A stretch of DNA of 64,000 nt from Thermoleophilia bacterium (GTDB lineage Bacteria > Actinomycetota > Thermoleophilia > Miltoncostaeales > Miltoncostaeaceae). The stretch spans positions 1-64,000 of the forward strand of contig SHVE01000002.1 of assembly GCA_009694365.1 (NCBI GenBank), read 5' to 3'. Below are positions 1 to 64,000 of this stretch, in pieces (position 1 is the stretch's first letter; each line of letters begins with the position of its first letter). The notes beneath the pieces were generated by a model, which made no database searches, was not told where the DNA came from, and saw nothing but the letters and a program-made list of their open reading frames with translations. A program made the position numbers and the translations under genes.

Positions 1-156
1 CGTCGCGCACCCGCCCGGAAGCCGGCCGAGGCGACAGCCGTCGAGGAGACCCCGACCGGCGAGGCCGCCGCGGAGGACGAGAAGCCGAAGCGTCGTCGCA
101 CCCCCGCCCGGAAGCCGGCCGAGGCGACAGCCGTCGAGGAGACCCCGACCGGCGAC
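1..156 (+). repeat. In-frame tandem repeat, 93-bp unit
   Basis: The segment CGG AAG CCG GCC GAG at 16-30 recurs at 109-123, and identity continues through the acidic part to the stop codon (copy 1 to about 60, copy 2 91-156). The spacing is exactly 93 bp, so the frame is kept. Copy 1 is cut by the window edge, so more units may lie upstream. Confidence 0.85.
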
Positions 157-159
157 TAG
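1..159 (+). CDS. C-terminal tail of an unidentified protein with 31-residue charged repeats (partial)
   Basis: The frame is open from the first base to TAG at 157-159; the start lies outside the window. The 52 visible residues are a basic block (KRRRTPARKPAEA) followed by an acidic Thr/Pro block (TAVEETPTGE), present almost twice with a DNA period of 93 bp (31 residues). Basic-acidic low-complexity tails of this type occur on many actinobacterial nucleic-acid-binding proteins, but no catalytic domain is visible, so no function is assigned. A perfect 13-bp hairpin follows immediately. Confidence 0.75.
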   Translation, partial: RRAPARKPAEATAVEETPTGEAAAEDEKPKRRRTPARKPAEATAVEETPTGD

Positions 160-163
160 TGAA

Positions 164-200
164 TCGGAGGGGGAGCCGTCGTGAACAGCTCCCCCTCCGA
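164..200 (+). terminator. Perfect 13-bp stem-loop after the first gene
   Basis: Arms TCGGAGGGGGAGC (164-176) and GCTCCCCCTCCGA (188-200) pair without mismatch around an 11-base loop. No T-run follows. It begins 5 bases after the upstream stop codon, as expected of a terminator. It also explains the apparent GGAGGGG ribosome site before a GTG at 181, which lies in the loop and is probably not the carbonic anhydrase start. Confidence 0.7.
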
Positions 201-258
201 TCGCCCGCTCCGGCCGGGCGTGATCCCCCCGTCACCACCTCACGAAAGGGACCGCACC

Positions 259-813
259 GTGGATCTGATCGATCGCCTCGTCAGTAACGCCCGCCAGTGG
301 AGTACAAACTTCACGGCCGGTGAGTTGGGCGTCACCCCACGTCTTCATCTCGCGGTCGTGGCGTGTCAGGACTCACGGGTCGATCCGCAGAGCCTGCTGG
401 GTCTCGGTCCCGGGGATGCCCACTACATGCGTAACGCTGGCGGTACGGTCACCGACGACATGCTGCGCTCGTTGGTCATCTCGCAGCGCTTCCTCGGAAC
501 GCGCGAGGTCATCCTCATTCACCACACCGACTGCGGAATGCTGCAGTTCCGGGATGACGACCTGCTCGACGATCTCCACGCCGAGACCGGGATGCGTCCC
601 ACGTGGGCAGTGGAGACGTTCGATGACCTTGACGACGACCTGCGGCAGTCCATCCGCCGCATTACCACGAGCCCGTTCGTTCCCTACACGGACAAGGTGC
701 GCGGGTTCGTCTACGAGGTAGAGACCGGACGCCTGCGTGAGGTCATGCCGACGGACGGACGGAACCCGCGCCGGGGGGCCGGGACCGACGGGCCGACCCG
801 CACCACCGAGTGA
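259..813 (+). CDS. Beta-class carbonic anhydrase
   Basis: Zinc enzyme interconverting CO2 and bicarbonate in the cytoplasm. From GTG 259 the protein has 184 residues. The beta-class zinc motif is complete: CQDSR with C36, D38 and R40, then HTDC with H89 and C92. The size fits the small mycobacterial Rv1284-like group. GTG 259 is preceded by GAAAGG at 245-250; a GTG at 181 would add 26 residues but falls inside the hairpin of the preceding gene. The last residues DGPTRTTE and the stop codon are duplicated just downstream. Apparently monocistronic. An alternative is one of the beta-CA homologues that have lost activity, but all ligands are present. Confidence 0.9.
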   Translation: MDLIDRLVSNARQWSTNFTAGELGVTPRLHLAVVACQDSRVDPQSLLGLGPGDAHYMRNAGGTVTDDMLRSLVISQRFLGTREVILIHHTDCGMLQFRDDDLLDDLHAETGMRPTWAVETFDDLDDDLRQSIRRITTSPFVPYTDKVRGFVYEVETGRLREVMPTDGRNPRRGAGTDGPTRTTE

Positions 814-920
814 TCCGGGCGGGCCTCGTCCCTTCCCGTGTCAGGTGGTGCGGACTGACGGGCCGACCCGCACCACCGAGTGATCCGGGTGGGCCTCCAC
901 GTCCATCCCCGTGTCAGGTG
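782..920 (+). repeat. Tandem duplication of the carbonic anhydrase 3-prime end
   Basis: Bases 787-826, which cover the last nine codons including TGA and the start of the untranslated region, recur at 857-896 with 39 of 40 identical (period 70). The similarity continues to a shared GTGTCAGGTG ending at 847 and 920, with a 3-base insertion in copy 2. The second copy is not attached to any open frame of its own. Confidence 0.9.
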
Positions 921-1000
921 ATCGCGGACCGCGCCGCTGACCGACGTCAAATACCCGCCCCGACGCCGACGCATCGCGCACCGACGGGGGCCGGGAGGGG

Positions 1001-1417
1001 TCACGCGGGGCGGACGACCACCTCGACCTCGGTGATCTGTTCCCCCTCGGGTGCCGACCGCTCAAGGCGAAATGCACGGACGACCGGTGCGTCCGGATCC
1101 TGGAGCGACACGATCACGTAGAGGGGGTCGGCGAAGAAGGCGAGCTCCACATCGATACGCGATGGGTACGCCGCGGACCGGGTGTGCGAGTGGTAGATGG
1201 CGAGCAGGTCCTCATCCGCATCCTCGATCCGCTCCATCAGGTCCATCTGCTCGCGTGGGTCCATCACGTACATGAACGGCATGCCCTCGGAGTTGGTCGC
1301 CGGCATCACACGGATGGCGACACCTCCCCTCCCGGCGATAAGACCGCAGCACTCGTTGGGGAACTCATCGCGAGCGTGCGTGACGAGCGCATCCACCAGG
1401 GCCGCCGCGATGATCAC
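1001..1417 (-). CDS. mec: JAMM/MPN metallopeptidase, CysO-cysteine peptidase
   Basis: Zinc peptidase that releases cysteine from the CysO-cysteine adduct. The 138-residue protein has the JAMM signature: E22, then H76-S-H78 with S86 and D89 (HxH-x7-SxxD). The start is GTG 1417, 13 bases after the cysM stop. It is the last gene of a moeZ-cysO-cysM-mec minus-strand operon, the arrangement known for Mycobacterium mec-cysO-cysM. Because CysO here ends in GGQ rather than GG, the peptidase may also trim that residue (inference). Confidence 0.92.
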   Translation of the reverse strand: MIIAAALVDALVTHARDEFPNECCGLIAGRGGVAIRVMPATNSEGMPFMYVMDPREQMDLMERIEDADEDLLAIYHSHTRSAAYPSRIDVELAFFADPLYVIVSLQDPDAPVVRAFRLERSAPEGEQITEVEVVVRPA

Positions 1418-1430
1418 CGGGGAACCCGAG

Positions 1431-2396
1431 CTACCAGAAGATCCCGCGGTCGAGGGTCTCCTCGACCGCCGCGAGCTCTCCGGTCCAGATCCCAGCCGAC
1501 AGGTACTTCCAGCCCCCGTCGCACACGATTCCTACGATCGTTCCGCTCTGCATCTGGGACGCCACGCGGGCACAGGTGTGGAAAACGGCGCCACTCGACA
1601 CCCCGGCGAAGATGCCGAAGTCGGATGCCAGTCGCCGGGTCATAAGGATGGCGTCCATGTTCTCGACGAGCAACTTTCGGTCGAGTCGGGAGAGGTCGAG
1701 GATCGGTGGGATGAATCCGTCATCGAGGCTCCGAAGCCCGGACACCGGGTCACCTTGGAGTGGCTCGCAGGCGACAATCTGGATGTCGGCGCGGTGTTCC
1801 TTGAGGCGGCGTGAACACCCCATGAGCGTGCCACCCGTTCCGAGCCCGGCGACGAACACGTCGATCTCGGGACAGTCGCGCACGATCTCGGCGGCGGTTC
1901 CCTCGTAATGGGCACGGGGATTAGCCGGGTTCCCGTATTGGAACAGCATCGGGATTCCGTTCTGCTCCGACAGCCGGGTGGCCATCGCCACCGCCCCGTT
2001 GGAACCGGTCTCGCCGGGCGACTCCACGATTTCGGCCCCGTAGATCCGGAGGAGGCTCCGGCGCTCTTCGGTCACGTTGTCGGGCATGACCGCCACCAGT
2101 TTGTACCCGCGCACCCGGGCGATCATGGCCAGCGAGATGCCGGTGTTGCCGGATGTCGGCTCCATTATCGTGTCGCCGGGCGTGATCACCCCCCTCGCCT
2201 CGGCGTCGTCGATGAGCGACCTCGCCGTACGGTCCTTGATGGACCCCGTGGGGTTGTGACTCTCCATTTTGGCGAGGATGCGCACGCCCGGGGTGGGTGA
2301 GAGACCCGACACGTCGATGAGCGGTGTCTCACCGATGGTGGCCACGATATCCTCCGAGACCGCGAGAGGCGGAGCCTCGAGGCCCGAGCGCGTCAC
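1431..2396 (-). CDS. cysM: CysO-dependent cysteine synthase (PLP enzyme)
   Basis: Fold-type II PLP enzyme of 321 residues that joins O-phosphoserine and CysO-thiocarboxylate to give a CysO-cysteine adduct. PLP lysine K54 lies in NPTGSIKDR, and the phosphate loop is SGNTG at 82-86. Start GTG 2396 shares its G with the TAG of cysO (TAGTG), showing translational coupling. The neighbours (CysO, activator and JAMM peptidase) argue for CysM rather than sulfide-using CysK; substrate preference is inferred from context. Confidence 0.93.
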   Translation of the reverse strand: MTRSGLEAPPLAVSEDIVATIGETPLIDVSGLSPTPGVRILAKMESHNPTGSIKDRTARSLIDDAEARGVITPGDTIMEPTSGNTGISLAMIARVRGYKLVAVMPDNVTEERRSLLRIYGAEIVESPGETGSNGAVAMATRLSEQNGIPMLFQYGNPANPRAHYEGTAAEIVRDCPEIDVFVAGLGTGGTLMGCSRRLKEHRADIQIVACEPLQGDPVSGLRSLDDGFIPPILDLSRLDRKLLVENMDAILMTRRLASDFGIFAGVSSGAVFHTCARVASQMQSGTIVGIVCDGGWKYLSAGIWTGELAAVEETLDRGIFW

Positions 2397-2671
2397 TACT
2401 GACCGCCCGCCATAGCCGGGAGGATCATCACCGTGTCGCCCGCGGCAACCGCCGTCTCGGTCCAGTCCAGGAGCCGTACGTCCTCGTCGTTGACGTACAC
2501 GTTCACGTATTTGTGCACCGTGCCGTCGGGCGTGAGGATCTGCTGCCCGATGGCCGGGTGGAGATCGCACAGGTTGGTGAGCACCTCGGCGACCGTGGCG
2601 CCATCCACCTCGATCGTGCGCTCACCCCGTGCGGCCGTACGCAGAACCGGCGGGATCTTGACGGTGCTCAC
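2396..2671 (-). CDS. cysO: CysO/MoaD-type ubiquitin-like sulfur carrier
   Basis: A 91-residue beta-grasp protein carrying sulfur as a C-terminal thiocarboxylate. The middle segment VNVYVNDEDVR and the ending ILPAMAGG match mycobacterial CysO closely. One extra residue, Gln, follows the diglycine, so the carrier probably needs trimming before adenylation. GTG 2671 overlaps the TGA of moeZ by four bases (GTGA). MoaD of molybdopterin synthesis is the alternative, but the cysM and mec neighbours favour CysO. Confidence 0.92.
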   Translation of the reverse strand: MSTVKIPPVLRTAARGERTIEVDGATVAEVLTNLCDLHPAIGQQILTPDGTVHKYVNVYVNDEDVRLLDWTETAVAAGDTVMILPAMAGGQ

Positions 2672-3852
2672 GCCGATGCTCCGGCGTGAGATCCCACGCC
2701 CGCGCACCACGACTCGTAATCGCGCAACTGCAGGTCGGCGTTCGGACCGCACGACGGGCAGTCGGGATCGCGGCGAACCGTGAGTTCGGTGAACGTCATA
2801 CCCAGTGCGTCGTAGACGAGCAGGCGACCCGACAGCGTGTCGCCGATGCCCAGCAGAACCTTGATGGCCTCGGTGGCCTGGATGTTGCCCATCACCCCAC
2901 AGAGCACGCCGAGCACACCGGCCTCCCCGCACGAGGGGGCAAGGTCCGGGGGCGGAGGCTCCGGGAACAGGCACCGATAGCACGGGCCGTCGTAGGGGGT
3001 GAACACCGACGCGTGGCCCTCAAAGCGCAGGATGCTCGCGTGCACCAGTGGGGTCCGGGTGATGAGGCTGGCATCGGCGAGGAGGTACCGAGTGGGGAAG
3101 TTGTCGGCGCCGTCCACGATGACGTCGTACTCCGAGACGAGGTCGAGCACGTTGTCGCGGTTGATGCGGAACGGGTACACGTTCACATCTACCTCGGGGT
3201 TGAGCTGCCGGATGGCCTCCTTGGCGCTCACCCCCTTGTTCACCCCCACGCGATCGGTGGTGTGGATGATCTGCCGCTGCAGGTTGCTCTCGTCCACGAC
3301 GTCGTCATCCACCAGCCCGATGGTGCCCACGCCGGCCGCCGCCAAATAGAAGGCGGCGGGGGAACCGAGCCCACCGGCACCGATGAGGAGCGCCTTGCTC
3401 TCAAGGAGTTGGAGCTGACCCTCCTCCCCCACCTCGGGGATGAGCACGTGGCGCGAGTAGCGCGAGCGCTGGGCCGAGGTGAGGATGCGCGGCATCTCAA
3501 CCGGGTGGTTGTTCTGCTTCCACCGCGCGAAGCCGCCGGCGAGGCTGGTGACATTGGTGAAGCCCATCTCGTACAGCGTGTGCGCCGCGAGAAGTGAGCG
3601 CTGCCCACTGGCGCACGTCATCACGATCTCCCGACCGGTGTCGGATGCCACACCCGCGATCCGGCTCTCAAGGAATCCACGTGGCACGTGCACGGCACCC
3701 GGAAGGTGGCCTTGATCCCACTCCGCGCTCTCGCGGACGTCAATGATGAGGGGACCGTCCCCCGCCTCCACGCGAGGAGCGACATCCGCGGGCTCGACCT
3801 CGGTGACGACCACTCGTGCGCGTGCGAGCAGATCCTGATAGCTCGGGGACAT
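2668..3852 (-). CDS. moeZ: Rhodanese-ThiF sulfur-carrier adenylyltransferase (MoeZ/MoeB-like)
   Basis: Activates the CysO C-terminus as an acyl-adenylate and transfers sulfur to it. The 394-residue protein has an N-terminal rhodanese domain (about 14-118, active-site C80 in TCASGQRS) and a ThiF/E1-like domain (about 125-380; GAGGLGS at 158-164; zinc CYRC and CPSC pairs). This order is the reverse of mycobacterial MoeZ, where ThiF comes first. ATG 3852 is preceded by GAGGTGAGG. First gene of the cysteine operon. It may also serve MoaD and molybdopterin synthesis, as MoeZ does elsewhere. Confidence 0.92.
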   Translation of the reverse strand: MSPSYQDLLARARVVVTEVEPADVAPRVEAGDGPLIIDVRESAEWDQGHLPGAVHVPRGFLESRIAGVASDTGREIVMTCASGQRSLLAAHTLYEMGFTNVTSLAGGFARWKQNNHPVEMPRILTSAQRSRYSRHVLIPEVGEEGQLQLLESKALLIGAGGLGSPAAFYLAAAGVGTIGLVDDDVVDESNLQRQIIHTTDRVGVNKGVSAKEAIRQLNPEVDVNVYPFRINRDNVLDLVSEYDVIVDGADNFPTRYLLADASLITRTPLVHASILRFEGHASVFTPYDGPCYRCLFPEPPPPDLAPSCGEAGVLGVLCGVMGNIQATEAIKVLLGIGDTLSGRLLVYDALGMTFTELTVRRDPDCPSCGPNADLQLRDYESWCAGVGSHAGASA

Positions 3853-3896
3853 CGGGTTCCTCACCTCGGTCTCGTTTCCCGGTAAATCCGATGGGA

Positions 3897-3902
3897 ATAG
3901 TA
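3897..3902 (-). promoter_or_regulatory. -10 box of the moeZ-cysO-cysM-mec operon
   Basis: TACTAT on the minus strand (3902 to 3897), 44 bases before ATG 3852. Predicted start near 3890 gives a leader of about 38 bases with a Shine-Dalgarno site. No clear -35. Confidence 0.5.
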
Positions 3903-3999
3903 GCAATTCACTCACGGAGCCCATTCCGCGTAAGGTCGGGGTTCGGGGAGACGCGTGGCGACCAGAGCGAGAGCCCCGTCCCGATGGAGCGAGGTACGG

Positions 4000-4290
4000 A
4001 TGCCGGAGCTGATCCCGAAGAGTGAGTTCGTCAACCTCGACGCCCGCGTGCGCTGCCCCACGCCCGACTGCCTCGGTGACCTCGTGCTGTTCCCCACCGG
4101 CGCGGTGGATCGGGACGGAATCCCCGAGTTCACCAATTCCACGCTGTGCCCGCTGTGCATGACCGGATACGACCTCGAGCCCGACATCACCGATCGCGAT
4201 CTCTACCTGCGGGTGTCATGGATCCGAGCGAACCCGGGGGAACGAGTCCCCGACGTGGTGACGCCTCCGGCCGGGGACGAGGGGACCTGA
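4000..4290 (+). CDS. Small protein with paired-cysteine (zinc-ribbon-like) motif
   Basis: 96 residues from ATG 4000, preceded by GAGG; a GTG at 3955 with GGGGAG upstream and a TAAGGT box at 3931 is an alternative that adds 15 residues. Cysteines occur as CPTPDC near residue 20 and CPLC near 50, a spacing typical of zinc ribbons, with an acidic C-terminus. I do not recognise the family. It starts the long plus-strand run and its stop overlaps the presumed rarA start, suggesting co-translation. Confidence 0.7.
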   Translation: MPELIPKSEFVNLDARVRCPTPDCLGDLVLFPTGAVDRDGIPEFTNSTLCPLCMTGYDLEPDITDRDLYLRVSWIRANPGERVPDVVTPPAGDEGT

Positions 4291-5654
4291 GCACCGAGCC
4301 CGACCTGTTCGGCGACGCCGTGGAAATGGGCCTCTCGGGGTCGCGACCGCTGGCCGCCCGAATGCGTCCCCGATCCCTCGACGAGGTGATCGGCCACGAG
4401 GACCTGCTCGGACCCGACGGATTCCTCCGCCACGTGATCCAGGAGGACCGGGTGCCCTCGCTGATCCTCTTCGGCCCACCCGGCAGCGGCAAGACCACCC
4501 TCGCGCGGGTCGTGGCCGGCAGCACCCGTGCGGTGTTCGAAGAACTCTCGGCAACATCCGCAGGGCTGGCCGACGTGCGGGCGGTCATCTCACGCGCCCG
4601 CGACCGCCTCGCGGCGGGCGGACGCACCGTGCTGTTCATCGACGAGATCCACCGCTTCACGAAGTCGCAGCAGGACGCCCTGCTGCCCGCCGTGGAAGAG
4701 GGGATCGTGGTGCTCATCGGCGCCACGACCGAGAACCCCTACTACGAGGTGAACGCCGCACTGGTGTCACGCATGCGCGTGCTCGCCATCGGGTCGTTGG
4801 GGTCCCACGAGATCGCCGACCTCGTGGACCGGGCCATCACGGACCCGCGTGGGCTGGCAGGCGAGGTGGGTGTGGCCCCCGAGGCGCGTGCGGCGATCAC
4901 CCGAATGGCGGGCGGCGACGCGCGCTACGCCCTCAACCTGCTCGAGGCCTCGGCGGCGCTCGCGGAGGACTCCCCGGTGACACCTGAGATCGTGGAGCGC
5001 GCCGCGGGCGGGCGGGCCGTGGTGTACGACAAGGATGGGGACACCCACTACAACGTCATCTCGGCGTTCATCAAGTCGCTCCGTGGCAGCGACCCCGACG
5101 CGGCCCTCTACTGGATGGCCGTCATGCTTCAGGGGGGTGAGGACCCCAAGTACGTGGCGCGTCGGATGATCGTTGCGGCCAGCGAGGACATCGGCAACGC
5201 CGACCCGCGCGCGCTCGACGTGGCCATCGCGGCCGCGCGGGCAGTGGAGTTCGTCGGGATGCCCGAGGCCCGGATCAACTTGGCCCAGGCAGCGACCTAT
5301 CTGGCCCTCGCCCCCAAGAGCGATGCGGCGTACCGGGGCATCGACGCTGCGATGGCGCGCGTGGCGGAGGAGGGCGCACGGGTCCCCCCGCTCGCCTTGC
5401 GCGATGCCAGTCGGCGAAACGCACGCAACCTCGGTCACGGCACCGGATACATCAACCCTCACGGCGTTCCGGGGCGAGTGACCGGCCAGTCGTACCTGCC
5501 CGAGGGAATGGAAGACGTTCGGTTCTACGAGCCCGGTGGGGTGGGTCCGGAAGGGGACCTCGCCGCTCGTCTCGCGGCGCTCCGAATGCGTGCGCGGAGC
5601 GCGGCGGTGTCTGACACCATGCCGCCGTCAACAGGCGAGGGAGACCACGGATGA
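4287..5654 (+). CDS. rarA: Replication-associated recombination protein A (RarA/MgsA) AAA ATPase
   Basis: Clamp-loader-like ATPase acting at stalled replication forks. Walker A GPPGSGKT lies near residues 63-70, Walker B LFIDEIHRF near 115-122, followed by the sensor GATTENP and the RarA C-terminal tetramerisation region (DPKYVARRMIVAASEDIGNA). The family N-terminus DLFGD...PLAARMRPRSLDEVIG begins before any ATG, GTG or TTG outside the upstream gene, so I place the start at CTG 4287, which overlaps the preceding stop as CTGA. Alternatives are ATG 4218 (73-base overlap) or GTG 4320 (loses DLFGD). Confidence 0.9.
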   Translation: MSTEPDLFGDAVEMGLSGSRPLAARMRPRSLDEVIGHEDLLGPDGFLRHVIQEDRVPSLILFGPPGSGKTTLARVVAGSTRAVFEELSATSAGLADVRAVISRARDRLAAGGRTVLFIDEIHRFTKSQQDALLPAVEEGIVVLIGATTENPYYEVNAALVSRMRVLAIGSLGSHEIADLVDRAITDPRGLAGEVGVAPEARAAITRMAGGDARYALNLLEASAALAEDSPVTPEIVERAAGGRAVVYDKDGDTHYNVISAFIKSLRGSDPDAALYWMAVMLQGGEDPKYVARRMIVAASEDIGNADPRALDVAIAAARAVEFVGMPEARINLAQAATYLALAPKSDAAYRGIDAAMARVAEEGARVPPLALRDASRRNARNLGHGTGYINPHGVPGRVTGQSYLPEGMEDVRFYEPGGVGPEGDLAARLAALRMRARSAAVSDTMPPSTGEGDHG

Positions 5655-6322
5655 GCGTCAAGGTGCAGATCGGGCCGATGTCGGACGGCGACGTCCGGAG
5701 GCTCGTCCGATACATGGAGGCCGCGTCATCCGGAGAGCGAGCGCAGGGCAAAGCCGATGACCCGCTCCGCACGACCGCCGAAATCCTTCGCCGACACGGC
5801 GGCGCCGCAACCAGCGACGCGGGCTTCACGGTCACCCTCCCCGATGATGACGACGACACCATTCTCGCGTTGCGCGAATCGCTCATCCGCGAAGGAATCG
5901 CCCACCGTCTGGAGCAGTCTCTCGAGGTCGGTGGCCTCACCGAAGAGGTCATTTGGCACACCCATGGCGACCACGACCACGAACACGCGGTAATCCGCAC
6001 GCGACGTGGTGAGGTGGCACTGCTTGCCCCCGCCTGGGGGGAGATGGCCGTCATCTCATCGGACACCGAGATCCGCGAGCGCCTGAACGACTACTTCTTC
6101 GCCGACGGAAATGGCCACGAGATGAGCGGCATCCCGGACGACCTCGACGACGAGGTTTCCGAGGAGGAGCGCCTCGTCGAGGGAATCCCCGTGTTGCTGG
6201 GTGACGAGTGGGCCATGGTCGCTCGCTACCACGGTGACCTCGAACTCCGGGGTCGCCTGAACGACCTCTTCGCGGGCCGACGCGAGCTCGGCGGGTCGGA
6301 CGACGCGGACGACATCGCCTGA
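5651..6322 (+). CDS. Unknown acidic protein with an internal duplicated segment and His cluster
   Basis: 223 residues; ATG overlaps the rarA TGA (ATGA), so it is translationally coupled. Not recognised. Two related segments at about 121-151 and 178-208 share the pattern LL-x-W-x-M followed by L-x-x-R-L-N-D-x-F, indicating an internal duplication. A histidine-rich stretch HTHGDHDHEH at 103-112 and an Asp run at 65-69 could bind metal. No signal peptide or membrane segment is visible. It lies between rarA and thyX. Confidence 0.8.
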   Translation: MSVKVQIGPMSDGDVRRLVRYMEAASSGERAQGKADDPLRTTAEILRRHGGAATSDAGFTVTLPDDDDDTILALRESLIREGIAHRLEQSLEVGGLTEEVIWHTHGDHDHEHAVIRTRRGEVALLAPAWGEMAVISSDTEIRERLNDYFFADGNGHEMSGIPDDLDDEVSEEERLVEGIPVLLGDEWAMVARYHGDLELRGRLNDLFAGRRELGGSDDADDIA

Positions 6323-6326
6323 CCCC

Positions 6327-7925
6327 ATGGGTGCCGCCGAGGACCTGACCCCGGAGGAGCGCGTACGCGTCAGCGCGTACGTCACCGATCCGGTGGGCCC
6401 GGTGTTCGCACTCGTCGGCCTTCCGGAAGCCGTCAAGGGTGCGCTGTTCGCCCGGTACTCGCGCAGCGCGAACTCGCTGCGGCGCATCCTCCTCGATGAG
6501 TTCCTCCCCGACGGCGGGACGGGCGGGGCGGGACCGGTATCCGAGGTGGGCGCCGAGCGGGCGCGTGATCTCTTCCAACGTGTGCTCGCCGAGTATGGGG
6601 ACGACTCCGTGGCACAACTCGGGGGGGCCCACGTCGCGATCGAGGGCGCGAGCAACGTGCTCACCAAGGTCGTCGAGTGGGGACGCCTCGCCTCGTACCT
6701 TGAGCAGTCCACCCGGTACGTGCCCATGACCGCCCGGGTGAACGGGCGCTTCACATACGTCCGCCCGGCCGGCATCGCCGCCCACCCCGAGCTGCTCGCC
6801 CGCTACGAGGCGGTGCTCGACGATGCCTTCGCCACGTACACCCGCTTGTTCGCGGCCGTGCTCGACCACCTAGTGGCCAGCGACGACTCGGCGACCGACG
6901 ACGACGCCGGGCGGCGTGCGCAGCGTGCACGGGCGCTCGATGCCGTGCGTGGTCTGCTCCCCGCCGCGACCGCCGCCAACATCGGTGTTTACGCCAGCGG
7001 CCAAGCGTGGGAGTCGCTGATCATCCGCCTGCGTGCGCATCCCCTGGCCGAGGCGCGCGACGTGGGGGACCAGGTGCTGGAGGCCCTCCGGCACGTGATC
7101 CCCGACTTCCTGACCCGGGTCGACCGCGCCGACCGCGGTGAACGGCACGGGGCGTACCGCCGCAGGGCGGATGAGCGGGCTGCCCAGATGGCGGCCGCCC
7201 TCGGGCCGGCCCCCGCCGTGCCCCTCCACAGCGGAGTGCACCTGCTCGACCACGACCCGGACGGCGAGGCACGGGTTCTGGCCCACGCCCTGTGGCCGTC
7301 CTCGGGTATGCCGATGGCCGAGGTACGCGCACGGGTGGACGCCATGACCACCGCCGAGGTGCGCACCCTGATCGCGCGATGGGCGGATGGTCGGGCCGAC
7401 CGCCGTGAGCGCCCGGGGCGTGCACTCGAGGCGACGTCGTACCTCTTCGAAATCACCTGCGACTACGGCGCCTACCGCGACCTGCAGCGTCACCGCATGC
7501 TCACTCTGGAGACCCAGCCCCTCGGTGTCGATCTGGGATGGGAGAGGTCACCCGACGTGGAGGCGGCGGGCCTCTCCGACGAGTTCGTGCGGGTGACCGA
7601 GGCCTCCGCGGCACTGTGGGCCGATGTGCACGCGGTCGTACCCGACGAAGCGCCCTACGCGGTCACCATGGCGCATCGCATTCGCTTCACCATGCGAATG
7701 AACGCCCGCGAGGCCATGCATCTGATCGAACTGCGCAGCCAGCCACAAGGACATGCCGCGTACCGACGCGTGGCCCAGGACATGCGGGTGGCCATACGCG
7801 ACGATGCCGGTCACAAGGCGATCGCCGACCTCATGTCGTTCACCGACACGTCCGGTGAGGGAGGCCGACTGGCGCAGGAGCGACGGAACGAGGCCCGGTA
7901 CGCGCCGGAGGGCGTGGATTCCTGA
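6327..7925 (+). CDS. thyX: Tandem-domain FAD-dependent thymidylate synthase (ThyX family)
   Basis: Makes dTMP from dUMP with methylenetetrahydrofolate and FAD. At 532 residues it is about twice a normal ThyX and contains two ThyX-like domains, as in the long chlamydial type. The signature RHR-x7-S is split between them: the N-half has WGRLASYLEQSTRY (RHR lost; E, S and RY kept) and the C-half has QRHRMLTLETQ (RHR kept; the serine is Thr). A composite active site is likely. Begins four bases after the preceding stop; its own TGA overlaps the next ATG. Confidence 0.85.
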   Translation: MGAAEDLTPEERVRVSAYVTDPVGPVFALVGLPEAVKGALFARYSRSANSLRRILLDEFLPDGGTGGAGPVSEVGAERARDLFQRVLAEYGDDSVAQLGGAHVAIEGASNVLTKVVEWGRLASYLEQSTRYVPMTARVNGRFTYVRPAGIAAHPELLARYEAVLDDAFATYTRLFAAVLDHLVASDDSATDDDAGRRAQRARALDAVRGLLPAATAANIGVYASGQAWESLIIRLRAHPLAEARDVGDQVLEALRHVIPDFLTRVDRADRGERHGAYRRRADERAAQMAAALGPAPAVPLHSGVHLLDHDPDGEARVLAHALWPSSGMPMAEVRARVDAMTTAEVRTLIARWADGRADRRERPGRALEATSYLFEITCDYGAYRDLQRHRMLTLETQPLGVDLGWERSPDVEAAGLSDEFVRVTEASAALWADVHAVVPDEAPYAVTMAHRIRFTMRMNAREAMHLIELRSQPQGHAAYRRVAQDMRVAIRDDAGHKAIADLMSFTDTSGEGGRLAQERRNEARYAPEGVDS

Positions 7926-8746
7926 TGCCCACGACCGTCCCGCACATGAGGCTCGGTGGGATGGCGCTGGCGAACGGCCTGCTGCTGCACGGCCCCCGCC
8001 ACTGGGCCGCGGCCGTGATGGACGACGACGGTGAGGTGATCGTGGCGTCGGGGCCCCGACCGCGCATCGCACGTGGCGCGACCGACCGCATCCCTCTCGC
8101 CCGTGGCGTCATCCGCATGGCCGAGCTGCTCATGGTGGTGCCGACGGCACGCGCCGGGCTGCCCGAGGCGCGCACGGCAGGGGAGGATGGCTGGCTGGGG
8201 CCGATCATGGCGATGGGAATGGTGGCCAACGCCATCCTGCGCCGCACGACCCGGTCGGTGCTGGCGCAGGAGGCCATCGCCGCCGCGGTGGGCCTCGTGC
8301 CCGTCCTCATCGCGCTCCGCATGTCGGATGCGTCGCTGTGGCACGCCGTGGAGCACAAGACCATCGCCGCCTACGAGCGGGGCGGACCGGACGGCGTGGC
8401 CGACAGCGCGACCGACCCGAAGGAGCACCACCGCTGCGGGTCCAACCTCATCGTGCCGATGGTGCTCAGCACCGCCATCGGCAACATCCTCGCCCGGCGG
8501 GTACACGGTCGGCGCAGGCGCCTCACCGCGCGTGCGGGTGCCCTGGCGCTGGGTATCGGCACCGCGGTGGAACTCTTTGCGTTTGCCGAACGTCGCCCGC
8601 ACCATCCGGTGTCGACGGCGGTCCACCAAACGGGGCACGCGATCCAGGCCCACTTCGTCACACGCGAGCCGGGCGAGGCCGAACTGGCGGTGGGGCGCGC
8701 GGCCATGACGGAGATCCTGCGGGCCGAGCGGGGGCCCCGCGGATGA
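7925..8746 (+). CDS. DUF1385-family membrane protein
   Basis: 273 residues with the family's signatures WHAVEHKTIAAYE near 140-152 and HHRCGSNL near 167-174, whose His, Glu and Cys residues resemble a metal site. Hydrophobic segments lie near 94-107, 115-130, 175-190 and 204-220. Function of the family is unknown. ATG shares its A with the thyX stop (TGATG), and its own stop overlaps the next start. Confidence 0.88.
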   Translation: MPTTVPHMRLGGMALANGLLLHGPRHWAAAVMDDDGEVIVASGPRPRIARGATDRIPLARGVIRMAELLMVVPTARAGLPEARTAGEDGWLGPIMAMGMVANAILRRTTRSVLAQEAIAAAVGLVPVLIALRMSDASLWHAVEHKTIAAYERGGPDGVADSATDPKEHHRCGSNLIVPMVLSTAIGNILARRVHGRRRRLTARAGALALGIGTAVELFAFAERRPHHPVSTAVHQTGHAIQAHFVTREPGEAELAVGRAAMTEILRAERGPRG

Positions 8747-9849
8747 GCCCCGCACCGGATCGCCCGCGGCTTCGCCCGTCCACGTTCCAACTGCCGGTCG
8801 AGCGGATGCGCGACGGGTACTACAGCGACGCCTACTTCACGTTCACGCGCGAGGTTCTGGAGGCCGACGGTCACCACCCGCGGGTTGTGATGCAGGTGTT
8901 CCAGCGTGAGCACGCGGTACTCGGGGGCATGGACGAAGCCTTGGCGATCCTTGCGCTCTGCGCGGGGCGACGCACGACGAACGGCTGGGTAGACGGGTAC
9001 GACGACATTGAGGTGCACGCGCTCCTTGACGGCGACGAGATCGCACCGTGGGAGACCGTGCTCTCCATCGAGGGGGACTACGCGCTGTTCGCCCACCTCG
9101 AGACCCTCGTGCTCGGTGTGCTCGGGCGCCGCACGCTCATCAGCCGCAATGTGCGCGCGGTGGTGGACGCCGCCCGGGGCAAGCCCATCCTCTACTTCCC
9201 CGCCCGCTTCGACCACTGGCACGTCCAGACGGGAGACGGATGGGCCGCCCACGTGGCGGGAGCCATCGGGGTGTCCACCGATGCCCAGGCATCGTGGTGG
9301 GGCGGACGGGGGATGGGCACGGTGCCGCACGGACTCATCGCGGCGTACGGAGGCGACACTGTGCTCGCTGCGCGGCGATTCGCCGCCCGCTTCGCGAACG
9401 ACCTGAACGTGATCGTGCTGGTGGACTACGACAACGACTCAGTACGCACCGCGCTCGAGGTGGCCGAGGCCCTCGGTGACGACCTCTGGGGCGTACGGCT
9501 GGACACCGCCAGCACCATGGTGGACCGAAGCCTGTGGCAGGAGATGGGCCGCTTCACCCCGACCGGCGTCGTGCCGGAGTTGGTCACCAAGGTGCGCGAC
9601 GCTCTCGACCACGCGGGGCACGGCCGAGTACGGATCGTGGCGTCCGGCGGATTTGATGCCGAGCGGATCGCGGCGTTCGAGAGTGCCGGCGTGCCCGTGG
9701 ACGCGTACGGGGTGGGATCGAGCCTCCTGCTCGGCACCAACGATTTCACGGCCGACATCGTGCGCGTGGACGGCAAACCGTGCGCCAAGGTGGGGCGATC
9801 GGAGTCGCCCAACCCGCGCCTGCAACCGGTGAACCTCGCCGCCGAGTAG
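8743..9849 (+). CDS. pncB: Nicotinate phosphoribosyltransferase
   Basis: NAD salvage: nicotinate plus PRPP to nicotinate mononucleotide. 368 residues from ATG 8743, overlapping the previous stop by four bases. Family features include SDAYFTFTR near residue 22, ARFDHWH, the GTVPHGLIAAYGGD segment, LVDYDND and the phosphate-binding ASGGFDAERI. It is shorter than E. coli PncB and resembles the compact archaeal and actinobacterial form. Co-transcribed with the upstream rarA run. Confidence 0.9.
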   Translation: MSPAPDRPRLRPSTFQLPVERMRDGYYSDAYFTFTREVLEADGHHPRVVMQVFQREHAVLGGMDEALAILALCAGRRTTNGWVDGYDDIEVHALLDGDEIAPWETVLSIEGDYALFAHLETLVLGVLGRRTLISRNVRAVVDAARGKPILYFPARFDHWHVQTGDGWAAHVAGAIGVSTDAQASWWGGRGMGTVPHGLIAAYGGDTVLAARRFAARFANDLNVIVLVDYDNDSVRTALEVAEALGDDLWGVRLDTASTMVDRSLWQEMGRFTPTGVVPELVTKVRDALDHAGHGRVRIVASGGFDAERIAAFESAGVPVDAYGVGSSLLLGTNDFTADIVRVDGKPCAKVGRSESPNPRLQPVNLAAE

Positions 9850-9865
9850 CGCCGACCGGGTCGTC

Positions 9866-9871
9866 TAGCCT
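9866..9871 (+). promoter_or_regulatory. Leaderless -10 box of the methylmalonyl-CoA epimerase gene
   Basis: TAGCCT, then 7 bases to GTG 9879; no Shine-Dalgarno. An internal promoter within the long plus-strand run. Confidence 0.6.
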
Positions 9872-9878
9872 TCACCAC

Positions 9879-10283
9879 GTGCGAATGGGACTGATCCACC
9901 ATGTCGGCTACGTCGTCGAGAACATCGACGCGGAGCTCCCGATGTACCGGGACCGCCTCGGAATGGACGTGATGGTGCGCGAGACCATGCAGGAACACGG
10001 AGTGGAGGCCGTGCTCTTGGGAAGTGGCCCGTCGCACGTGGAGTTGATCAGCCCCATCGATCCGGATGGCGACGTGGCCCGATTCCTCGCAAAGCGTGGC
10101 CCGGGCGTGCATCATGTGGCATTCGCCGTTCCCGACCTCGAGTCCACGCTGCGTGAACTGTTGGCCGGGGGTGCCGAACTGATCGACTCCGCGCCACGGC
10201 GCGGGCTAGGAGGTCACACGGTGGCCTTCATCCATCCCCGTTCGACGGGCGGGGTCCTGACCGAACTCGTCGAAACACACTGA
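9879..10283 (+). CDS. mce: Methylmalonyl-CoA epimerase (VOC superfamily)
   Basis: Interconverts (2R)- and (2S)-methylmalonyl-CoA in the propionyl-CoA and B12-mutase pathway. 134 residues made of two glyoxalase-like repeats. Expected metal ligands are visible: His in GLIHHVGYV, Glu in SHVELIS, His in GVHHVAFAV and Glu in LTELVE. GTG 9879 is placed directly after a -10 box; ATG 9885 is an alternative. No mutase or carboxylase gene is in the window. Confidence 0.92.
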   Translation: MRMGLIHHVGYVVENIDAELPMYRDRLGMDVMVRETMQEHGVEAVLLGSGPSHVELISPIDPDGDVARFLAKRGPGVHHVAFAVPDLESTLRELLAGGAELIDSAPRRGLGGHTVAFIHPRSTGGVLTELVETH

Positions 10284-10312
10284 TTGTCAAGTCCACGTCG
10301 GAGGTCTGACGC

Positions 10313-11953
10313 GTGAAGATCCGTTATCTCGAGCCGAAGCCCCGTGGAGCCACGATCTACGAGATCGCCAACCTGCCGAAACTGGGGCTCCCCCTTCTCG
10401 CGGCGATCGCTCGCAGAACGTATCCGGACGTGGATCAGCGCATCTACTGCGAGTTGATCCGTGGGGTCGAGGTGGACTGGAACGATGTCCTCACCGCGGA
10501 CCTCGTGTGCATCTCCACGACCACCAACACCACCCTTGAGGGCTACCGCTACGCCGATCGCTGTCGCGCCGCGGGCGTTCCGGTGGTCTTCGGCGGTTCA
10601 CACGTGACCTTCATGTCCACCGAGGCCCTGAAGCATTCGCCCTACGTCATCCGCCGGGAAGGCCACGTGGGCTTCGCGCAGTTCCTCGACTGGTTCTCGG
10701 GTGACCGCGATCCTGCTGGCCGTCACGAGATCCTCGGCCTGTCGTTCATCGAGAACGGCATACAGGTGGACAACCCGGAGGCCCCCATGGCGTCGGGTGA
10801 GGATCTCGACGAGTTGCCCTTCCCCGCGCTCGACCTGCTCGAGGGTCACGAGCGCATGGTCACGCACCCGATCATGATGAAGTGGGGCTGCCCGTACGAC
10901 TGCTCGTTCTGCAGCGTCATCAAGATGTTCGGCCGCAAGCTGCGCACGCGCTCGGTGGAGAACATGATGCAGGAGCTCCGGATGGTCAACGCGGAGCGCG
11001 TCTTCTTCTACGACGACATCTTCATCGTCGACAAGAAGCAGGCGAAGAGCCTTTTCCGGGCGATGATCGACGAGAAGCTCACACCGCAGTGGACCGCCCA
11101 GATCCGCGCCGACTCGATCTATTCGAGCAAGCAGACGTTCGAGCCCGACCACGAACTGCTCACCCTCATGCGCGACTCCGGGTGCTACATGGTGTACATC
11201 GGCTTCGAGAGCATCACGCAGGAGGGCCTCGATTCCTACAACAAGAAGCAGAAGGTCGAGCACATCACGAGCTCCATCAAGCTTCTGCACGACTACGGCA
11301 TCCGCGTGCACGGAATGTTCGTGGTGGGTGCCGACACCGACACCCCGGAGACCGTGCGAGCCACGGTGGACTTCGCCCTCCACCACGGCGTGGACACCCT
11401 CCAGATGATGATGCTCACGACGCTCCCCGGTACCACGTTCGACACGCAGATGCGCGCCGAGGGCCGCGTGCTCACCGACGACTACTCCCTGTACGACGGC
11501 CACCACTGCATCATTCAGCCCAAGTTAATGACGCCGTACCAGCTACAGATGGAGACGTGGAAGAACATGCTCCGCTTCTACTCGAAGAAGGGGCCGTGGG
11601 AGCTCGCGCGCACGGAGGTGCGGGCCAACATCTGGCGCATGCTCCGCATCACCACCGAGTGGCGGTTTATGAAGAACCTCCCGAAGGCCATCGCCCTGTG
11701 GCTCACCAACCGGCCGTCAGAGTCGTTCAAGGTCATCCGCACCACCATGTCGCAGCGCGGGATGCGCACGATCTACGAGACGCTCGGCGTGGCCATCTTC
11801 CGTAACTACGGACGCAAGCAGCTGCTCAAGTTCACCGACCAGCCCGAGTCGATGGTGCACCTCGACGAGATCCGGCGGGTCCCGGCGTGGACCCCGCCGG
11901 CTGAGAACGAGCCCTCCGGGCAGTCGTCGCCGTCGCTCACGGTCCTGTCGTGA
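10313..11953 (+). CDS. B12-binding-domain radical SAM protein
   Basis: 546 residues: an N-terminal cobalamin-binding-like domain (about 1-140), then a radical SAM barrel with the 4Fe-4S motif CPYDCSFC (CxxxCxxC, about 194-201), VFFYDDIF, and a C-terminal domain ending in a Pro/Ser tail. GTG 10313 has GGAGG upstream. Substrate unknown; such proteins (Elp3-shaped, PF04055 with PF02310) perform methylations, ring contractions or methylthiolations. The N-domain lacks an obvious DxHxxG cobalamin-histidine motif, so B12 use is uncertain. Confidence 0.88.
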   Translation: MKIRYLEPKPRGATIYEIANLPKLGLPLLAAIARRTYPDVDQRIYCELIRGVEVDWNDVLTADLVCISTTTNTTLEGYRYADRCRAAGVPVVFGGSHVTFMSTEALKHSPYVIRREGHVGFAQFLDWFSGDRDPAGRHEILGLSFIENGIQVDNPEAPMASGEDLDELPFPALDLLEGHERMVTHPIMMKWGCPYDCSFCSVIKMFGRKLRTRSVENMMQELRMVNAERVFFYDDIFIVDKKQAKSLFRAMIDEKLTPQWTAQIRADSIYSSKQTFEPDHELLTLMRDSGCYMVYIGFESITQEGLDSYNKKQKVEHITSSIKLLHDYGIRVHGMFVVGADTDTPETVRATVDFALHHGVDTLQMMMLTTLPGTTFDTQMRAEGRVLTDDYSLYDGHHCIIQPKLMTPYQLQMETWKNMLRFYSKKGPWELARTEVRANIWRMLRITTEWRFMKNLPKAIALWLTNRPSESFKVIRTTMSQRGMRTIYETLGVAIFRNYGRKQLLKFTDQPESMVHLDEIRRVPAWTPPAENEPSGQSSPSLTVLS

Positions 11954-12174
11954 GCCGACGGATCGAGTTGGGCCTCGAGGGCGGCGGCGCGCTCGTCCTG
12001 ACCGTGGACGATGCGGACATCACCATCCTCACCGCCCAGCTCGCCGGTGAGCGAGGCTGGATTTCCCTGAGCGCGGAGGAAGGCGAGCACACGATCGACG
12101 CCGCTCGTGTGCTGTACGTACGGATTCTCCCCGGTGAGGCCAACAGCCGCATCGGGTTCCGCGAGAGCGCCTGA
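11950..12174 (+). CDS. Small conserved-looking protein of unknown function
   Basis: 74 residues; GTG overlaps the radical SAM stop by four bases (GTGA). Alternating hydrophobic pattern (LVLTVDDADITILTAQLA, then VLYVRILPG) suggests a small beta-sandwich or barrel. It ends one base before the CTG proposed for ychF. Not recognised; the tight coupling is the main argument that it is real. Confidence 0.65.
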   Translation: MSRRIELGLEGGGALVLTVDDADITILTAQLAGERGWISLSAEEGEHTIDAARVLYVRILPGEANSRIGFRESA

Positions 12175-12175
12175 C

Positions 12176-13252
12176 CTGCACCTCGGGCTCCTCGGTCTGA
12201 CGAACGCCGGTAAGACCGCGCTGTTCAACTTGGTCACGGGTTCGGACGCGGAGGTCGCGTCGTACCCGTTCACCACACGGGAGCCCAATCGCGGGATCGC
12301 GGACGTCCCCGATCCGCGCATCACCGCGATCGCCGACGTGCAAGACATCCCCCGTCGCGTTCCCGCCCAGGTCGAGATCATCGATATCGCTGGCCTCTCT
12401 GACGGGGCGGGTAGGGGTGAGGGAATGGGCGGCGCGGCCCTCGGACGCATCCGTGAACTCGACGCCACGGTGCACGTGGTGCGCGGCTTCGCGAATGCCG
12501 AGGTGCCCCATCCGCACGAACGCATCGACCCTCTCGGCGACATGGAGACCGTGGACACCGAACTTGTGCTGGCCGACGCCGACCAGGTCGCGCGGCGCGC
12601 GGAGAAGGTGCAAAAGGGCGTACGTGCCGGGAACGCCGACGCCAAGGCCGAGGCCGCCGCGCTCGAGGCCATCACCGCGCAGTTGGCGGATGGCCGGCCC
12701 ATCCGCACCATGAACGACCAAGCGGCAATCGCCGTGGCCACCGGAATGGGGCTGCTCACGGCCAAGCCCACGCTCTACCTGATCAACACCGACGACCCCG
12801 GTGACCCACCCGCGGACATCGTGGCCTACGCCGAGGCCCAGGGTGCGACGGCGCTGGCGCTACCCGTGGGCATCGAACTCGAGTTGGCCGCGATGGACCC
12901 GGCGGACGCCGCCGAGTTCGCCGAGGATATGGCCCTCGGCAACACGCGCGGTGCCGACGCCCTCATCCAAGCCAGCTACCAACTACTGGACCTTGTCACC
13001 TTCTTCACGGGATCCGGACCACCGGAGGCGCGGGCGTGGCCGATCCGCCGTGGCACCACCGCCGACCAGGCTGCCGGCAAGATCCATTCCGACATGGAGC
13101 GGGGCTTCATCCGCGCCGAGGTCGTGGCGTGGGACAAACTGGTGGAGTGCGGGTCGTTCGCCAAGGCGCGAGAGCAGGCGCTGGCCCGCATGGAGGGCAG
13201 GGACTACGTCGTGCAGGAAGGCGACGTGATGCAGATCCGCTTCAACGTGTAG
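12176..13252 (+). CDS. ychF: Redox-regulated ATPase YchF (Obg-like)
   Basis: TRAFAC-class P-loop ATPase associated with ribosomes and stress control. 358 residues: G1 loop GLTNAGKT at 7-14, G3 DIAGL near 67-71, a coiled-coil insertion rich in Ala/Glu around 130-170, and the C-terminal TGS domain (FFTGSGPPEARAW through DVMQIRFNV). The family begins two or three residues before G-x-x-G, and here the matching codon is CTG 12176; no ATG, GTG or TTG lies between the previous gene and the P-loop. A CTG start is therefore proposed. Confidence 0.92.
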   Translation: MHLGLLGLTNAGKTALFNLVTGSDAEVASYPFTTREPNRGIADVPDPRITAIADVQDIPRRVPAQVEIIDIAGLSDGAGRGEGMGGAALGRIRELDATVHVVRGFANAEVPHPHERIDPLGDMETVDTELVLADADQVARRAEKVQKGVRAGNADAKAEAAALEAITAQLADGRPIRTMNDQAAIAVATGMGLLTAKPTLYLINTDDPGDPPADIVAYAEAQGATALALPVGIELELAAMDPADAAEFAEDMALGNTRGADALIQASYQLLDLVTFFTGSGPPEARAWPIRRGTTADQAAGKIHSDMERGFIRAEVVAWDKLVECGSFAKAREQALARMEGRDYVVQEGDVMQIRFNV

Positions 13253-13285
13253 CCCCACTCCCGGGAAGCGGGCCTGGGAATTGTG

Positions 13286-13316
13286 GTCGCTCCCGTCCTT
13301 CGAAGAGTGGAGCGAC
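13286..13316. terminator. Stem-loop between convergent ychF and HD-domain genes
   Basis: GTCGCTCC (13286-13293) pairs with GGAGCGAC (13309-13316) around a 15-base loop that contains the self-complementary CTTCGAAG. It sits in the 232-base space between convergent gene ends and could terminate transcription from either side. No T-run. Confidence 0.45.
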
Positions 13317-13484
13317 GAACCAGCAACGTCGCTAACCGACAGAGGTCGGGAGGACTCACGCGAATGGGATTTCCTCCCCCGCGACGCGGCAACCGTGGGT
13401 GGGCCGCAGAGGGGTTGGATACGGGTGACCTCCGCCGACGAACACCGACGACCTACGGGACGACCTCATCTCAGGCGTCGCCCC

Positions 13485-14366
13485 TCAGATCGAGATCGAG
13501 GTGTCGTCGAGCGCGCTCACACCCTCGAGGCGGGCCTTCACGCCCGATTCCATCGCGTTCGCACGCCACAACGCCACGGCCTCGGCCGATGCCTGGGAGA
13601 TGTGCGCACCGGCCGGAGGGCCGTGGTGCCAGCCGATGACGTGCAGCAGGGCGAGTCGGCGCTCGTCGGACAGACCCACGGTGTGCGCGATCTCACCCAC
13701 CATCTGCTGGCCGATCGGCACATGCCCGAGCAAGCGCCCCTCCTCGGTCTGGTCAACGGTGGCGGGTCCCACGGTGAAGCAGCGGACGTAGCCGATGTCG
13801 TGCAGCAGTGCGGCAGTGACCAGTAGATCGCTGTCCACCCGTGGGTGCCAGGTACACAGCGACTGACACAACATGGCCACGCCCACTGAGTGCTCCACCA
13901 GACCGCCGAGGTAGGCATGGTGCCCCGAGCGCGTGCAGGGTACGGTGCGCCACTGCTCCGCCAGTCCCTGGTCGCCGGTCATGGCATCGAGCACGGCGCG
14001 AAGTCCGACGTCCACCACCTCGTCCGCGAGGCCCAGAACGAACCCGAACATGTCGTCGGGATCACGGTGGCTCCGCGGTAACAGGTCGACATCGTTGTCG
14101 GCGGCCTCGGCGGGGCGTAACGACCGGACCCGGAGCACGCTCCGGCCCCCGCGGGATGTGACCTCACCCGCCACGCGGACGCGATCGCCCTCCTCGAATT
14201 GCCCGGCGAACCAGTCGGCCTCGTCGAAGATGACGGCCGAGATGGCCCCACTGGCATCGCCGAGGGTGAGCGCGAGGTACGGCGCACCCTTGCGCGAGAT
14301 GCGTCGTTCCTTGCGACGCACCGCAAATACGCCGTCCAGCATGCGGCCTGGCTCAAGGGTGGTCAC
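13485..14366 (-). CDS. OB-fold plus HD-domain phosphohydrolase (YhaM-like)
   Basis: 293 residues. Residues about 8-80 form an OB nucleic-acid-binding fold (APYLALTLGDASGAISAVIF); about 115-260 carry an HD domain with HHAYLGGLVEHS and LLHDIG, then H-H-G metal residues. This layout matches 3-prime exoribonucleases of the YhaM/CBF1 type, so single-stranded RNA or DNA trimming is likely. GTG 14366 follows a -10 box that overlaps the uvrD stop codon, so the gene has its own promoter. Confidence 0.82.
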   Translation of the reverse strand: MTTLEPGRMLDGVFAVRRKERRISRKGAPYLALTLGDASGAISAVIFDEADWFAGQFEEGDRVRVAGEVTSRGGRSVLRVRSLRPAEAADNDVDLLPRSHRDPDDMFGFVLGLADEVVDVGLRAVLDAMTGDQGLAEQWRTVPCTRSGHHAYLGGLVEHSVGVAMLCQSLCTWHPRVDSDLLVTAALLHDIGYVRCFTVGPATVDQTEEGRLLGHVPIGQQMVGEIAHTVGLSDERRLALLHVIGWHHGPPAGAHISQASAEAVALWRANAMESGVKARLEGVSALDDTSISI

Positions 14367-14373
14367 GACCGTC

Positions 14374-14379
14374 ACCCTA
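14374..14379 (-). promoter_or_regulatory. Leaderless -10 box overlapping the uvrD stop codon
   Basis: TAGGGT (14379 to 14374), 7 bases before GTG 14366. Its first three bases are the TAG stop of the upstream helicase gene. Confidence 0.6.
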
Positions 14380-17322
14380 ACGATCCTGTGCGGGGCATAT
14401 GAGGTTGAAATCGCACGTACGGCATGCCCACCCCGGCGCGGGATCGAACCGGCCAGCCGAGATGGAATCGGCCACCTCGTGGATACGCTCCAGCGCCTCG
14501 GCGCGCTCACCGGGATCGGGATGCACGGACCGGTGATCGCCGTCCAGCACATACTCAAGCACGGCGCCACGCGGCTCGATGGACCACGCCGCACGGGCCC
14601 CCTCGATATACGCGACCAGCACCAGTCGACCCGACTCACTCTCCTGATATGGGCGGCGACCACTCTTATAGTCCACGAGTTGGTGCCCGCCCTGCGGATG
14701 GGAATCGATGCGGTCAATTCGACCGTGGACTATGTGCGGACCCACGTGCAGGCTGAATGCACGCTCCACGCCCACCGGTCGCACGCGGGATTTGGCGACG
14801 CGTTCGAGATAGCCGGGTATGTGACGGCGAACACGGTCCATCGCCTGGATACCCACGGCGGTCCCGGACACCCCACGCCGCCCGAGTTCGACGGCGAATC
14901 GGGCGATCACCCGGTTGGCCCCCTGAGGCGGCGCACCCGGCCGAAAGTGCGCCTCGAGGGTGGCATGGACGGCGTGCCCCACCGCCCGGTTGGGATCGTG
15001 CCGCGGTGGCACCCGATCCACGCTGGCGAACCGGTACGCCAGTGGGCAGGTCATGTACCGCGCGATGTCCGTTGGACTGAGCGTGAGACCCGGGCGCGGC
15101 ACGCGGGGCTCAGGGGTGGGCACCGGGTCCACAACGGGTCCCGCGAGTACCTCCGCGCGCGCCGCCACGAGCGCGCGTGCGGCATCGGCCGCAGCGTCCG
15201 AGAGCGCGGAGGCATCGGCCGCGCCCTCGGCCCCCGCCTCCGCCGCGCGCTGAAGAGCCGCGTCGAGTCGGGCACGGGCATCACCCACGGCCGCGAGCAC
15301 GGCACGATCGGGGGCAACCCCCACTGAAACCCACGCCGGATCCCCCAGCGCCGCGCGTGCGGCCTCTGCGAACAGGGATGGCCGCTGGCCGATGCCGGCG
15401 CCGGACGCACGATACGTCAGGAGGTACAGATGGCGACGCGCCCTCGTCATCGCCACATACAGCAGGCGACGCTGCTCCGCCTCGTATGCGTCGCGACCAC
15501 GCGGCAGCGCCTCGGGTAGCAGGGCGTCGGGGATGTCGGCCCGCTGCCGCTCGCGCCCGGGGAAGTTGCCCTGCGTCATCCCGAGCACGAACACCACGTC
15601 GAACTCCATGCCCTTGGACTGATGGATCGTCATCACCTGCACACCCAGGCGATCGGTGACGCCACCGCTCGCACGAAAGCCGACACCGGCGAGGCCATTG
15701 ATGCGACGGACCATCGCGACGGCGTCCATTCCTGGATCGCCCGACACGATCTCCGCTGCCAGTCGCTCAAGGGATGCCAGATCACCGAGCCGCGCAGCGC
15801 CCTCCGCGCCACCGAGGGCGAGCGCACGCACTCGGATACCGGTGCGATCGAGCACCTCACGCACCAGATCGATGGGTGCCGCCACGGCGGCCGTGCGGGC
15901 CAGATCGTCGAGCAGAACGCGGACCCGGCCGTCATCACCGAGGGCGCCGAGCGAACCCCAGATCTGAGTACCGGTGGCAACGGCGTCCGACACCGCCTGG
16001 GCGGCGGGCGCCCACGGCAGCGCGAGGGCGGGATCGGTGGCCACCCGGAGGTGGGCGGTCGCATCGGTGGGATCGGTGGCGGCCCGCAGCCATCCGAGCG
16101 CCAGCCGGACCTCCCGACGATCGAACAGGTCGGTGCCTCCGTGCACTTGGTGCGGAATGCCCTGCTGCTCGAGTTCGGCCACGATCGACCGGCCCTCGGT
16201 GCGCACCGCCTTCATGAGCACGGTGACCTCCTCGTACGGCGTACCGGCCTCCACCAGACGCCGGATCTCCGCCGCAACCGCGCGTGCCTGCCCCGCCGGG
16301 TCGGGAGCCACCCAGAATGCCGGCACCGGGCCGGTAGCACCCGGAAGGGCCGTGAGCACCTTTGCCTCACGCAGCACAATCGGCTGCACCACGGCATGCG
16401 CGGCGTCGAGGATCGACTGTGTGGACCGGTGGTTCCGCTCGAGGCGTGCCACCGGCGCATCGGGAAATCGCAGCCGGAAGTCGGCCATGTTCTTGGCCGA
16501 GGCGCCGCGGAAGCGATAGATACCCTGGTCGTCGTCGCCCACCACCACCAGTGACTGAGCATGCGCGCTAACGAGATACAGGAGTTCGGCCTGAGCGTGG
16601 TTGGTGTCCTGAAACTCATCCACCAAAACGTGACGCGTGCGCTCGCGGGTGAGGGTGAGAAGGTCGTGGTGATGGGCCAACAGGTCGAACGCCCGCGTGA
16701 TCTGGCGACCGAAATCCTCAAGACCGCGCTCGGCCAACCAGGCATCGTGAAGCCCGAAGACCCGTGAGAACTCGACCTCATCGCGGGCGTCGGCGGCCTC
16801 GCGTCCGCCCCGCGCCCCCCGGAGTGCCGCCGCGGCCCACGACGCATATCGCTCCGGATCCACCCGCTCATCGCGGCAGCGATCGATGCGCTCGATGAAG
16901 CCGCGCACCACGCCGACCGGATCGCTCCGCAGGTCGTTCTCGGTGAGGCCGAGTTCCCCGAGGCGCTCCAACAACACCAGCACACGCTCCTCGGTTCCCA
17001 CCGGTCGGAGCACCGGAGCCAGATCACGGTCGGTGCCGAGCGACCGCACGAGGTCGAGGGCGTACGAGTGGAAGGTGGTGACCCGAAGCGTCTCGTGGCT
17101 CCCCGGCATCATCGCTTCGGCGCGCTCGCGGAGTTCCGCGGCCGCTTTCGCGCTGAAGGTGAGCGTGAGGATGTCCCCCGGGTCCGCGCCCTCAGATACC
17201 AGCCAAGCGAGGCGTCGGCAGAGCACCCGCGTCTTGCCCGCCCCTGCGCCGGCGATCACCAACAGGGGGCCACCGGGGTGAATGACCGCGTCGTGCTGGG
17301 AAGGTGTGAGGTCCGTTAACAC
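14377..17322 (-). CDS. UvrD/PcrA-type helicase fused to a RecB-family nuclease with iron-sulfur motif
   Basis: 981 residues. SF1A helicase motifs occupy the N-terminal two thirds: GAGAGKT near residue 30, LVDEFQDTNHAQ, GDDDQGIYRFRGA, and MTIHQSKGMEFDVVF. The last 200 residues are a PD-(D/E)xK nuclease (HQLVDYKSG) framed by one cysteine in YMTCPLAYRF and a CRTCDFNLIC cluster, the four-cysteine 4Fe-4S arrangement of AddB, Dna2 and Cas4. It probably processes double-strand breaks, like AdnA/AdnB. No AdnA/AddA partner gene is adjacent. GTG 17322 starts at VLTDLTPSQ. Confidence 0.88.
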   Translation of the reverse strand: MLTDLTPSQHDAVIHPGGPLLVIAGAGAGKTRVLCRRLAWLVSEGADPGDILTLTFSAKAAAELRERAEAMMPGSHETLRVTTFHSYALDLVRSLGTDRDLAPVLRPVGTEERVLVLLERLGELGLTENDLRSDPVGVVRGFIERIDRCRDERVDPERYASWAAAALRGARGGREAADARDEVEFSRVFGLHDAWLAERGLEDFGRQITRAFDLLAHHHDLLTLTRERTRHVLVDEFQDTNHAQAELLYLVSAHAQSLVVVGDDDQGIYRFRGASAKNMADFRLRFPDAPVARLERNHRSTQSILDAAHAVVQPIVLREAKVLTALPGATGPVPAFWVAPDPAGQARAVAAEIRRLVEAGTPYEEVTVLMKAVRTEGRSIVAELEQQGIPHQVHGGTDLFDRREVRLALGWLRAATDPTDATAHLRVATDPALALPWAPAAQAVSDAVATGTQIWGSLGALGDDGRVRVLLDDLARTAAVAAPIDLVREVLDRTGIRVRALALGGAEGAARLGDLASLERLAAEIVSGDPGMDAVAMVRRINGLAGVGFRASGGVTDRLGVQVMTIHQSKGMEFDVVFVLGMTQGNFPGRERQRADIPDALLPEALPRGRDAYEAEQRRLLYVAMTRARRHLYLLTYRASGAGIGQRPSLFAEAARAALGDPAWVSVGVAPDRAVLAAVGDARARLDAALQRAAEAGAEGAADASALSDAAADAARALVAARAEVLAGPVVDPVPTPEPRVPRPGLTLSPTDIARYMTCPLAYRFASVDRVPPRHDPNRAVGHAVHATLEAHFRPGAPPQGANRVIARFAVELGRRGVSGTAVGIQAMDRVRRHIPGYLERVAKSRVRPVGVERAFSLHVGPHIVHGRIDRIDSHPQGGHQLVDYKSGRRPYQESESGRLVLVAYIEGARAAWSIEPRGAVLEYVLDGDHRSVHPDPGERAEALERIHEVADSISAGRFDPAPGWACRTCDFNLICPAQDR

Positions 17323-17332
17323 AGGACGACTC

Positions 17333-17338
17333 AGTGTA
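17333..17338 (-). promoter_or_regulatory. -10 box of the UvrD-like helicase-nuclease gene
   Basis: TACACT (17338 to 17333) lies 10 bases before GTG 17322, giving a leader of about three bases. Confidence 0.45.
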
Positions 17339-17794
17339 CGGCTGCCGCCGGAAGCCCCGTCCCACGCGGACACCGATGCGGCCACACTCCTCCGTGGCGC
17401 GATGGCGCACCCGGATCCGGCCTATCCGGGGACATGCCGCCCGCCGCCACGGTGCGTGGGGCGGAGCCGTCACGCCGTCTACCGCTCAAACCCGCGCAAT
17501 CGAGCCCACCCGTGACGCCTGCCCGCGCTCCCGGCGGACGCGACGCCGGGATCAACGCCCGGCAGACCCCACGGTCACCGACAACCGTCCGGGGCGTTCC
17601 GCGCCCGGGTACCCCAAGGAACCCGCCGCCCACTCGGCGCCGCGTCGGGCGTTGCAGCGGGCGTGTCGTGCCCGGGTACCCGGAGAAGCCGCCCTGCCCT
17701 GCTCACCGCTCCGGCGGAAACGCACGGCTCTCACGGTGGGGCGACCCCAAACGCCGGCATAACTCGGTCCGGGAACGGCCACGGACGCGCCCGC

Positions 17795-17800
17795 TAGTGT
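17795..17800 (+). promoter_or_regulatory. Leaderless -10 box of the DUF1015 gene
   Basis: TAGTGT, then 8 bases to GTG 17809; no Shine-Dalgarno. Confidence 0.6.
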
Positions 17801-17808
17801 GCGGTCAC

Positions 17809-19050
17809 GTGACTGACACTTTCCGTGGGGCCCGCGTGCGCCCCTTCCGAGCACTGGTCTTCGACCCCGTCGTCGCCGGAGAGATGCAGACGCTCGTGGC
17901 ACCTCCCTACGACGTGATCGGCCCCGAGTACCGCGACGAGCTCGCGTCACGCAACCCGTGGAACGTGGTGGGCATCGACCTGCCGAGCATCCCGTATGAG
18001 ACCGTTGCGGCAACCATCGCGGCGTGGACGGCAAGCGGGGTGCTCCGGCGCCACGACGATCCGGTGATGATCGCGTGGACTCAGGAGTTCGACCTGCCCA
18101 ACGAGAGTCACCGAACCCGCCGGACGCTTCTCGCCGCTGTGGGAGCAGAACCGTACGAGTCCCGGATCGTGCGCCCGCACGAGCGCACTCACGCAGGCCC
18201 CAAGGAGGAGCGTCTGCGTCTGATGACCGCCACCAAAGTGCAACTGTCCCCGGTGTTCGGCCTGTATCCCGACCCGGACGGCGTGGCGTGGGCGGCGGCG
18301 GCCGTGGACGGGCCGCCCGAAGCCGAGATCACGGATGACGAGGGCACGGTTCACCGCCTCTGGACCATCACCGACCCGGAGCGGCTCGCACGGATCGAGC
18401 ACGTGCTGACGGGCTGCTGGATCCTCATCGCAGATGGCCATCACCGGTACGAGACGGCGCTCAAGTACCGCGAGGACCGCCGGGCGGAAGATGGCGACGG
18501 GGACGACGAGCGTGCGTACGACAGCGTGCTGATGGGCCTCACCTCGCTACACGACGACGGACTGGTGGTGCTGCCCACCCACCGCGTGCTGGCCACCTGG
18601 CCGGAGGGCGCGGAGACCTATTTTGACGTGACACCGCTCGCCGATGACCTCAACGCCCTACAGACGGCGCTCGACGCCACGCCCGCCGAGCACGTGGCCG
18701 CCGGGCTGGTGCTGCCTGACCGCGCCCTGCTGCTCACCACTCCACGTGAGGGCGAATCGGCCGCGGAGCGCCTCGACCTCGCGATCCTCGAGCGCATGTT
18801 GCTCATCCCGGCGTTCGGGGGCGACCAAGCGCACCTCGCGCACGAGGGCCTCCTCACCTACACCAAGGACTCCCGTGACGCGTGGGACCAGGTGCGCTCC
18901 GGCGCCGCCGCGGCTGCGCTGATCGTCCGCCCCATCCCCACCGATCAGGTGGCCGCCGTGGCGGAGGAGGGCGGCATCATGCCCCAGAAGTCCACCTACT
19001 TCTTCCCCAAACTCCTCACGGGCATTGCCTTCCAGCCGCTGGCCGACTGA
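17809..19050 (+). CDS. DUF1015-family protein
   Basis: 413 residues matching the family's layout: VRPFRALVFDP...LVAPPYDVIGPEY at the N-terminus, IADGHHRYETALKYR in the middle and the C-terminal IMPQKSTYFFPKLLTGI. The conserved His cluster of ADGHHRYE suggests a catalytic or metal role, but the family has no established function. It starts a plus-strand run with a phosphatase-like gene overlapping its end. Confidence 0.9.
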   Translation: MTDTFRGARVRPFRALVFDPVVAGEMQTLVAPPYDVIGPEYRDELASRNPWNVVGIDLPSIPYETVAATIAAWTASGVLRRHDDPVMIAWTQEFDLPNESHRTRRTLLAAVGAEPYESRIVRPHERTHAGPKEERLRLMTATKVQLSPVFGLYPDPDGVAWAAAAVDGPPEAEITDDEGTVHRLWTITDPERLARIEHVLTGCWILIADGHHRYETALKYREDRRAEDGDGDDERAYDSVLMGLTSLHDDGLVVLPTHRVLATWPEGAETYFDVTPLADDLNALQTALDATPAEHVAAGLVLPDRALLLTTPREGESAAERLDLAILERMLLIPAFGGDQAHLAHEGLLTYTKDSRDAWDQVRSGAAAAALIVRPIPTDQVAAVAEEGGIMPQKSTYFFPKLLTGIAFQPLAD

Positions 19051-19873
19051 CCCCGGCGACGCCGCCTGGGTGGACGTCCTCACCCGGGCGGTTGACCGGG
19101 CGAGTGAGGTCGTTGCCACAATCCCGCCCGGTGAGCGCGGCAGGGAAGTCGGCCGGGGCCGGGGTGGCGACACAACTCTGGTGATCGACCGCGACTCCGA
19201 GGCGGCGATTGTCGTGGTGCTCGAGGAGGCCCATCGGGCGGGAATGCGGTTCGACCTTGTGTCGGAGGAACTCGGTACCCGGTCGTTCGACGGGGACGGC
19301 ACGGTGGTCGTGGTCGATCCCATCGACGGCAGCCGCAACGCGCGCCGCGGGCTGCCCGAGTTCGCCATCTCCATCGCCGTGGCCGACGGCCCGCGCCTCG
19401 TGGATGTGCGGGTGGGCCTGCTGCGTCACGTGGGCACCGGCGAGACGGTGGTGGCGGTACGCGGCGAGGGCGTGCGCGTGGACGGGCAGGTGCCAACCCT
19501 CCGCGGCCATCCGGGCCTCTGGTTGGTGGTCGTGGAAGGAGCGTCGCCCCGCCGCATGGCGGCGGCGATGCCCCACCTTGCGCACGTCAGCCGCATTCGA
19601 AGCCTCGGATCGCTCGCGCTCTCCATTCAGCACGTGGGACTCGGACGCCTCGATGCCCTCGCCGTGTTGCGTCCGACCCGTGTGGTGGACATCGCGGCCG
19701 CCGTGCTCATCGCGCAGGAGTGTGGGGCGATCGTGGCGGACGAGCATGGCCGCCCGCTGGACGGAGTCATCGACATGGACTGGCGTGGCGCGATGGTCGT
19801 GGCGCGGGCCGCCGATGACGTGCCCGCGCTCACCGCGGCGGTACGGGCCGCACTTGACGCCGGCCGACGGTAG
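19025..19873 (+). CDS. Inositol-monophosphatase-family protein
   Basis: Metal-dependent phosphatase of the FIG/IMPase fold, 282 residues from TTG 19025 (GTG 19070 would give 267). Motifs: SEELG near residue 80 in place of GEE, the metal loop DPIDGSRNARRG (IMPase has DPLDGTxN) and VVDIAAAVLIAQECG in place of WDxAAG, retaining Asp. The Trp-to-Val change and Ser-for-Thr make it a divergent member; histidinol-phosphate or fructose bisphosphate are possible substrates. Overlaps the DUF1015 gene by 26 bases if TTG is used. Confidence 0.82.
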   Translation: MPSSRWPTDPGDAAWVDVLTRAVDRASEVVATIPPGERGREVGRGRGGDTTLVIDRDSEAAIVVVLEEAHRAGMRFDLVSEELGTRSFDGDGTVVVVDPIDGSRNARRGLPEFAISIAVADGPRLVDVRVGLLRHVGTGETVVAVRGEGVRVDGQVPTLRGHPGLWLVVVEGASPRRMAAAMPHLAHVSRIRSLGSLALSIQHVGLGRLDALAVLRPTRVVDIAAAVLIAQECGAIVADEHGRPLDGVIDMDWRGAMVVARAADDVPALTAAVRAALDAGRR

Positions 19874-19876
19874 GCC

Positions 19877-20221
19877 ATGGCGGACGCCGACCCCGACGAG
19901 ATCACCGAGGAGGACGTGCGGGCCGTCTACGACGTGCAGGCGCGCCTCACCCGTACGGTGGGCCGCGACATGCTCGTGTTTGCCGTCGTCTGGTTCCCGG
20001 CCCTGCTCATCGTGCCCGCGGTCTTCCACGCCGGGGCCCTGTGGTCGCTCCTCGTCGCCACCTCCGCAGCGGTCGCCGTCACAGTCGTCCTCGAACGTTT
20101 TTGGCTGAGGCCGAGGGCGACGGCGAGGGCAGACCGGGGACACATACCGCCACCGCCCATCGACGCACTCTCCGGCGTGCGACGGGTGTGGCGCCGCATC
20201 ACCGATCTCATCCCGAGGTAG
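19877..20221 (+). CDS. Small membrane protein, two transmembrane segments
   Basis: 114 residues, three bases after the preceding stop. An acidic N-terminus (residues 1-30) precedes two hydrophobic stretches, about 33-52 (LVFAVVWFPALLIVPAVF) and 55-73, then a basic Pro-rich cytoplasmic tail. No family recognised. Position suggests co-transcription with the DUF1015 and phosphatase-like genes. Confidence 0.7.
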   Translation: MADADPDEITEEDVRAVYDVQARLTRTVGRDMLVFAVVWFPALLIVPAVFHAGALWSLLVATSAAVAVTVVLERFWLRPRATARADRGHIPPPPIDALSGVRRVWRRITDLIPR

Positions 20222-20233
20222 TCGATCCCGCGA

Positions 20234-20239
20234 TACGCT
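20234..20239 (+). promoter_or_regulatory. Leaderless -10 box of the clgR-like/clpP operon
   Basis: TACGCT, then 6 bases to GTG 20246. Confidence 0.6.
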
Positions 20240-20245
20240 GTCGGC

Positions 20246-20662
20246 GTGCAGATGTCCGCTCAGAGCGAACAGTCAATCGGACTCCTCATCGGGGAGGCAC
20301 TGCGTGCCCGGCGTGAAGAGTCCGGACTGTCCCTGCGTGCGGCGGCCGAGCGCGCGAACATGAGCCCGGCGCACCTCTCGGAGGTCGAGCGCGGGATCAA
20401 GGAACCATCCCTCGGGGCGCTCCAGCGTATCGCCGACGTCGTCGGCGGCGGGGCCGGCGAGATTTTCCTCGATCTGGCGATCGCACTCGGCGCGGCACCC
20501 GCCCGTCCAGCACGTCACCCACTCGGATTCGCACCCGATCCGCGAGAGGAGATCGCCTGGGCACTGGAGCGCCTGCACCAACAGGACCTCCGCACCGTCG
20601 CCGCCTTCGGCGCGTTTCTCGCGGCCCAGACCAACACCCACACAGGAGGCACCACCACATGA
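20246..20662 (+). CDS. Cro/CI-type transcription regulator, ClgR-like
   Basis: 138 residues. A helix-turn-helix occupies about 12-70 ([20 protein letters not shown], then [17 protein letters not shown]), closely resembling ClgR, the actinobacterial activator of clp proteases. The C-terminal part ([24 protein letters not shown]) is unlike an effector domain. Its stop overlaps clpP by four bases, so regulator and protease subunit are made together, which fits feedback control in which Clp degrades ClgR. That feedback is known for ClgR and inferred here. Confidence 0.82.
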
Positions 20663-21243
20663 GCCCGCTCATCCCGATGGTCATCGAGCAAACCGCCCGT
20701 GGCGAGCGCTCGTTCGACATCTACTCGCGCCTGCTCAACGAGCGCATCATCTTCCTCGGAACGCCCATCGACGATCAGATCGCCAACCTCATCGTGGCCC
20801 AGTTGCTGCACCTCGAGAGCGAGGACGCCGACAAGGACATCTCGATCTACATCAACTCGCCGGGTGGCTCGGTGTACGCCGGCCTCGCGATCTACGACAC
20901 CATGAACTTCATCAAGCCCGACGTACAGACCATCTGCTGCGGTATTGCGATGAGCATGGGTGCCCTGCTACTTGCGGGGGGCACGAAGGGCAAGCGCATG
21001 GCACTGCCCAACAGCCGTATCCTCATCCACCAGGTCCTGTCGGGCTTCAGTGGCCAAGCAACGGACATCGAGATCCACGCGCGCGAGACCCTCAACCTCC
21101 GGGCCCAGCTCGATCAGATCCTCGCCAAGCACACTGGCAAGACCGAGGAGCAGATCCACACGGACTCCGAGCGCGACCGCTTCTTCACGGCTCTGGAGGC
21201 CACCGACTACGGGCTCGTGGATCGGGTGATCGAGAGCCACTAA
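20659..21243 (+). CDS. clpP: ATP-dependent Clp protease proteolytic subunit
   Basis: Serine protease ring subunit that works with ClpX or ClpC. 194 residues with the triad S99 (GIAMSMGA), H124 (ILIHQ) and D173 (SERDRF), and the oligomerisation motif [17 protein letters not shown] overlaps the regulator's TGA (ATGA). Actinobacteria usually carry a clpP1-clpP2 pair; only one is here, so a second may lie elsewhere. No clpX or tig is adjacent. Confidence 0.96.
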
Positions 21244-21300
21244 CACTAACGCCGGCAGAGGCTCCACACGTCGTCGGCTGATCGCAGCCAGTCCTGCGGG

Positions 21301-21324
21301 ACCTCGGGGCGTCCGGCCCGAGGT
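21301..21324 (+). terminator. Stem-loop downstream of clpP
   Basis: ACCTCGGG (21301-21308) and CCCGAGGT (21317-21324) pair perfectly around an 8-base loop, 58 bases after the clpP stop; followed by the T-rich GTCGTTGTGT. Confidence 0.5.
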
Positions 21325-21560
21325 GTCGTTGTGTCACCAGTGCCCACCTACCCGGGTGGTGGCCCTGCTCCACGCCGCCGCCTAACACCGACGAGCCGGT
21401 TCCACCGCATCAGGCGACGTGACAAGTCGTCCCAACACCAAATCCCTTCCTCGGTCTTGGCCCACGACAATCACGGTTGTCGACTGCATGGGGGAAGTAC
21501 CGTGGTGGACCAGCATGCGAACACGTGCTTGGCGTCGTCACCGCCTGATCGAATGGTCCT

Positions 21561-21596
21561 CGTGGGCCCCACCACCTCCAGGTAGCGGGGCCCACG
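21561..21596 (+). other. 10-bp perfect inverted repeat upstream of the secreted propeller gene
   Basis: CGTGGGCCCC (21561-21570) and GGGGCCCACG (21587-21596) enclose a 16-base loop that itself contains ACCTCCAGGT. It lies about 30 bases before the TAATGT box, so it could be an operator or a terminator of read-through. Confidence 0.5.
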
Positions 21597-21626
21597 TCGT
21601 TGCGGGCAGCGGGAATGGCGGCGATG

Positions 21627-21632
21627 TAATGT
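21627..21632 (+). promoter_or_regulatory. -10 box of the secreted propeller protein
   Basis: TAATGT; predicted start near 21639 leaves a leader of about 28 bases with GGGGATGAG before ATG 21667. Confidence 0.45.
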
Positions 21633-21666
21633 GCGTGGGAGCCGGTCTCGACTTAATGGGGATGAG

Positions 21667-24168
21667 ATGCGTACGTTCCGCAGTGGCGTCGTCGCATTCT
21701 TGGGAGTGCTGCTCACGGTTGCCGCGGGTACATCCGGCGTCGGGGTCGGCTCCACGCCAGCGACCCCGGCGAGCGCGCAGCGCGACCAGCCGCGTGGTGT
21801 GACGGGGGTGGTGAGCGTGTCGGTGGGGCGCGTCCGCCTCCGTGACACGCCACCCCTCGTGAGCCCGGCCTTCCTCGCGGCCCAGGGCAGAAAGATCACG
21901 AAGGCAAATCCGCGTGCCCGCCTCGGTGGCCCGGCCCCGGTGGCATACGATCCGGGCCCGCCGACCCTGCTGCCCGGTTCGCCAGTCCAGCCCGACCCGA
22001 CTCCCGGGCGTCCCTCCGTACCCTCGATTGTCGTCGGCGAGGAGGGTGGTCAGGTGCGGCCGACGTCGCGTCGCGGCCAACGCCCGAACGCCGCTGGCGA
22101 CTTCCGGGTATTCCGGCGCACGGCCGTCATCAGCGGGGTGGGGGTCACCCCGGCGGGAACGGTGGTCAGCACCTCGTCAACCAATGAACCAACGATCGCG
22201 AATGACCGCGACGGCATTCTGTTCACCGGCAACTGGTATGCCGCGTGGTCCGAGGATGCGGGCATCTCTTGGAAGTACATCGACCCAGCCACGGACATCA
22301 GTACTCAAGCCGGTGGCTTCTGCTGCGACCAGGTCGTGGTATCGGTGCCGCGCGACGGCTACAACATGCTGCTCTGGAACCTCCAATACTCCAATGATGC
22401 GAGCGGCAACAACGCCTTCCAGATCATCAGTCTCCGCGGACGCTCCGCGCTCAACTCACTTGAGTACTGCTCGTGGCCGGTCACGCCGGCGTGGGCCGGG
22501 TACGGTGTGAATCGCTGGTTCGACTTCGAGATTCTCGGCGTGTCGAACGACTGGCTCTACGTCACGACCAACGTCTTCAACACAAGCACCCCGGCCGCTT
22601 TCCTGGGGAGCGAGGTCATCCGCATGAATCTGGACGACCTCGAAGACTGCGTGGACGCACGCGCCACCCGATGGAGCCGATCGGAGTACCACGTCCGCCC
22701 CGTGCAGGGTGCGGGCGCGGACATGTACTTCGGTGCGCTCGCCGACACCAACACGCTTCGGCTCATGCGTGTCGCCGACTCGTCGTCAACCCTCTCGTCA
22801 TGGGACCGCGATGTGACGACCTTCGCGTCCGCGGGCGGGAGCGGCGTCACGTGCCCGTCGCCGGGTGGGGGTGACCCCTGCGGGCGCCTGCTCCCCGAGA
22901 TCAACGCCGCGTATCGCAGTGGGTCGGAAGTGGGCCTGATGTGGACTCAAGGCAATAACGTGGCGGCCGGTCTGGCCATGCCGAGCACCCGCATCGCCCG
23001 GTTCCGCACCTCCGACATGGAACTCACCAACGAGCACACGATCTGGAACGATTCGTTCGCGTGGGCCCTTCCCGCCGTCACGGTGAATGGATCCGGCGAC
23101 AAGGGCGGGACCATCCAGGCGATTGGTGGGACGCTGAACACTCAGACGCAGGGCTTCCTCATTGATGGCTATTCGTCCAGCTGGCAACCCCTGCCCAACG
23201 TGGGACTCAACGGCGGGACGAACGGCCCGTCGAACAACCGCTGGGGCGACTACTTCGGTGTCCAAGTCTTCCGTGGCTGCTCCGATACGTTCCTCGGTGC
23301 CTACGCCTACCTCAGCGGTGGCGGCGGGTCCGGATCGGCCGTGGGCGAGAGCGCGTGGTTCGGCCGCGAGGGTGAGGCCTGCCCCGATCTGCGCATCACC
23401 AGCGTCGTGCTTGGCATACCTCTTCGAAATCTCATCAGCGGCGGGGGTGCCATCTCCGTCGCCGACGTCACGCAGAACATCGGCTCCGGGAACATGCCGA
23501 CGTCGGTCACGGCGTATTACCTGTCGCGCAACAACAGTATCGGGTCGAGCGACGAACGGATCGGCCAGCGCGCTATTCCCGCCGTCGCTGCTGGTGCATC
23601 GAACACGGGCACAGTCGCGGGCATCACCCTGCCCTCCGGGACCTTCGGAAAATATTACGTAATTGCCTGCGCCGATGATGGCGACCCGGTGGACGAGGTG
23701 AGTGACAGCAACAACTGTCAGGCCTCTAGGGCGTTTTCGGTGAAGATGAACGTCTCCGCGATGAGTGTCGTCTCAACCGCCGCGATTCGCAGCGTTTCCC
23801 AGACCAACCGCGTCGTTCTCCGTCGCGGAATCAGGCATCAGATCAAGGTGACGGGACTGGTCAAGGGAGGGAAAGCAGGCCGGCCAGTGGCATCGGTGTT
23901 CATCACGCGCAATCCGCAGTGGTCGCCGTCTGCGGTCAAGGTGGGCAGTGGTGTTACGGATCCCAGTCCCGTGAAGCAGCCATCGACCCGGACCCCGGGC
24001 GAATGGTCGTTCACGCTGGACGTGGCGGTGCGCATGCCGAGCCGACTCTCGCCGGGCACATACTTCGTCATCGCGTGCCTGGACGACCCCACGCCCATTA
24101 CGTGCGGGGCACTCGACGCGCGTTTCACCGTCCCACCCGGGAAATCGGTGCCCGCCGTCCGGCCGTAA
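21667..24168 (+). CDS. Large secreted protein: sialidase/BNR-like propeller followed by CARDB-like domain
   Basis: 833 residues. Residues 1-39 look like a Sec signal peptide ending near TPASAQ. Residues about 165-560 show BNR/Asp-box-like repeats (NRDGILFTGNWYAAWSEDAGISWKYI and GNNRWGDYFG) typical of extracellular beta-propellers. Residues about 570-690 look like a CARDB adhesion domain (ITSVVLGIP...YVIACADDGDPVDEVSDSNNC), with a second related domain at the C-terminus. Cell-surface or extracellular role likely; enzymatic activity cannot be told. ATG chosen because it opens the signal peptide. Confidence 0.8.
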   Translation: MRTFRSGVVAFLGVLLTVAAGTSGVGVGSTPATPASAQRDQPRGVTGVVSVSVGRVRLRDTPPLVSPAFLAAQGRKITKANPRARLGGPAPVAYDPGPPTLLPGSPVQPDPTPGRPSVPSIVVGEEGGQVRPTSRRGQRPNAAGDFRVFRRTAVISGVGVTPAGTVVSTSSTNEPTIANDRDGILFTGNWYAAWSEDAGISWKYIDPATDISTQAGGFCCDQVVVSVPRDGYNMLLWNLQYSNDASGNNAFQIISLRGRSALNSLEYCSWPVTPAWAGYGVNRWFDFEILGVSNDWLYVTTNVFNTSTPAAFLGSEVIRMNLDDLEDCVDARATRWSRSEYHVRPVQGAGADMYFGALADTNTLRLMRVADSSSTLSSWDRDVTTFASAGGSGVTCPSPGGGDPCGRLLPEINAAYRSGSEVGLMWTQGNNVAAGLAMPSTRIARFRTSDMELTNEHTIWNDSFAWALPAVTVNGSGDKGGTIQAIGGTLNTQTQGFLIDGYSSSWQPLPNVGLNGGTNGPSNNRWGDYFGVQVFRGCSDTFLGAYAYLSGGGGSGSAVGESAWFGREGEACPDLRITSVVLGIPLRNLISGGGAISVADVTQNIGSGNMPTSVTAYYLSRNNSIGSSDERIGQRAIPAVAAGASNTGTVAGITLPSGTFGKYYVIACADDGDPVDEVSDSNNCQASRAFSVKMNVSAMSVVSTAAIRSVSQTNRVVLRRGIRHQIKVTGLVKGGKAGRPVASVFITRNPQWSPSAVKVGSGVTDPSPVKQPSTRTPGEWSFTLDVAVRMPSRLSPGTYFVIACLDDPTPITCGALDARFTVPPGKSVPAVRP

Positions 24169-24545
24169 GTCATGTCTGCGATGCGGTGACCCCAGCGCCG
24201 CAGGACCACCCTTGCAGGTCCAGCGGTACCTCCTCCGTCATCACCGCAGTACCCGCCACAACCTCGTCGACCACGGCGACGGCACCCACAACGTCGAGTG
24301 GCGCGGGTCATCTCGCTGCCCGGGGGCGTGGGTACGGTTGGAGGAGAGCACAACGGCACGGCCACGGTGATGCCGGGCGACAGCCTGCGACTGCCGCACC
24401 GACCGGGCCCAAGGGGTGGGCACGACGATGGTGGTGAACGTGCGCACGGCCCCCGACAGTGCCGACAACGGCCGCGGCATCGCGACGTTCGACGAGCAGC
24501 AACTCTCGGCGGTGGGCGTCGATACGGCTACGCTGGCCGCATCTG
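24169..24545. other. 377 bases without a gene, upstream of tRNA-Arg
   Basis: No product can be recognised in either strand. A -10-like TACGCT at 24529-24534 lies 11 bases before the tRNA. Apparent open frames on the minus strand are tRNA-antisense artefacts. Confidence 0.6.
24529..24534 (+). promoter_or_regulatory. Probable -10 box of the tRNA-Arg gene
   Basis: TACGCT; predicted start near 24541, about five bases before the mature 5-prime end. Confidence 0.45.
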
Positions 24546-24619
24546 GCGACCGTAGCTCAGATGGAGAGAGCACCGGACTTCTCATCCGACGGTCGGTGGT
24601 TCGAGTCCACCCGGGCGCG
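24546..24619 (+). tRNA. tRNA-Arg (anticodon UCU), with irregularities
   Basis: Cloverleaf by eye, 74 bases: acceptor GCGACCG/CGGGCGC, D stem GCTC/GAGC, anticodon stem CCGGA/TCCGA, loop CTTCTCA with TCT at 24580-24582, five-base variable loop, T arm GGTGG-TTCGAGT-CCACC, discriminator G; CCA is not encoded. Odd points: an A-G mismatch at acceptor pair 4-69, a C-A mismatch at 27-43, and C at position 37 where a purine is normal. It may be functional or beginning to decay. It reads AGA. Confidence 0.72.
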
Positions 24620-24838
24620 CTCGGCTTCCTGTGAGGGACGGCATGACGCGAGATCGACAGGGCGACCTGGCCGACCGCAGCGAACAAGTGCTCGCGCCGC
24701 GTGCGAGAAGCCCCGGCCCGTCGGTGTCGGGCGGGGCGGTTCGCATGCGCCGTGGGCGGCTCCCGACCGGCGGTACATCGCCATGTCGAGGAGGTCCGGT
24801 CCGCCAACGTGCCCATTGATGCCATGTGGGTAGGTGAC

Positions 24839-25585
24839 GTGCTCGACCCGGCGTTCGATGCGGTCAGGCCCTCGGCGGTGATGCCACGGCTGTCGGGTCT
24901 GCCCGCCGGGCCCGTCGCAGGGACGGCCGCGATCGGCTCTACGAACGACGAGGCCGCGCGAGGGGGCCACGAGGGCACGGTCGTCGGCTCCGATCACCAG
25001 ACCCCCGCCCGGGGCCGGCGGGGCCGGCCGTGGGTGGATGCACCGGGCGAGGCGCTGATGGACACCGTCGTGCCCACGACCGAAGGTCAGCCCAATGGAC
25101 GCGGGCGTGCTGCCGCTGCTGGTCACGGTGGGGCTGGCCGACGCGTGTGACAATCACGGCGTGCGCGGCGTTGAGATCGCATGGCCCAACGACATCTTCG
25201 CCGGGGGCGGCAAAGTGGCGGGCAGCCTGTGCTAACTCGCGGCCGGCCACGAGCGGGTGATCGGGGCCGTCGCCGGAATGGGCATCAACCTCAGGCCGGT
25301 CCCGGACGTGTCAGATGCGCAGTGGGTGCCGAGATCGCTCGGGACGATCGGCCCACGCCCGCGTCGCGGCGACCGGCCGGCGGTAGTTCACATGGGCGGA
25401 ACATGGCGGCAAGCGGGTGGTGGCCGCGTTCGCTCGGAGCGACCAACTGAGGGCCGCGCGCGTGACCCTAGGAGCGGCGCAGGGCAACGAGGTCGGTGTC
25501 GGCCGTGGCATCGACGAATGGAAACGCCTGCTCGTCGAAATCGATGGCCACATTTGGGCAATGGCCTCCGCCGGGTGGACCGGGA
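24839..25585 (+). pseudogene. birA: Decayed biotin protein ligase (birA)
   Basis: Fragments in two frames plus a stop reconstruct BirA. IGSTNDEA...GTVVGSDHQTPARGRRGRPWV (about 24925-25035) is the ligase N-part, with G lost from GRGRRGR. After a frameshift near 25085, LPLLVTVGLADA and VEIAWPNDIFAGGGKVAGSLC follow, then TAA at 25233-25235; the same frame resumes with ERVIGAVAGMGINLRPVP. A second frameshift near 25400 leads to VTLGAAQG...GIDEWKRLLVEIDGH, the C-terminal cap. The catalytic KWPND lysine is Ala. Ends against the convergent amidotransferase gene. Confidence 0.85.
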
Positions 25586-26287
25586 TTAGGCGGTGCGGGC
25601 AGCGAACGCCGCGAAGCCCGCGGTCGAGTTCACCACGAGGTCGGCGGCATGACGGCGGGCTCCTAGACGGAGCACGCGAGCGGCATCCGGCCCCAGCACC
25701 TCCTCCGCTTCCCGCTGCATGGTCGGCTCGGCGAGCCACGTGTCCACCAACGCCTCATCCGCCTCGGGGTGGAACAGCACGCCCCACGCACTGCTCAAGC
25801 GGAATGCCTGGACTGGGGTCATCGCCGATCGAGCGAGCGCGGACGCACCATCCGGGAGCGTGAAGGCCTCACCGTGCCAGTGCAGGGCGACGGTCATCGG
25901 CGCGAGCGGCCCGAGTACCGGGTCGCGCGGGTCGGCGATCGACACCGGCAGCCAGCCGATCTCCCTGCGAGGCGCGGGGGACACCACCGCTCCCGCCGCA
26001 CGGGCGATGACCTGCGCCCCCAGGCAGATTCCAAGGAGGGGGACTCCCGCAGAGATCGCCTGGCGCACCCAGTCGACCTCTGCGGCCAGCCCGGGTATGG
26101 CGTCGGCGTCATTGACGCTCATGGGGCCACCCATAATCACGGCGCCGCGTACCTCGGCCGGGCCGGGCAGCCGGCATCCGGGGTCGAGTGCGTCGGTACG
26201 AATGAGCGGAACATCCGCAAATGCGGCGAGCACGCGGTGCGGGCCCTCCCACGGGACGTGCTGAATCACCAGGAGCGGTCGCACCAT
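25586..26287 (-). CDS. Class I glutamine amidotransferase (GMP-synthase-like)
   Basis: 233 residues. GATase triad visible: Cys in LLGICLGAQVIA near 89, His and Glu in VLFHPEAD near 172-174; the oxyanion segment VIMGGPMSV precedes. Stand-alone GATases of this kind act on gamma-glutamyl compounds or unknown amines; no synthetase partner is adjacent. ATG 26287 sits 6 bases after a -10 box, so the mRNA should be leaderless. Confidence 0.87.
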   Translation of the reverse strand: MVRPLLVIQHVPWEGPHRVLAAFADVPLIRTDALDPGCRLPGPAEVRGAVIMGGPMSVNDADAIPGLAAEVDWVRQAISAGVPLLGICLGAQVIARAAGAVVSPAPRREIGWLPVSIADPRDPVLGPLAPMTVALHWHGEAFTLPDGASALARSAMTPVQAFRLSSAWGVLFHPEADEALVDTWLAEPTMQREAEEVLGPDAARVLRLGARRHAADLVVNSTAGFAAFAARTA

Positions 26288-26293
26288 GGGCGG

Positions 26294-26299
26294 AGCGTA
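26294..26299 (-). promoter_or_regulatory. Leaderless -10 box of the amidotransferase gene
   Basis: TACGCT (26299 to 26294), 6 bases before ATG 26287. Confidence 0.6.
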
Positions 26300-26653
26300 G
26301 AGCGCCCGCCCCATATCCACCTCCCCCGGCACCCCCACCTCGTGCCGCCACTGCTGCGGCATCAGCGGCGCGGCCACCACCGCCTGGGCCACCCTCACCG
26401 CCGCCAAGTACGCGACCGGAGGATCGACCTGCTTGGCGCCCGAGGCGGCGACGGCAGTGGACGCCTGCACGACCGAGATTGAGTCCGGCGCATCCGCAAG
26501 GATCGAGGCGATCAAGGCCGCCTGCCGCTGCCCCCGGACGCCGGTAGGGCACCGTCTCTCGTGCCCCGGCCCCGGGGAGCACCGTCGTCGTGCGCGCAGC
26601 GAGCGACCACAGGGCGGGGCGGCTTCGCATCGACGAGGTCTCCCGACCGACCG

Positions 26654-26683
26654 CGAGGGCGAGGGCGAGGGCGAGGGCGATTG
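26654..26683 (+). repeat. GAGGGC hexanucleotide tandem repeat
   Basis: About five uninterrupted GAGGGC units in non-coding DNA. Slippage-prone and a possible length polymorphism. Confidence 0.8.
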
Positions 26684-26731
26684 TCATCCGCACGCGTGCA
26701 TGCCGAGCCGCCCGAGGAATCGTGGAGACTC

Positions 26732-26808
26732 AGTGTCCGACACCGATTCCTGCCGGATGGGCCGGATGGGCAGACGGATGATTGTTAAGTGTCAGACACC
26801 GATTCCTG
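26732..26808 (+). repeat. Pair of AGTGTCxGACACCGATTCCTG elements, 56 bases apart
   Basis: Copies at 26732-26752 (central C) and 26788-26808 (central A) differ at one base of 21. The core GTGTCAGACACC is palindromic except for the centre and recurs elsewhere in the window between genes. Confidence 0.8.
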
Positions 26809-26873
26809 ACGATTCCCCGCACTGAGCCCGGTGCGGCTCCCGGTCCCCCACGAGAGCGATGCCGCGACGACCG

Positions 26874-28010
26874 CTAGGGGATGAGGTTGCCCTTCGGAGG
26901 GTTCCTCGTGACCAACGACTTGAACACTGCGAGCGATGGCTTAGCGGCACCGGCATCGGTGAGCAGACCGCCCGGCCAGTCTCGGTTGTCCTGGAGTTGG
27001 AACCACACCACCAACGGAATCCGGCTGGTCTTGATAATGGGCAGCGTGAAGATCTGCTTCATGAATGCCGCTTGCTTGGCAGGCGTCACCATCACCGAGC
27101 GATAGGGGGTCCACGCCGTGGTGTACGACGCCTCGGTGATGTAGATCTTCTTGGCGCGTCCACCCGGCAGGGTGTTGACGGCCGCGATGACCCGATTGAG
27201 CGTGGACCACGACGGCACCGCCCTGTTCACCGTCGCGGGTGCCGACGCCGGGTAGATGTGTTGGGAGTAGTGGCTCCCCGCCTTGAGTCCGGCCGTCTTC
27301 AGATCGCTGATCCAGTCCAGTGTTCCGCGACCCGACGTGTCGGACTTGCCCTTGGGGCCCGTGACGCCCGAGATGACTACAGCCCCGGGGTTGACCGCCT
27401 TGATGGCGGGAGTCGCGAGGTTGGCCATCTTCACGTATGCGGATGGGGAGACCGCCCGCCTCCCCACGTACTGGGGATAGAGATAGATCTGGAGGTTGGG
27501 CTCATTCCAGATCTCAAAGAACGTGACCTTGACCTGCCCCCACCCCGGAATGACGGTCTGGCCGTTGTAGCGAGTGGCCAGCGCCTGCATGAAGTCGGCG
27601 AAGGCCTGGGGGTTCGTCGGCGACAACGAGTTCCAGACCACACCGCGGATGCCCTGCGTACGCCCACCGGTGGCCCACGCCGGAGCGTTCCACACGGTGA
27701 CGATCGGCTGGATCCCGGCTCCGACCAAGCCGCCGAGTACCGCATCGGCCCATTCCCAGACATAGGCGGGGTCGTTCGGATCGGTCGGGGTGGTGGGTAC
27801 CGTGGGGGCGGCGGTGGCCCAGAACAGGTCGATGCGGGACACCTTCGTGCCCGTGGACTGGAGCATGGCGATTCGATCGGCCACGAGGTTCGCGGGTTGT
27901 ACGGCGAGCCGATCATCCTGCAGGCCAATGGCAGCGCCCATGCCCATAGCGGGGATGGCCGCGCCAACAACGAGCGCCACGGCGATCACTCGAGGGGCAC
28001 GGACTCTCAC
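26874..28010 (-). CDS. Secreted (beta/alpha)8 glycoside hydrolase (GH5/GH39-like)
   Basis: 378 residues. Signal peptide about 1-26 (RVIAVALVVGAAIPAMGMGAA). Barrel features: AWATGG, FFEIWNEPNLQIY with the acid/base Glu near 170, HIYPASAP, IYITEASYTT with the probable nucleophile Glu near 300, and LVVWFQLQDN. This spacing of two Glu residues is that of clan GH-A; the substrate cannot be told. GTG 28010 has GGAG upstream. Monocistronic, with a promoter at 28041-28046. Confidence 0.85.
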   Translation of the reverse strand: MRVRAPRVIAVALVVGAAIPAMGMGAAIGLQDDRLAVQPANLVADRIAMLQSTGTKVSRIDLFWATAAPTVPTTPTDPNDPAYVWEWADAVLGGLVGAGIQPIVTVWNAPAWATGGRTQGIRGVVWNSLSPTNPQAFADFMQALATRYNGQTVIPGWGQVKVTFFEIWNEPNLQIYLYPQYVGRRAVSPSAYVKMANLATPAIKAVNPGAVVISGVTGPKGKSDTSGRGTLDWISDLKTAGLKAGSHYSQHIYPASAPATVNRAVPSWSTLNRVIAAVNTLPGGRAKKIYITEASYTTAWTPYRSVMVTPAKQAAFMKQIFTLPIIKTSRIPLVVWFQLQDNRDWPGGLLTDAGAAKPSLAVFKSLVTRNPPKGNLIP

Positions 28011-28040
28011 GACGGGTCTCCGGGTTCACACACGTGACCG

Positions 28041-28046
28041 AGGCTA
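28041..28046 (-). promoter_or_regulatory. -10 box of the glycoside hydrolase gene
   Basis: TAGCCT (28046 to 28041); predicted start near 28034 leaves a leader of about 24 bases carrying GGAG. Confidence 0.5.
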
Positions 28047-28088
28047 GCAAGGCCCACCGCGCCGACAGCGAGGCCCGGGTGCGGTGGA

Positions 28089-28547
28089 TCAGCCGCCGCG
28101 GCGCTCCGCGAAGAATGCGCGCAGCAGTTCGGCCGATTCCGCCGCCAGTACGCCCATGTCCACCGACACACGCGTCGGCAGGCGCGGATCGCGGAAGAGA
28201 TCGAGCACACTTCCGGCGGCGCCCGACACGGGCTCGGATGCACCCACCACGACCCGCTCCGAACGGGCCTGCAGAATGGCCCCGGCACACATGGCGCAGG
28301 GTTCGAGCGTGACGTACACCGTGGCCCCGATCAGACGCCACCCGCCGAGGGCGATTGCCGCGTCCCGAATGGCGAGCACCTCGGCGTGGGCCGTCGGATC
28401 CTGCCGCAGTTCGCGCTCGTTGCACGCACTCGCGATGACCCGGCCATCCTTCACCACAACACACCCCACCGGAACATCACCGTGCGCGGGTGCCCTCCGG
28501 GCCTCATCCAGCGCCCGGCGCATCCAGCGCTCGTCATCGGGCCTCAC
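28089..28547 (-). CDS. tadA: tRNA-specific adenosine deaminase
   Basis: Converts A34 to inosine in tRNA-Arg(ACG). 152 residues with the zinc deaminase motif H54-A-E56 and PCAMC (C84, C87). GTG 28547 overlaps the stop of the upstream lipoprotein gene (GTGA), so it ends the exporter operon. Other zinc deaminases (guanine or cytosine) are shorter on the RNA-binding C-terminal helix present here. Confidence 0.92.
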   Translation of the reverse strand: MRPDDERWMRRALDEARRAPAHGDVPVGCVVVKDGRVIASACNERELRQDPTAHAEVLAIRDAAIALGGWRLIGATVYVTLEPCAMCAGAILQARSERVVVGASEPVSGAAGSVLDLFRDPRLPTRVSVDMGVLAAESAELLRAFFAERRGG

Positions 28548-29455
28548 GGACCCACCCTCCCCGCCGCGCGTACGGGCATACCCCGTCCGTCGAAGGCAAC
28601 CGCATACCGGAGCGCCAGCACCGCCGGGTCGCGCGCGATGGTGTCGGCGGCGGCGCGGGCGGCGGGCATGTCCAGCCCAACAACGGCGAGGAGCGCGCCG
28701 TCCGACGGGCGGAGCCCGACCGGCACGAGCACCGCCACCGCCCGTGCACCAACCTCGGCGACCGGGGCGCCACCGCCGGGGGGCATGAGCACCACCGATC
28801 CACCCGAAATACCACCGGGCAGGCCGCGGGCACCGGGGTTACCGGCGATGGCCCGCCAGGCGGCATCACGAGCCGACAGCGAAACGTCGGTGCCGACCCG
28901 TGCGCGGAAGTCGGCGGCACCGGTGGTCAGACGGGCACCGGCCTCTCGAAGCGCTACGGTGAGCGGTGGGTCGGCCGCCACGACCGGATCGGTGCCGCCC
29001 GCGGCTCCGTGCACAAACGGTTCGGGCCACACGCCTACCACGCCGCGCACGCTCATCATCCCCGACCACGCCCGGTGGTCCCACCAGACCACATCACCGT
29101 CGTCGAGGACCACCTCGGCCGCCCCCACCGGCGATTCGATCCCGTTCGTGAAGAAGAACCAATCGGTACGCGGTGACGAGGTAGACGCGCGGCCGAGCAT
29201 CGCCGCAACGAACCCGCCGCCGTAGGCGGTCTCCACGGGAGTGACATCGCGCAGATCGTCGAGCACGCTCTGCGCCGGTGCGACGCGCTCGTCGAGCAGC
29301 ATCTCCGCACCGTGATCCGCGGTCACCACAACGCGCGCGGCCGGTTGCCCGTCGGCGGGTCCGGTGGCCTCCGAGCGACGTGAGCATCCCGTGCCAATGA
29401 CGACCAGCGCCGCGAGGGCCACGGCCACACCGGCAACTCCGCGCGGCCTACTCAT
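28544..29455 (-). CDS. Lipoprotein with DUF4430-like domain
   Basis: 303 residues. N-terminal hydrophobic segment and a lipobox near residue 24 (VVIGTGCS). Residues about 40-125 (LLDERVAPAQSVLDDL, WFFFTNGIESPVGAAEVVLDDGDVVWWD) fit the DUF4430 or transcobalamin-C fold. The rest is Ala/Gly/Val-rich and unrecognised. It overlaps the end of the permease gene by eight bases and tadA by four, so it is part of the ABC exporter operon and may be its extracytoplasmic partner (inference). Confidence 0.78.
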   Translation of the reverse strand: MSRPRGVAGVAVALAALVVIGTGCSRRSEATGPADGQPAARVVVTADHGAEMLLDERVAPAQSVLDDLRDVTPVETAYGGGFVAAMLGRASTSSPRTDWFFFTNGIESPVGAAEVVLDDGDVVWWDHRAWSGMMSVRGVVGVWPEPFVHGAAGGTDPVVAADPPLTVALREAGARLTTGAADFRARVGTDVSLSARDAAWRAIAGNPGARGLPGGISGGSVVLMPPGGGAPVAEVGARAVAVLVPVGLRPSDGALLAVVGLDMPAARAAADTIARDPAVLALRYAVAFDGRGMPVRAAGRVGP

Positions 29456-31997
29456 AGTGCAGGGCATCGAGTGGATTGAGCCTCGACGCACGACGTGCCG
29501 GCAGGACCGCTGCAACGACGCCCGCAACGATCGCCACCACGAGGAAGATGGCCAACTGCGTCCACGGAATGCGGAACACGATGCCCTGGTCCTTGAGGCC
29601 CAAGCTGAACACCCACGCGAGGAGTACACCCACCACAATTCCGATGACCCCGCCGATACCCGATGTGATGGTGGCCTCGTACCGCACCATGCGCCGCAAC
29701 TGCGATCGCGTGAGCCCGATGGCCCGCAGCATGCCGATCTCACGGGTGCGCTCGGTGATGGAGAGCACCAAGGTGTTGACGATACCGAACAGCGAGATGA
29801 CCACGCTCATCGCGAGCAGGACGTAGAGTAGGTAGAGGACGGAGTCGACCCGGGTACCGATCTCGTCGCGGTAGTCCGCGTTGGTGCGTACCTCCGCCAC
29901 CGGGTAGGGCGTGAGCGCCTTCGTGACGGCGTCCTTCACCACGGTCGGATCGGCCCCCGGATCCACGGTTGCGATGAGAAAGACGGGGTCGCGGGAGGTG
30001 AACACGTCCCGGAAGGCGGTGTCCGACACGATGAACCCCCACGTGAACAGCAGCGGATCGCGGTAAATCCCCGTGACGCGGAAGGTTCCGGATGTGCCGG
30101 TCGCACTCCGAACCGTGAGTGACGATCCCACCGCGAGGCCTGCCCCGTGCGCGAACTCCTCCTCCACCACCGCCGACCGCGGCCCGAGACCCGCGATCCG
30201 GGATGAGGATCCGTCCACCCAGGTGAGGGAAACCCCACGTGCGGCGGCTGCCGGGGCGACGCCGTACACGATGGCTTTGCCCGACCCGGGCACCCGCGCC
30301 TCATCGGTAAGTACCGCCACGACCGACGCCACACCCGGGGTGTTCTCCATGGCCCGGATACTGCCCTCGGGGATGGGCTGGAAGCTGCGGCCGGTGACGA
30401 TGAGGTCGCCGCGCAACGTGTTGTCGATGGCCTCGGTGAACGATGCCTTGAGCCCCTGGGCGAACACCGCCACGAACGCCACCAGCCCGATGCCGATCAT
30501 GAGGGCCGCCGCCGTGGACGCCGTGCGGGCCGGGTTGCGCGTGGCGTTACGACGTGCGAGTGCCCCGGATGCGCCGGGCAGGCGCTCGAGCGGCCACCCG
30601 ATGATCCGGGCGAGGCCCGGCACCATGTACCGGCTGAGGCCGCCGATCGCGAGGAAGACCAACAACGCGCCGAGGGCCATGACGGCCAACCGGCTGTTTG
30701 CGGGTCCACCGCTCCGGAGCGCGAGCACGATGACGAGCACACCCACGCCGGCGAGGACGCCCGCGATGACGGGCGCGAAGCGGGAGATGCGTGACCTATG
30801 GATCTCGGCGCCCTCGCGCAGTGCGACCAATGGTGACACCCGGCGTGCGCGCAGTGCGGGGATGATGGCCGCCGTCACACTCACCAGCACCCCCACGAGA
30901 AGGGCGATGAGGGCGATGTTGACACTGAGCGTGGCCCCGGCAACCGGGATGCCACCGGGCAACAAGAGGTTGAACACCCACACCAGCAGCGCGGCGAACC
31001 CGTAGCCCGCGAACAGTCCGATGACGCCGGCAACGAGCCCGATGATGAACGCCTCGCCCACCACCGACATCATGATCTGACGACGGCTGGCGCCGAGCGT
31101 ACGGAGCAACCCCAACTCGCGGAACCGTTGGGCCACGGTGATGGAGAACGTGTTGAAGATGATGAACGCGCCCACGAACAGGGCGATGACCCCGAAGGCG
31201 AGCAGCGCCGGGCGCAGGAACCGGTTGATGCCCTCGGTCACCCGCTGCGCCTGCTCCGCGGCGTCCTGCTGCCCGGTGCGTACCTCGACCGTGTCCGGCA
31301 GTTCGGCGGCCAGACGGCGGGCGAGTACGGCGGACGACACGCCGGGGTCGGCCGCGATCGCGATGGAGTTGGCGAGGCCGTCCATGTCGAACCAACGCTG
31401 CACATCATCCCGGGTGGCAATGACGATAGTGGCCCCGCCGATGGACGACACGTTGGCGTAGGTGACCACCCCCGTGAGCACCACCGGCATAACACCCCGG
31501 CGCGTCGCGATGCCCAGATGGTCCCCTAGGACAAGCCCCTCCGACTGCGCGAGGGCCTCGTTGACCGCCACCTCGCCGTCCTGCCGCGGGTAGCGCCCCT
31601 CCGTGAGATCGGTGGCTTGGAGGGGCGGGGGCTGCAGGGACAACACAAACGACGGCGCCCCCGTGGACTGCACGTAGGTCCCGTTGACCACGGGCGACCC
31701 GAGGGCGGCGACCTCGGGGGATGCCGCCGCGACCCCGTCGATGGCGGCAATCCGGCTCGCGAGCGATGCGGGAAGCGTGGGGAGCGTGCCGTGCCGGACA
31801 TCGAAGTCGGTCCGGGGGGTCACCCGGACGTCCACTCCCTGGTTGACCTGCGTGAAGATCTCGTCGAACGCCCGGGTTATCTGACTCGAGATCACGAGAG
31901 TGCCCGTAATCATCGCCACGCCCAACACGATCGCGATCGCGGTAAGCGCCGCCCGCAGCTTCCGCTGGCGCAGCCCGGCGAGAAGGAGGCGGATCAC
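29448..31997 (-). CDS. MacB/FtsX-type ABC transporter permease, two FtsX domains
   Basis: 849 residues. One N-terminal transmembrane helix (ALTAIAIVLGVAMITGTLV), a large extracytoplasmic MacB-like domain (about 40-240), three helices to about 390, a second extracytoplasmic domain and a C-terminal FtsX block of three helices (about 720-845). Duplicated FtsX architecture is typical of lipoprotein, peptide or antibiotic exporters in Gram-positive bacteria. Stop and start overlap on both sides with ATPase and lipoprotein genes. Confidence 0.9.
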   Translation of the reverse strand: MIRLLLAGLRQRKLRAALTAIAIVLGVAMITGTLVISSQITRAFDEIFTQVNQGVDVRVTPRTDFDVRHGTLPTLPASLASRIAAIDGVAAASPEVAALGSPVVNGTYVQSTGAPSFVLSLQPPPLQATDLTEGRYPRQDGEVAVNEALAQSEGLVLGDHLGIATRRGVMPVVLTGVVTYANVSSIGGATIVIATRDDVQRWFDMDGLANSIAIAADPGVSSAVLARRLAAELPDTVEVRTGQQDAAEQAQRVTEGINRFLRPALLAFGVIALFVGAFIIFNTFSITVAQRFRELGLLRTLGASRRQIMMSVVGEAFIIGLVAGVIGLFAGYGFAALLVWVFNLLLPGGIPVAGATLSVNIALIALLVGVLVSVTAAIIPALRARRVSPLVALREGAEIHRSRISRFAPVIAGVLAGVGVLVIVLALRSGGPANSRLAVMALGALLVFLAIGGLSRYMVPGLARIIGWPLERLPGASGALARRNATRNPARTASTAAALMIGIGLVAFVAVFAQGLKASFTEAIDNTLRGDLIVTGRSFQPIPEGSIRAMENTPGVASVVAVLTDEARVPGSGKAIVYGVAPAAAARGVSLTWVDGSSSRIAGLGPRSAVVEEEFAHGAGLAVGSSLTVRSATGTSGTFRVTGIYRDPLLFTWGFIVSDTAFRDVFTSRDPVFLIATVDPGADPTVVKDAVTKALTPYPVAEVRTNADYRDEIGTRVDSVLYLLYVLLAMSVVISLFGIVNTLVLSITERTREIGMLRAIGLTRSQLRRMVRYEATITSGIGGVIGIVVGVLLAWVFSLGLKDQGIVFRIPWTQLAIFLVVAIVAGVVAAVLPARRASRLNPLDALHYE

Positions 31998-32743
31998 GCC
32001 GTGTCGAGCGTGCGCACAGCGTCGTAGATCTCGTCGGCGGTCATGCCCGCCCGGTCCATAACGACGACTCCGTCGGAGAGCAGCACCACGCGATCGGCGA
32101 TCGTGGCCGCGCGCGGGTCGTGGGTGACCATCACCACGGTGCGTCCCCCCTCATCCACGGCGCGCCGAAGGAGGTACAGAATCTCGGTGCCACTGACGGA
32201 GTCGAGATTTCCCGTGGGCTCGTCGGCGAAGATGACGGTGGGATTGGCCACCAGCGCACGGGCGATGGCGACACGCTGTTGCTGGCCACCCGAGAGTTCG
32301 GCCGGTCGGTGGGTTCTGCGATCCGTGAGGCCGACCTCGGCGAGCACCTCGGCCACGCGATCATCACTGTCGCGCACACCGGCGATACGCAGCGGAAGCG
32401 CCACGTTCTCCTCCGCCGTCAGCATGGGCAGCAGGTTGAACGACTGAAAGACAAAGCCGATCGCCGTGCGGCGGAGCACCGTCAGCTCCTTGTCGGACAG
32501 CGCGGCCAGCGCCATGCCTCCGAGGACGACCTCGCCCGAGGTCGGGCGATCAAGCCCGGCGAGGCAGTGGAGAAGCGTGGACTTGCCGGATCCCGACGGG
32601 CCCATGACCGCGGCGAACTGCCCACTGGGGAACTCCACAGTGACGTCGCGCAGCGCATCGATCGCGGCCTCACCGTCGCCATATCGGCGGCCTAGGCCGT
32701 CTGCCCGCACCGCCGCCGTTCCCACGCTGCTCGCCGTTGTCAT
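31994..32743 (-). CDS. ABC transporter ATPase, LolD/MacB family
   Basis: 249 residues from ATG 32743, which has GGGGAGGA upstream. Walker A GPSGSGKST near 48-56, signature LSGGQQQR, Walker B VIFADEPTGNLDS and H-loop THD. LolD/MacB-specific DEPTGNLDS supports pairing with the FtsX permease, with which it overlaps by four bases (ATGA-type). Confidence 0.93.
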   Translation of the reverse strand: MTTASSVGTAAVRADGLGRRYGDGEAAIDALRDVTVEFPSGQFAAVMGPSGSGKSTLLHCLAGLDRPTSGEVVLGGMALAALSDKELTVLRRTAIGFVFQSFNLLPMLTAEENVALPLRIAGVRDSDDRVAEVLAEVGLTDRRTHRPAELSGGQQQRVAIARALVANPTVIFADEPTGNLDSVSGTEILYLLRRAVDEGGRTVVMVTHDPRAATIADRVVLLSDGVVVMDRAGMTADEIYDAVRTLDTA

Positions 32744-32770
32744 CGTGTCCTCCCCGGTTGCGCGACGAGG

Positions 32771-32776
32771 ATCGTA
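32771..32776 (-). promoter_or_regulatory. -10 box of the MacB/FtsX exporter operon
   Basis: TACGAT (32776 to 32771); predicted start near 32764, leader about 20 bases with Shine-Dalgarno. Confidence 0.5.
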
Positions 32777-32850
32777 CCGCCTCCCCGTGCGTTGTTTGGG
32801 CAATGGCCATTGCCGTTACAGTGACGAGGCGCTACCGTCCTCCGGACGTT

Positions 32851-33933
32851 ATGGAGACCCTTCCGCCCCACGTGGAGATGTGCCCGGCCGTACCGGGCCG
32901 TGGCGATCCCCGGGGCGCGGCCCTCACGGTACGCGGCGTGGAGAGGGTGCTCGGCGGTAAGTCGATCCTGCGTGGCATTGATTTGGACATGCCAGCCGGC
33001 ACCGTGCTGGCCCTGCTCGGCCCCTCGGGCTGCGGCAAGACGACCCTGCTGCGCTGCATCGCCGGACTCGACCGCCCCGACGCCGGGGAGATCCGGGTGG
33101 GCGACACTGTGGCGTCGTCGAACGGCACCTTCATCTCCCCGGAGAAGAGGCGCATCGGCATGGTGTTCCAGGAGGCGGCGCTCTTCCCCAATCGCACCGT
33201 CGGAGGCAACGTGGGATACGGCCTCCCGCGATCCGAGCGCAAGGGTCCCCGGATGGGGCGTGCCCTCGCCCTCGTGGGGCTCACCGGTACAGCGGAACGA
33301 ATGCCGTCCACTCTGTCCGGCGGCCAGCAGCAGCGTGTGTCGCTGGCCCGCGCCCTTGCCGTGGAGCCTTCGCTCATCCTTCTCGACGAACCGTTCTCCG
33401 CCCTCGACGCGCCGTTGCGTGCCGAACTCCGCAGCGAGGTGCGACGCCTCCTGGCCGCGGCGGGGGCCACGGCAGTGTTCGTGACCCACGACCAGGAAGA
33501 GGCGTTTCTCATCGGAGATCAGGTGGCGCTCATGCTGGAGGGGCGCATCGCCCAAGTGGGGAGTCCCGCCGACCTGTACGAGCGCCCCGCGAGCCGTGCC
33601 GTCGCCACGTTCGTGGGCGACGCCAACCTGTTGCCGGCGCAGGCCGAGGGACTGGTGGCCCACACCCCGGTGGGCCCCGTGCCGCTCGCGCGTCCCGCGC
33701 ACGGCCGAGTGGAGGTCGTCATCCGTCCGGAGTGCATTGCCGCACACCCCGGTAGGGATTCGGTGGTCGAGCGGATCGAGTATTACGGCCACGACGCCGT
33801 GATTGTGACCAGCAGTCGCGGGTGCCCGGTACGGTGTCGCGTGATGGGACGTCCGGACGTCAACGAGGGCGACCGGGTCGATCTCGCATACGTGGGCGAA
33901 CCCAGCGTGGCGTTCGCGGTCGCGTCCGCATAG
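32851..33933 (+). CDS. fbpC: Ferric-iron ABC transporter ATPase
   Basis: 360 residues from ATG 32851. Walker A GPSGCGKTT, signature TLSGGQQQR, Walker B LILLDEPFSALDAP, H-loop VTHDQEE, then a TOBE-like C-terminal domain (about 265-355). The CUT1-like layout and the neighbouring substrate-binding protein and double permease place it in the FbpABC/Fut iron family; thiamine or molybdate are less likely. A TACCGT box at 32833-32838 lies 12 bases upstream of the ATG. Confidence 0.85.
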   Translation: METLPPHVEMCPAVPGRGDPRGAALTVRGVERVLGGKSILRGIDLDMPAGTVLALLGPSGCGKTTLLRCIAGLDRPDAGEIRVGDTVASSNGTFISPEKRRIGMVFQEAALFPNRTVGGNVGYGLPRSERKGPRMGRALALVGLTGTAERMPSTLSGGQQQRVSLARALAVEPSLILLDEPFSALDAPLRAELRSEVRRLLAAAGATAVFVTHDQEEAFLIGDQVALMLEGRIAQVGSPADLYERPASRAVATFVGDANLLPAQAEGLVAHTPVGPVPLARPAHGRVEVVIRPECIAAHPGRDSVVERIEYYGHDAVIVTSSRGCPVRCRVMGRPDVNEGDRVDLAYVGEPSVAFAVASA

Positions 33934-33979
33934 ACCACCCCGGTCGTTGGGGGTCACCGCGTCGCGACACACCGATCAC

Positions 33980-34007
33980 TTTTTGTCTAATGCTCATGAC
34001 CTATAGA
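33980..34007 (+). promoter_or_regulatory. Candidate promoter of fbpAB
   Basis: TTTTTG (33980-33985), a 16-base spacer and TATAGA (34002-34007) in an unusually AT-rich patch before fbpA. No good DtxR/IdeR palindrome is visible. Confidence 0.4.
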
Positions 34008-34045
34008 GTTGCCACCCACAAGGACGTAACTCACCAAGGAGACCT

Positions 34046-35095
34046 ATGAGTTTCCGGATTCGCGCCGCCATCGGCGCCATCATTATCTCGCTGGCCGCAG
34101 TCGTGGCCCTATCCGCCTGTGGCGGGTCGGGCACCCCCGCAGCGACAACGGCCGCTGGTGGCACCGACGACGCCCTCGTGGTGTACTCGGGGCGCGAAGA
34201 GGAGTACATGGCGGCCGTCTTCGCCGCGTTCGAGAAGAAGACCGGAACCACGCTGGACATCCGCTACGGCGACTCCGCCGACCTCGCCCTACTCATCGGT
34301 GAGGAAGGTGACAACACCCGCGCCGAGGCATTCATCGCTCAGAGCCCTAGTTCACAGGCCTACCTCAGCGGGGCGGACCGCCTGAGCACCCTCCCGGAGA
34401 CGACCCTCGACCGCGTGCCCGCCAACCTCCGGTCGGTGGATGGACGCTGGGTGGGCATCGCGGGACGCCAGCGGATCCTCGCCTACAACACCGATCTGGT
34501 GACACCGGACGACCTTCCGGCGTCCGTTCTCGACCTGACGACGCCGCCGTTCACGGACAAGGTGGGGGTGGCGCCATCGAATGCCTCATTCCAGGACTTC
34601 ATCGCCGCGATGAACCAGCTCGTGGGCACCGAGGTGACCAACTCCTGGCTAGCGGGCATGACGGCGAACGGGACGAAGGCCTACGCCAAGAACGGCGCCA
34701 TCGCCGATGCCGTTGTCCGCGGCGAGATCCCCTTCGGGCTCATCAACCACTACTACATCCACGAGATTCTTGAGGCGGACCCGACGGCGCCGATCGCGGC
34801 GTACCGGTTCCCCGGTACCGACCCGGGAAGCGTCTTCCTCGTCGCCACCGCATCGATCCCGACAGCGGCCCACGGGAACCCCTCCGCCATTGCACTGATC
34901 GACTTCCTGCTGTCCGATGAGGGCCAGGCGTTGATCGTGGCCGGAGAGGGCGAGTACCCGACGGTCCCGGGGATCTCCCTGCCGGAGGACACGCCGTCAC
35001 TCACGGAGTCCGACTACCCGTCATACGACCTCACCGGTTCGATCGACCTGAAGGCCATCGCCAAGCAGATCCGGGAGAGTGGCCTCGCGGGATAG
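34046..35095 (+). CDS. fbpA: Iron ABC transporter substrate-binding lipoprotein
   Basis: 349 residues, start ATG 34046 with AAGGAGA. Lipobox VALSAC near residue 25. The type-II periplasmic-binding fold begins LVVYSGREEEYMAAVFAAFEKKTG, characteristic of FbpA/FutA; the later NHYYIHE segment corresponds to the Tyr pair that coordinates iron. It lies 112 bases after fbpC and overlaps fbpB, giving an unusual C-A-B order. Confidence 0.88.
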   Translation: MSFRIRAAIGAIIISLAAVVALSACGGSGTPAATTAAGGTDDALVVYSGREEEYMAAVFAAFEKKTGTTLDIRYGDSADLALLIGEEGDNTRAEAFIAQSPSSQAYLSGADRLSTLPETTLDRVPANLRSVDGRWVGIAGRQRILAYNTDLVTPDDLPASVLDLTTPPFTDKVGVAPSNASFQDFIAAMNQLVGTEVTNSWLAGMTANGTKAYAKNGAIADAVVRGEIPFGLINHYYIHEILEADPTAPIAAYRFPGTDPGSVFLVATASIPTAAHGNPSAIALIDFLLSDEGQALIVAGEGEYPTVPGISLPEDTPSLTESDYPSYDLTGSIDLKAIAKQIRESGLAG

Positions 35096-36770
35096 CGTTG
35101 AGATTAGGTCCGCGGAACCGTCCCGCGGCGACCGGAATGGAATGGGGACCACTGCACTCGCGGTGGTCCTCGCCATTCCGTTCGCACTGCCCTTCGTATA
35201 CCTCATCATCAGGAACGCCCGGGACATCCCCGGCCTCTGGTCGGCCATCGCGGACCAGAGGCTCTTGGGTCCGCTTAGCCGCAGCCTCATCCTTGGCCTC
35301 TCCGTGGGCCTGGCATCGGCCGTCATCGGTACGACCGCGGCGTGGATCGTGGCCCGTACCGACCTGCGCGGCCGACGGGGGTGGGCGCTGCTCCTGTGCC
35401 TGCCCCTCGTTATGCCGTCATTCGTCGGCGCGGTGGCGCTCATCGCCGCGTTCGCCACGGGTGGGCTCGCGGAGCAGTGGCTCGGAATCGCGTGGCTCCC
35501 AGACCTGACCGGGTTCCAGGGTGCATTCATCGTGCTCACCCTCCTGTCATACCCCTATGTCTTCCTCCCCGTCATGGCGCGCCTGCGGTCCCTCCCGCCG
35601 GCGCTCGAAGAATCGGCGCGCATGCTCGGGCGGCGACCGCTCGCAGTGTTCATGACCGTCGTGCTGCCGCAGGCACGTGCGGCCATCGCCGCCGGCGCGC
35701 TCCTCGTATTCCTCTACGTCATTAGCGACTTCGGTGCCGTCCAACTCCTCCGGTACGACACGCTGACGCGGGCGATCTACTCGGATCGGCTCCTCGACCC
35801 GACCACGGCGATAGCGCTCAGCCTCACACTCGGGTTGACAGCGGTGGCCATCGTGGCCCTCGAACGGCGCGCGGCGCGCGTGGACATCCGCGACCAGATC
35901 CGCGCGGGAGCGCCGCTGATGGTGGCCCTCGGGCGTGCTCGTGCCGCCACCGTCGCGTTCCTCGGATCGGTGATCCTGATCGCCCTCATCGCGCCCCTCG
36001 TGGTACTGGGCTACTGGGCGATCCGTGGAATCGCCACTGGGTCCACGCATACGACCTCGGTGTTCAACGACCCCACCCTCGTCATCCGCCCGCTCCTCAG
36101 CACCGCCGGAGTGAGCATCGTCACCGCCGTCGCCGCACTGCTCATCGTGCTGCCCATCGCGTATCGCAGCGTCCGGCGACCGGGGCGTATCGGCGAAATC
36201 GTCTCCGGGACCGTGGTCGGTGGTTTCGCGCTTCCGGGTCTGGTTACGGCTCTCGCCTTCGTGTTCTTCACGCTGTCCGTCCCGGGGCCCCTCGGTGCGC
36301 TGTACCAGACCCTCCCGTTGCTGGTGCTTGCCTACGTGGTACACCACGGCGCCCTCGGGTTGGGTGCCGCTCAGGCCGCCGTCGCCGCCGTGCCCCCGCG
36401 CCTCGACGATGCCGCGCGCATCCTCGGCAAGGGGCGCACGCGACGTTTTCTCGGCGTCGAGTTGCCCCTAATGCTTCCAACGCTGGCTGCCGGCGCCGGC
36501 CTCGTGCTGCTCTCGACCGCGAAGGAACTGCCGGCGACCCTCCTCCTCGCACCGCCCGGCTTCTCAACACTGGCCACCAAGGTCTGGGCGGCGGCCGAGC
36601 TCGCCAACTTCGAGGACGCCGCAATCTACGCAATCATCCTCGTCGCCATCTCGGCGGTGCTCACCTGGTTCCTCGTGGTACGCCCGGCCCTACGGTCATG
36701 GGACCGCGGTGCCGAGGGCGAAACACCTCCCGGCCCGGTGCGCCTCCCCCCGGGACCGACGGCGGGCTAG
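35079..36770 (+). CDS. fbpB: Iron ABC transporter permease, duplicated
   Basis: 563 residues with about twelve membrane segments in two homologous halves, each carrying the EAA loop (LEESARMLGRRPLAVF and LDDAARILGKGRTRRF). Fusion of two permease domains is the rule in FbpB. GTG 35079 overlaps fbpA by 17 bases; ATG 35142 is an alternative that would begin just before the first helix. Its TAG and the cupin stop overlap in a CTAG palindrome. Confidence 0.9.
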   Translation: MASRDSVEIRSAEPSRGDRNGMGTTALAVVLAIPFALPFVYLIIRNARDIPGLWSAIADQRLLGPLSRSLILGLSVGLASAVIGTTAAWIVARTDLRGRRGWALLLCLPLVMPSFVGAVALIAAFATGGLAEQWLGIAWLPDLTGFQGAFIVLTLLSYPYVFLPVMARLRSLPPALEESARMLGRRPLAVFMTVVLPQARAAIAAGALLVFLYVISDFGAVQLLRYDTLTRAIYSDRLLDPTTAIALSLTLGLTAVAIVALERRAARVDIRDQIRAGAPLMVALGRARAATVAFLGSVILIALIAPLVVLGYWAIRGIATGSTHTTSVFNDPTLVIRPLLSTAGVSIVTAVAALLIVLPIAYRSVRRPGRIGEIVSGTVVGGFALPGLVTALAFVFFTLSVPGPLGALYQTLPLLVLAYVVHHGALGLGAAQAAVAAVPPRLDDAARILGKGRTRRFLGVELPLMLPTLAAGAGLVLLSTAKELPATLLLAPPGFSTLATKVWAAAELANFEDAAIYAIILVAISAVLTWFLVVRPALRSWDRGAEGETPPGPVRLPPGPTAG

Positions 36771-37129
36771 TCGGCGAAGTAGGTGTCCTCCGCCGTCCAC
36801 GGCGGAGCACAGGTCACGAGCAGCGTGAGGGCACCGGGTCCGGTGTTGCGGATCTGGTGCCACGATCCCGGCGGGATGAGGATGGCGTCACCGGCGCGCA
36901 CCTCACACTCCTCGCCGTCGATCTCCATGATCGCCTCGCCAGCCGTGAGGTAGTACATCTCCTCCGCCACCGCGTGGTGGTGGCGATCGGTCATGCCGCC
37001 TTCGGGGAGCGACGCCTCGGCAAGGCTGTGGTTGGACACCGGCGCCACTGAGAGGTCGAGCAGAGAGCGAATGGTACTGCCGTCGGTGGTGGTGAAGGGG
37101 ACGGCTGCGTGGTAGTTCCGAATCTCCAT
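36767..37129 (-). CDS. Single-domain cupin protein
   Basis: 120 residues. Cupin motif 1 HHHAVAEEMYYLTAGEAIMEI (His ligands near 50-52, Glu near 56) and motif 2 GDAILIPPGSWHQIRNTG (His near 90) are complete, so a metal is expected. Function unknown. ATG shares its A with the stop of the thioredoxin gene upstream (TGATG), so the pair is co-translated. Confidence 0.88.
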   Translation of the reverse strand: MEIRNYHAAVPFTTTDGSTIRSLLDLSVAPVSNHSLAEASLPEGGMTDRHHHAVAEEMYYLTAGEAIMEIDGEECEVRAGDAILIPPGSWHQIRNTGPGALTLLVTCAPPWTAEDTYFAD

Positions 37130-37869
37130 CAGTAGAACGCGCGCGCAAGTCGCTTGCGGTACTCACCGACGAGCGGGTGGGAGTCCCCCAGCTCGCGAAA
37201 CTGTCCGATGAGCAGCGTACGCACGTCGTCGCGGCGCCGGCGATCGGTGGTGGTCGCCACGGCATCGATGAGCCCCCCGAAGGCCTGCCCCCAGTCGTCG
37301 CGTGCGAGCGCGGCGAGGCCGGCTTGAATGTTTGGCTCGTCGGTGGCGGTAAGGCGGCACCATGCGAGTAATCCCGCGGGAATAGGGTCGTGCTGAAGCG
37401 GCATGAGGATCTCAGTGGCCTCCCCGTGCTCGGCCCGACCGATGAGCAGATGCGCGAGGGCGACGCGCGCACCGACGTGTGAGGGGGCCCGGCGGATGGC
37501 CTCGCGCAGAGACTCCTCGTCGCCGTTGGCCATAAGGACGTCCGTTTGGCTCGGCACGATCCCGTCGAGAAACGCCTCCACCTGCGCGGCGGACACCAAC
37601 CCGACGAACTCGCTCACCACCTGGCCGTCCCGGAACGCCTTCACCGCCGGAATGCTCAGCACCGAGAACTCCGCGGCCAACTGGGGATTGCCGTCGATGT
37701 CGACCTTGGCCAACACCACGTCCGGCTCCCGGCGTGCCACAGCGACATCGATGAGCGGCCCAAGTTGGCGACACGGCCCACACCACGCGGCCCAGAACTG
37801 GACGACAACCGGCACATGATGCGACCGATCGATGACCGCCTCGCGAAACGAATCCGAACTCACGTCCAT
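37129..37869 (-). CDS. Thioredoxin-domain protein with C-terminal TPR-like helices (CnoX/YbbN-like)
   Basis: 246 residues: thioredoxin fold 1-105 with the active site WCGPC near 29-33, cis-Pro in SIPAVKAF, then an alpha-helical repeat region. This layout is that of CnoX/YbbN, a holdase that links redox stress to GroEL and DnaK. ATG 37869 follows a -10 box by eight bases, so the transcript with the cupin gene should be leaderless. Confidence 0.88.
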   Translation of the reverse strand: MDVSSDSFREAVIDRSHHVPVVVQFWAAWCGPCRQLGPLIDVAVARREPDVVLAKVDIDGNPQLAAEFSVLSIPAVKAFRDGQVVSEFVGLVSAAQVEAFLDGIVPSQTDVLMANGDEESLREAIRRAPSHVGARVALAHLLIGRAEHGEATEILMPLQHDPIPAGLLAWCRLTATDEPNIQAGLAALARDDWGQAFGGLIDAVATTTDRRRRDDVRTLLIGQFRELGDSHPLVGEYRKRLARAFY

Positions 37870-37877
37870 GGTCCGGC

Positions 37878-37883
37878 ACGGTA
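37878..37883 (-). promoter_or_regulatory. Leaderless -10 box of the thioredoxin-cupin operon
   Basis: TACCGT (37883 to 37878), 8 bases before ATG 37869. Confidence 0.6.
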
Positions 37884-38265
37884 GCGCGACGTCACACGAT
37901 GGGTGAGCGCACGGGCGAGGTGCCCGGACAGGGGCCGCGGAGGACGACGACGGGGATGCCGGGGGTCAGACACCCAGTGCTGCCCTCTCTGTCAAACTCG
38001 TCTGAAGCGGTGTCGGTGCTTTTCTCCTGGGTTTGGGGGCGAGATCGGAGGGCGCCGGTCCGGTCGCCTAGTCGCCGAGCGCCCCGCAGGTCGCCTACGT
38101 CGTCGGGTTCGACCGTGTGCTCTACCGAACAGGTGACACTGGTAAATTCTGGCTGCCCATCGCCGCCGGAAGGTAGCGACGACCGGGTGTCGATCAGACG
38201 GTCCACGATCCTCGAAGGTCGACGCCGTGCCGCGCGACCCGGTGCCGCTGGGACACCCGTCTGAC

Positions 38266-38271
38266 TACCAT
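38266..38271 (+). promoter_or_regulatory. Leaderless -10 box of ettA
   Basis: TACCAT, 8 bases before ATG 38280. Confidence 0.55.
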
Positions 38272-38279
38272 GCCGCGCC

Positions 38280-39974
<1,695 letters not shown>

Positions 39975-40062
39975 CGCTCAGCGGGAGGGGCGGGCGATTG
40001 GTCGACCCATGCCAACCGTCCCGAACGATGGTGGCGCTCCCCCCTTGCTCCCCGTCCTGCGG

Positions 40063-40068
40063 TAGCCT
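40063..40068 (+). promoter_or_regulatory. -10 box of the aconitase gene
   Basis: TAGCCT; predicted start near 40075, about 52 bases of leader with GAGGAG before GTG 40127. Confidence 0.45.
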
Positions 40069-40126
40069 CCCCGGCCGCCTCGCGGACGCGCGAGAATTTG
40101 CCACCGAACCCGCACGAGGAGCCCCT

Positions 40127-42805
40127 GTGAGCGCATCACCGGACCCGACTGACGCACGCTCAACCCTCATCGCCGGGGGGAAGGACTACGTGATCTGGCG
40201 CCTCAGCGCGCTCAGGGCCGATCTCCGCCGTACGCCGTACGTCGTGAAGATCCTCATCGAGAACGTGCTCCGCAACGCGGGTGGCGAGTTCGTGAGCGAC
40301 GACGACGTGACGGCGCTTGCCGCGTGGACGCCCAATTCGAGTATCGCCCGCGAAGTCCCCCTCCTCCCCGCCCGCGTGGTGATGCAGGACTTCACCGGCG
40401 TTCCGTGCGTGGTGGACCTCGCCGCGATGCGTGACGCCATGGCCGCCCTGGGTGCCGACCCCGCCCGCATCAATCCGCTCGTGCCCGCCGATCTGGTGAT
40501 CGACCACTCGGTGCAGGTGGACTTCTTCGGCACCGACCGGTCCTTCGAGGAGAACGTCACCCGGGAATACGAGCGCAACGCCGAGCGCTACGCGCTGTTG
40601 CGCTGGGCGCAACAGGCGTTCACCGACTTCCGCACCGTACCGCCGGGTACGGGCATCGTGCACCAGGTCAACCTTGAGTACCTGGCAAGCGTCGTGGCCA
40701 CCCGCGAGGTGGACGGCGAGCTCCGCGCGTACCCCGACTCGCTCGTGGGAACCGATTCACACACCACCATGATCTCGGGGCTGGGGATCCTGGGATTCGG
40801 GGTGGGCGGGATCGAGGCCGAGGCCAACCTCCTCGGCCAGCCCATCAACCTCCCGTGGCCGGTCGTGGTGGGCGTGAAGCTCACCGGACATTTGTCGCCC
40901 GGCGCCACCGCCACCGACCTTGTGCTCACCCTCACGGAGATGCTCCGGGCCCACGGCGTGGTGGGCAAGTTCGTGGAGTACTACGGCGACGGCCTGTCCA
41001 ACATCACGTTGGCCGACCGCGCCACCATCGCCAACATGGGACCCGAGTACGGCGCCACCACCGGCATCTTCCCGGTGGACGCCGAGGTGCTCCGCTATCT
41101 GGCGACCACGGGCCGTGGGGACCTCGTTCCGCTGGTGGAGGCCTATTCCCGCGAGCAGGGCATGTTCCGCGAGGATGGCGATCCCGATGCCGCCTACGAC
41201 GAGCACCTCGCCCTCGATCTGGGCGAGGTCGTGCCGTCACTGGCGGGTCCGCGCCGTCCGCAGGACCGCGTGACCCTCCCCGAGGTGGGAAACCGGTTTA
41301 TGCAGGAGTACCCGGAGGGCCTGGGTGGCACGGGCGGCCGCCACTACCCCACCGTGGACGTGGCGATCAACGGTGAGACCGTCGCGTTCGGCCCGGCCTC
41401 GGTGGCCATTGCCGCCATCACCTCGTGCACGAACACGTCCAACCCATACGTCATGGTGGGCGCGGGTCTCGTGGCCAAGCGCGCGGTGGAGAGGGGCCTG
41501 ACGGTCAATCCGACGGTCAAAACATCCTTCGCCCCAGGGTCTCAGGTGGTCACCGGTTACATGGAGAAGGCGGGCCTCATGCCCTACCTCGACCAGATCG
41601 GGTTCAACCTCGTCGGCTACGGCTGCACCACGTGCATTGGCAACTCGGGTCCACTCGACGCCACCGTGGCCGCGGCCATCGAGGAGGGCGGCATGGTCGT
41701 TGCCGCGGTGCTCTCTGGCAACCGCAACTTCGAAGGTCGCGTGCACCCCCACGTGAAGGCAGCGTTCCTCGCCTCCCCCCCACTGGTGGTGGCCTTCGCG
41801 CTCGCTGGCCGCGTGGACATCGATCTCACCACGGAGCCCATCGGTATCGGATCGGATGGCACCCCCGTGATGCTCGAGGACATCTGGCCGACGACTGACG
41901 AGGTGCGTGCGATCGTGGAGAGCACGATCGACGCCGACCTGTTTACCGAGTACTACGCCAGCGTCTTCGATGGCGATGCCCGCTGGCAGGCCATCCCGGT
42001 TCCCGCTGGCGATACCTACGCGTGGGACTCAGACAGCACCTACGTGCAACTCCCTCCCTTCTTCGACCGCTTCACGCTGGCACCCCCGGGTGTCAACGAC
42101 ATCGAGGACGCCCGTGTGCTCGCCGTTCTCGGCGACTCGGTCACCACCGACCACATCTCGCCGGCCGGCGTCATCCCCGTCAACTCACCCGCCGGGGAGT
42201 ACCTCGTGAGCAAGGGCGTGGAGCCGCGGGACTTCAACTCGTTTGGTTCCCGCCGCGGCAACCACGAAGTGATGATGCGCGGGACGTTCGGCAACATCCG
42301 CCTGAAGAACGCGTTGGCGGGGGGCCGGGAGGGCAACTGGACCGAGCATCTCACCACGGGCGAGATCATTCCGATCTACGACGCCGCCATGCGCTACCAG
42401 GCCGACGGCATCCCGCTCGTCGTGCTGGCCGGCAAGGAATACGGGTCGGGCTCGTCGCGCGACTGGGCCGCCAAGGGCACGGCGCTCCTCGGCGTTCGCG
42501 CCGTTATCGCCCAGTCGTTCGAGCGCATCCACCGCGGCAACCTCGTGGGAATGGGCGTTCTACCGCTCCAGTTCCTCGACGGGCAGAACGCCGAGAGCCT
42601 CGGACTCTCCGGTACCGGAACCATGACGATCCGGGGTCTGGCCGAGATGGAACCACGAGCGCTGCTCACCGTGGAGCTCGACGACGGCCGCACCTTCCCA
42701 GTACAGTCGCGCATCGACGGCCCGAACGAGATGACGTACCTCGTGAACGGCGGGATCCTGCCGACCGTATTGCGTCGCCTGTACTCCGAGAGCACCGCGG
42801 CGTAG
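40127..42805 (+). CDS. acnA: Aconitate hydratase
   Basis: Citrate-isocitrate isomerase of the TCA cycle. 892 residues of the AcnA/IRP1 type. The 4Fe-4S ligands are Cys in TSCTNTSNP and two in [12 protein letters not shown]; the swivelling domain has [18 protein letters not shown] and the catalytic [11 protein letters not shown] 40127 is set by GAGGAG five bases before. Monocistronic; a 14-bp hairpin follows six bases after the stop. Confidence 0.96.
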
Positions 42806-42810
42806 TCACA

Positions 42811-42846
42811 GTCTTCCGGCTGCCGCCCGATGGGCAGCCGGAAGAC
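42811..42846 (+). terminator. Perfect 14-bp hairpin after aconitase
   Basis: GTCTTCCGGCTGCC (42811-42824) and GGCAGCCGGAAGAC (42833-42846) enclose an 8-base loop. Starts six bases past the stop codon; followed by CCCCTGTC rather than a T-run. Confidence 0.75.
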
Positions 42847-43122
42847 CCCTGTCGGCCCTCGGACACCAGGGCGTGGATGACGCCTCCACCCCTCGTCCTC
42901 GCTGGGGATGGGCGCCGCCACGGGGTGTGGCGGAGACGGACTCCCATCGCCCCTCACGGGCATCATCACGGCGACCGTCGGGGGCCGAATGAAGCGCACC
43001 CCTGAGACGGACGTCCCCATCCCCGTCCCGAGGAACTGCCAATGGGACCGTGTGGCCTGCGGATACCCACAGGCGGCCACTTGTTACGTGTCAGACACCG
43101 GGGGTCAGACACCGGGGGTCGG
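42847..43122. other. Non-coding space between convergent acnA and suhB with GTCAGACACC repeats
   Basis: Except for the acnA hairpin and a doubled GGGGTCAGACACCG element (43088-43113) nothing is recognised. Open frames here lack product similarity. Confidence 0.55.
43088..43119 (+). repeat. Doubled GTCAGACACCGGGG element
   Basis: GTGTCAGACACCGGGGGTCAGACACCGGGGGTC in two 13-base steps (43088 on, 43101 on, with a third partial GGGGGTC). The same core occurs at 26789 and 37962. Confidence 0.75.
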
Positions 43123-43932
43123 CTACGGGATGTGGACGCCCGCCGCGTCGACCACGGTGCGTAACGGTTCGGCTAGGCCCGGGCGCGCTGCGAGGGTGCC
43201 CGGGGCGCCCTCGATCCCCGCGGGGATGTCTTGCACCGTTCCCCCCGCCGAGATGACCACCACGGCACCGGCAGCGACGTCCCACGGCTTGACACCGAAT
43301 TCGTAGTAGGCGTCGAGGCGACCACATGCCACCCACGCCATATCGAGCGCCGCCGACCCACCGCGTCGGATGTCTCGCACATGGGGCAGCACGCCCGCCA
43401 TCCGGAGCGCCTGGCGACGACGGCGCGTGGCGTCGTAGCCGAACCCCGTCCCGAGGAGCGCCTGCCCGAGATCGGTCGAGGGCTCAAGGACCAGATCGCG
43501 TCCATTCAACTGCGCCGGTGCCCCACGCGTCGCGCTGAAGGTCTCGCCGCGGATGGGGTCGTACACCACGCCCATCAGTCCGCCGACGGCGTCCTGGCAC
43601 GCGATGCTCACCGCCCACTGCGGATAGCCCCACAGATAGTTGGTGGTTCCGTCGAGGGGGTCCACCAGCCACCGGATCCCAGTGGTTCCGTCCTCGGCCG
43701 CGCCAGACTCCTCCGAGAGGATCGCGTCGCCGGGCCGCTCGTCGCGGATCATCGTGAGGATGATGTCCTCGGCCGCGCGGTCGGCGTCGCTCACCAGATC
43801 GGTGGATGTGCTCTTTATCGTGAGGCCCTCGGCCGGGCGCTCGAACCGGTCCACGAGAAGATCACCCGCGAGGACCGCGGCTCGCAGGGCGAGGGCCAGC
43901 GCGGCGGCGGCGGCGGAGGTGTCGGTCGTCAC
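43123..43932 (-). CDS. suhB: Inositol-1-monophosphatase
   Basis: 269 residues with all IMPase motifs: SEESG near residue 73, DPLDGTTNYLWG near 91-102, and WDVAAGAVVV near 218. Dephosphorylates inositol-1-phosphate and perhaps related sugar phosphates. This is the canonical member; the gene at 19025 is a divergent paralogue. GTG 43932 follows a -10 box by eight bases. Confidence 0.92.
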   Translation of the reverse strand: MTTDTSAAAAALALALRAAVLAGDLLVDRFERPAEGLTIKSTSTDLVSDADRAAEDIILTMIRDERPGDAILSEESGAAEDGTTGIRWLVDPLDGTTNYLWGYPQWAVSIACQDAVGGLMGVVYDPIRGETFSATRGAPAQLNGRDLVLEPSTDLGQALLGTGFGYDATRRRRQALRMAGVLPHVRDIRRGGSAALDMAWVACGRLDAYYEFGVKPWDVAAGAVVVISAGGTVQDIPAGIEGAPGTLAARPGLAEPLRTVVDAAGVHIP

Positions 43933-43940
43933 GGGGCGGC

Positions 43941-43946
43941 ACTCTA
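43941..43946 (-). promoter_or_regulatory. Leaderless -10 box of suhB
   Basis: TAGAGT (43946 to 43941), 8 bases before GTG 43932. Confidence 0.6.
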
Positions 43947-43982
43947 CGCACCTGTTCCCCTGCCGCTTCGGCGCGACCGCGC

Positions 43983-43988
43983 TAGCCT
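43983..43988 (+). promoter_or_regulatory. Leaderless -10 box of ispH
   Basis: TAGCCT, 7 bases before ATG 43996; divergent from the suhB box 36 bases away. Confidence 0.6.
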
Positions 43989-43995
43989 GCCGGGC

Positions 43996-44928
43996 ATGTC
44001 ACACGCCGTCAACCTGATCTCCCCCCGCGGGTACTGCGCTGGCGTGGACCGGGCCATCGAGACCGTCGAGCGCCTGCTCGCTGAGCGGGGCGCACCCATC
44101 TACGTGCGTGGCGAGATCGTGCACAACCAGTATGTCGTCCGCACGCTGGCCGAGAAGGGCGCGGTGTTCGTGACCACGCCCGAGGAGGTTCCGAAGGGCA
44201 GCGTCATCGTGCTCTCCGCCCACGGGAGTGCCCCCAACATCTACGAGCGCTGCGAGGTACGCAACCTCGAGATCATCGACGCCACCTGCCCCCTCGTGAG
44301 CAAGGTTCACGCCGAGGTGCGTCGTTACGCGGGCACGGGCGCCACGGTTCTGCTGGTGGGCCATGAGGATCACGATGAGGTCATTGGCACCCGGGGGGAG
44401 GCCCCCGATCGCGTCATCGTGGTGGAGAACGTCGCTCAGGCCGAAACGGTCCAGGTACCCGACCCCGACAACGTCGCGCTCACCACCCAGACCACGCTCT
44501 CGCTCGACGACGCCGCCGAGATCGTCGCGGTACTCAAGCGCCGCTTCCCCGCACTCCGAGCGCCGACCTCCAGCGACATCTGTTACGCCACCCAGAACCG
44601 TCAGGATGCGGTCAAGGGCACAGTCGGGATGGGCGATGTGGAGTTGGTACTCGTCGTCGGGTCGCAGAATTCGTCGAACTCCCAGCGCCTCGTGGAGGTG
44701 GCCCGCGCCGGCGGCGCTGCGTCGTATCTCATCGATGGGGCCGGTGACCTCGACCCTGCATGGCTGGACGCGAACCCGCGCGTCGCGCTCACCGCCGGTG
44801 CGTCCGCTCCCGAACTTCTCGTGCGCGAGGTGCTCGACTATCTCGAAACCCGCGGGTACGCACACACCGGTAATGAGGTGCCGACGGACGAGGGTGTGGT
44901 CTTCGCCCTGCCGATACAGGTCCGCTAG
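43996..44928 (+). CDS. ispH: 4-hydroxy-3-methylbut-2-enyl diphosphate reductase
   Basis: Last step of the MEP isoprenoid pathway. 310 residues with the three 4Fe-4S cysteines C14 (RGYCAGV), C98 (DATCPLV) and C196 (DICYATQ), and the substrate motifs SAHG and SQNSSNS. ATG 43996 lies 7 bases after a -10 box, so a leaderless mRNA is predicted. Other isoprenoid genes are not adjacent. Confidence 0.96.
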   Translation: MSHAVNLISPRGYCAGVDRAIETVERLLAERGAPIYVRGEIVHNQYVVRTLAEKGAVFVTTPEEVPKGSVIVLSAHGSAPNIYERCEVRNLEIIDATCPLVSKVHAEVRRYAGTGATVLLVGHEDHDEVIGTRGEAPDRVIVVENVAQAETVQVPDPDNVALTTQTTLSLDDAAEIVAVLKRRFPALRAPTSSDICYATQNRQDAVKGTVGMGDVELVLVVGSQNSSNSQRLVEVARAGGAASYLIDGAGDLDPAWLDANPRVALTAGASAPELLVREVLDYLETRGYAHTGNEVPTDEGVVFALPIQVR

Positions 44929-44931
44929 GGC

Positions 44932-46308
44932 CTACCGCAGCACCAGCGGGCCCGTGATCACGAGGTCGGCCCCGACTCGGCCCATGAGTTCGTCCGGGTC
45001 CAGCGCGAACCCCGGATCGATCTCGATCGGGTGCACACTCATCCCCTCCGCATCGCGCGGGACGCTCACGCCCGCCCGCTCCAGCCAACGCGCCGCGCGC
45101 TCCACTATCGCGACACGGCAGGCGTCCGGTGACGCGGCCCCGTCCGGGTCCTTCACCGGGGCGAAGCGCTCATCGCGTGCCACCTCCAGACTCACGGTGC
45201 GCGCGGCAAGGGGCAGGGCGTCGAACATGAACGCCTCAAACTTGATACCGGCGACGGCGCCATCCACCGTCACCACCGTCTTCTCGGCGCGGTGGACGGG
45301 GAGCGTGGCTCGGCCCGTGCCGATTCGGGTGGCGAACGCACGATCGAGGCAATGCGCCCCGGTGGACCCGGCCCAGTAAGTGAGATCGCCATCGGCGTCG
45401 CGCGCCGCCGCGAGATGGGCAGGCAGGTCGGTGTACTCCACCAACGCGGGGGAGCCACCCACGGTGGCCATCACGCCCATGCGTTCATCCGGCCCCGTCT
45501 TGGCCACTACCAGCGTGCTCATCTCGGCACGGGCGAGGATGTGCGCACCGATGAACTCAGGATCGGCCGGACGCATGAGGGGGTTGTCCACCTGGAACGT
45601 CATGACGATGTCGATGCCACGCTCCTCGAGGTCGCCGAGGATCGCTGCCTGCTCGAGGGCACGGAAGACGCCGCCGTGGCCATCCGGTGCGAGTGCAAGG
45701 TGGTCGGTGGCCTCACGGAGGATGTCACCGGTCTCGCGATCAACGGTGGGAAGCATCCCCTGCACGAACGTCGTGACGGACCCCGGCGTGAGCCCGAACA
45801 GCAAGTGGTCGTTGAGGAACGTGCGGGTGGCCTCGTCGTTCTCATCGGAGGTCATGACGAACCACGGCAGGTCGCAGCCGTAGCGACGGCGCGTGGCGCC
45901 CACTCCAGCCGCGTGGATGGCGATGAGTGAGGCATGGCTGACCGGGCCGATGGGGAACTCCCCCTTGGGCGAATCCGATCCGAGACGCGTGCCCTGCCCA
46001 CCCGCGAGGAGGACCACCGCGACGCGGCCGTCGCGCAGGGCCTGCTCCCCCGCATGGCGCGCCTCAGCGCGGCGGGTGCGCCCGGCGTCATCGATCGGGA
46101 GGCGATCCACGTCCGCCGGACCGATGACGGGTACCGGCGCGGGCGCGGCGCCCGTCACGATTCCCTCAACCAGACGCACGATCAGTGGCAGGTCGAGCGC
46201 CGCGCACTCCACTGCCAGGCGATTCGCCTGATCGGGGGGAAGGGCCGCCAAGGAGGCCACCAGACGATGCTGCCCGGCGGCCTCCAACTGGTCGGTGAGA
46301 TCACTCAT
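44932..46308 (-). CDS. Eukaryotic-type UDP-sugar pyrophosphorylase (UAP/UDPGP family)
   Basis: 458 residues; forms UDP-GlcNAc, UDP-GalNAc or UDP-glucose from the sugar-1-phosphate. The nucleotide loop LAGGQGTRLGSDSPKGEFPIG near 104-124 is the UAP1/AGX signature, and FQVDNPLMRPADPEF matches its active-site loop. Bacteria normally use GlmU or GalU; this family is patchy there. ATG shares its A with the stop of the upstream dehydrogenase (TGATG), so the two are coupled. Sugar specificity unknown. Confidence 0.88.
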   Translation of the reverse strand: MSDLTDQLEAAGQHRLVASLAALPPDQANRLAVECAALDLPLIVRLVEGIVTGAAPAPVPVIGPADVDRLPIDDAGRTRRAEARHAGEQALRDGRVAVVLLAGGQGTRLGSDSPKGEFPIGPVSHASLIAIHAAGVGATRRRYGCDLPWFVMTSDENDEATRTFLNDHLLFGLTPGSVTTFVQGMLPTVDRETGDILREATDHLALAPDGHGGVFRALEQAAILGDLEERGIDIVMTFQVDNPLMRPADPEFIGAHILARAEMSTLVVAKTGPDERMGVMATVGGSPALVEYTDLPAHLAAARDADGDLTYWAGSTGAHCLDRAFATRIGTGRATLPVHRAEKTVVTVDGAVAGIKFEAFMFDALPLAARTVSLEVARDERFAPVKDPDGAASPDACRVAIVERAARWLERAGVSVPRDAEGMSVHPIEIDPGFALDPDELMGRVGADLVITGPLVLR

Positions 46309-47396
46309 CACGCCGGGACGAGGCACACCTTGACGACACCCTCCTCACGGGATTGCATCTTGCGGTAGCCATCGACGGCGTCCTCGAGCGGAAGCTCGGT
46401 GGTGAGCAGCGGGGCCGGGTCGAGCTTGCCGGCCTGTACGGCCGTGAGCAACTCGGAGAAGTACGCCGGGCCCGGCACCAGCCCACCCGTGATGGTGATG
46501 TTGCGGAGGAACTGGTCGAACCAGTTGACCTCGGGAACGTTGCGCATGAAGTGGTCCATGCCGAGGCAGGCGATGGATCCGCCGTTACGCACCACCGCGT
46601 GCGCCGTCACCATGGACGATTTCCCCGAGATGGAATCCACCACCACGTGCGCACCCTTCCCGGCCGTGAGCTCCATCACCTGCTCGCGGATCTCGTCGGT
46701 CTCACGGGAGGTGATGACCGTCGTGGCGCCGAGCGCCCGGGCGATGGCGAGGCGATCGTCGTGGTGGCCGAGGCAGATGACGTTGGCGGCGTCCATGGCG
46801 GCCGCGCCGTGAACGGCCGAGAGGCCGACCGCCCCGTCCCCGATCACGATGACCGTGTCACCGGCCTTGGCCCCGGCACTACGGAGGCCGTGCCAGCCCG
46901 TGGACATCACGTCCACCAGTGGCAGCATGGTCTTCTGGCGGTCGAGCCCGGCGAACTCCTCGGGCATCCGTCTCAGCGTCGTCGATGCGAGCGGTACACG
47001 CACGAACTCCGACTGCCCACCCTGGATCCCACCGCCGTGCTGCCAGGTGCGCGGCGCCCACCCGAACAACGACCATGACTCACACGAGGAGTGGAGGTGC
47101 TCGTCGCACCAGACGCAGGTGCCGTCGAGCACCGAGCACGAGCTCAGCACGCGGTCGCCCACGGTAAGGCCCGTGACCTCGGACCCCACCTCCTCGACCG
47201 TTCCGACGAACTCGTGGCCGAGGCGCGTTCCGGGCTCGAACCCGAACGCGGTACCCGCGTTGAGGATGTGCAGGTCGGACCCGCAGATGCCCGCCATGGT
47301 CACACGCACAACCGCGTCGGTGGGCTTCTCGATCGTGGCGTCCGGCACGTCCTCGACGCGCACGTCCTGATCTCCATGGAAGGTGAGGCCGCGCAT
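46308..47396 (-). CDS. Zinc-dependent medium-chain alcohol dehydrogenase
   Basis: 362 residues. Catalytic zinc ligands Cys in AGICGSDLH and GHE in LGHEFVG; structural-zinc cysteines CSVLDGTCVWCDEHLHSSC; Rossmann motif VIGDGAVGLSAVHGAAA with a following HHDDR that may bind NADP. Resembles formaldehyde, threonine or sugar-alcohol dehydrogenases. ATG 47396 has GGGAG upstream. First gene of a two-gene unit with the UDP-sugar pyrophosphorylase. Confidence 0.9.
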   Translation of the reverse strand: MRGLTFHGDQDVRVEDVPDATIEKPTDAVVRVTMAGICGSDLHILNAGTAFGFEPGTRLGHEFVGTVEEVGSEVTGLTVGDRVLSSCSVLDGTCVWCDEHLHSSCESWSLFGWAPRTWQHGGGIQGGQSEFVRVPLASTTLRRMPEEFAGLDRQKTMLPLVDVMSTGWHGLRSAGAKAGDTVIVIGDGAVGLSAVHGAAAMDAANVICLGHHDDRLAIARALGATTVITSRETDEIREQVMELTAGKGAHVVVDSISGKSSMVTAHAVVRNGGSIACLGMDHFMRNVPEVNWFDQFLRNITITGGLVPGPAYFSELLTAVQAGKLDPAPLLTTELPLEDAVDGYRKMQSREEGVVKVCLVPA

Positions 47397-47424
47397 GTGA
47401 ACTCCCAGAGTCGGTGACCCGCCT

Positions 47425-47430
47425 AGTATC
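47425..47430 (+). promoter_or_regulatory. Candidate -10 box for the phosphatase-fructosamine kinase pair
   Basis: TAGTAT, about 55 bases before ATG 47486, in the divergent spacer. Confidence 0.4.
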
Positions 47431-47485
47431 GCGTACCCGGCGCCCGACTGGGCGCGATCGTCAATCGTCGGAGGGACCGCCCCGC

Positions 47486-47974
47486 ATGGCACCCACGCGT
47501 GTCTGCTTCGTCTGCCTCGGCAACATCTGCCGCAGCCCCACGGCCGAGGCCATCGTGAAGCACCGCATGTCGTCCGATGACGTCGGCGTCGCCATCGAGG
47601 TGGAGAGCGCGGGCACGGGCAACTGGCACGTGGGGCACCCTGCCGATGCCCGCGCACGTAACGAGGCCGCCCGCCGCGGAATCCCCATGGCCGGCGTGGC
47701 GCAGCAGTTCACCACGGACGACTTCGCACGCTTCGACCTGATCCTCGCGATGGACCGGGACAACCGCGACGTGCTCCGGTCCATGGCTCCGGACGACGAC
47801 TCGCGGGGCAAGGTGCACCTACTCCGCGAGTTCGACCCTCAAGCGCGCGACAGCCGGGATGTTCCCGACCCCTACTTCGGTGGGCAGGACGGCTTCATCG
47901 AGATGTTCGACATGGTGGACCGCGCGATCACCGGCCTCATCGGCCACATCGCGGGTTTACGCCCGGGCGGATGA
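47486..47974 (+). CDS. Low-molecular-weight protein tyrosine phosphatase family enzyme
   Basis: 162 residues. The P-loop C10-LGNIC-R16-S and the C-terminal general acid loop VPDPYFGG are intact. ATG 47486 follows GGAGGG. It overlaps the fructosamine kinase gene by four bases. In deglycation, LMW phosphatases of this type remove phosphate from phosphorylated ketosamine precursors, and that role is favoured over tyrosine signalling by the neighbour. Confidence 0.92.
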   Translation: MAPTRVCFVCLGNICRSPTAEAIVKHRMSSDDVGVAIEVESAGTGNWHVGHPADARARNEAARRGIPMAGVAQQFTTDDFARFDLILAMDRDNRDVLRSMAPDDDSRGKVHLLREFDPQARDSRDVPDPYFGGQDGFIEMFDMVDRAITGLIGHIAGLRPGG

Positions 47975-48810
47975 CCCCACCCGACCCGGTCGCGATCGCA
48001 CGCGCCGCGGGATCGGCCCCGGCAACCACCCGCCGCGTGCCGGGAGGGGATGTGTGCGAGGCCCTGCGGATCGACCTGCGAGACGCACGGTCGGTGTTCG
48101 TGAAGTACCGTCGGGACGCTCCGGCAGGCATGTTCCGGGCCGAGGCCGCCGGGCTTCAGTGGCTGCGGGAGGCCGGGGGGCTGCGCATCCCCGAGATCGT
48201 CGCCTTGGGCGACGACTGGCTCGCGATGGAATGGATCGAACGCGGCCCGTCGCACCCGGATACGGACGAGGCGCTCGGGCGCGGCCTCGCCCATCTCCAT
48301 CGCGCAGGTGCCCCCGCCTTCGGCGCCGACCACCCCGGCTTCATCGGACCCATCGCCGTGCCCAACGACTGGTGCGACGACTGGCCGACCTTCCTCGCCG
48401 AGTGCCGCCTCATCCCCTTGGCGCGGACCGCGGGCCTCGGTACCGACCAACTGCACCGCCTCGACGCACTCATCACCCGCCTGCCCGACCGGGTGGGTCC
48501 ACCCGAGCCCCCCGCCCGTCTGCATGGCGATCTGTGGACTGGCAATCGCATGACCGACACCAACGGCGCACCCGTGCTGGTGGACCCCGCCGCGTACGGC
48601 GGCCACCGGGAAGTGGATCTCGCGATGATGCACATGTTCGGCGGGTTCTCGCAGCGAGTGTTCGACGCCTACGAGGAGGAATACCCGCTGGCGCCCGGCC
48701 ACGACCGTCGCCGCGACCTGAACCGCCTCATCCCACTGCTCGTGCACGCCACCCTCTTCCGTGGCCGGTACCTCACCCAGGTGGACCAGGTGCTGCGCGA
48801 TCTGGTCTAA
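47971..48810 (+). CDS. Fructosamine/ribulosamine 3-kinase family protein
   Basis: 279 residues of the FN3K/APH fold. VFVKYRRDAP contains the ATP lysine near 44; LHGDLWTGN near 187 is the catalytic loop and LVDPAAYGGHREVDLAM the metal-binding Asp. Phosphorylates ketosamines on glycated proteins so that they break down. ATG overlaps the phosphatase stop (ATGA). Its stop overlaps the convergent hemQ stop by four bases. Confidence 0.93.
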   Translation: MTPPDPVAIARAAGSAPATTRRVPGGDVCEALRIDLRDARSVFVKYRRDAPAGMFRAEAAGLQWLREAGGLRIPEIVALGDDWLAMEWIERGPSHPDTDEALGRGLAHLHRAGAPAFGADHPGFIGPIAVPNDWCDDWPTFLAECRLIPLARTAGLGTDQLHRLDALITRLPDRVGPPEPPARLHGDLWTGNRMTDTNGAPVLVDPAAYGGHREVDLAMMHMFGGFSQRVFDAYEEEYPLAPGHDRRRDLNRLIPLLVHATLFRGRYLTQVDQVLRDLV

Positions 48811-49580
48811 GCGGGAATACCCGCGCGATCGAGGGCGTCGGCGGGATCCATGATGAGGCCCACAAAGAACGGACCGAACTCGCCGAACCGCGCTGACACC
48901 TCGTCGAAGCGCATGTCGTAGACGATCTCCTTGAGCGCGGCGAGGTCGTCGCTGAACAACGTGACCCCCCACTCCCAGTCGTCTAGGCCCGTGGCGCCTG
49001 AGATGAACTGCGTCACACGGTCAGCGTACCGTCGGCCGAGCGCGCCGTGCCCCATCATCAGCGCCATGCGTTCGTCAAACGGGAGTGAGTACCAGTTGTC
49101 GGCGCCGTGGCGACGTTTACTCATGGGGTAGAAGCACAGGAGTTTGCGCACGGGGAGGTCGGGGTGCACACGGAGTTCGCGGTAGTGGGCGATGCGCTCC
49201 GTCCACTTCACGACCTTCGCCTCGATGTCCGTCTCACCCAGAGCGACGAGCCGTGCGCGTTCGTCGTCCTCCGTGGCCCGGTACTCGCTTTCCTCACTGA
49301 TCGAGAGGAATGAGTAGACCACCTCCACGGGTCCGGTGAGGACGCCCTTCACCGCTACGTCGAGGTCGTGCAGGTTGGGGGCCACGAGCATGAACCCGAT
49401 GTCCGCGCGACCGCCCAGCACGGAGAAGGCGCGCACCTGGTTCTCGGGTGCTCGCTCGCAGAAGACACGGAGCGCGTGCTGAACGGGCACGCCCGAACCC
49501 GCGTCGGGCACTGCCCGCAGGATCAGATGGGCGACGGCCCAGCCAGTACTGGGGATGACGGGATCCGGCGGGGTGCTCAT
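48807..49580 (-). CDS. hemQ: Coproheme decarboxylase (chlorite-dismutase family)
   Basis: Final step of the coproporphyrin-dependent heme route of Gram-positive bacteria. 257 residues; YPMSKRR at 151-157 and heme-ligand H178 in MMGHGALGR are the HemQ motifs. ATG 49580 lies seven bases after a TAGCGT box, so a leaderless transcript is expected. No other heme genes are adjacent. True chlorite dismutases would carry Arg in the distal pocket, which is not seen. Confidence 0.93.
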   Translation of the reverse strand: MSTPPDPVIPSTGWAVAHLILRAVPDAGSGVPVQHALRVFCERAPENQVRAFSVLGGRADIGFMLVAPNLHDLDVAVKGVLTGPVEVVYSFLSISEESEYRATEDDERARLVALGETDIEAKVVKWTERIAHYRELRVHPDLPVRKLLCFYPMSKRRHGADNWYSLPFDERMALMMGHGALGRRYADRVTQFISGATGLDDWEWGVTLFSDDLAALKEIVYDMRFDEVSARFGEFGPFFVGLIMDPADALDRAGIPA

Positions 49581-49587
49581 GCGACCC

Positions 49588-49593
49588 ACGCTA
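49588..49593 (-). promoter_or_regulatory. Leaderless -10 box of hemQ
   Basis: TAGCGT (49593 to 49588), 7 bases before ATG 49580. The divergent box at 49610 is only 16 bases away. Confidence 0.6.
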
Positions 49594-49609
49594 CCGGAGG
49601 GTCGGGCGC

Positions 49610-49615
49610 TAGGGT
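49610..49615 (+). promoter_or_regulatory. Leaderless -10 box of the small gene at 49622
   Basis: TAGGGT, 6 bases before GTG 49622. Confidence 0.55.
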
Positions 49616-49621
49616 GATGGC

Positions 49622-49921
49622 GTGGACGATGTGGAGACCTTTGACCCCGACGGACGATTCCGCGCGGCCCTCGCCGCCTCGTCCCTCCTCGATCCCATGC
49701 CGGGGCTCACGGCGCTGGCAACGTCGCTCGGCGTCGACGTGGACGGCGTGGTGCACCACGCGCTGGTGCGCTGGTCGAGCGCCGGATCGGAGGCCCTGCT
49801 GGCGGGTGCTCCCGAGATGCTCCTCGCGCTTCGCGATGCCGCCGCGACGGGGGATCTGGAGCGCGTCCGGGGCATCACCGACGCACTGCTCGCCAGTTGG
49901 GCGCCGGACGACACTGCGTGA
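49622..49921 (+). CDS. Small helical protein, possibly DUF6027
   Basis: 99 residues from GTG 49622. Pattern FRAALAASSLLDPMPGLTALATSLGVDVDGVVHHALVRWSSAGSEALL resembles an uncharacterised actinobacterial family I recall as DUF6027, with a predicted helical, DNA-binding-like fold; I am not certain of the match. It stands between divergent hemQ and the convergent sugar dehydrogenase. Confidence 0.75.
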   Translation: MDDVETFDPDGRFRAALAASSLLDPMPGLTALATSLGVDVDGVVHHALVRWSSAGSEALLAGAPEMLLALRDAAATGDLERVRGITDALLASWAPDDTA

Positions 49922-49939
49922 GGTCCCCCCACCGTCGCA

Positions 49940-51079
49940 CTACGGCGTGAACCGGCGCACCGTGTGGTCGGTGACGACATAGATCTCCCCGGCGCGGTCC
50001 TGGCCGAATGAGGTGACCCCCACGATTGCTCCGATCCGACGGGTGATCTCGGTGGGCCTTCCGGGACGTGCGGCATTGAGCGTCCACGATCGGCCCGAGC
50101 ACCAGTCGGCATAGACGTAGCGCCCGGTGAGTGCCGGGATCGCCCGACCGCGGTACACATAGCCACCCGTCACCGAGCAGTTATCGTCGCCGTGGGTGTA
50201 TTGCGCCACCGGATCGGTCTCGGTGGGCGTGCGCGCCCCGCCCGTGAAATCCCGCGTGCCCTCACGTCGGTTCCATCCGAAGTCGAGGCCAGTGCGAAAG
50301 TCGAGGCCAGCGCGACTTGCCCGGGCGACGTCGATCTCCTCCCGGCTGCTCTGACCCACATCGCCGATCCAGAGGTCGCCCGTCGCACGGTCGAATGAGA
50401 TACGCCACGGGTTGCGCAGCCCACGCGCCCACACCTCCGGTCTCCCACCCTGCCCGTCGGCATACGGATTACCGGGCGGAATACCGTAGGCACGGTCACC
50501 CGATCGGTGTGAGGGATCAATCCGCAGGATCTTCCCGAGCAGCGACATCGGGTTCGCGCCGTTGCCACTCGGGTCCCCCCGCCCACCACCATCACCAAGC
50601 GCGATGTACAGCATTCCGTCGGGTCCGAACTGGAGCGCGCCGCCGTTGTGGTTGGCGAACGGCTGACGCTGAAACAGCACCTGCGACGCGGTGCGTGGGG
50701 AGACCCGTTTCGCGCCCGGGGCCGCGCGGAACTCCACCACCCTCGTGTCGCCCCTACGATCGGTGTAATCGACGTACAGGCGATGTGATGTGGCGAAGTC
50801 GGGGGCGAACGCCAGCCCGAGAAGGCCTTGCTCCACGCCCTCGGCGCCCACGCGATCACGAATGTCGAGCCAGGCCGCACCGGGCAGTCCGCTCGGAAGG
50901 ATCGGGCGCACGACTCCGTTGCGCTCGACAACAAGAAGGCGCAACTCGCCTGGCGCCTGCACCACGCCGAGAGCCGAGCCGAACCCCCGCCCCACCGTAC
51001 GCAGGCCCAGGGCGGACGCCGTTCCCGGAACGGCCACGAGGATGGCCGCTGCCGTGAGACAAGCGGCGGGACGCATCAT
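49940..51079 (-). CDS. Secreted PQQ-type glucose/sorbosone dehydrogenase-like beta-propeller
   Basis: 379 residues. Signal peptide about 1-23 (LTAAAILVAVPGTASA). Six-bladed GSDH propeller: LLGLAFAPDF, ANHNGGALQFGPDGMLYIALGDGG, WARGLRNPWRISFD, and GWNRREG. The His of NHNGG and the Arg-Asn of GLRNPWR match the PQQ pocket of soluble glucose dehydrogenase. Substrate unknown. ATG 51079 is six bases after a -10 box. Confidence 0.9.
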   Translation of the reverse strand: MMRPAACLTAAAILVAVPGTASALGLRTVGRGFGSALGVVQAPGELRLLVVERNGVVRPILPSGLPGAAWLDIRDRVGAEGVEQGLLGLAFAPDFATSHRLYVDYTDRRGDTRVVEFRAAPGAKRVSPRTASQVLFQRQPFANHNGGALQFGPDGMLYIALGDGGGRGDPSGNGANPMSLLGKILRIDPSHRSGDRAYGIPPGNPYADGQGGRPEVWARGLRNPWRISFDRATGDLWIGDVGQSSREEIDVARASRAGLDFRTGLDFGWNRREGTRDFTGGARTPTETDPVAQYTHGDDNCSVTGGYVYRGRAIPALTGRYVYADWCSGRSWTLNAARPGRPTEITRRIGAIVGVTSFGQDRAGEIYVVTDHTVRRFTP

Positions 51080-51085
51080 GCCCCG

Positions 51086-51091
51086 ACCGTA
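51086..51091 (-). promoter_or_regulatory. Leaderless -10 box of the sugar dehydrogenase gene
   Basis: TACGGT (51091 to 51086), 6 bases before ATG 51079. Confidence 0.6.
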
Positions 51092-51132
51092 TCGCACGGG
51101 GTGCCGCGCACCGAGGCGCGCGGGTCCGTGAT

Positions 51133-51378
51133 CTAACCCGGCTCGACGACCGGCTGCACGACGCGGCTGACCGTGACGGGCAGCAGGCGCACGAAGACGT
51201 TCAGTTCGGGCACCGAGGCGCCGGCGCTGATCGCACTGACCAGTCGTAGGAGCACCGCGACCTCGCGTGGGCCGATCTCGGCCATCACGGGCTTGAGGGC
51301 CTCGATCAACTTCGCCTTCATGGCCGGATCGATTTGGGCGAAGGCGGAGTCGAGCTCGGGCGGCAGCGCATCGGGCAT
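51133..51378 (-). CDS. Small helical protein of unknown function
   Basis: 81 residues from ATG 51378. Amphipathic helices (LDSAFAQIDPAMKAKLIEALKPVMAEIG, then VAVLLRLVSAISAG) and a hydrophobic C-terminus (VRLLPVTVSRVVQPVV). No family recognised. A -10 box TAGAAT ends seven bases before the ATG, as at confirmed genes here, which is the main support. Confidence 0.65.
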   Translation of the reverse strand: MPDALPPELDSAFAQIDPAMKAKLIEALKPVMAEIGPREVAVLLRLVSAISAGASVPELNVFVRLLPVTVSRVVQPVVEPG

Positions 51379-51385
51379 AGCCAGC

Positions 51386-51391
51386 ATTCTA
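51386..51391 (-). promoter_or_regulatory. Leaderless -10 box of the 81-residue gene
   Basis: TAGAAT (51391 to 51386), 7 bases before ATG 51378. Confidence 0.55.
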
Positions 51392-51403
51392 GCCGACGAG
51401 CAC

Positions 51404-52291
51404 CTAGGCCCCGGTGTAAACGGGCGTGGATGACCCACCGGCACACCCTGCGAGCCGGCGGATACGGGCCACGACGGCCTGATGCGCTTCCGATGGCAGA
51501 TGCCGACCGATGGCCAGCGATGCCGTGAGCGCGTGAACCGTGAGTGCCCGCGCCTCGCCCACCGCGATGGGCGCGGCGGGAAGTCCCGCGGCCGCCATCG
51601 GACGCAGCACCTCGTGATCGAGGCGCGCCGGGACCATGTCGGGAAGGAAGAAGGCATCGCGCAATGTCGCACCGAGGTCGTCGTGGTCGAGGAGGGCCAC
51701 AAGCGGGGCCACGCGCCCGGCGTCACGCGCCACCGCCACGATCACCTGCTGCTGATCCGGTGCTCCCGCGGGGGCCGTCGACCATGCCGCGGTGATCACC
51801 GAGTGCGTGAGGGCATGGGCGATCGGCGACGTCCGGACGCCCGGATGCACCCACCCGGCCGCAGCACCGACGGCGCCCTCCACCACCCCGGCGATGATGG
51901 CCACGAGGTCGTCACACGCCGGGGTCCCCGCGGCGGCCAGTACGTGCACGAACCCGATGAGCCGATCCTCCGGCATGAGGTGGGCGAGTTCCTCGATAAC
52001 CGACTCCACCAGATGAGCGCGCCCGAGGCGCATGATGGCCTCCGCCAGACACGAGGGGTCGGCCAACCACCCCTGCGGGCCCGGGGTGTGCTCGGCGAGA
52101 CGGCGCAGCGCCGCCTCGCCATCGAGTTGCGCCGCCAAGTCATCGAGGCACGCTTCGATGACTTGGGACCGGGGGCCGCGGGTACGTGCGAGCCCCATCT
52201 CCACGGCGCGACGGGCACCCACCTCGTCGCCCACCCCCAGCAGGGTGATGGCGGCAGCGTAATGGTCCGCAGCGACCCGGACGGAATCCAT
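51404..52291 (-). CDS. Alanine-rich helical protein of unknown function
   Basis: 295 residues, rich in Ala, Val, Leu and His, mostly predicted helical, with repeated helix pairs (AAITLLGVGDEVGARRAVEMG, LAEAIMRLGRAHLVESVIEELAHLM) that suggest TPR- or HEAT-like stacking. No catalytic motif, signal peptide or membrane segment. Has its own leaderless promoter; the next small gene lies 25 bases downstream with a separate box. Confidence 0.75.
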   Translation of the reverse strand: MDSVRVAADHYAAAITLLGVGDEVGARRAVEMGLARTRGPRSQVIEACLDDLAAQLDGEAALRRLAEHTPGPQGWLADPSCLAEAIMRLGRAHLVESVIEELAHLMPEDRLIGFVHVLAAAGTPACDDLVAIIAGVVEGAVGAAAGWVHPGVRTSPIAHALTHSVITAAWSTAPAGAPDQQQVIVAVARDAGRVAPLVALLDHDDLGATLRDAFFLPDMVPARLDHEVLRPMAAAGLPAAPIAVGEARALTVHALTASLAIGRHLPSEAHQAVVARIRRLAGCAGGSSTPVYTGA

Positions 52292-52298
52292 ACCCTCA

Positions 52299-52304
52299 AC
52301 GCTA
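52299..52304 (-). promoter_or_regulatory. Leaderless -10 box of the 295-residue gene
   Basis: TAGCGT (52304 to 52299), 7 bases before ATG 52291. Confidence 0.6.
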
Positions 52305-52582
52305 GGTCGGGTGGATGCACGCGAGGCGTACGCCCGTCACAATCCGCGCACGCACGCGGTGTGGATGACCACCGATGGACCCCCACGGACTGTCCGCCGG
52401 GATACAGGGATGTCGGCGTTCCCCACACGACCCGACCCGTGGGCCACGGACGGAACGCAGTCGGGCCACGAGGATCGGACATCCCAATGCGCCGACGGTC
52501 CGGAGTGCGGGCGGCCCCCAATCGGGCGAATCCCGGTACCCCACCACGAACGCTGCCGAACGACCGTGCGAATATAGGGGCG

Positions 52583-53281
52583 ATGGGTGCTCTCAATATG
52601 ATCGCGCTCCCCGCTGCGGCGGGATTATTCAACTCCATCGGTGAGTGGGCGGCCGAGTACGGCTACATCGCGATCTTCGTCGTGGTGGCCGGTGACGGTG
52701 TGTTCCCGGTCCTGCCCGGCGAGACATCCATCATCGCGGGTGCCGTATTCGCCGCACAGGGCGACCTCTGGCTGTGGGCGGTCATCGCGGTGGGCGCGGC
52801 AGGGGCCGTGTTGGGCGATTCCCTCGCCTTCCTTATCGGGCGGACCGGAGGTCCGTGGATCCGACGAGTGGTGGTGCGCATGGTCAGCGAGCGCCGCACC
52901 CGTTCCGCTGAGGGCATGGTGCGCCGCCAAGGGGCGGCCATCGTGGTGACCGGACGCTTTTTGCCGGGCATCCGAATCGGCATCAACATCGCCTGTGGCG
53001 CGAGTGACATGCCCTACCGCAGGTTCCTTGCGTTCGATGTGATCGGTGCCGTGGGATGGTCGATCCAAGCGGCGCTCATTGGCTACTTCGCCGGGCAGGC
53101 ATTTGCCGAGCAGGTGTGGGTGGCGCTCGCCGTCGCGATCGGCGTGGCGATCCTCGTGGCGTTCGTGGTCATCCTGCGCGAACGGAAAATGATCGCCCGA
53201 GAGGAGACACTCGAGGCCGACGAGGCGCGTGCCGCCGGGGTCGCCACCGACGACCCGACGATCCCCGGAGGTCCCGGGTGA
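52583..53281 (+). CDS. DedA-family membrane protein
   Basis: 232 residues. DedA/SNARE-associated motif: PVLPGETSIIAGAVFAAQG, GDSLAFLIGR, GRFLPGIRIGINIACG (the F/RxxPxxR region) and about five hydrophobic segments. DedA proteins flip undecaprenyl-phosphate or phosphatidylethanolamine across the membrane. ATG 52583 is seven bases after GAATAT, a weaker -10 candidate. First gene of a coupled run ending with the LOG protein. Confidence 0.9.
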   Translation: MGALNMIALPAAAGLFNSIGEWAAEYGYIAIFVVVAGDGVFPVLPGETSIIAGAVFAAQGDLWLWAVIAVGAAGAVLGDSLAFLIGRTGGPWIRRVVVRMVSERRTRSAEGMVRRQGAAIVVTGRFLPGIRIGINIACGASDMPYRRFLAFDVIGAVGWSIQAALIGYFAGQAFAEQVWVALAVAIGVAILVAFVVILRERKMIAREETLEADEARAAGVATDDPTIPGGPG

Positions 53282-53406
53282 CAACCATTCGCGCCATCCC
53301 AACCACGGCCCCCGCTCGCACGACGCCGCCCGTGGGCACGACACCCGCCACGCAGACCGCCGCCGGCACCGGGACGGGGCTCATGGGATCAGGGTTCGGC
53401 GGATGA
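53278..53406 (+). CDS. 42-residue Thr/Pro/Gly-rich peptide between two overlaps
   Basis: GTG 53278 overlaps the dedA stop (GTGA) and the TGA at 53404-53406 overlaps the next ATG (ATGA). The peptide is Thr/Ala/Pro-rich and ends GTGTGLMGSGFGG. No family recognised. Two-sided overlap suggests real translation or at least a ribosome relay; it could also be spacer read-through with no function. Confidence 0.5.
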   Translation: MTTIRAIPTTAPARTTPPVGTTPATQTAAGTGTGLMGSGFGG

Positions 53407-53864
53407 CGACGGACATGACGATTCGAGGGGCGGACCTCGCCGACGTCGTCGGCCAGATCCAGGCCGCGCCGCGAATACTGATGGCCATCGGCCGACCGGT
53501 ATGCCCCGCGTGCCAGATGGCCACGGCCAGCATGTCGGTCATCCGGGCGGCACGCCCCGACGTGATGACGGTCATAGTGGACATGGCCACCGAGGACGAC
53601 TGGGCCGTGCGCGAAAGCGTGCTCTGGCCCTGGGGAATCCGAGTGAGCCCGGCGGCCGTTCCCGCGCTGGTGCTTATGGAGAGCGGCCGCGTGGTGGCCA
53701 CCCGCCAGGGGGCCGCCCCCGCAGCGGATCTGGACGCATGGATCACCGAGTTCTTCGGCCCACCGGTGGTACCCGTGAGACGCGGTATCGCCGACGGCGA
53801 ACAGGCCGTGCTCGATCGCACGGCCGCGAGACGCGCCCAGCACGGTGCGGTGAGGGGACGCTGA
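53403..53864 (+). CDS. Thioredoxin-fold protein with CPAC motif
   Basis: 153 residues. The redox pair C34-P-A-C37 follows RPV; the cis-Pro strand SPAAVPALVLM and a C-terminal helix complete a thioredoxin fold. CPAC is unusual (thioredoxin CGPC, NrdH-type CxxC). Coupled to the genes on both sides by one- to four-base overlaps. Partner unknown. Confidence 0.78.
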   Translation: MTTDMTIRGADLADVVGQIQAAPRILMAIGRPVCPACQMATASMSVIRAARPDVMTVIVDMATEDDWAVRESVLWPWGIRVSPAAVPALVLMESGRVVATRQGAAPAADLDAWITEFFGPPVVPVRRGIADGEQAVLDRTAARRAQHGAVRGR

Positions 53865-54613
53865 TGCCCGAGCACGCGAAACGACGCGGGCGCATCACCA
53901 GCCAGGGGCCGGGTACCGAGCGCATGCACGATGCCGACCTCGGACTACTGAAAGGTCCCGAGCCCGACTTCGTCGCCACCGACCCGTGGCGCGCCCTACG
54001 CATACTCGGTGAGTTCGTGGAGGGCTTCGACGTGCTCGCCCGCGTGGGGCCCGCCGTCTGCGTGTTCGGCTCCGCCCGCTCGGGACCGGACGACCCCGAC
54101 TACCAGGCAGGTGTGGAGATCGGGCGCCTCCTCGCCCGCGAGGGGCGTGCCGTAATCACGGGCGGCGGGCCCGGGCTCATGGAGGCGGCCAACAAGGGTG
54201 CGTTCGACGAGGGCGGCCTGTCGGTCGGCCTCAACATTGAGTTGCCGCACGAGCAGGGGGCGAACCCGTACGTCAACCTCGGCGTGGACTTTCGATACTT
54301 CTTCGTACGCAAGACGATGTTCGTCAAGTACTCCGAGGCGTTCATCGTCATGCCCGGCGGCTTCGGAACGCTCGATGAGGTGTTCGAGGCGCTCGTCCTC
54401 ATCCAGACCGGCAAGGTGCGCGACTTCCCCGTGGTGCTCTACCGCAGTGCCCACTGGGCGGGACTGCTCGACTGGCTCCGGCAGACCACGCTGAAAGAGG
54501 GATTCGTCACCGAGAGCGACCTCGCCCGGATTCATCTGGCCGACACCCCCGAGGATGTCGTGCGCATCGCGTGCGGTGGTGGCGACGGAGCGGCAGGAAC
54601 CGCGACCGTCTAG
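53864..54613 (+). CDS. LOG-family protein (cytokinin-activating phosphoribohydrolase type)
   Basis: 249 residues. VITGGGPGLMEAANKGA and PGGFGTLDEVFEALVLIQTGK (the PGGxGTxxE active site) identify the Lonely-Guy/TIGR00730 group. Cleaves nucleoside 5-prime-monophosphates to base plus ribose-5-phosphate in characterised members. ATG shares its A with the preceding stop. The last 24 codons before the final three residues are repeated downstream at 54670. Confidence 0.93.
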   Translation: MPEHAKRRGRITSQGPGTERMHDADLGLLKGPEPDFVATDPWRALRILGEFVEGFDVLARVGPAVCVFGSARSGPDDPDYQAGVEIGRLLAREGRAVITGGGPGLMEAANKGAFDEGGLSVGLNIELPHEQGANPYVNLGVDFRYFFVRKTMFVKYSEAFIVMPGGFGTLDEVFEALVLIQTGKVRDFPVVLYRSAHWAGLLDWLRQTTLKEGFVTESDLARIHLADTPEDVVRIACGGGDGAAGTATV

Positions 54614-54742
54614 TTAGCCCGGGCCGGGTGATCGACTCGTCGGGGCGCGGACGACGTCACCAGCACCAAGATTCATCTGGCCGACACCTCCGAGGATGTC
54701 GTGCGCATCGCGTGCGGTGGCGGCGACGGAGCGGCAAGAACC
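54529..54742 (+). repeat. Duplication of the LOG gene 3-prime end
   Basis: Bases 54529-54601 (codons for IHLADTPEDVVRIACGGGDG and on) recur at 54670-54742 with 70 of 73 identical and a period of 141, which keeps phase. The second copy has no start codon or promoter. Confidence 0.92.
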
Positions 54743-55197
54743 GAGATGCTGTTGCCACCGACGTTGTGAATACCTGAGGCGACCCGTGCGGCTCCCCCGC
54801 ACCTCGGACAGGAATCACCGGCACGCCACGGCCCCATGGCGTCGGAGCCGTACGCGCACCGGGTCAGGCACCGGACTGCCGTGAGAGGTCCCCCAGAAAC
54901 GCCGTGCGTAACGCCGGGTCCGGGGGCTGCGGTTCGCCTCGAACCGTGGGCGATCCCGTGCGGCGTGGGTTCCGCACACCACGTCGCACAACGACGCAGG
55001 CCGACCCAGGACACTGGCGCGACCGTCCCGCGACGCCGACGTCCCCGGCGCGACGACGATGACGACGACGACCGGTACGGGGCAGACGACCGCATCCATG
55101 GGCACCACGAACGGCACCCGTGGCCACGAGTGCCGCTACTGGCACAGGATGGTGCACACTCAGACGGACAAGCGCGTGCCCCGTGACGAAGCGCTGG

Positions 55198-55203
55198 TAT
55201 AGT
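55198..55203 (+). promoter_or_regulatory. -10 box of the rpsF-ssb-rplI-dnaB operon
   Basis: TATAGT, the strongest -10 in the window; predicted start near 55210, leaving a leader of about 70 bases. Confidence 0.6.
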
Positions 55204-55220
55204 CTCGCGCCTGCTGGGGC

Positions 55221-55260
55221 CGGATCGGCGTTTCGTCGTGTCCGCGTCCGTGGCCGATCG
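55221..55260 (+). promoter_or_regulatory. Candidate structured leader of rpsF
   Basis: GATCGGC (55223-55229) and GCCGATC (55253-55259) can form a 7-bp stem around a 23-base loop, ending about 20 bases before the start. Many bacteria use an rpsF leader bound by the S6:S18 pair; whether this is homologous cannot be told. Confidence 0.35.
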
Positions 55261-55280
55261 AGATACAGATACCGAAGGGA

Positions 55281-55730
55281 ATGGCGATCAGCACCCCGTA
55301 CCAGATCATGATGATCCTCAGCGCCGAGTCGGACGCCGAGCAGCAGGCGGAGATGGTCTCCCGTGTGCGCTCCCTCGTCGAGGACGCAGGCGGCACCGTC
55401 GATGACGTTGCCGAGTGGGGTCGTCGCAAGATCGCCTACCCCGTCCGTAAACAGGCCGACGGCATCTACTTTGTCGTCACGTGCCAGACGAGTGCTGCAG
55501 TCATCGAGGAGATCAGCCACGTCATGGCCATCAGCAAGGACGTTGTCCTGCGCGCCATGCCGTTCCGCCTCTCCACGGCCGAGCTCGTCGCCGTCCAGAC
55601 GAATGGCGTGCCCATGCCCGCTGACGAGCGCCCCGAGCGCGAAGACCGCCCACGCGGTGGTCGTCGTGGCGGCGGGGCCGGGGGCGGCAGCCGTGGTGGT
55701 GGCGGCCGTAGCCGCGACCGGGACCGCTAG
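55281..55730 (+). CDS. rpsF: Small-subunit ribosomal protein S6
   Basis: 149 residues. S6 fold in 1-100 (YQIMMILSAE, WGRRKIAYPVRKQADGIYFV), then an Arg/Gly-rich tail of about 30 residues (RGGRRGGGAGGG) that is longer than in E. coli S6 and resembles RGG RNA-binding regions. First gene of the rpsF-ssb-rplI-dnaB operon. Confidence 0.95.
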   Translation: MAISTPYQIMMILSAESDAEQQAEMVSRVRSLVEDAGGTVDDVAEWGRRKIAYPVRKQADGIYFVVTCQTSAAVIEEISHVMAISKDVVLRAMPFRLSTAELVAVQTNGVPMPADERPEREDRPRGGRRGGGAGGGSRGGGGRSRDRDR

Positions 55731-55757
55731 AGCCATTCGCACACCTGAGGAGCCCAT

Positions 55758-56240
55758 GTGCCGTCCGATCTCAACCGTGTGACCTTGGTGGGTCGCCTCA
55801 CCCGCGACCCCGAGGTGCGCCACCTCAAGTCCGGTGACCCCGTGGCATCGATGCGCGTTGCCGTTAACAGCCGGGGCCGGGGCGACGACGGGCAGTGGAC
55901 CGACAAGCCCAACTTCTTCGACGTGTCCGTATTCGGCCGCCAGGCCGAGACCGTCTCCCAGTACTTGTCGAAGGGGCGCCGCATCGGCATCGACGGCCGG
56001 CTCTCGTGGCGCGAATGGGAGGCCCCGGACGGCACCAAGCGGCAGACCGTCGAGGTCGTCGCCAACGACATCTTCTTCCTCGATGGCCGGAGCGACGGAG
56101 ATGGCCCCAGTGATAGTTCCGGTGGTGGCTGGTCGGCCGAGGGCGCACCGGCGGCACCCGGGGGCGACCTTCCCGTTGACACCAGCGACATCTCTTCACC
56201 CGCCCCGGCGCCCGCCGGGGATGACGACATCCCGTTCTAG
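55758..56240 (+). CDS. ssb: Single-stranded DNA-binding protein
   Basis: 160 residues. OB fold 1-110 (NRVTLVGRLTRDPEVRHL, RGRGDDGQW, FGRQAETVSQYLSKG), a Gly/Ser/Pro-rich linker and the acidic tip DDDIPF that recruits repair and replication proteins. GTG 55758 has GAGGAG at 55747-55752. Confidence 0.96.
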   Translation: MPSDLNRVTLVGRLTRDPEVRHLKSGDPVASMRVAVNSRGRGDDGQWTDKPNFFDVSVFGRQAETVSQYLSKGRRIGIDGRLSWREWEAPDGTKRQTVEVVANDIFFLDGRSDGDGPSDSSGGGWSAEGAPAAPGGDLPVDTSDISSPAPAPAGDDDIPF

Positions 56241-56249
56241 GACAAACCC

Positions 56250-56705
56250 ATGCAGGCGATTCTTCTCGAAGACGTCAAGGGGCTCGGCGACGCCGGGTCC
56301 ATCGTGACCGTGGCGCGCGGATACATGCGCAACTACCTCGCGCCGCGTAAGCTGGCCGAGGTGGCCACGACCGCGCGCGTCGCAGAGATTCTGCGCACGC
56401 AGGAGCAACGCGCCGCGGCCCGTGTGCGGAAGTTGACGGAGGCCCGCGAACTCGTGGACCTCCTCGGTCGCACGATCCTCACCCTCAAGGCGAAGGCCGG
56501 CGGCGATGGGCGCCTGTTCGGATCCATCACCGCGGGTGACGTCGCCGGGGCCATCGGCGAAGCCCGTGGCGTAACGATCGACCGTCGTCACATCACGGTG
56601 GACCCGCCGATCCGCACCACGGGCACCTACATCGTGCCGGTGGACCTCGGTGAGGCCGGCATCGCCGAGGTCAAGACGATCGTCAGCCCGCTCCTGCACG
56701 AGTGA
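56250..56705 (+). CDS. rplI: Large-subunit ribosomal protein L9
   Basis: 151 residues: N-terminal L9 domain (LLEDVKGLGDAGSIVTVARGYMRNYLAPRKLA), connecting helix and C-terminal domain (GRLFGSITAGDVA). It begins nine bases after ssb, leaving no room for rpsR, which normally sits here. Confidence 0.96.
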   Translation: MQAILLEDVKGLGDAGSIVTVARGYMRNYLAPRKLAEVATTARVAEILRTQEQRAAARVRKLTEARELVDLLGRTILTLKAKAGGDGRLFGSITAGDVAGAIGEARGVTIDRRHITVDPPIRTTGTYIVPVDLGEAGIAEVKTIVSPLLHE

Positions 56706-58102
56706 GCTCCAAGTCCGGAGCAGGATCTCGTCGATCGGCGACGGCCCTGGCCCCAATCGGCGGCGGGCACATCCCCCCGCCCCAGAACCAGGAGGCCGAA
56801 GAACTCCTTCTGGCCTCACTCATCGATGTCTCCGCCAACGTGGCCGAGGCGATGGCCATCGTCACCCTGGACGACTTCTATCGCGAGGGCCACCGGCGCA
56901 TCTTCAACGCCATCGGCGAACTGTTCGCGGTGGGCGAGCCCATCGAGCCGATCACGGTGATCGAGCAACTCACCAAGACCGGCTCCCTTGAAGGGGCGGG
57001 CGGGCGCGACCGCGTACTCGACCTCATGATCACGCCGTACATCGCCGCCTCGTACCGCGCGTACGCCGAGATGGTCCATGACGCCGCCACCCAGCGGCGC
57101 CTTCTGCAGGTAGGGCAGGAGATCACGACGATCGTCGCGGAGCGCGAGGGCGAGACCATCGCCATGGTGCAGCGCGCTGAGGATCTGATCTACACCCTCA
57201 CCCAGAAGCAGACGCGCGGCGACTTCGTGGGCACCGACGAACTGGTGAAAAGCAGCATCGAGCGCCTGCTGGCGGCCAGCGAACAGGGTTCGGAGGTCAC
57301 GGGGCTGGCCACCGGGTTCACCGATCTCGATCGCCTCACCGGCGGCTTCCGGGCTTCCAACCTCATCGTGGTGGCGGGACGCCCCTCGATGGGAAAGACC
57401 GCGCTCGCGCTGGGCATGGTTGAGCATGTGGCCCTGAACGAGAACACGACCGTCGCCCTGTTCAGCCTCGAGATGAGCGCGGACGAACTCACCCAGCGGC
57501 TGCTGTGCTCCTTGGCCATGGTCGACGCGTCCCGCATGCGCAGCGGTCGCCTCTCGGCCGACGACTGGCCACGTGTCAGTCAGGCCGCCGACCGTCTCAG
57601 TAAGGCCCCGATCTTCATCGACGACTCCGAGGGCATGACCGTCACCGAGATGCGCACGAAGGCGCGCCGTCTGAAGGCACGGCATGGCCTCGGGCTTGTC
57701 GTTGTGGATTACATCCAGCTGATGGAGGGCGCACCCAACCTGCGCCGGCGTGACGAGAACCGCGTGCAAGAGATCTCGGCCATCTCGCGTGGTCTCAAGA
57801 TGATGGCCCGTGACCTTGGGGTTCCCATCATCGTGGTGTCGCAACTCAACCGGTCGCCCGAGGCCCGGACCGACAAGCGCCCCATGCTCTCCGACCTCCG
57901 TGAGTCGGGCGCCATCGAGCAGGACGCCGACATGGTGCTCCTGATCTACCGCGACGACTACTACGAGCCCGACAGCGAGAGCAAGGGCATCGCGGAGGTC
58001 AACGTGGCCAAACACCGAAACGGCCCCACCGACCGCGTGAAATTGGCGTTCTTGGGTACGTACGCGAAATTCGCGAGCCTCGGGAAGGACCACGACCGCT
58101 AA
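56702..58102 (+). CDS. dnaB: Replicative DNA helicase
   Basis: 466 residues. N-terminal DnaG-interacting domain to about 125, then the RecA-like core with Walker A GRPSMGKTALAL near 228, DnaB motifs VVDYIQLMEG and SQLNRSPEAR, and Arg finger KHRNGPT. No intein interrupts it. GTG overlaps the rplI stop by four bases (GTGA). Confidence 0.97.
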   Translation: MSSKSGAGSRRSATALAPIGGGHIPPPQNQEAEELLLASLIDVSANVAEAMAIVTLDDFYREGHRRIFNAIGELFAVGEPIEPITVIEQLTKTGSLEGAGGRDRVLDLMITPYIAASYRAYAEMVHDAATQRRLLQVGQEITTIVAEREGETIAMVQRAEDLIYTLTQKQTRGDFVGTDELVKSSIERLLAASEQGSEVTGLATGFTDLDRLTGGFRASNLIVVAGRPSMGKTALALGMVEHVALNENTTVALFSLEMSADELTQRLLCSLAMVDASRMRSGRLSADDWPRVSQAADRLSKAPIFIDDSEGMTVTEMRTKARRLKARHGLGLVVVDYIQLMEGAPNLRRRDENRVQEISAISRGLKMMARDLGVPIIVVSQLNRSPEARTDKRPMLSDLRESGAIEQDADMVLLIYRDDYYEPDSESKGIAEVNVAKHRNGPTDRVKLAFLGTYAKFASLGKDHDR

Positions 58103-58385
58103 CTGCAGGGCCCAACTCACCCTGCGATTCATCAGGTGTCGTTGCAGCCGAGTTACGAAGGTCCGGGTCTCCGTATGATCAGTGGTCTGGGTCCGGTCCC
58201 TCCCCTCTCCGAACTACCGGCCGTCGTGCATCACCGGGCCGTCGCCATCAGGAACGAGCCGCGGAGGGGCACGTCCGGCTGCCCACTCCGCAATTCCTGC
58301 AGACGAACGCTCCGCTCTCGGCACCGAGTGAGCCAGACGCTGGCAGCCGTGCCGGGAGACGGCGCACGGGGTTCGCGCCCGTAGG

Positions 58386-58622
58386 TCAAGAGATCCGCAG
58401 TTGCCTGATCCGGGTCCATTCGACGAGTGCGCCTGTGAGCAGACCCCGCACGGCTCGGACCCGCCGCGCGGAGATGAGGCACGGACAGCACTCCTCGCCG
58501 CAGTATGAACACACAGACCCCTCGGGACGGGCAGCGCCCGGATATGGGTCAACGGGTTCTGCTCCGGCGGCACGCATCAGCGCCCGCGCCTCAGCATCGC
58601 TGAACCGGAGGCCTCGTCGCAT
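58386..58622 (-). CDS. Small Cys-rich protein
   Basis: 78 residues. A cysteine cluster CSYCGEECCPC near 38-48 suggests a zinc ribbon; flanking helices LRFSDAEARALMRAAG and a basic region RRVRAVRG. No family recognised. GAGG lies 12 bases before the ATG. Codon use is less GC-biased at third positions than in the neighbours, so it may be foreign. Real-gene status uncertain. Confidence 0.45.
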   Translation of the reverse strand: MRRGLRFSDAEARALMRAAGAEPVDPYPGAARPEGSVCSYCGEECCPCLISARRVRAVRGLLTGALVEWTRIRQLRIS

Positions 58623-58648
58623 GGCACGGACATCCTCGGGAGTACGCC

Positions 58649-58682
58649 GACCCCCGCTCGCCAGCAGCGGCGAGCGGGGGTC
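58649..58682. terminator. Perfect 14-bp hairpin between two small minus-strand genes
   Basis: GACCCCCGCTCGCC (58649-58662) and GGCGAGCGGGGGTC (58669-58682) with a 6-base loop. Lies ten bases past the stop of the membrane gene (minus strand). No T-run on either side. Confidence 0.7.
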
Positions 58683-58692
58683 AATCGGGGAT

Positions 58693-58998
58693 CTAGCCCG
58701 GCGGCGGGGTGCGGCGGATGTAGGTGCTCCGCATGATCATGCGAGAGCAGGGCACCGGTCGGTAGCGTCCCACGAGGAGCATGAAGCGGTGGTGACCACG
58801 CGTGGTCGCACGGACGGCCGCGACGATGCCGATCCAGGCTAGGGCGATGCCCATCCCGTCGTGATCACCGGTCGTGCACTCCGCGCACGGCTCCTCGTGA
58901 ACGGCGTGCGCCGTCGCATCGCCCACGGGCATCAGCGGGGCGCCGTAATAGACGCCAAGCCCGAGGAACAACGCGGCGAGCAGGATCCGCACGACCAT
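58693..58998 (-). CDS. Small membrane protein (probable)
   Basis: 101 residues from ATG 58998. A strongly hydrophobic N-terminus (VVRILLAALFLGLGVYYGA) and a second hydrophobic stretch (MGIALAWIGIVAAV) flank HAVHEEPCAECTTGDHDG, which contains His and Cys residues. Not recognised. The hairpin directly after its stop supports a transcribed unit. Confidence 0.45.
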   Translation of the reverse strand: MVVRILLAALFLGLGVYYGAPLMPVGDATAHAVHEEPCAECTTGDHDGMGIALAWIGIVAAVRATTRGHHRFMLLVGRYRPVPCSRMIMRSTYIRRTPPPG

Positions 58999-59171
58999 GA
59001 GTGAGGTGATAGAACGATCTAGACCACCCGAGGGATGTTGACGGTTCCCCCACTCGCCGCGGGGTCGCACCCCGCGCGTGACCTCCGCCGGGGGCCCAGA
59101 TTCATCAGGCGCATCCGTGACACATCCGAGCCACCCATCCCGGACAGATAGCCTGAGACCCCCGGGTGGCC

Positions 59172-59177
59172 TATCAT
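59172..59177 (+). promoter_or_regulatory. -10 box of purA
   Basis: TATCAT; predicted start near 59184, leader of about 59 bases with AGGTAGGG before ATG 59243. Confidence 0.5.
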
Positions 59178-59189
59178 TCGCGCCGTCCC

Positions 59190-59210
59190 CGGCCCGCTGC
59201 GCGCGGGCCG
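59190..59210 (+). promoter_or_regulatory. 8-bp hairpin in the purA leader
   Basis: CGGCCCGC (59190-59197) and GCGGGCCG (59203-59210) with loop TGCGC. It sits at the predicted 5-prime end of the transcript and may stabilise it or control it; no known purine riboswitch features are seen. Confidence 0.4.
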
Positions 59211-59239
59211 AATGCTGCTCGGAGTCCAACCAGAGGTAG

Positions 59240-60642
<1,403 letters not shown>

Positions 60643-60691
60643 CGCCCGGGGCCACACAACCGGGAGTACCCGTCATCTCCCGGCGCCCGCG

Positions 60692-61480
60692 CTACGGGCG
60701 TAGGCGCCGTCCCGTCCGGAACATGCGGATGGCGAGGAGGGTGAGCAGGGCCGCAACGGCGGCGGCAACGGCGAGGGAGAGCCACACCGCGCTCTCGTGA
60801 CCCCCGGTGATTCCCCCGCGCTCGGCGTCCACGAGGTAGTAGATGGGGTCGAGGAGGGTGAGCGTCCGCCACGGCTCGGAGAGGGCGTCCACCGAGTAGA
60901 AGACGCCACCGAGAAGGGCGAGGGGAGAGATCACGAGGGCGGCGATGAACGCCTGCTGGTCGAACGAGTCGGCCCAGATACCGGTCATCACGCCGAGGGC
61001 GCTGAAGATGAGCCCGGTGAGGATGAGGGTGATCACGGCGAGGAGGGGCTGCTCCACTCCCCCCACGAACGGCATGGCACACGCCGCCACGATGATCGCG
61101 GTGAGCCACCCGCGGTAGAGCCCACCCACCATGTACGACCACACCACCTCGGCCGGGCGAAGCGGTGACGACAGGACGTCGTCGATGTACCCCTCGTTAC
61201 GCGCCTGAAAGAGACTGGTGGAGGCGTTGGCGAACGACTGCCCGGCCACGGTCGTCACCAGCAGCCCGGGCAGGATGAACCAGAGGTACGGAATGCCCGA
61301 GACGTGCCGCAGTTGACCACCCAGCGCGCCGCCGAAGACCGCCATGAACAACACAGCGGTGACGACCGGGGGAAGGATCGTTTGGGTCCAGAGCGTGGTC
61401 ACCCGCCGGACCTCGCGGCCGCTGAGCGCACCTACTCCGCGACGCGACGCACGCCGGAGAGTGGTGCGGTCGTCGCTCAT
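60692..61480 (-). CDS. ABC-2 type transporter permease
   Basis: 262 residues with six hydrophobic segments; VLFMAVFGGALGGQL, SGIPYLWFILPGLLV and the C-terminal block PLALLGGVFYSVDALSEPWR are ABC-2/NodJ-DrrB features. It exports an unknown compound, probably a lipid, polymer or drug. ATG overlaps the ATPase stop by four bases. Confidence 0.9.
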   Translation of the reverse strand: MSDDRTTLRRASRRGVGALSGREVRRVTTLWTQTILPPVVTAVLFMAVFGGALGGQLRHVSGIPYLWFILPGLLVTTVAGQSFANASTSLFQARNEGYIDDVLSSPLRPAEVVWSYMVGGLYRGWLTAIIVAACAMPFVGGVEQPLLAVITLILTGLIFSALGVMTGIWADSFDQQAFIAALVISPLALLGGVFYSVDALSEPWRTLTLLDPIYYLVDAERGGITGGHESAVWLSLAVAAAVAALLTLLAIRMFRTGRRLRP

Positions 61481-62235
61481 GACGCCCCCTGCATTGCGGC
61501 GAGGTAGGCGTCCTCGAGACGCGGCCCGCCGAACCGATCGATGATCTGGGCCACGGTGCCCTCGGCGATGATGCGGCCACCCCGGATCATCGCGATGTTC
61601 TCGCAGAGGGCCTCGGCCTCCTCGAGGTAGTGCGTGGTGAGGAGAATGGTCGTGCGCTGTTCCTCGTGTAGTTGTGACAGGTAGTTCCACAGGTCGTGAC
61701 GCAGTTCGAGGTCCACCCCGGCGGTGGGCTCGTCGAGGATTGCCAAGCGGGGACGGTGCACCAGCGCACGGGCGATGAGCAGCCGGCGGCGCATGCCACC
61801 CGAGAGCCGGTTGGGACGGCTGGTGGCCTTGCCCTCCAGATCGAAGGCGGCCAACAACTCATCCGCGCGCTCCTCGGCGTCGGCCTTTGCCATGCCGAAG
61901 TAGCGACCGTGGAACGACAGCACCTCGCGTGCGGTGAGGAACCGATCGAGGTGCACCTCCTGTGGTGCGAGCCCCACCATCGTGCGCGCCATCCGGTGAT
62001 CGGTAACCGCGTCGTAGCCAAACACCCGAACGGTGCCGGCCGGCCCGCGGATGAGCCCGGCGACGATTCCGATGAGTGTGCTCTTGCCCGACCCGTTGGG
62101 GCCGAGGAGTCCGTGAAAGCCCCCGGCGGGGACGGTCAGCGAGAGGTCGTCGAGCGCCGGGGTTCCGTCGTCGTAGACCTTGGTGAGCCCCCGGATCTCC
62201 AGAGCGGGAGGCGGACCGGATCGGGGGTCATTCAC
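61477..62235 (-). CDS. ABC-2 type transporter ATPase
   Basis: 252 residues. Walker A GPNGSGKST, signature LSGGMRRR (DrrA-like), Walker B LAILDEPTAGVDLE and H-loop TTHYLEEAEAL. GTG 62235 lies seven bases after a -10 box. Pairs with the overlapping permease gene downstream. Confidence 0.93.
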   Translation of the reverse strand: MNDPRSGPPPALEIRGLTKVYDDGTPALDDLSLTVPAGGFHGLLGPNGSGKSTLIGIVAGLIRGPAGTVRVFGYDAVTDHRMARTMVGLAPQEVHLDRFLTAREVLSFHGRYFGMAKADAEERADELLAAFDLEGKATSRPNRLSGGMRRRLLIARALVHRPRLAILDEPTAGVDLELRHDLWNYLSQLHEEQRTTILLTTHYLEEAEALCENIAMIRGGRIIAEGTVAQIIDRFGGPRLEDAYLAAMQGAS

Positions 62236-62242
62236 GATGCGC

Positions 62243-62248
62243 ATCCTA
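62243..62248 (-). promoter_or_regulatory. Leaderless -10 box of the ABC-2 exporter operon
   Basis: TAGGAT (62248 to 62243), 7 bases before GTG 62235. Confidence 0.6.
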
Positions 62249-62555
62249 CCCCGCGTGTCCATGGGACCGATTCCGTGGGATCACGCAACCCGTGGTCCCA
62301 GAGTCCCCCGGGGATGGCTCAGGGCGACGGGATGGCACCTCCCCCTGGGAAGCGGAGGGTGGGCCATCGAGACGATCGGTCCGGTGCGGTGCGGGCACAC
62401 GGCGGACCGCGCAGGCCGCGGCGGACACGGCCACCCGTCGCGCCGGAACCCCCGTACGCACCGGCGTTTGCGGGTCGCCACGGACACCGCCGGCCCCAAC
62501 CGGGCGCATGAAGGCGGAACCCCCCGACCACCTCGGCGGCCGTGGGCGTCGTTGG
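62249..62555. other. About 300-base divergent spacer before purD
   Basis: No gene is recognised; only the two outward -10 boxes at its ends. Confidence 0.55.
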
Positions 62556-62561
62556 TAGGGT
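62556..62561 (+). promoter_or_regulatory. Leaderless -10 box of purD
   Basis: TAGGGT, 7 bases before GTG 62569. Confidence 0.6.
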
Positions 62562-62568
62562 CCCCTCC

Positions 62569-63837
62569 GTGGCGCGTCGAGCACTCGTGGTGGGGAGCGG
62601 TGGACGCGAGCACGCGCTCGTGCGCGCGCTTGCGGCGACCGGTTGGACCGTTATCGCCGCGCCCGGCAACCCCGGCATCGCCACCGACGCCGACGTGCGC
62701 GACGTCGGCATGCACGACCACGCCGGCATGGTGGACCTCGCGCTCGCCGAACGGGTCGATCTCGTGATCATCGGACCCGAGGCGCCGCTAGTGGCGGGCC
62801 TGGCCGACGTTCTGCGCGTGGCCGGGTGTGCGGTGCTCGGGCCGTCCGCCGAGGCGGCCCGCCTAGAAGGCAGCAAGGCCTTCGCCAAGGAGATCATGGT
62901 GGCCGCCGAGGTACTTACCGCGCGGTCGGTGACGGTCACCGACGTGGTGGCGGGCATGGCCGCCGTGGCCGAGTTCGGCACGCCGGTGGCCATCAAGGCC
63001 GACGGACTGGCGGCCGGCAAGGGCGTGGTCATCGCCCAGGATGAGGCGGAGGCCTGCGCCGCCCTTCAGATGATGATCGACGATGCCGTGTTCGGCAATG
63101 CCGGCCGCACCGTGGTGGTGGAGGAGGGCCTCGTGGGGCCCGAGGTGTCGTTGCTGGCCATCAGTGACGGCACGGCGGTGGCCCGGTTTCCTGCGGCCCG
63201 CGACTACAAGCCGATCGGCGACGGCAACACCGGGTCGATGACCGGCGGCATGGGGTCGGTCTCGCCCGTACCCGACATCCCCGACCACCTCGCCGACCAG
63301 TTGGTGGAGACCGTGCACCGCCCGGTCATCCGGGAGATGGCGCGCCGGGGGATCCCGTTCAACGGCGTGCTCTACGCCGGGATCATGATGACGGCGAGCG
63401 GTCCCACAGTGCTCGAGTTCAACGTGCGCTTTGGCGATCCGGAGACGCAGGCTCTGCTGCCGCGGGTGGGGGGCGACCTCGGGGAGATCTTGCTAGCCGC
63501 CGCTACCGGCGGACTGGCCGACAGCCCCGTGCCCGTAAGCGGCGAGGCATCGGTGGCCGTCGTGCTCGCCGCCGCCAATTACCCCGGAGACCCGCGTACG
63601 GGCGACACAATCACGGGCATCGCCGATGCACTGGCCACCGGGGCCAACGTGTTTCAGGCCGGTACCGCGCGGGGTACGAGCGGTGATCTCGTAACACACG
63701 GCGGGCGAGTGCTGGCCGTGCAGGCGTGCGGGTCCGACGTGGAAGCCGCGCGCGAGCGCGCCTACGCCGCCGCCGACCTTATCCACTTCGACGGCAAGCA
63801 GATGCGGCGCGACATCGCCGCGGGGATGGACAGATGA
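62569..63837 (+). CDS. purD: Phosphoribosylamine-glycine ligase (GAR synthetase)
   Basis: Second step of purine synthesis. 422 residues, ATP-grasp fold: VVGSGGREHALV at 7-18, IKADGLAAGKGV, DYKPIGDGNTGSMTGGMGSVSP and EFNVRFGDPETQ are all present. GTG 62569 follows a -10 box. Overlaps purB by four bases. Confidence 0.97.
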   Translation: MARRALVVGSGGREHALVRALAATGWTVIAAPGNPGIATDADVRDVGMHDHAGMVDLALAERVDLVIIGPEAPLVAGLADVLRVAGCAVLGPSAEAARLEGSKAFAKEIMVAAEVLTARSVTVTDVVAGMAAVAEFGTPVAIKADGLAAGKGVVIAQDEAEACAALQMMIDDAVFGNAGRTVVVEEGLVGPEVSLLAISDGTAVARFPAARDYKPIGDGNTGSMTGGMGSVSPVPDIPDHLADQLVETVHRPVIREMARRGIPFNGVLYAGIMMTASGPTVLEFNVRFGDPETQALLPRVGGDLGEILLAAATGGLADSPVPVSGEASVAVVLAAANYPGDPRTGDTITGIADALATGANVFQAGTARGTSGDLVTHGGRVLAVQACGSDVEAARERAYAAADLIHFDGKQMRRDIAAGMDR

Positions 63838-64000
63838 TTCCGCGCTACTCACGACCCGAAATGGCCACCATCTGGACCGAGGAGGCCAAACTGCAACGGT
63901 GGCTCGATGTCGAGCTCGCCGTGTGCCGCGCATGGTGTCGCCGTGGGGTCATCCCCCCCGACGACCTCGCCCAGATCGAAGCGAAGGCCGCGTTCACCGT
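63834..64000 (+). CDS. purB: Adenylosuccinate lyase, N-terminal part (cut by the window)
   Basis: 55 residues visible from ATG 63834, which overlaps the purD stop (ATGA). MIPRYSRPEMATIWTEEAKL is the standard PurB opening. Acts twice in purine synthesis and works with purA and purD in this region. Confidence 0.93.
   Translation, partial: MIPRYSRPEMATIWTEEAKLQRWLDVELAVCRAWCRRGVIPPDDLAQIEAKAAFT

Follow-up and report, generated by a model that had tools for sequence, protein, structure and literature searches.

The 3′ end of a carbonic anhydrase gene, stop codon included, occurs twice head to tail in the stretch of DNA analysed here (64,000 nt, hereafter the window). The duplication of this gene end, with the stop codon in it, is real and, taken singly, small and ordinary. 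We put at roughly 0.75 the probability that it arose as a short tandem duplication of the replication-slippage type, which would have left the gene intact, perhaps between GGACCG hexamers, with the second copy then free to drift. The features concerned are collected in Table 1.

Table 1. Features of the carbonic anhydrase locus and two other gene-end copies in the window.
Feature	Positions	Strand	Basis or remark
Carbonic anhydrase gene (Pro_CA)	181..813	+	PF00484, E 1.3e-13; start placed at 259 by our own codon-usage gene call (ORF 181-813)
Copy 1, 70 nt: last nine codons, TGA and 38 nt untranslated	782..851	+	alignment
GGACCG, left edge of unit	782..787	+	read in sequence; shared run of 6
Core, 40/41 identical to 857-897	787..827	+	alignment
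Copy 2, 74 nt, intergenic	852..925	+	alignment
GGACCG, right edge of unit	926..931	+	read in sequence; shared run of 6
JAB-domain protein gene, convergent neighbour	1001..1417	-	PF14464, E 7.5e-23
Other gene-end copy	54529..54602	+	spacing 141; second copy 54670-54743; ends before stop codon 54611-54613
Other gene-end copy	60433..60531	+	spacing 107; spans stop codon 60524-60526

The Duplicated Unit

The last nine codons of the carbonic anhydrase gene (TDGPTRTTE, 784-810), its TGA (811-813) and the bases that follow all lie within copy 1, as proposed in a preliminary description of this DNA, and the direct repeat itself is found where that description had placed it. At an offset of 70 nt, 40 of 41 bases are identical from 787, or 39 of 40 from 788, and the longest exact run, 33 nt from 787, compares with 13-14 nt in five base-shuffled windows (offsets 30-300). 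The unit had been given as 782-920 and reaches slightly farther, to 925. When the two copies are aligned end to end, 65 of the 74 columns are identical, the others being five substitutions and four gap columns. Moreover, 3′ of the core, the right-hand half of the unit is also duplicated (score 32, reached by none of 300 shuffles). By the alignment and this right-half test, two head-to-tail copies make up the whole unit. The description had also called this repeat the freshest of three, without stating which three. That ranking is unsupported, the ungapped identity being 44/46 here versus 71/74 at 54529-54602, 82/99 at 60433-60531 and 60/62 for positions 1-62 compared with 94-155.

Copy 2 begins after the carbonic anhydrase stop codon, in the gap ahead of the convergent JAB-domain gene, and the offset of 70 is not a multiple of three; thus, it lies outside the reading frame of the enzyme. 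The positions, the frame and the divergence of both copies are seen directly. A copy placed behind an intact stop codon should be tolerated, and copy 2 would be consistent with the earlier view that the copied unit had not been selected for coding.

An assembly artefact, or strain variants merged near the contig end, could be invoked for such a picture, as position 1 of the window is also the first base of contig C2 and falls within a 93-nt repeat (the genome amounts to 1.50 Mb in 19 contigs). The five substitutions and four gap columns that separate the copies, as well as the similar loci on other contigs, make this very unlikely.

No DNA match spanning both copies was found in 19 congeners, 10 of which gave any match; no second copy is seen by eye in the congeners compared, and these are too distant for the gap to be aligned. 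The C-terminal tail of the carbonic anhydrase, about 20 residues long, is present by eye in the congeners L002, L003, L006 and L007 and missing in L009, L010, L011, L013 and L014 (the comparison did not reach the gene ends of L004 and L012). Judging from these proteins, the tail is a variable part of the enzyme among congeners.

Origin of the Duplication

In a slippage event of this kind, the nascent strand would slip back by about 70 nt, perhaps between the GGACCG hexamers that bound the unit, and the carbonic anhydrase gene would then be copied again at its 3′ end. As the stop codon falls inside the duplicated unit, copy 1 would keep the gene whole and copy 2 would be free to drift between the two convergent genes. 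Short tandem duplications produced by replication slippage typically have adjacent head-to-tail copies with short identical bases at their edges, and these copies diverge by substitutions and small indels. The adjacency, orientation and divergence are observed here, and the GGACCG hexamers may be such edges. Slippage duplications differ from the genome-wide set described below, which has a narrow spacing and favours gene ends over gene starts. The GGACCG pair provides mild support for slippage. It was spotted post hoc at the outer edges of the unit, and shared runs of at least 6 nt occur at 415 of 62000 window positions at offset 144 (104 and 217 of 62000 at offsets 70 and 74, respectively).

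A search of the genome yielded no third copy of the unit (the best remaining match has E 0.199), so it is not a dispersed element; its pattern, with at most three mismatches, occurs at 4 places including both copies, and the backwards control at 8. A dispersed or mobile repeat was rejected on this ground and because positions 700-1000 have no phage match. The viral contigs hold no exact match to the core. Copying by a reverse transcriptase was also rejected, no RVT_1 having been found in the genome. In mycobacteria, MIRU copies are short repeats overlapping stop codons, and they form one related family across a genome. The carbonic anhydrase unit shares with these intergenic repeats the overlap with a stop codon and differs in having no relative elsewhere in its genome. 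Among the open-licence PMC papers listed in literature searches, no title or abstract opening describes the present pattern.

It could also be supposed that a transcription terminator lies in the copied unit and that the duplication was retained as a pair of terminators in tandem between the convergent genes. Each copy can indeed fold, and the junction at 840-885 folds better than most of its 200 shuffles, 9 of which do as well (z -1.97). However, the other folds are unremarkable (z 0.42; copies, -0.66 to -1.32), no terminator-like site, with a stable hairpin ahead of a run of T, was found in 1-3000, and no Rfam match lay there in a search of 1-5000. We consider this explanation highly improbable. 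A structured RNA was rejected in view of the weak folds and of the single match obtained in 1-5000, which is sub-threshold and located elsewhere (3379-3438, E 0.63).

Gene-End Copies Across the Genome

Copies of gene ends were surveyed in 1.27 of the 1.50 Mb of the genome, each probe consisting of the final 45 nt of a gene and a further 15 nt, compared with the next 320 nt (copies within about 335 nt); a score of at least 16 was taken as a match, and a mirror test was made at gene starts. Genes truncated at the borders of the 20-kb stretches or shorter than 200 nt, and probes too near an end or containing N, were left out of the counts, here and in the other genomes. With genes called by our own simple codon-usage method, some of these calls being wrong, matches were obtained at 18 of 1112 stops, versus 3 of 1073 starts and none of 691 gene middles (stops versus starts, Fisher p 0.0015). 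The genome thus appears to have gained gene-end copies in unusual number. The carbonic anhydrase end gives the best match of the survey. The 18 stop matches lie at 17 loci, L139 giving two; L187 is an ordinary array of short tandem repeats (spacing 26), and the repeat at L180 is a dispersed motif (spacing 43). As to the three start matches, L186 and L193 are also stop matches of at least 16, and L158 reaches only 15 on the stop side.

In the other genomes sampled, 5 of 1131 stops scored at least 16, namely 0/349 in the congener G018, 1/94 in G030, 0/60 in G020, 1/47 in G043, 1/52 in G050, 1/75 in G003, 0/52 in G001, 1/375 in L043-L122 (the best 80 among the matches listed) and none of the 27 testable stops in the congener loci L002-L014, with no testable stop in G011 and a few stops counted twice, as L043-L045 apparently repeat the contigs already present as L010, L011 and L014. 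At a score of at least 20, the counts are 16/1112 in this genome versus 2/1131 outside. With outside sets of 4 and 1 matches among 1004 stops only, Fisher tests of own versus outside stops gave p 0.008 and 0.0003. The contrast is not clean, as the outside controls gave 1 match in 1057 starts and 4 in 670 gene middles.

Spacing and Selection

At 10 of the 17 loci, the spacing is 66-75 nt (many about 72), and a 10-wide bin holding 10 loci arose in 0 of 20000 uniform simulations and in 1 of 20000 under a log-uniform null. In an earlier scan, 11 of 19 clusters with a spacing not divisible by three lay at 70-74. A scan made without gene-end probes gave 23 of 63 clusters with a spacing not divisible by three in this genome, and the samples of G018 and of G003/G001/G011 gave 0 of 14 and 2 of 17, respectively; a Markov control without N gave no cluster in its one replicate. 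The 63 clusters comprise 10 stop-spanning, 1 start-spanning, 22 intergenic, 6 other overlaps and 24 inside genes, these classes depending on the gene calls: the repeat at L195:19772 looks by eye like a gene end and is yet counted as intergenic, and the intergenic rows at window 1-62, L150:10467 and L196:1 resemble coding arrays in uncalled genes.

Inside genes, the spacing is divisible by three in 24 of 24 cases, as would be predicted if duplications arose at random and were then sifted by selection. Little harm is to be expected from copies that lie at gene ends or in gaps, and the stop bias is partly expected because such copies are harmless. With target sizes of 34350 stop, 34350 start and 145435 intergenic positions (34350/214135 for stops), the 10 stop-spanning cases among the 33 stop, start and intergenic clusters represent about twice the share of some one in six expected from target size. 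Thus, allowing for harmlessness leaves only a modest stop bias, and it is the narrow spacing that stays unexplained. Slippage together with selection against harmful sites would explain much of the placement of the gene-end copies, and the spacing of 66-75 nt would reflect some feature of the duplicating process. Plain slippage does not predict this spacing, nor does it predict the 31-37 nt repeats of L194, L172, L193, L137 and L162:3363, with apparently unrelated bases between them; these loci and L191, among those with the narrow spacing, repeat 31-37 nt, and the intervening 30-41 nt are unlike the flanks.

A process peculiar to this lineage could be imagined in which DNA around stop codons is copied to a site about 72 nt farther downstream, stalled or terminating transcription complexes being one conceivable setting; the carbonic anhydrase end would be one of its products. 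The excess at stops over starts and gene middles, its absence from the stops of G018, and a spacing rarely reproduced in simulations all speak for such a process. Nevertheless, we find it doubtful: the class was defined on the same genome as used to test it, copies at gene ends and between genes are those most likely to survive selection, the stop-spanning share being about twice that predicted by target size, and no common motif was seen by eye at the repeat edges in 14 loci. Neither is the class uniform. The carbonic anhydrase copies are contiguous, and the bases between the repeats also look duplicated at L188 (score reached by 0 of 300 shuffles); L149 and L195 show a weak sign of the same (8 and 9 of 300). 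Outside this genome, a copy at spacing 72 is found at a gene start, L119. A more specific proposal, in which a mutational process of the lineage copies about 35 nt around stops to about 72 nt downstream, with a size set by a molecular machine and the carbonic anhydrase as one of some 17 products, appears improbable to us; one or two RNA polymerase footprints are a candidate for that size. Should further genomes of the species show the same genome-wide excess and narrow spacing, a duplication process linked to gene ends would be indicated.

The geometry of part of the wider set, with repeats of about 35 nt around about 37 nt, is also that of a CRISPR repeat-spacer unit, and off-target integration by a CRISPR adaptation enzyme would leave such a repeat-spacer-repeat arrangement at several loci. 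However, no Cas1 was found in this genome, which is 98% complete, or in the 19 congeners, several of them incomplete, and no Cas2 was found in this genome. In addition, the repeats here vary by locus and have two or three copies only, and in the carbonic anhydrase case both halves are repeated. This origin is therefore exceedingly unlikely, and replication slippage is preferred for the carbonic anhydrase locus.

Other Repeats in the Genome

At L137:16701 and L188:6582, gene ends appear in three copies (three local matches each); at L137, the TGA is kept by eye in all three. L139:10028-10177, between two convergent genes, is a tandem duplication of 151 nt that extends into the ends of both. A motif around GGTGTCTGACAC is dispersed over L154:16229, L180:10106, L182:19140 and positions 43090-43120 of the window, with a stretch resembling TAACAATT behind it in some cases, and the L154 repeat also matches L136 and L155. 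Finally, the 93-nt repeat at the start of contig C2 (window 1-155) is coding and seems by eye to be present also at the start of contig C19, on the opposite strand (L204 1-160); the two contigs may adjoin, the repeat having broken the assembly.
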